NCBI GenBank assembly: GCA_014383605.1
Contig: JACNHM010000150.1
Span: forward strand, 1 to 8,407
DNA length: 8,407 nucleotides
Origin: Chloroflexota bacterium
GTDB lineage: Bacteria > Chloroflexota > Anaerolineae > UBA3071
Reading direction: 5' to 3'
How positions within the stretch are numbered: the first letter of the stretch is position 1; the number at the start of each line of letters is the position of its first letter. Of this stretch, positions 1 through 8,407 are shown one piece after another. The notes under the pieces are model-generated. The model did not search any database. It saw only the letters and a program-made list of their open reading frames with translations, and was not told the origin of the DNA. Made by a program: the position numbers and the translations under genes.

Positions 1-32
1 CAGGGAGGGCTTGCACAAGTCTGAGCCAGCCG

Positions 33-61
33 TTGACAAAAGAGGTGAATCGTGGTATATA
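33..61 (+). promoter_or_regulatory. Sigma70-type promoter with extended -10
   Basis: A perfect -35 box TTGACA (33-38) is followed after exactly 17 nt by TATATA (56-61), which is preceded by TGG at 53-55 in the extended -10 position (TGn). Transcription would start near 67-69 and give a leader of about 70 nt before the lipoyl-protein gene at 138. It is the only convincing promoter I see in the window and probably drives the whole cluster. An overlapping alternative -10, TATATT at 58-63, has a less favourable 19-nt spacing. The leader contains short complementary stretches (CCCTG 77-81 and CAGGG 96-100), but I do not recognise a riboswitch in it. Confidence 0.6.
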
Positions 62-125
62 TTGGTCGCGGTAGGCCCCTGGCGAGGGATTGCCTCAGGG
101 ACGTCTGATCACCACACACTACAGC

Positions 126-131
126 AGGAGG
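126..131 (+). promoter_or_regulatory. Ribosome binding site of the lipoyl protein
   Basis: AGGAGG lies 6 nt upstream of the ATG at 138. It decides the start: the frame is open back to an ATG at 90, but that one has no Shine-Dalgarno sequence and would add 16 residues not typical of GcvH-family proteins. Confidence 0.8.
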
Positions 132-137
132 CTGAAC

Positions 138-572
138 ATGAAGATTGACCGTTTTGAATTCCCCGATGACTTGTACTACGACAAGGAGCATAGCTGGGCC
201 CAGGTTGACGGAGATGTTGTCACCCAGGGCATCAGCGACTTCGGCCAAGCCATTGCCCAGGAGATCGTCTATGCCGAATCGCCGCGGGCAGGGCGGGAGG
301 TCGAGCAAGGCCAGACCTTCATGTCCATGGAGTCTGGCAAATGGGTCGGGCGCATCAAGGCCATTGTCAGCGGTTCCATTGCCGAGGCCAACGAGGAATT
401 GGAATGGGAGCCCACCGTGATAAACGAAGATCCCTATGGTGAGGGCTGGTTTGTCAAGATCGAGGCCTCAGACCTGGGCGAACTGGACAACCTGATGGAG
501 ACTGACTCCCCGGAGTTGAAAGCCTTCATCAAGGAGGAGGCAGAGAAGTACAAGGAGATTCTGGGCCAGTAA
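138..572 (+). CDS. GcvH-family lipoyl-carrier protein (LbpA-like candidate)
   Basis: This 144-residue cytoplasmic protein has the GcvH fold signature: an N-terminal YYDKEHSW stretch (residues 13-20), GISDFGQ (31-37), the lipoyl-lysine loop ESGKW with the likely lipoylated Lys at 68, VSG (77-79), then NEDPYGEGW (96-104), matching the NSEPYxGGW region of true H proteins. In the family this Lys carries lipoamide, whose dithiol/disulfide arm shuttles between enzyme active sites. Two things argue against a housekeeping glycine-cleavage role. No gcvT or gcvP is visible, and the protein sits in a cluster with an HdrD-like disulfide enzyme and a lipoate-ligase-family gene. In sHdr sulfur oxidizers, GcvH-like lipoate-binding proteins (LbpA) have this kind of setting. 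The loop has Gly-Lys-Trp where glycine-cleavage H proteins usually have Val-Lys-Ala, and the C-terminus ends in a charged helix rich in Glu and Lys (about 125-141). GcvH-family membership is near certain; the LbpA-like role is inference. Confidence 0.9.
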   Translation: MKIDRFEFPDDLYYDKEHSWAQVDGDVVTQGISDFGQAIAQEIVYAESPRAGREVEQGQTFMSMESGKWVGRIKAIVSGSIAEANEELEWEPTVINEDPYGEGWFVKIEASDLGELDNLMETDSPELKAFIKEEAEKYKEILGQ

Positions 573-574
573 AA

Positions 575-636
575 CGTGAAACGTGATTAGACCCCAACGT
601 TGGAGTCTTTTCACGTTTTTCGTTTCACGCTTCACT
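575..636 (+). repeat. Degenerate heptamer repeats in inverted arrangement
   Basis: The left side has two units on the pattern CGTGAAA (575-581, 582-588). The right side has four units on the complementary pattern TTTCACG (609-615, 616-622, 623-629, 630-636). CGTGAAACG at 575-583 and CGTTTCACG at 621-629 are perfect inverted copies. The repeat fills most of the gap between the lipoyl-protein and Mo-family genes. Similar 7-8 nt degenerate repeats recur at the other non-coding junctions of this window. Confidence 0.7.
579..620 (+). terminator. Hairpin with T-tract after the lipoyl gene (possible attenuator)
   Basis: An 8-bp outer stem, AAACGTGA (579-586) with TCACGTTT (611-618), encloses a near-perfect 20-nt palindrome at 589-608 that has one C/A mismatch. 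Runs of T follow the inner stem (608-611) and overlap the end of the outer stem (616-620). The shape fits a factor-independent terminator just downstream of the TAA at 570-572. I see no new promoter before the Mo-family gene at 660, so partial read-through is the simplest reading: it would yield more lipoyl carrier than complex subunits. The structure is nearly symmetric and could also act on the opposite strand. Confidence 0.45.
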
Positions 637-645
637 TCTGATTGG

Positions 646-652
646 TAAGGAG
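646..652 (+). promoter_or_regulatory. Ribosome binding site of the Mo-family subunit
   Basis: TAAGGAG ends 7 nt before the ATG at 660. It selects that ATG over the in-frame TTG at 642, which lies upstream of this site and would put six extra residues ahead of the Tat signal. Confidence 0.7.
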
Positions 653-659
653 CCTGCTT

Positions 660-2951
660 ATGGCCAAACTCACCCGGCGCACCTTTCTCAAGTTAGCTGG
701 CGCAACAGCCGCCGCCGCTGGACTTTACAGACGGGGGCTAGTCCGCCTGGGCTCGATGGCCCTGCCAGGGCAACAACTCCCCGGCCCACCTTCCGACCGG
801 CGGATGCTCGGCATCTGTCGGCTGTGCGCTGGCGGATGTGGGCTCTCCGCCCGCGTGGTAGATGGCCACGTGGTCAAGCTCGACGGCAACCCCTTCCACC
901 CCAACAACCAGGGCAAACTCTGCCCCAAGGGACAGGCGGGTCTCCAGGTGCTCTATGACCCCGACCGCATCAAGGGTCCCATGCGGCAGGTTGAAGACCG
1001 TGAGTGGCAGCAGATTTCCTGGGAGGAGGCGTTGGATGAGATCGCCAGTGCGCTGCGGGCGCTGCGCGATTCCGGTCACCCCGAACGGATGGTCTTTCTC
1101 CACGACGGCAAGCGCGGTCCGACCAGCGACCTTATGGCGCGCTTCTGCCGGGTCTTTGGCACTCCCAACGACGTGCGCTACCCCCGCCACAGCGCCGATG
1201 GGACACCGTTGGCCCACCTACTCACCCAGGGCTGGAACGACCACGCCGCCTACGACTGGGAGAACACCAACTACCTGCTGTGCTTCGGCGGCGCTTTCCT
1301 GGAGGCGTGGCAGCCGCTGGTGCGCCAACTGCGCGCCTACAGTCGCATGCGCCGTGGCCGCCCTGGCCGGCGGGCTAAGATCGTGCAGATCGAAAGCCGC
1401 GCCTCGGTGACAGCCACCAAAGCTGACGAGTGGATCCCCATCAACCCTGGCACTGAGGGTGCTCTGGCGCTGGGCATCGCCCACGTCCTCGTCCGCGACG
1501 AAGTCTACGACGCCGAGTTCGTGGCGGAACACACCTTCGGCTTCGGGGATTTTAGCGCACTGGTGCTGCGGGACTACGCCCCCGGCCACGTCGCGAAGAT
1601 CACCGGCGTGCCCGAGGAGACCATTGCGCGCATCGCTCGCGAATTTGCCGCCGCCGGGCCGGCGGCGGTGGCGGCGGGGGACGCGAGCGGCTACACCAAC
1701 AGCCTCTACAGCCAATGGGCCATCCACACCCTCAACGCGCTGGTCGGGTCCATCGAGTCGCCCGGCGGGGTGATGAGGCAGATAGAGCCGCCGCTGGCCT
1801 CCTGGCCCGAGCCCGCGTTGGACGAGATTGCCGCGCGAGGACTGGCCCAGCCGCGAGCGGACGGAGACGAATTCCCGCTGGCCGAAAACGCACCCCACGC
1901 GCTGACCCAGGCCCCTTACCCCATCGAGGTTCTGTTCCTCTACCACACCAACCCGGTCTACGACGATCCGCCCGAGTTGGGCTGGGAAGCGGCGCTCGAG
2001 CGCGTCCCGCTGGTCGTCAGTTTCTCCCCCTACCTGGACGAGACCAGCGAGCACGCCGATCTCTTGCTGCCCGACTGCACCTATCTGGAAAAGTGGTTCC
2101 TCGAACCGCTCGAGCCCAGCCTGGGCTACCCGGCGGTCGGATTGGGCCAGCCCATCGTCGCTCCGCTCTACGACACGCGCAACACCGCCGACGTGCTGAT
2201 CGAGCTGGCCCAGGCGCTGGGCGGCTCGATGGCCGCCGCGCTTCCGTGGACCGGCTTTGTGGAGGCGCTCCGGGAACAGGTACAGGGGCTGTACCAGGCA
2301 GGGAGCGGGATGCCTTCTGGCGAAACAGCGGAAGCGTTCGAGGCCTTCTGGGCCGAACTGCAATCCCGTGGTGTCTGGTACGACCAACCCTACGAGTTTG
2401 GTCAATGGGAACGTACCTTTGCCACCCCATCGGGCAAGTTCGAGTTCGCCTCGCAGATACTTCGAGAGCGGCTGGAAACGCTTGGGACGGTGTTCGCGGA
2501 GGAGGATCTGTTGCCTCGTTACCAGGCTCCGGCCTTTGAGGGAGAGGAAACCGAGTACCCCTTCCACCTGCACACCTTCAAGCCGATCACCTACACCGAA
2601 CGTTGGGGAGCCAACCTCCCCTGGCTGCAAGAGATCTATGGGTTGCACGTGCAGGAAAAATGGGACAGTTGGGTGGAACTCAACCCGGAGACCGCCCACG
2701 AGCTGGGCATCCACGACGGGGAACTGGTGCGGGTAGAGTCGGCCCAGGGGAGCATCGAGTTAAAGGCCCGCCTGTGGCCCGGCACCCCGCCCGAGGTGGT
2801 CAGCGTCCCGTTGGGGCAAGGACACACGGCCGGCGGGCACTGGGCAGAGAACCGGGGAGCCAATCCCAACGAACTCGTCGCCCCGCTGACCGACCCTCTG
2901 AGTGGCGAGTTGGCCGTCAAGTCCACGCGCGTTCGCGTCCACAAAGTATAA
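660..2951 (+). CDS. Molybdopterin-oxidoreductase-family subunit, Tat-exported, QrcB/ActB/PsrA-like
   Basis: The protein has 763 residues. The N-terminus carries a twin-arginine motif (RRTFLK, residues 6-11) and an Ala-rich hydrophobic stretch (12-23), so it should be exported folded to the outer face of the membrane. A [4Fe-4S] motif follows: Cys53-x2-Cys56-x3-Cys60-x27-Cys88, with the family's LCPKG context. The body is a DMSO-reductase-type MGD-binding domain, and the last ~130 residues are the dinucleotide-binding C-terminal domain. That domain contains GANLPWLQE, WDSWVELNP and PLGQGHTAGG, a pattern I associate with ActB and QrcB. Where many family members have the Mo-ligating Cys or selenocysteine, the sequence reads HSAD (177-180), with no Cys nearby. 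Either Asp180 or Ser178 is a ligand, or the subunit no longer has metal chemistry, as in ActB and QrcB. The neighbouring FeS and NrfD genes are the expected partners, so an electron-transfer role with quinone is likely. The substrate, if any, cannot be told from sequence. Confidence 0.88.
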   Translation: MAKLTRRTFLKLAGATAAAAGLYRRGLVRLGSMALPGQQLPGPPSDRRMLGICRLCAGGCGLSARVVDGHVVKLDGNPFHPNNQGKLCPKGQAGLQVLYDPDRIKGPMRQVEDREWQQISWEEALDEIASALRALRDSGHPERMVFLHDGKRGPTSDLMARFCRVFGTPNDVRYPRHSADGTPLAHLLTQGWNDHAAYDWENTNYLLCFGGAFLEAWQPLVRQLRAYSRMRRGRPGRRAKIVQIESRASVTATKADEWIPINPGTEGALALGIAHVLVRDEVYDAEFVAEHTFGFGDFSALVLRDYAPGHVAKITGVPEETIARIAREFAAAGPAAVAAGDASGYTNSLYSQWAIHTLNALVGSIESPGGVMRQIEPPLASWPEPALDEIAARGLAQPRADGDEFPLAENAPHALTQAPYPIEVLFLYHTNPVYDDPPELGWEAALERVPLVVSFSPYLDETSEHADLLLPDCTYLEKWFLEPLEPSLGYPAVGLGQPIVAPLYDTRNTADVLIELAQALGGSMAAALPWTGFVEALREQVQGLYQAGSGMPSGETAEAFEAFWAELQSRGVWYDQPYEFGQWERTFATPSGKFEFASQILRERLETLGTVFAEEDLLPRYQAPAFEGEETEYPFHLHTFKPITYTERWGANLPWLQEIYGLHVQEKWDSWVELNPETAHELGIHDGELVRVESAQGSIELKARLWPGTPPEVVSVPLGQGHTAGGHWAENRGANPNELVAPLTDPLSGELAVKSTRVRVHKV

Positions 2952-2953
2952 CC

Positions 2954-3016
2954 GCGCCGCCGTGAACAGGCGGCGCCGGGTTGCAAGCCCGCCCAGCACC
3001 GGCTCTTGAGGCCGGT
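2954..3016 (+). promoter_or_regulatory. Two GC-rich intergenic hairpins
   Basis: The first is GCGCCGCC (2954-2961) with GGCGGCGC (2969-2976), a perfect 8-bp stem with a 7-nt loop. The second is ACCGGC (2998-3003) with GCCGGT (3011-3016), a 6-bp stem with a 7-nt loop. They occupy most of the 87-nt gap between the Mo-family and FeS genes. Neither has a T-tract, so a classical terminator is unlikely. They could be mRNA-stabilising or processing structures that set subunit ratios. A functional role is inference. Confidence 0.4.
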
Positions 3017-3028
3017 ATGCCTTCAACC

Positions 3029-3035
3029 AGGAGGG
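3029..3035 (+). promoter_or_regulatory. Ribosome binding site of the FeS subunit
   Basis: AGGAGGG lies just upstream of the ATG at 3039 (3-nt gap). It selects this start over an in-frame TTG at 3006, which would add 11 residues before the conserved PRWGMVIDLDKC opening of the family and would fall inside the second hairpin. Confidence 0.75.
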
Positions 3036-3038
3036 AAT

Positions 3039-3737
3039 ATGCCGCGTTGGGGAATGGTCATTGACCTCGATAAATGTACTGCCTGCCAGGCGTGCACTGT
3101 CGCCTGCCAGGCCGAAAACAACGTGCCCTTTGCCGGGCCGGATGAGACCGCGCTGGGCCGCTCCAAGCACTGGCACGACGTGATGGCCGACGTAAAAGAG
3201 GAAGGGGAGTACCCCGAACTCCACGTGCGATTCATTCCCCGTCCCTGTATGCACTGCGAGGAACCGCCGTGCGTGGTGGTCTGCCCGGTGGGCGCGACCT
3301 ACGTGGACGACGAGGGCATCGTGCGGGTTGACTATCAGCGCTGCATCGGCTGCCGCTATTGCATCACGGCCTGCCCTTACGCCATCCGCTACTTTAACTG
3401 GTACGCCCCAGAGTACCCGGGGCGCTACGAGGATTACCTCAACCCCAACGTTCCGGTGCGGCCCGTGGGCGTGGTGGAAAAGTGCACCTTTTGCATCCAC
3501 CGGCTGGAGCAAGCCAAGTGGGAGGCGTCCGCTCAGGGGCGGGAGCTAACCGACGCCGACCTGGTATTGCTGCCCGCCTGCAACCAGGCCTGCCCGGCCT
3601 CGGCCCGCTACTTTGGCGACCTGGACGACCCCGAAAGTACCGTCTCCCGGCTGGCTCGCAGCCCGCGCGCCTTCAGACTGCTGGAGGACATAGGGACGGA
3701 GCCGAAGGTGTATTACCTGGCGGAGGACAAGAATTGA
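3039..3737 (+). CDS. 4Fe-4S ferredoxin electron-transfer subunit (PsrB/QrcC/DsrO-like)
   Basis: This 232-residue protein has sixteen cysteines in the four-cluster pattern of PsrB, DmsB and NrfC relatives: Cys13/16/19/23, Cys70/73/78/82, Cys102/105/108/112 and Cys149/152/181/185. The family wires a molybdopterin-type subunit to a membrane NrfD-type subunit through a chain of [4Fe-4S] clusters. No signal peptide is visible. In this family the FeS subunit is usually carried across the membrane by its Tat-exported partner, here the preceding gene. The sequence between clusters (YFNWYAPEYP at 118-127, VGVVEKCTFC at 143-152) fits the QrcC/PsrB branch. The stop is separated from the NrfD start by only 2 nt, so the two are surely co-translated. 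Family assignment is firm; the exact electron partners are inferred from gene order. Confidence 0.93.
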   Translation: MPRWGMVIDLDKCTACQACTVACQAENNVPFAGPDETALGRSKHWHDVMADVKEEGEYPELHVRFIPRPCMHCEEPPCVVVCPVGATYVDDEGIVRVDYQRCIGCRYCITACPYAIRYFNWYAPEYPGRYEDYLNPNVPVRPVGVVEKCTFCIHRLEQAKWEASAQGRELTDADLVLLPACNQACPASARYFGDLDDPESTVSRLARSPRAFRLLEDIGTEPKVYYLAEDKN

Positions 3738-3739
3738 GC

Positions 3740-5041
3740 ATGACTGACGAACAGGGATTCGGCAAACACGAGATACTGATCAAGCCCCTGGAGGGCGCTG
3801 GCAGGGGGTTCATCCTGACGGTCGTCGTCCTGGCCGGTATCGTCGCCTTTGGCGCATTTGCCTACGTCTGGCAGCTCGTCCACGGCCTGGGTGTGACTGG
3901 GCTGAACCGGCCCGTCACCTGGGGATTCTACATCATCAACTGCATCTTCTTCATCGCCATCAGCTACGGCGGCACGATGACCTCCGCCATCCTGCGTTTG
4001 GTGAACGCCAGGTGGCGGCTGCCCATCACGCGCGCCGCCGAGGTGATCACGGTGTGCGCGCTGGGCGTCGGCGCTGTCAACATCATGCTCGATATGGGAC
4101 GGCCGGATCGGGTGCTGAACCTGGTGCTCCACGGGCGGTTCCAGTCTCCCATTATGTGGGACTTTTCTTGCATCATGCTCGACCTGACTTGCAGCTTCCT
4201 CTACCTCTATCTGCCCCTGATTCCCGACATCGCCCTGTTGCGGGACAGATACCCGCACCGCAAGCGGCTATACAGCTTCCTGGCCCTGGGCTACACCGGC
4301 GCCCTGAAGCAGAGACACCTGTTGGAGAAAGCCGTTGACGCGCTGGCAGTGATGATGATTCCCATCGCCGTCTTGGTGAACAGCGTGCTAGCTTCGCTCT
4401 TCTCGCTGACCACCCAGCCCATGTGGCACAGCACGCTGATGGGACCCGACTTCGTGGTGGGAGCCATCTTCAGCGGCATTGGCGCGCTCATCGTCGCACT
4501 GGCGATCCTGCGCAAGGTGCTCCACCTGGAAGATTATTTCCAACCCAAGCAGTTCAACAACCTGGGGCTGCTGCTCCTGGTCATGACGATCACGTGGCTC
4601 TACTTTACCCTGGCCGAGTACGTGACCACGCTATACGGCAACGAGCCTAGCCACATGGCCGTCTTTGACGCCAAAATCAGTGGCGAGTTCGCCCCCTACT
4701 TTTGGGCGCAGGTGATCTTTTGCTTCGTCATCCCGTTCATCATCCTCACCTCCCGCCGCCTCCGCACGATTGCCGGGACGGTCATCGCCGGTATCTCGGT
4801 CAACGTCGGCATGTGGCTGGAGCGCTTGATGATCATCGTGCCCACGCTCACCCGTCCGCGTATGCCCATCGGCGTGGGGCACTACGCGCCCACCTGGGTC
4901 GAGTGGGCCATCATGGCCGCTAGCGCTGCGGGCATCATCCTGCTCTATGTACTGTTCACCAAATTCTTCCCCATCGTCTCGATTTGGGAGATCGAGGAAG
5001 AATTGGCAGATTGGGAAGCTGGCGAATTGGGGAACTGGTAA
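3740..5041 (+). CDS. nrfD: NrfD/PsrC-family integral membrane subunit
   Basis: The 433-residue protein has about ten hydrophobic segments (near 24-46, 60-88, 98-118, 138-163, 199-222, 237-258, 274-297, 317-337, 341-366 and 386-411). This is the ten-helix NrfD/ActC/QrcD architecture rather than the shorter eight-helix PsrC form. Supporting family stretches are NRPVTWGFY (56-64), LEKAVDALAVMMIP (195-208) and MWLERLMIIVPTL (358-370). The subunit binds or reduces/oxidises quinone and anchors the FeS and Mo-family subunits; in some relatives it is proposed to take part in ion translocation. The start is ATG 3740, with GGAGG at 3722-3726, a rather long 13-nt spacing compensated by tight coupling to the upstream stop. 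The C-terminal tail (416-433, Glu/Trp-rich, ending GELGNW) is encoded by G/T-rich DNA whose complement resembles the CCAATCTA repeats just downstream, so this tail may have been extended by repeat DNA. Confidence 0.93.
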   Translation: MTDEQGFGKHEILIKPLEGAGRGFILTVVVLAGIVAFGAFAYVWQLVHGLGVTGLNRPVTWGFYIINCIFFIAISYGGTMTSAILRLVNARWRLPITRAAEVITVCALGVGAVNIMLDMGRPDRVLNLVLHGRFQSPIMWDFSCIMLDLTCSFLYLYLPLIPDIALLRDRYPHRKRLYSFLALGYTGALKQRHLLEKAVDALAVMMIPIAVLVNSVLASLFSLTTQPMWHSTLMGPDFVVGAIFSGIGALIVALAILRKVLHLEDYFQPKQFNNLGLLLLVMTITWLYFTLAEYVTTLYGNEPSHMAVFDAKISGEFAPYFWAQVIFCFVIPFIILTSRRLRTIAGTVIAGISVNVGMWLERLMIIVPTLTRPRMPIGVGHYAPTWVEWAIMAASAAGIILLYVLFTKFFPIVSIWEIEEELADWEAGELGNW

Positions 5042-5066
5042 AGTGGTTATCTCCCAATCTACCAGT
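5034..5066 (+). repeat. Inverted repeat spanning the NrfD stop codon
   Basis: ACTGGTA (5034-5040) pairs with TACCAGT (5060-5066), a perfect 7-bp stem over the TAA at 5039-5041. A competing pair, AGATTGGGA (5008-5016) with TCCCAATCT (5052-5060), is also perfect over 9 nt. There is no T-tract. It is part of the repeat-rich junction rather than a clear terminator. Confidence 0.4.
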
Positions 5067-5162
5067 GTACCGATGAACCAATCTACCAGCTTCAACCTGA
5101 GAGGACAACTGGACGGATGAAACCAATCTACCAATCTACCAATCTACCAATCTACCAACCTA
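5054..5162 (+). repeat. CCAATCTA octamer repeats, dispersed then tandem
   Basis: Single copies of CCAATCTACCA occur at 5054-5064 and 5078-5088. A tandem array of four perfect CCAATCTA units (5123-5130, 5131-5138, 5139-5146, 5147-5154) plus a variant CCAACCTA (5155-5162) follows. The tandem array lies inside the start of the cytochrome gene and encodes its N-terminal tail, where PIYQ recurs at residues 3-6 and 11-14. Eight is not a multiple of three, so a change of one unit shifts the reading frame. Confidence 0.85.
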
Positions 5163-6895
5163 TACACGCCCGCATCATCCCCGTGTTGAGCCGCTTTTGG
5201 TCATTGATCTTGTGCTCATTGTTCATTGTTCATTGTTCATTGTTTATTGTCTTTGCCCAGCCTCCGGTGCCACATCCCCAGGAAGAGGGTGGCATATCCT
5301 ATGAGGATTGCGTGGTTTGCCACCGCACGGGCGAAGAGGGCGCTCCGTTGCTGGCCGCCGACCACGCCCAGCACGAGAACGCCGACTGCCGCGTGTGCCA
5401 CGGCACCACCGGGATGCTGGAGGCTACTAACATCTCGCACCCCGTCGCCGGGTGGGAGGACTGCCGCGGCTGTCACGACCGGTGGGACGGCAAGGACATT
5501 GAAATCCCCAACCTGGCCGACTCCGACTACGATCACACCATCTACGAAAGCAACACCTGCGTGAGCTGTCATCCCATGGCGGCCCGCTACTACGAGGGGA
5601 TGCCACCGGTCTCCTGTGGCGTCTGCCACCTGGAAAGCGCTGCCGCGGAGACGATCCACAACGGCCCGGAGAATTGGGTAGACTGTGTGGATTGTCACCA
5701 GGCGGCCGGCAATTACCCGCACGATTCGGAGCGAATTCACTCGCGGAACGAGGACTGTATGTCCTGCCACCACGAGCGGGAGGGCCACTGGACGTCGGAC
5801 AAGCCCGACGAGCGGTACAGCCTCGTCGGGCATATCGCCGAAGGGGACCCGCACGCGTGGGTGGACTGTTCTGCCTGCCACCTGCAGGTCGCCACCGTTG
5901 AGCGCAACCCGGTCACCAACCGCGTCCAGGTCGTCCTCCCCGAGACGGAGGAGGGCGTTCCTCCAGATAACCCGGAACTGGCGGTGATCGGCAAGGAAGT
6001 GGATTGCCAGCGTTGTCACGTCTCGGATAACACGGTCGCCGCACCAGCGGCGGAACTGCCGCCGCGCAGTCTCCTCTGCCTGGCCTGCCATGATGGTTCG
6101 CCCGTCGTCCAGGACGGCCTATCCTGGGCCGGGATTGGCATCTTTGGCCTGGGCATGTTGATGGTCGCCTCCATCTGGTTGCGAGGATCGGTCGGTGGGC
6201 AGCAGGGCCTGTCCCTCCCGACGCGCATCTGGCGCATCTTCGTCGCCATCCTTGACCTCATCACTACGCCGCGCCTTTTCGTCCTCATCTGGTCGTTCAT
6301 CGTGGACGGGGTGCTGCACAGGAAACTGTTCCGCAAAAGCAAGCTCCGCTGGCTGACGCACGCTTGTATGTTCCTGGGGATGGCGGCCCGCATGGCGCTG
6401 GGCGTCTTTACCTGGCTCATGGCGCTGCTGGCGCCCACCGCTCCGCTCACTCAGACCCTGGTCAACAAGAACTCGCCCGTCATCGCCCTCATCTATGACG
6501 GCCTGGGGTTGCTAGTCATCCTGGGCGCAGTCCTGGCCATCGTCCGGCGCTACGTCGTCAAGGACAAGCAACTCATCACCGGAGGGCAGGACACCGTTGC
6601 CATTGCCTTGATAGGCGCTATCTTCTTGATGGGCTTTGTCGTAGAAGGCGCACGCATCTTGACCACGAATCTCCGGCCTGGTCTGGCCGTCTTTTCCTCC
6701 GCTGGCTATCTCCTCTCTCTGGCGCTGGGGCTGATCCCGGCCAACTGGGGAGTGATCTATGGTTGGTTGTGGTACATCCACGCCGGCCTGGTGGCTGCGC
6801 TGGTCGCCTACCTGCCGTTCGGCAAGTTTATCCACATCCTGATCGCCCCCATTGTGGCGGCCTTCAATTCAGCCCTTAAAGCGAGGGTAACGTAG
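5117..6895 (+). CDS. Decaheme cytochrome c fused to a NarI/HdrE/DsrM-type cytochrome b domain
   Basis: This 592-residue protein has two parts. Residues 1-47 are a long signal peptide (core about 29-45, likely cut at VFA-Q). Residues 48-330 carry ten CxxCH heme c sites, starting at Cys 65, 91, 116, 148, 167, 190, 214, 251, 297 and 321, with many extra His as possible sixth ligands. From about 337 there are roughly six or seven hydrophobic segments resembling the nitrate-reductase-gamma family. His401, His415, His555 and His573 are candidate heme b ligands; the 555-573 spacing of 18 equals that of the second NarI ligand pair. Such b subunits pass electrons between quinone and a partner. The partner is probably the HdrD-like protein encoded immediately downstream, as in HdrED and DsrMK, while the heme c domain sits outside the membrane as DsrJ does. 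The start is ATG 5117 after GAGAGGA (5099-5105). A GTG at 5183 would give a more usual 25-residue signal peptide but has no ribosome site. The substrate of the heme c head is unknown. Confidence 0.88.
   Translation: MKPIYQSTNLPIYQPIHARIIPVLSRFWSLILCSLFIVHCSLFIVFAQPPVPHPQEEGGISYEDCVVCHRTGEEGAPLLAADHAQHENADCRVCHGTTGMLEATNISHPVAGWEDCRGCHDRWDGKDIEIPNLADSDYDHTIYESNTCVSCHPMAARYYEGMPPVSCGVCHLESAAAETIHNGPENWVDCVDCHQAAGNYPHDSERIHSRNEDCMSCHHEREGHWTSDKPDERYSLVGHIAEGDPHAWVDCSACHLQVATVERNPVTNRVQVVLPETEEGVPPDNPELAVIGKEVDCQRCHVSDNTVAAPAAELPPRSLLCLACHDGSPVVQDGLSWAGIGIFGLGMLMVASIWLRGSVGGQQGLSLPTRIWRIFVAILDLITTPRLFVLIWSFIVDGVLHRKLFRKSKLRWLTHACMFLGMAARMALGVFTWLMALLAPTAPLTQTLVNKNSPVIALIYDGLGLLVILGAVLAIVRRYVVKDKQLITGGQDTVAIALIGAIFLMGFVVEGARILTTNLRPGLAVFSSAGYLLSLALGLIPANWGVIYGWLWYIHAGLVAALVAYLPFGKFIHILIAPIVAAFNSALKARVT
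5217..5251 (+). repeat. CATTGTT heptamer tandem repeat encoding the signal-peptide core
   Basis: Four perfect CATTGTT units (5217-5223, 5224-5230, 5231-5237, 5238-5244) and one variant TATTGTC (5245-5251) lie in the cytochrome gene. They encode the duplicated heptapeptide pattern SLFIVHC/SLFIVFA (residues 34-47), that is, the hydrophobic core and cleavage site of the signal peptide. A one-unit change is a 7-nt frameshift. Confidence 0.85.
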
Positions 6896-8119
6896 ATGCC
6901 CAAGACGGTTGAAGCAACCCGGTTCAGTTTCCGACAGTTGTTAGAGTTGGATGCCTGCACCCGCTGCGGCGAGTGCGTCAAATGGTGCCCCACTTTCACA
7001 GAGAAGCAGGAACTGGACGAGATCACCCCGCTGCGCAAGATCGAGCGCACGCGTTCCTTTCTGAGAGCGCAGGCGCTAGGGCCGTTGGGCCGTCTGTTCG
7101 GTTACCAGCGCGCTACTGAGGAGACGCTCCAGATGTTCTCCGCAGGCACCTATGACTGCACCCTCTGCGGGCGCTGTGCTGTCGTCTGCCCGGTCAACAT
7201 AGACACCCGCTCTCTGTGGATCGCCATGCGCGAGCAGTTGGTGGACATGGAGTACCATCCCGAGATCATGAACACCATGCGGGACGCCATCTCCGGCTCC
7301 TACAACATCTCCGGCGATGCCAACGAAGACCGCCTCATCTGGAGCGAGAACCTGCCTACCATCCCCGAAGGGGTGAAGGGCAAGGAGCAAGCGGAGGTGG
7401 TGTACTTCGTCGGCTGCGTGTCCTCGTTCTACCCGCAGAGCTACAGCATTCCGCAGAGCTTCGTGGAGATCCTGGACAAGGCCAAGGTGGACTTCCTCAC
7501 CATGGGCGAAGCGGAGCAATGCTGCGGCTTCCCGCTGATCGTCGCCGGCATGGGCGACAGCGCACGGGCGCTGGTGCAGCACAACGTCGAGGCCGTGCGC
7601 AAGACGGGGGCCAAGACGCTGGTGGCCTCCTGTCCCTCCTGCTATCACACCTGGCACAGCGACTACCCGCGCCTCATCGGCGAGCCGCTGGGCTTCCAGG
7701 TGCTGCACAGCACGGAGTTCCTGCGCGACGTGATCACTGATGGGCGCATCAGGCTGGGCAGCTTCGGCCAGCCGGTCACCTATCACGACCCCTGCGACCT
7801 GGGCCGCAGCAGTGGCATCTACGACGCGCCGCGCCAGATCATCGGCGCCATTCCCGACGTTGAGTTCGCCGAGATGAAGGAGACGCGGGAGTATTCGCTC
7901 TGTTGCGGCGGCGGCGGCGACGTGGAGATGGCCGACAGTGACCTTTCGGCCAGCGTGGCGCGCCGCCGGCTGGAGCAGGCGCAGGCCACGGAAGCCAAGG
8001 TCATCCTTTCCGCCTGCCAGCAGTGCGTGCGCACGCTGGCCGGGGCGGCGCGCCGCGAGAAGATTCGCATCCGGAGTATGGACATCGTGGAACTGGTGGC
8101 CAAGGTGATCGAGGCATGA
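6896..8119 (+). CDS. HdrD/DsrK-like iron-sulfur protein, two 4Fe-4S and two CCG domains
   Basis: This 407-residue protein lacks a signal peptide and is probably cytoplasmic at the membrane. The N-terminal HdrC-like part has two [4Fe-4S] motifs: Cys21/24/27/31 and Cys88/91/94/98. The HdrB-like part has two complete CCG motifs: Cys174-x34-Cys209-Cys210-x35-Cys246-x2-Cys249, and Cys300-x35-Cys336-Cys337-x36-Cys374-x2-Cys377. In HdrB such motifs hold noncubane [4Fe-4S] clusters that split or form a disulfide. The protein is thus an HdrC-HdrB fusion equivalent to HdrD. The ATG directly follows the TAG of the cytochrome gene, with GAGGG at 6883-6887, so the two are translationally coupled. That mirrors the HdrE-HdrD and DsrM-DsrK pairings. 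Relatives with the same domains include GlcF, GlpC and LutA, but those sit with flavin dehydrogenases, which are absent here. The substrate is unproven; the neighbouring lipoyl protein is the obvious dithiol/disulfide candidate. Confidence 0.9.
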   Translation: MPKTVEATRFSFRQLLELDACTRCGECVKWCPTFTEKQELDEITPLRKIERTRSFLRAQALGPLGRLFGYQRATEETLQMFSAGTYDCTLCGRCAVVCPVNIDTRSLWIAMREQLVDMEYHPEIMNTMRDAISGSYNISGDANEDRLIWSENLPTIPEGVKGKEQAEVVYFVGCVSSFYPQSYSIPQSFVEILDKAKVDFLTMGEAEQCCGFPLIVAGMGDSARALVQHNVEAVRKTGAKTLVASCPSCYHTWHSDYPRLIGEPLGFQVLHSTEFLRDVITDGRIRLGSFGQPVTYHDPCDLGRSSGIYDAPRQIIGAIPDVEFAEMKETREYSLCCGGGGDVEMADSDLSASVARRRLEQAQATEAKVILSACQQCVRTLAGAARREKIRIRSMDIVELVAKVIEA

Positions 8120-8126
8120 CAGGATC

Positions 8127-8150
8127 ATAGACGTCAGAGGATACGTCTGT
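8127..8150 (+). other. Hairpin downstream of the HdrD-like gene
   Basis: AGACGT (8129-8134) pairs with ACGTCT (8143-8148), extended by a wobble and an A-T pair to about 8 bp with an 8-nt loop. It begins 8 nt after the stop at 8117-8119. No T-tract follows, so termination is uncertain; RNA processing or 3'-end protection is equally possible. Confidence 0.35.
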
Positions 8151-8175
8151 CTGGCGACGCGCCCTCCTTCCACGA

Positions 8176-8200
8176 ATGCGAACTAACTGCACATTCGCAT
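8176..8200 (+). other. Inverted repeat in the leader of the lipoate-ligase gene
   Basis: ATGCGAA (8176-8182) and TTCGCAT (8194-8200) form a perfect 7-bp stem with an 11-nt loop. It may be an operator or an RNA hairpin. A CCTGTCTA/CCTGTCTG octamer pair follows at 8219-8234. The rest of the 157-nt gap (8120-8276) shows no gene. There is a TTGACG at 8239-8244 but no matching -10 at usual spacing, so I cannot assign a promoter here. Confidence 0.35.
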
Positions 8201-8263
8201 GTCGCTCCACGTAGCCCACCTGTCTACCTGTCTGCTCATTGACGTGGCAATAACTCTCAATTC

Positions 8264-8270
8264 AGGAGGT
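8264..8270 (+). promoter_or_regulatory. Ribosome binding site of the lipoate-ligase-family gene
   Basis: AGGAGGT, a full anti-Shine-Dalgarno match, sits 6 nt before the TTG at 8277. No ATG or GTG follows in that frame nearby, so this site defines the unusual TTG start. Confidence 0.75.
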
Positions 8271-8276
8271 CCTTCC

Positions 8277-8407
8277 TTGAAACTCTACCGTCTCAACACC
8301 GTTTCGTGGCAAGATTCCCAACTTCTTTACCATGCCCTCCCCCGTCTGGGCCGCGAAGGGTTGATTCTGCTATCTCCGGCCACGCCCTACGTCTGCATCG
8401 GCTACTT
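8277..8407 (+). CDS. Lipoate-protein ligase / octanoyltransferase family protein, N-terminal fragment
   Basis: The gene starts at TTG 8277 and stays open to the right edge, so only about 43 residues are visible. They read KLYRLNTVSWQDSQLLYHAL, then a Leu-rich strand, then SPATPYVCIGY. This fits the opening of the BPL/LplA/LipB fold: an R-L-x-x beta strand, a helix where ligases have the xNMAxDEAL segment, and a strand ending in the P-x-V-x-I/L-G-Y lipoate-binding turn. The NMA-D motif itself is replaced by DSQLLYHAL, so this is a divergent member rather than housekeeping LplA. In the family these enzymes attach lipoate or octanoate to the lysine of lipoyl domains; the natural client here is the GcvH-like protein at the other end of the cluster. 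The fragment is short, so ligase versus octanoyltransferase cannot be decided. Confidence 0.65.
   Translation, partial: MKLYRLNTVSWQDSQLLYHALPRLGREGLILLSPATPYVCIGY

What the first reader, a model, noticed from the sequence alone, without database searches (positions are those of the whole stretch)
138..8407. Candidate lipoamide-linked membrane redox system: lipoyl carrier and lipoate ligase bracketing an HdrD-type complex
Seen: a GcvH-family protein with an intact lipoyl lysine, an HdrD-like protein with two intact CCG motifs, a cytochrome b/c partner, a Qrc/Psr-like module, and a lipoate-ligase-family start, all on one strand. Known: CCG proteins act on disulfides or thiols, and GcvH-like lipoate-binding proteins with dedicated ligases work in the sHdr sulfur-oxidation pathway. 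Inferred: the HdrD-like protein oxidises or reduces protein-bound lipoamide and passes electrons through the membrane to quinone and/or to an external heme chain. Unlike the soluble sHdr complex, this one is membrane-bound and coupled to a decaheme cytochrome, a combination I do not know as a described system.
Basis: partly seen in the sequence, partly recalled or inferred. Interest (0 to 1): 0.85.

Follow-up and report, generated by a model that had tools for sequence, protein, structure and literature searches.

The report
Lipoyl-protein partner for bacterial HdrDE complex
Uncultured Chloroflexota bacteria keep a special lipoic-acid-carrying protein beside membrane and soluble enzymes that resemble the methane-makers' disulfide reductases, which suggests that the lipoic-acid protein replaces the methane-makers' small-molecule disulfide as an electron shuttle.

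Summary
The window holds GcvH-like / Mo-FeS-NrfD / decaheme c-HdrE fusion / HdrD / start of a lipoate ligase, all on +. The core, GcvH with HdrE-HdrD, is a conserved Chloroflexota unit: of 20 genomes found through HdrD alone, 19 carry this GcvH family and 16 have it within 3.6 kb of HdrD. Ligase linkage is weaker (within 1.2 kb of HdrD in 8; 4 cannot be judged). The GcvH family is a clade apart from glycine-cleavage H proteins, marked by E[SA]GK[WY][VI]G at the lipoyl lysine and nearly free of cysteine, unlike LbpA of the sHdr sulfur pathway. Many clusters also hold HdrA, MvhD, HdrB/C or HdrD-b and a hydrogenase, formate-dehydrogenase-like or Nuo-like module. Best reading: the lipoyl protein is the disulfide/dithiol substrate of HdrDE and shuttles electrons between cytosolic HdrABC-type complexes and the membrane, standing in for CoM-S-S-CoB. 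Direction is undetermined; nothing here is biochemical. The Mo module was seen only in the window; multiheme partners recur in a minority. A related idea (GcvH as Hdr's disulfide) is in print for Culexarchaeia, hence a new variant of a known kind.

The parts
138..572 (+). GcvH-family lipoyl carrier, 144 aa, no cysteine, lipoyl lysine K68 in MSMESGKWVG
   Evidence: Pfam GCV_H 118 bits; equivalog TIGR00527 gcvH 101 bits, below its cut-off 115.85; clade apart from canonical GcvH
660..2951 (+). TAT-signal molybdopterin oxidoreductase of the Phs/Psr/Arr/Qrc kin; the Cys Mo-ligand column holds Ser
   Evidence: Pfam; NCBIfam PhsA 325 and QrcB 301 bits, both below cut-off; PDB ArrA and PsrA-type; ligand column S in 72, C in 13, R in 13, T in 8 of 110
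3039..3737 (+). 4Fe-4S ferredoxin subunit, QrcC/DsrO-like
   Evidence: NCBIfam QrcC 285 bits (cut-off 400), DsrO 188 (cut-off 200)
3740..5041 (+). NrfD/DsrP/QrcD-like integral membrane subunit
   Evidence: Pfam NrfD 125 bits; DsrP 110 bits, cut-off 350
5117..6895 (+). Fusion of a ten-CXXCH cytochrome c domain and an HdrE/NarI-type cytochrome b domain (N-terminal start uncertain)
   Evidence: ten CXXCH; Pfam Nitrate_red_gam; C-terminal half matches the cyt b just upstream of HdrD in related loci
6896..8119 (+). HdrD-like protein: two 4Fe-4S motifs and two complete CCG motifs
8277..8407 (+). 5' end of an LplA/Lpl(AB)-type lipoate-protein ligase (TTG start, runs off the window)
   Evidence: 43 aa 71-95% identical to 11 ligases of related clusters; a full-length relative is Pfam LplA-B_cat and two have an LplB-like C-terminus; no family match for the fragment itself

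Best explanation
The GcvH-like protein is a dedicated lipoylated carrier whose lipoamide/dihydrolipoamide is the disulfide/dithiol substrate of the membrane HdrDE-like complex. SHOWN by sequence: the carrier keeps the lipoyl lysine; HdrD keeps two Hdr-type noncubane cluster motifs; the genes are conserved neighbours; many clusters also hold HdrA-MvhD with HdrB/C or HdrD-b and a hydrogenase, formate-dehydrogenase-like or Nuo-like module. INFERRED: soluble HdrABC-type complexes reduce (or oxidise) the carrier in exchange with ferredoxin and H2, formate or NADH; HdrD oxidises (or reduces) it at the noncubane clusters; HdrE hemes pass the electrons to menaquinone and, in the window's variant, to a periplasmic decaheme domain, with the Qrc-like Mo-FeS-NrfD module linking that cytochrome to the quinone pool. 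The lipoyl protein would do the work of CoM-S-S-CoB. With E0' about -0.29 V for lipoamide (PMC6067878, section read), dihydrolipoyl oxidation by menaquinone is downhill, so I favour carrier to membrane, but the reverse is open.
For: Of 20 genomes found through HdrD alone, 19 hold the GcvH family and 16 have it within 3.6 kb of HdrD. 26 of the 28 family loci given to carry an Hdr-type gene on the same stretch: 17 HdrDE, 17 HdrA/B/C/D-b/MvhD, 9 both, one GlcD plus HdrD-like. L142, L143 and L144 read HdrA-MvhD-hydrogenase small-large-GcvH-HdrE-HdrD (in L144 MvhD is cut by the contig start and HdrA is not seen); the L143 large subunit's best solved relatives are 7t2r (380 bits) and MvhA (373), and L143 HdrA matches methanogen HdrA at 470 bits. 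Hdr-linked GcvHs form one group (UFBoot 100, SH-aLRT 96) apart from 7 canonical and 4 further paralogs; E[SA]GK[WY][VI]G in 34 of 34 against 0 of 11. 119 of 119 top-scoring database clusters (of 5,603 hits) keep MS[ML]ESGKWVG. HdrD has both full motifs in 21 of 21, unlike EtfD, whose Thr539 and His583 make its clusters non-catalytic (PMC13083937 section 9).
Against: No biochemistry; lipoylation and binding are inferred. The ligase is within 1.2 kb of HdrD in only 8 of 20 HdrD-found genomes and is not found at 1e-80 in 5 of 20 GcvH-positive genomes of one order, while 3 GcvH-negative ones have it. 7 of 20 GcvH-positive genomes there lack the HdrDE-type HdrD; two loci (L133, L134) have no Hdr gene on the stretch. 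Co-occurrence is confounded by shared ancestry. The nearest solved fold is EtfD, a non-disulfide enzyme. Free lipoate and dihydrolipoate did not stimulate a different, HdrABC-linked system in Sporomusa ovata (PMC9430772, passages). Lipoamide's low potential makes it a poorer bifurcation acceptor than CoM-S-S-CoB.
Confidence: 0.6

Rival explanations
1. Sulfur carrier: the lipoyl group holds persulfide or sulfane sulfur, and the membrane HdrDE draws electrons from it in a sulfur-oxidation (sHdr/DsrMK-like) pathway.
For: LbpA is essential in sHdr sulfur oxidation (PMC6067878, abstract and sections read), and an sHdr-LbpA cluster is reported in the Chloroflexota Thermomicrobium roseum (PMC6776052, passages). 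The sister clade has HdrE-HdrD-GcvH beside TusA- and DsrE-like genes in L078 and L079, and G005/G006 hold DsrE-like, DsrM-like, DsrK-like and a two-cysteine LbpA-like gene in a row.
Against: Nine TusA/DsrE-type queries at 1e-3 found nothing in the 28 family loci (351 kb, stretches 4.0-21.2 kb) and did find the genes in L078, L079, L167, L168; genes elsewhere in these genomes were not searched. The family lacks the two conserved LbpA cysteines: 114 of 119 top database clusters have none. The neighbours are HdrA/MvhD/hydrogenase/formate-dehydrogenase-like genes instead.
Confidence: 0.2
2. EtfD/GlcF-type wire: HdrD is a quinone reductase for another donor and the GcvH is a lipoyl-relay or unrelated protein that happens to be a neighbour.
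For: The closest solved structure is EtfD; CCG proteins serve ETF, lactate and glycerol-3-phosphate enzymes (family names); L075 (G022) has a GlcD-like gene beside an HdrD-like protein and the GcvH.
Against: HdrD keeps every Hdr noncubane cysteine and has Ser where EtfD has His583. Chance neighbours would not recur in 16 of 20 genomes, nor would related carriers sit beside several different CCG proteins.
Confidence: 0.12
3. An ordinary glycine-cleavage H protein that lies near redox genes.
For: Passes NCBIfam subfamily PRK01202 (129.7 against 117 bits); sources that name its relatives call them glycine cleavage H.
Against: Fails equivalog TIGR00527 (101 against 115.85). Canonical GcvH genes beside a Pfam GDC-P gene exist elsewhere in 6 of the 7 genomes examined. 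Different clade. No Rfam match at gathering score, so no glycine riboswitch found, in 6 sources scanned.
Confidence: 0.05

Closest known systems
Methanogen HdrDE (Methanosarcina)
   Same: Cyt b gene before the CCG gene (19 of 25 archaeal loci), 37-40% identity, all cluster cysteines
   Different: Bacterial host; a GcvH-family carrier beside it; cytochrome c fusion in some; CoM/CoB not expected (not tested)
Methanogen HdrABC-MvhAGD
   Same: HdrA, MvhD and, in three loci, a hydrogenase large subunit about as close to MvhA as to HydABCSL
   Different: HdrBC replaced by a fused HdrD-b in some; HdrA has an in-frame TGA; a lipoyl carrier is adjacent
sHdr-LbpA sulfur-oxidation system (PMC6067878)
   Same: GcvH-like lipoyl protein, CCG Hdr proteins, LplA-like ligase nearby
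   Different: No LbpA cysteines, membrane HdrDE, no TusA/DsrE neighbours found in the main family
Culexarchaeia Ehe cluster (PMC9723716, passages read)
   Same: GcvH beside HdrA2B2C2/HdrB and hydrogenase; its authors suggest that GcvH's lipoyl disulfide takes the place of the unknown disulfide
   Different: Archaeal, with a membrane hydrogenase rather than HdrDE; no ligase or carrier family in the passages read
DsrMKJOP, Tmc, Qrc
   Same: CCG protein plus cyt b plus multiheme c plus FeS/NrfD layout
   Different: Scores below the DsrK, TmcB, DsrO, DsrP and Qrc cut-offs; lipoyl carrier where Dsr systems have DsrC (recalled)
Mycobacterial EtfD (PMC13083937)
   Different: EtfD lost the catalytic cysteine arrangement; this HdrD has it

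Membership tests
HdrDE heterodisulfide reductase | HdrD with two 4Fe-4S motifs and two complete CCG (noncubane) motifs | tested here: met
   both CCG motifs in 21 of 21 type-a proteins given
HdrDE heterodisulfide reductase | HdrE-type cytochrome b encoded just upstream | tested here: met
   C-terminal domain of 5117-6895, Pfam Nitrate_red_gam; same order in 19 of 25 archaeal loci
HdrDE heterodisulfide reductase | Reduces CoM-S-S-CoB | not testable with these tools
   needs enzyme assay
LbpA of the sHdr pathway | Two conserved cysteines near N- and C-terminus (except some archaeal ones) | tested here: not met
   window 0 Cys; 114 of 119 relatives 0 Cys; criterion from PMC6067878 section 6
LbpA of the sHdr pathway | Beside soluble hdr-like genes with TusA/DsrE/rhodanese sulfur-transfer genes | tested here: not met
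   HdrDE and HdrA-MvhD-type neighbours, no TusA/DsrE match in 28 loci; rhodanese not searched
LbpA of the sHdr pathway | Dedicated LplA-like ligase nearby | tested here: inconclusive
   present in the window and within 1.2 kb of HdrD in 8 of 20 HdrD-found genomes, 4 not judgeable
Glycine-cleavage GcvH | Over equivalog cut-off TIGR00527 | tested here: not met
   101 against 115.85 bits; but subfamily PRK01202 is passed
Glycine-cleavage GcvH | Groups with H proteins beside gcvT/gcvP | tested here: not met
   separate branch 100/96; neighbours
Lipoate-protein ligase Lpl(AB) | LplA catalytic domain plus LplB domain | tested here: inconclusive
   window fragment is 43 aa; relatives: LplA-B_cat (L005), LplB 71 bits (over 65, L074) and 56 bits (under, L005), both under TIGR00545 cut-off 280
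DsrK / TmcB | NCBIfam cut-offs | tested here: not met
   DsrK 109.7 of 400, TmcB 111.3 of 735
Qrc menaquinone reductase | NCBIfam QrcB/C/D cut-offs | tested here: not met
   301 of 440, 285 of 400, 54 of 570 bits
EtfD-type electron wire | Thr for Cys in the first CCG motif and His in CPHC | tested here: not met
   CC and CPSC in 21 of 21; criterion from PMC13083937 with the EtfD alignment

The most novel reading that the evidence does not exclude
Chloroflexota use a protein-bound lipoamide as a general redox currency in place of CoM-S-S-CoB. A dedicated lipoyl carrier links cytosolic, probably bifurcating or confurcating HdrA(BC)-MvhD complexes with H2, formate or NADH modules to a membrane HdrDE and, in a sub-group including the window, on to multiheme cytochromes. 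This would answer what disulfide many non-methanogen Hdr enzymes act on.
Probability: 0.45. Interest if true: 0.87.

Novelty: new variant of a known kind. Interest (0 to 1): 0.73.

Why it matters
Hdr proteins occur widely outside methanogens, where CoM-S-S-CoB is not expected, so their disulfide substrate is a standing question: the Culexarchaeia authors and the Asgard authors both write of an unknown or unidentified disulfide. A carrier tied by gene order to both HdrDE and HdrABC-type complexes gives a single purifiable candidate, and would extend lipoate from carbon and sulfur chemistry to respiratory electron transfer. It would also let annotators separate Hdr-linked carriers, now named GcvH, by a short motif.

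Tried and rejected
Own genome: not held. Mo module as part of the conserved system: 0 of 48 genomes at 1e-120 (the tool warns that an empty answer without a known positive shows nothing) and no Mo match beside GcvH in the maps, so treated as window-specific. Mo ligand: the column reads Ser in the window and 72 of 110, Cys in 13 of 110; whether the site is catalytic is left open. Canonical LipA: over cut-off in 12 of 21 genomes, so lipoate synthesis does not separate readings; LipS1/LipS2 were not searched. Promoter/terminator scan: near chance. First tree held two wrongly picked reverse-strand ORFs (L047, L052); both were replaced and two N-terminal extensions cut. In one search a loose regex misread the first motif of some rows; one search replaces it. 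Fisher tests (GcvH with HdrD p 5e-6, with ligase p 9e-6) ignore kinship and are not used as proof. Print searches for this system: (open-licence PMC only); of what I opened, only the Culexarchaeia suggestion came near. Listed papers that I did not open could still hold it.

Full report
WHAT IS THERE. The window encodes, all on +, a GcvH-family protein (138-572), a molybdopterin / 4Fe-4S / NrfD set (660-5041), a ten-CXXCH cytochrome c fused to an HdrE/NarI-type cytochrome b (5117-6895), an HdrD-like protein (6896-8119) whose start codon follows directly on the cytochrome's stop, and the start of a lipoate ligase (TTG at 8277). The carrier has no cysteine and keeps the lipoyl lysine, aligned to that of solved H proteins. 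The HdrD keeps every cysteine of both cubane and both noncubane motifs, as do the relatives aligned with it, Methanosarcina proteins included. By kinship the window is from Chloroflexota: close relatives that carry a name are MAGs titled Anaerolineae, Anaerolineales, Chloroflexota or Chloroflexi.

HOW CONSERVED. A scan with the HdrD found 35 loci: seven Chloroflexota (60-68% identity; L033 is a contig-end piece) and 28 others at 33-39%, most of them Methanosarcina; in 19 of the 25 archaeal loci a cyt b match lies just upstream, the HdrE-HdrD order. Adding the type-a HdrD hits (1e-189 or better) gives 20 genomes found by HdrD alone; G407 (found by GcvH) makes 21. Of the 20, 19 have the GcvH family in the genome (not G423), and 16 have it within 3.6 kb of HdrD on one contig: 14 in the order GcvH-HdrE-HdrD, 2 (L001, L076) in the order HdrE-HdrD-GcvH. 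The exceptions are G002, G423 and G425, where HdrD lies within about 1 kb of a contig end, and G199, where GcvH lies at the end of a HdrC-HdrB-HdrA-MvhD gene run and HdrE-HdrD is one fused frame followed by the ligase. The ligase lies within 1.2 kb downstream of HdrD in 8 of the 20; in 4 (G007, G426, G430, G432) the contig ends at HdrD. The GcvH family was found at 1e-40 in 4 of 400 genomes drawn from the phylum (one of them the centre genome G005 itself), 5 of 9 of one order and 20 of 48 of another. In those 48, 13 of 14 type-a HdrD genomes have it and 7 of 34 others do; in five of those seven (G412, G414, G415, G419, G420) the carrier lies on the same stretch as a soluble HdrD-b. Ligase at 1e-80: 15 of 20 GcvH-positive and 3 of 28 negative genomes. 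These genomes are kin, so the figures are descriptive.

THE WIDER CLUSTER. In the 28 family loci given to, 17 have HdrDE, 17 have HdrA, HdrB, HdrC, HdrD-b or MvhD, 9 have both, one (L075) has a GlcD-like and HdrD-like pair, and two (L133, L134) have no Hdr gene on the stretch but do have the ligase beside GcvH. L005 reads GcvH-HdrE-HdrD-UbiA-ligase-HdrB-HdrC-HdrD-b-HdrA-MvhD-NuoE-NuoF-NuoG. L143 reads HdrD-b-HdrA-MvhD-hydrogenase small-large-GcvH-cytochromes-HdrE-HdrD. The L143 hydrogenase's best solved relatives are 7t2r and MvhA, and its HdrA's best is methanogen HdrA. A multiheme variant occurs in the window, L003, L142, L143, L145 and L147: the other five have six CXXCH in a lipoprotein-like cytochrome, a b561-type protein (fused to it in L142, L143, L145) and a seven-CXXCH-HdrE fusion where the window has Mo-FeS-NrfD and a ten-CXXCH fusion (Pfam run on L003 only).

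WHAT THE CARRIER IS. In a tree of 45 GcvH proteins (29 family, 3 sister, 2 LbpA-like, 7 canonical, 4 of a further type) the family is one group (98/90) and all Hdr-linked carriers together are one side of a branch (100/96) (the tool warns of long branches that meet). The motif E[SA]GK[WY][VI]G is in 34 of 34 Hdr-linked and 0 of 11 others. Among 119 of the best 120 database clusters (5,603 hits at 1e-15) all keep MS[ML]ESGKWVG and 114 have no cysteine. In the seven genomes, 15 further GcvH-like matches were found, 13 with loci: six beside a gcvP gene, each confirmed by Pfam (one with gcvT too), one canonical by motif only, three beside a DGC-domain-like gene (Pfam run on one), one other, two LbpA-like.

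SULFUR OR ELECTRONS. Two neighbouring variants carry sulfur-transfer genes: sister loci L078 and L079 (TusA- and DsrE-like genes with HdrE-HdrD-GcvH; L081 has a ligase-like gene instead) and the DsrE-DsrM-DsrK-LbpA-like runs of G005 and G006, whose carrier has two LbpA-type cysteines. The main family lacks those cysteines, and nine TusA/DsrE queries found nothing in its 28 loci while ringing in the control loci. G005 and G006 hold both systems in one genome, which suggests two jobs: sulfur transfer for the cysteine-bearing carrier, electron transfer for this one (inference).

AGAINST. Nothing biochemical; ligase linkage is partial; the nearest fold is EtfD; a different HdrABC-linked system did not respond to free lipoate (PMC9430772, passages); the Mo module is unexplained.

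NOVELTY. LbpA with soluble sHdr is known (PMC6067878; sections 5, 6 and part 1 of 13 read), also in a Chloroflexota, Thermomicrobium roseum (PMC6776052, passages). The Culexarchaeia paper (PMC9723716, passages) already suggests that GcvH's lipoyl disulfide serves HdrB/HdrA2B2C2. I found no description of a lipoyl carrier with HdrDE or of these Chloroflexota clusters. Hence a new variant of a known kind, with a broad claim if the assays hold.

Noticed in passing
L001, L005, L006, L073, L131, L132, L136, L138-L140, L142, L143 at the HdrA1/HdrA2 junction: HdrA is split by one in-frame TGA in the context TLDCxx*IL at 14 of 14 junctions that the script found, which looks like a selenocysteine CXXU site; HdrA selenoproteins are reported in Asgard archaea (PMC11291895, passages).
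   Followed up: partly
L167:5091-8794 and L168:9487-13190: Two DsrE-like genes, a NarI/DsrM-like cyt b, a DsrK-like protein (323 bits, cut-off 400, scanned in L043 = the L167 gene) and a two-cysteine LbpA-like carrier in a row: a membrane DsrMK-type system apparently paired with a lipoyl protein.
   Followed up: partly
L078:5826-12466, L079:3399-11417, L081:4059-7818: Sister HdrE-HdrD-GcvH clusters: L078 and L079 with TusA- and DsrE-like genes and a ThiS-ThiF fusion (Pfam on L078), L081 with a ligase-like gene.
   Followed up: partly
L075:3-2665: GlcD-like FAD enzyme, HdrD-like CCG protein and the GcvH family in a row, no HdrE match: possible hydroxyacid-linked version.
   Followed up: no
L049, L052, L054: Another GcvH-like group, motif ETIKAD, beside a DGC-domain-like gene (Pfam on L052) and, in L054, a pyridine nucleotide-disulfide oxidoreductase.
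   Followed up: partly
L004, L005, L006, L147: A UbiA-family prenyltransferase gene (Pfam on L005) lies between HdrD and the ligase; role unknown, perhaps quinone or heme related.
   Followed up: no
window 5050-5170: Short imperfect repeats of the type ccaatctaccaa run into the annotated start of the cytochrome ORF, so its true start is uncertain.
   Followed up: no
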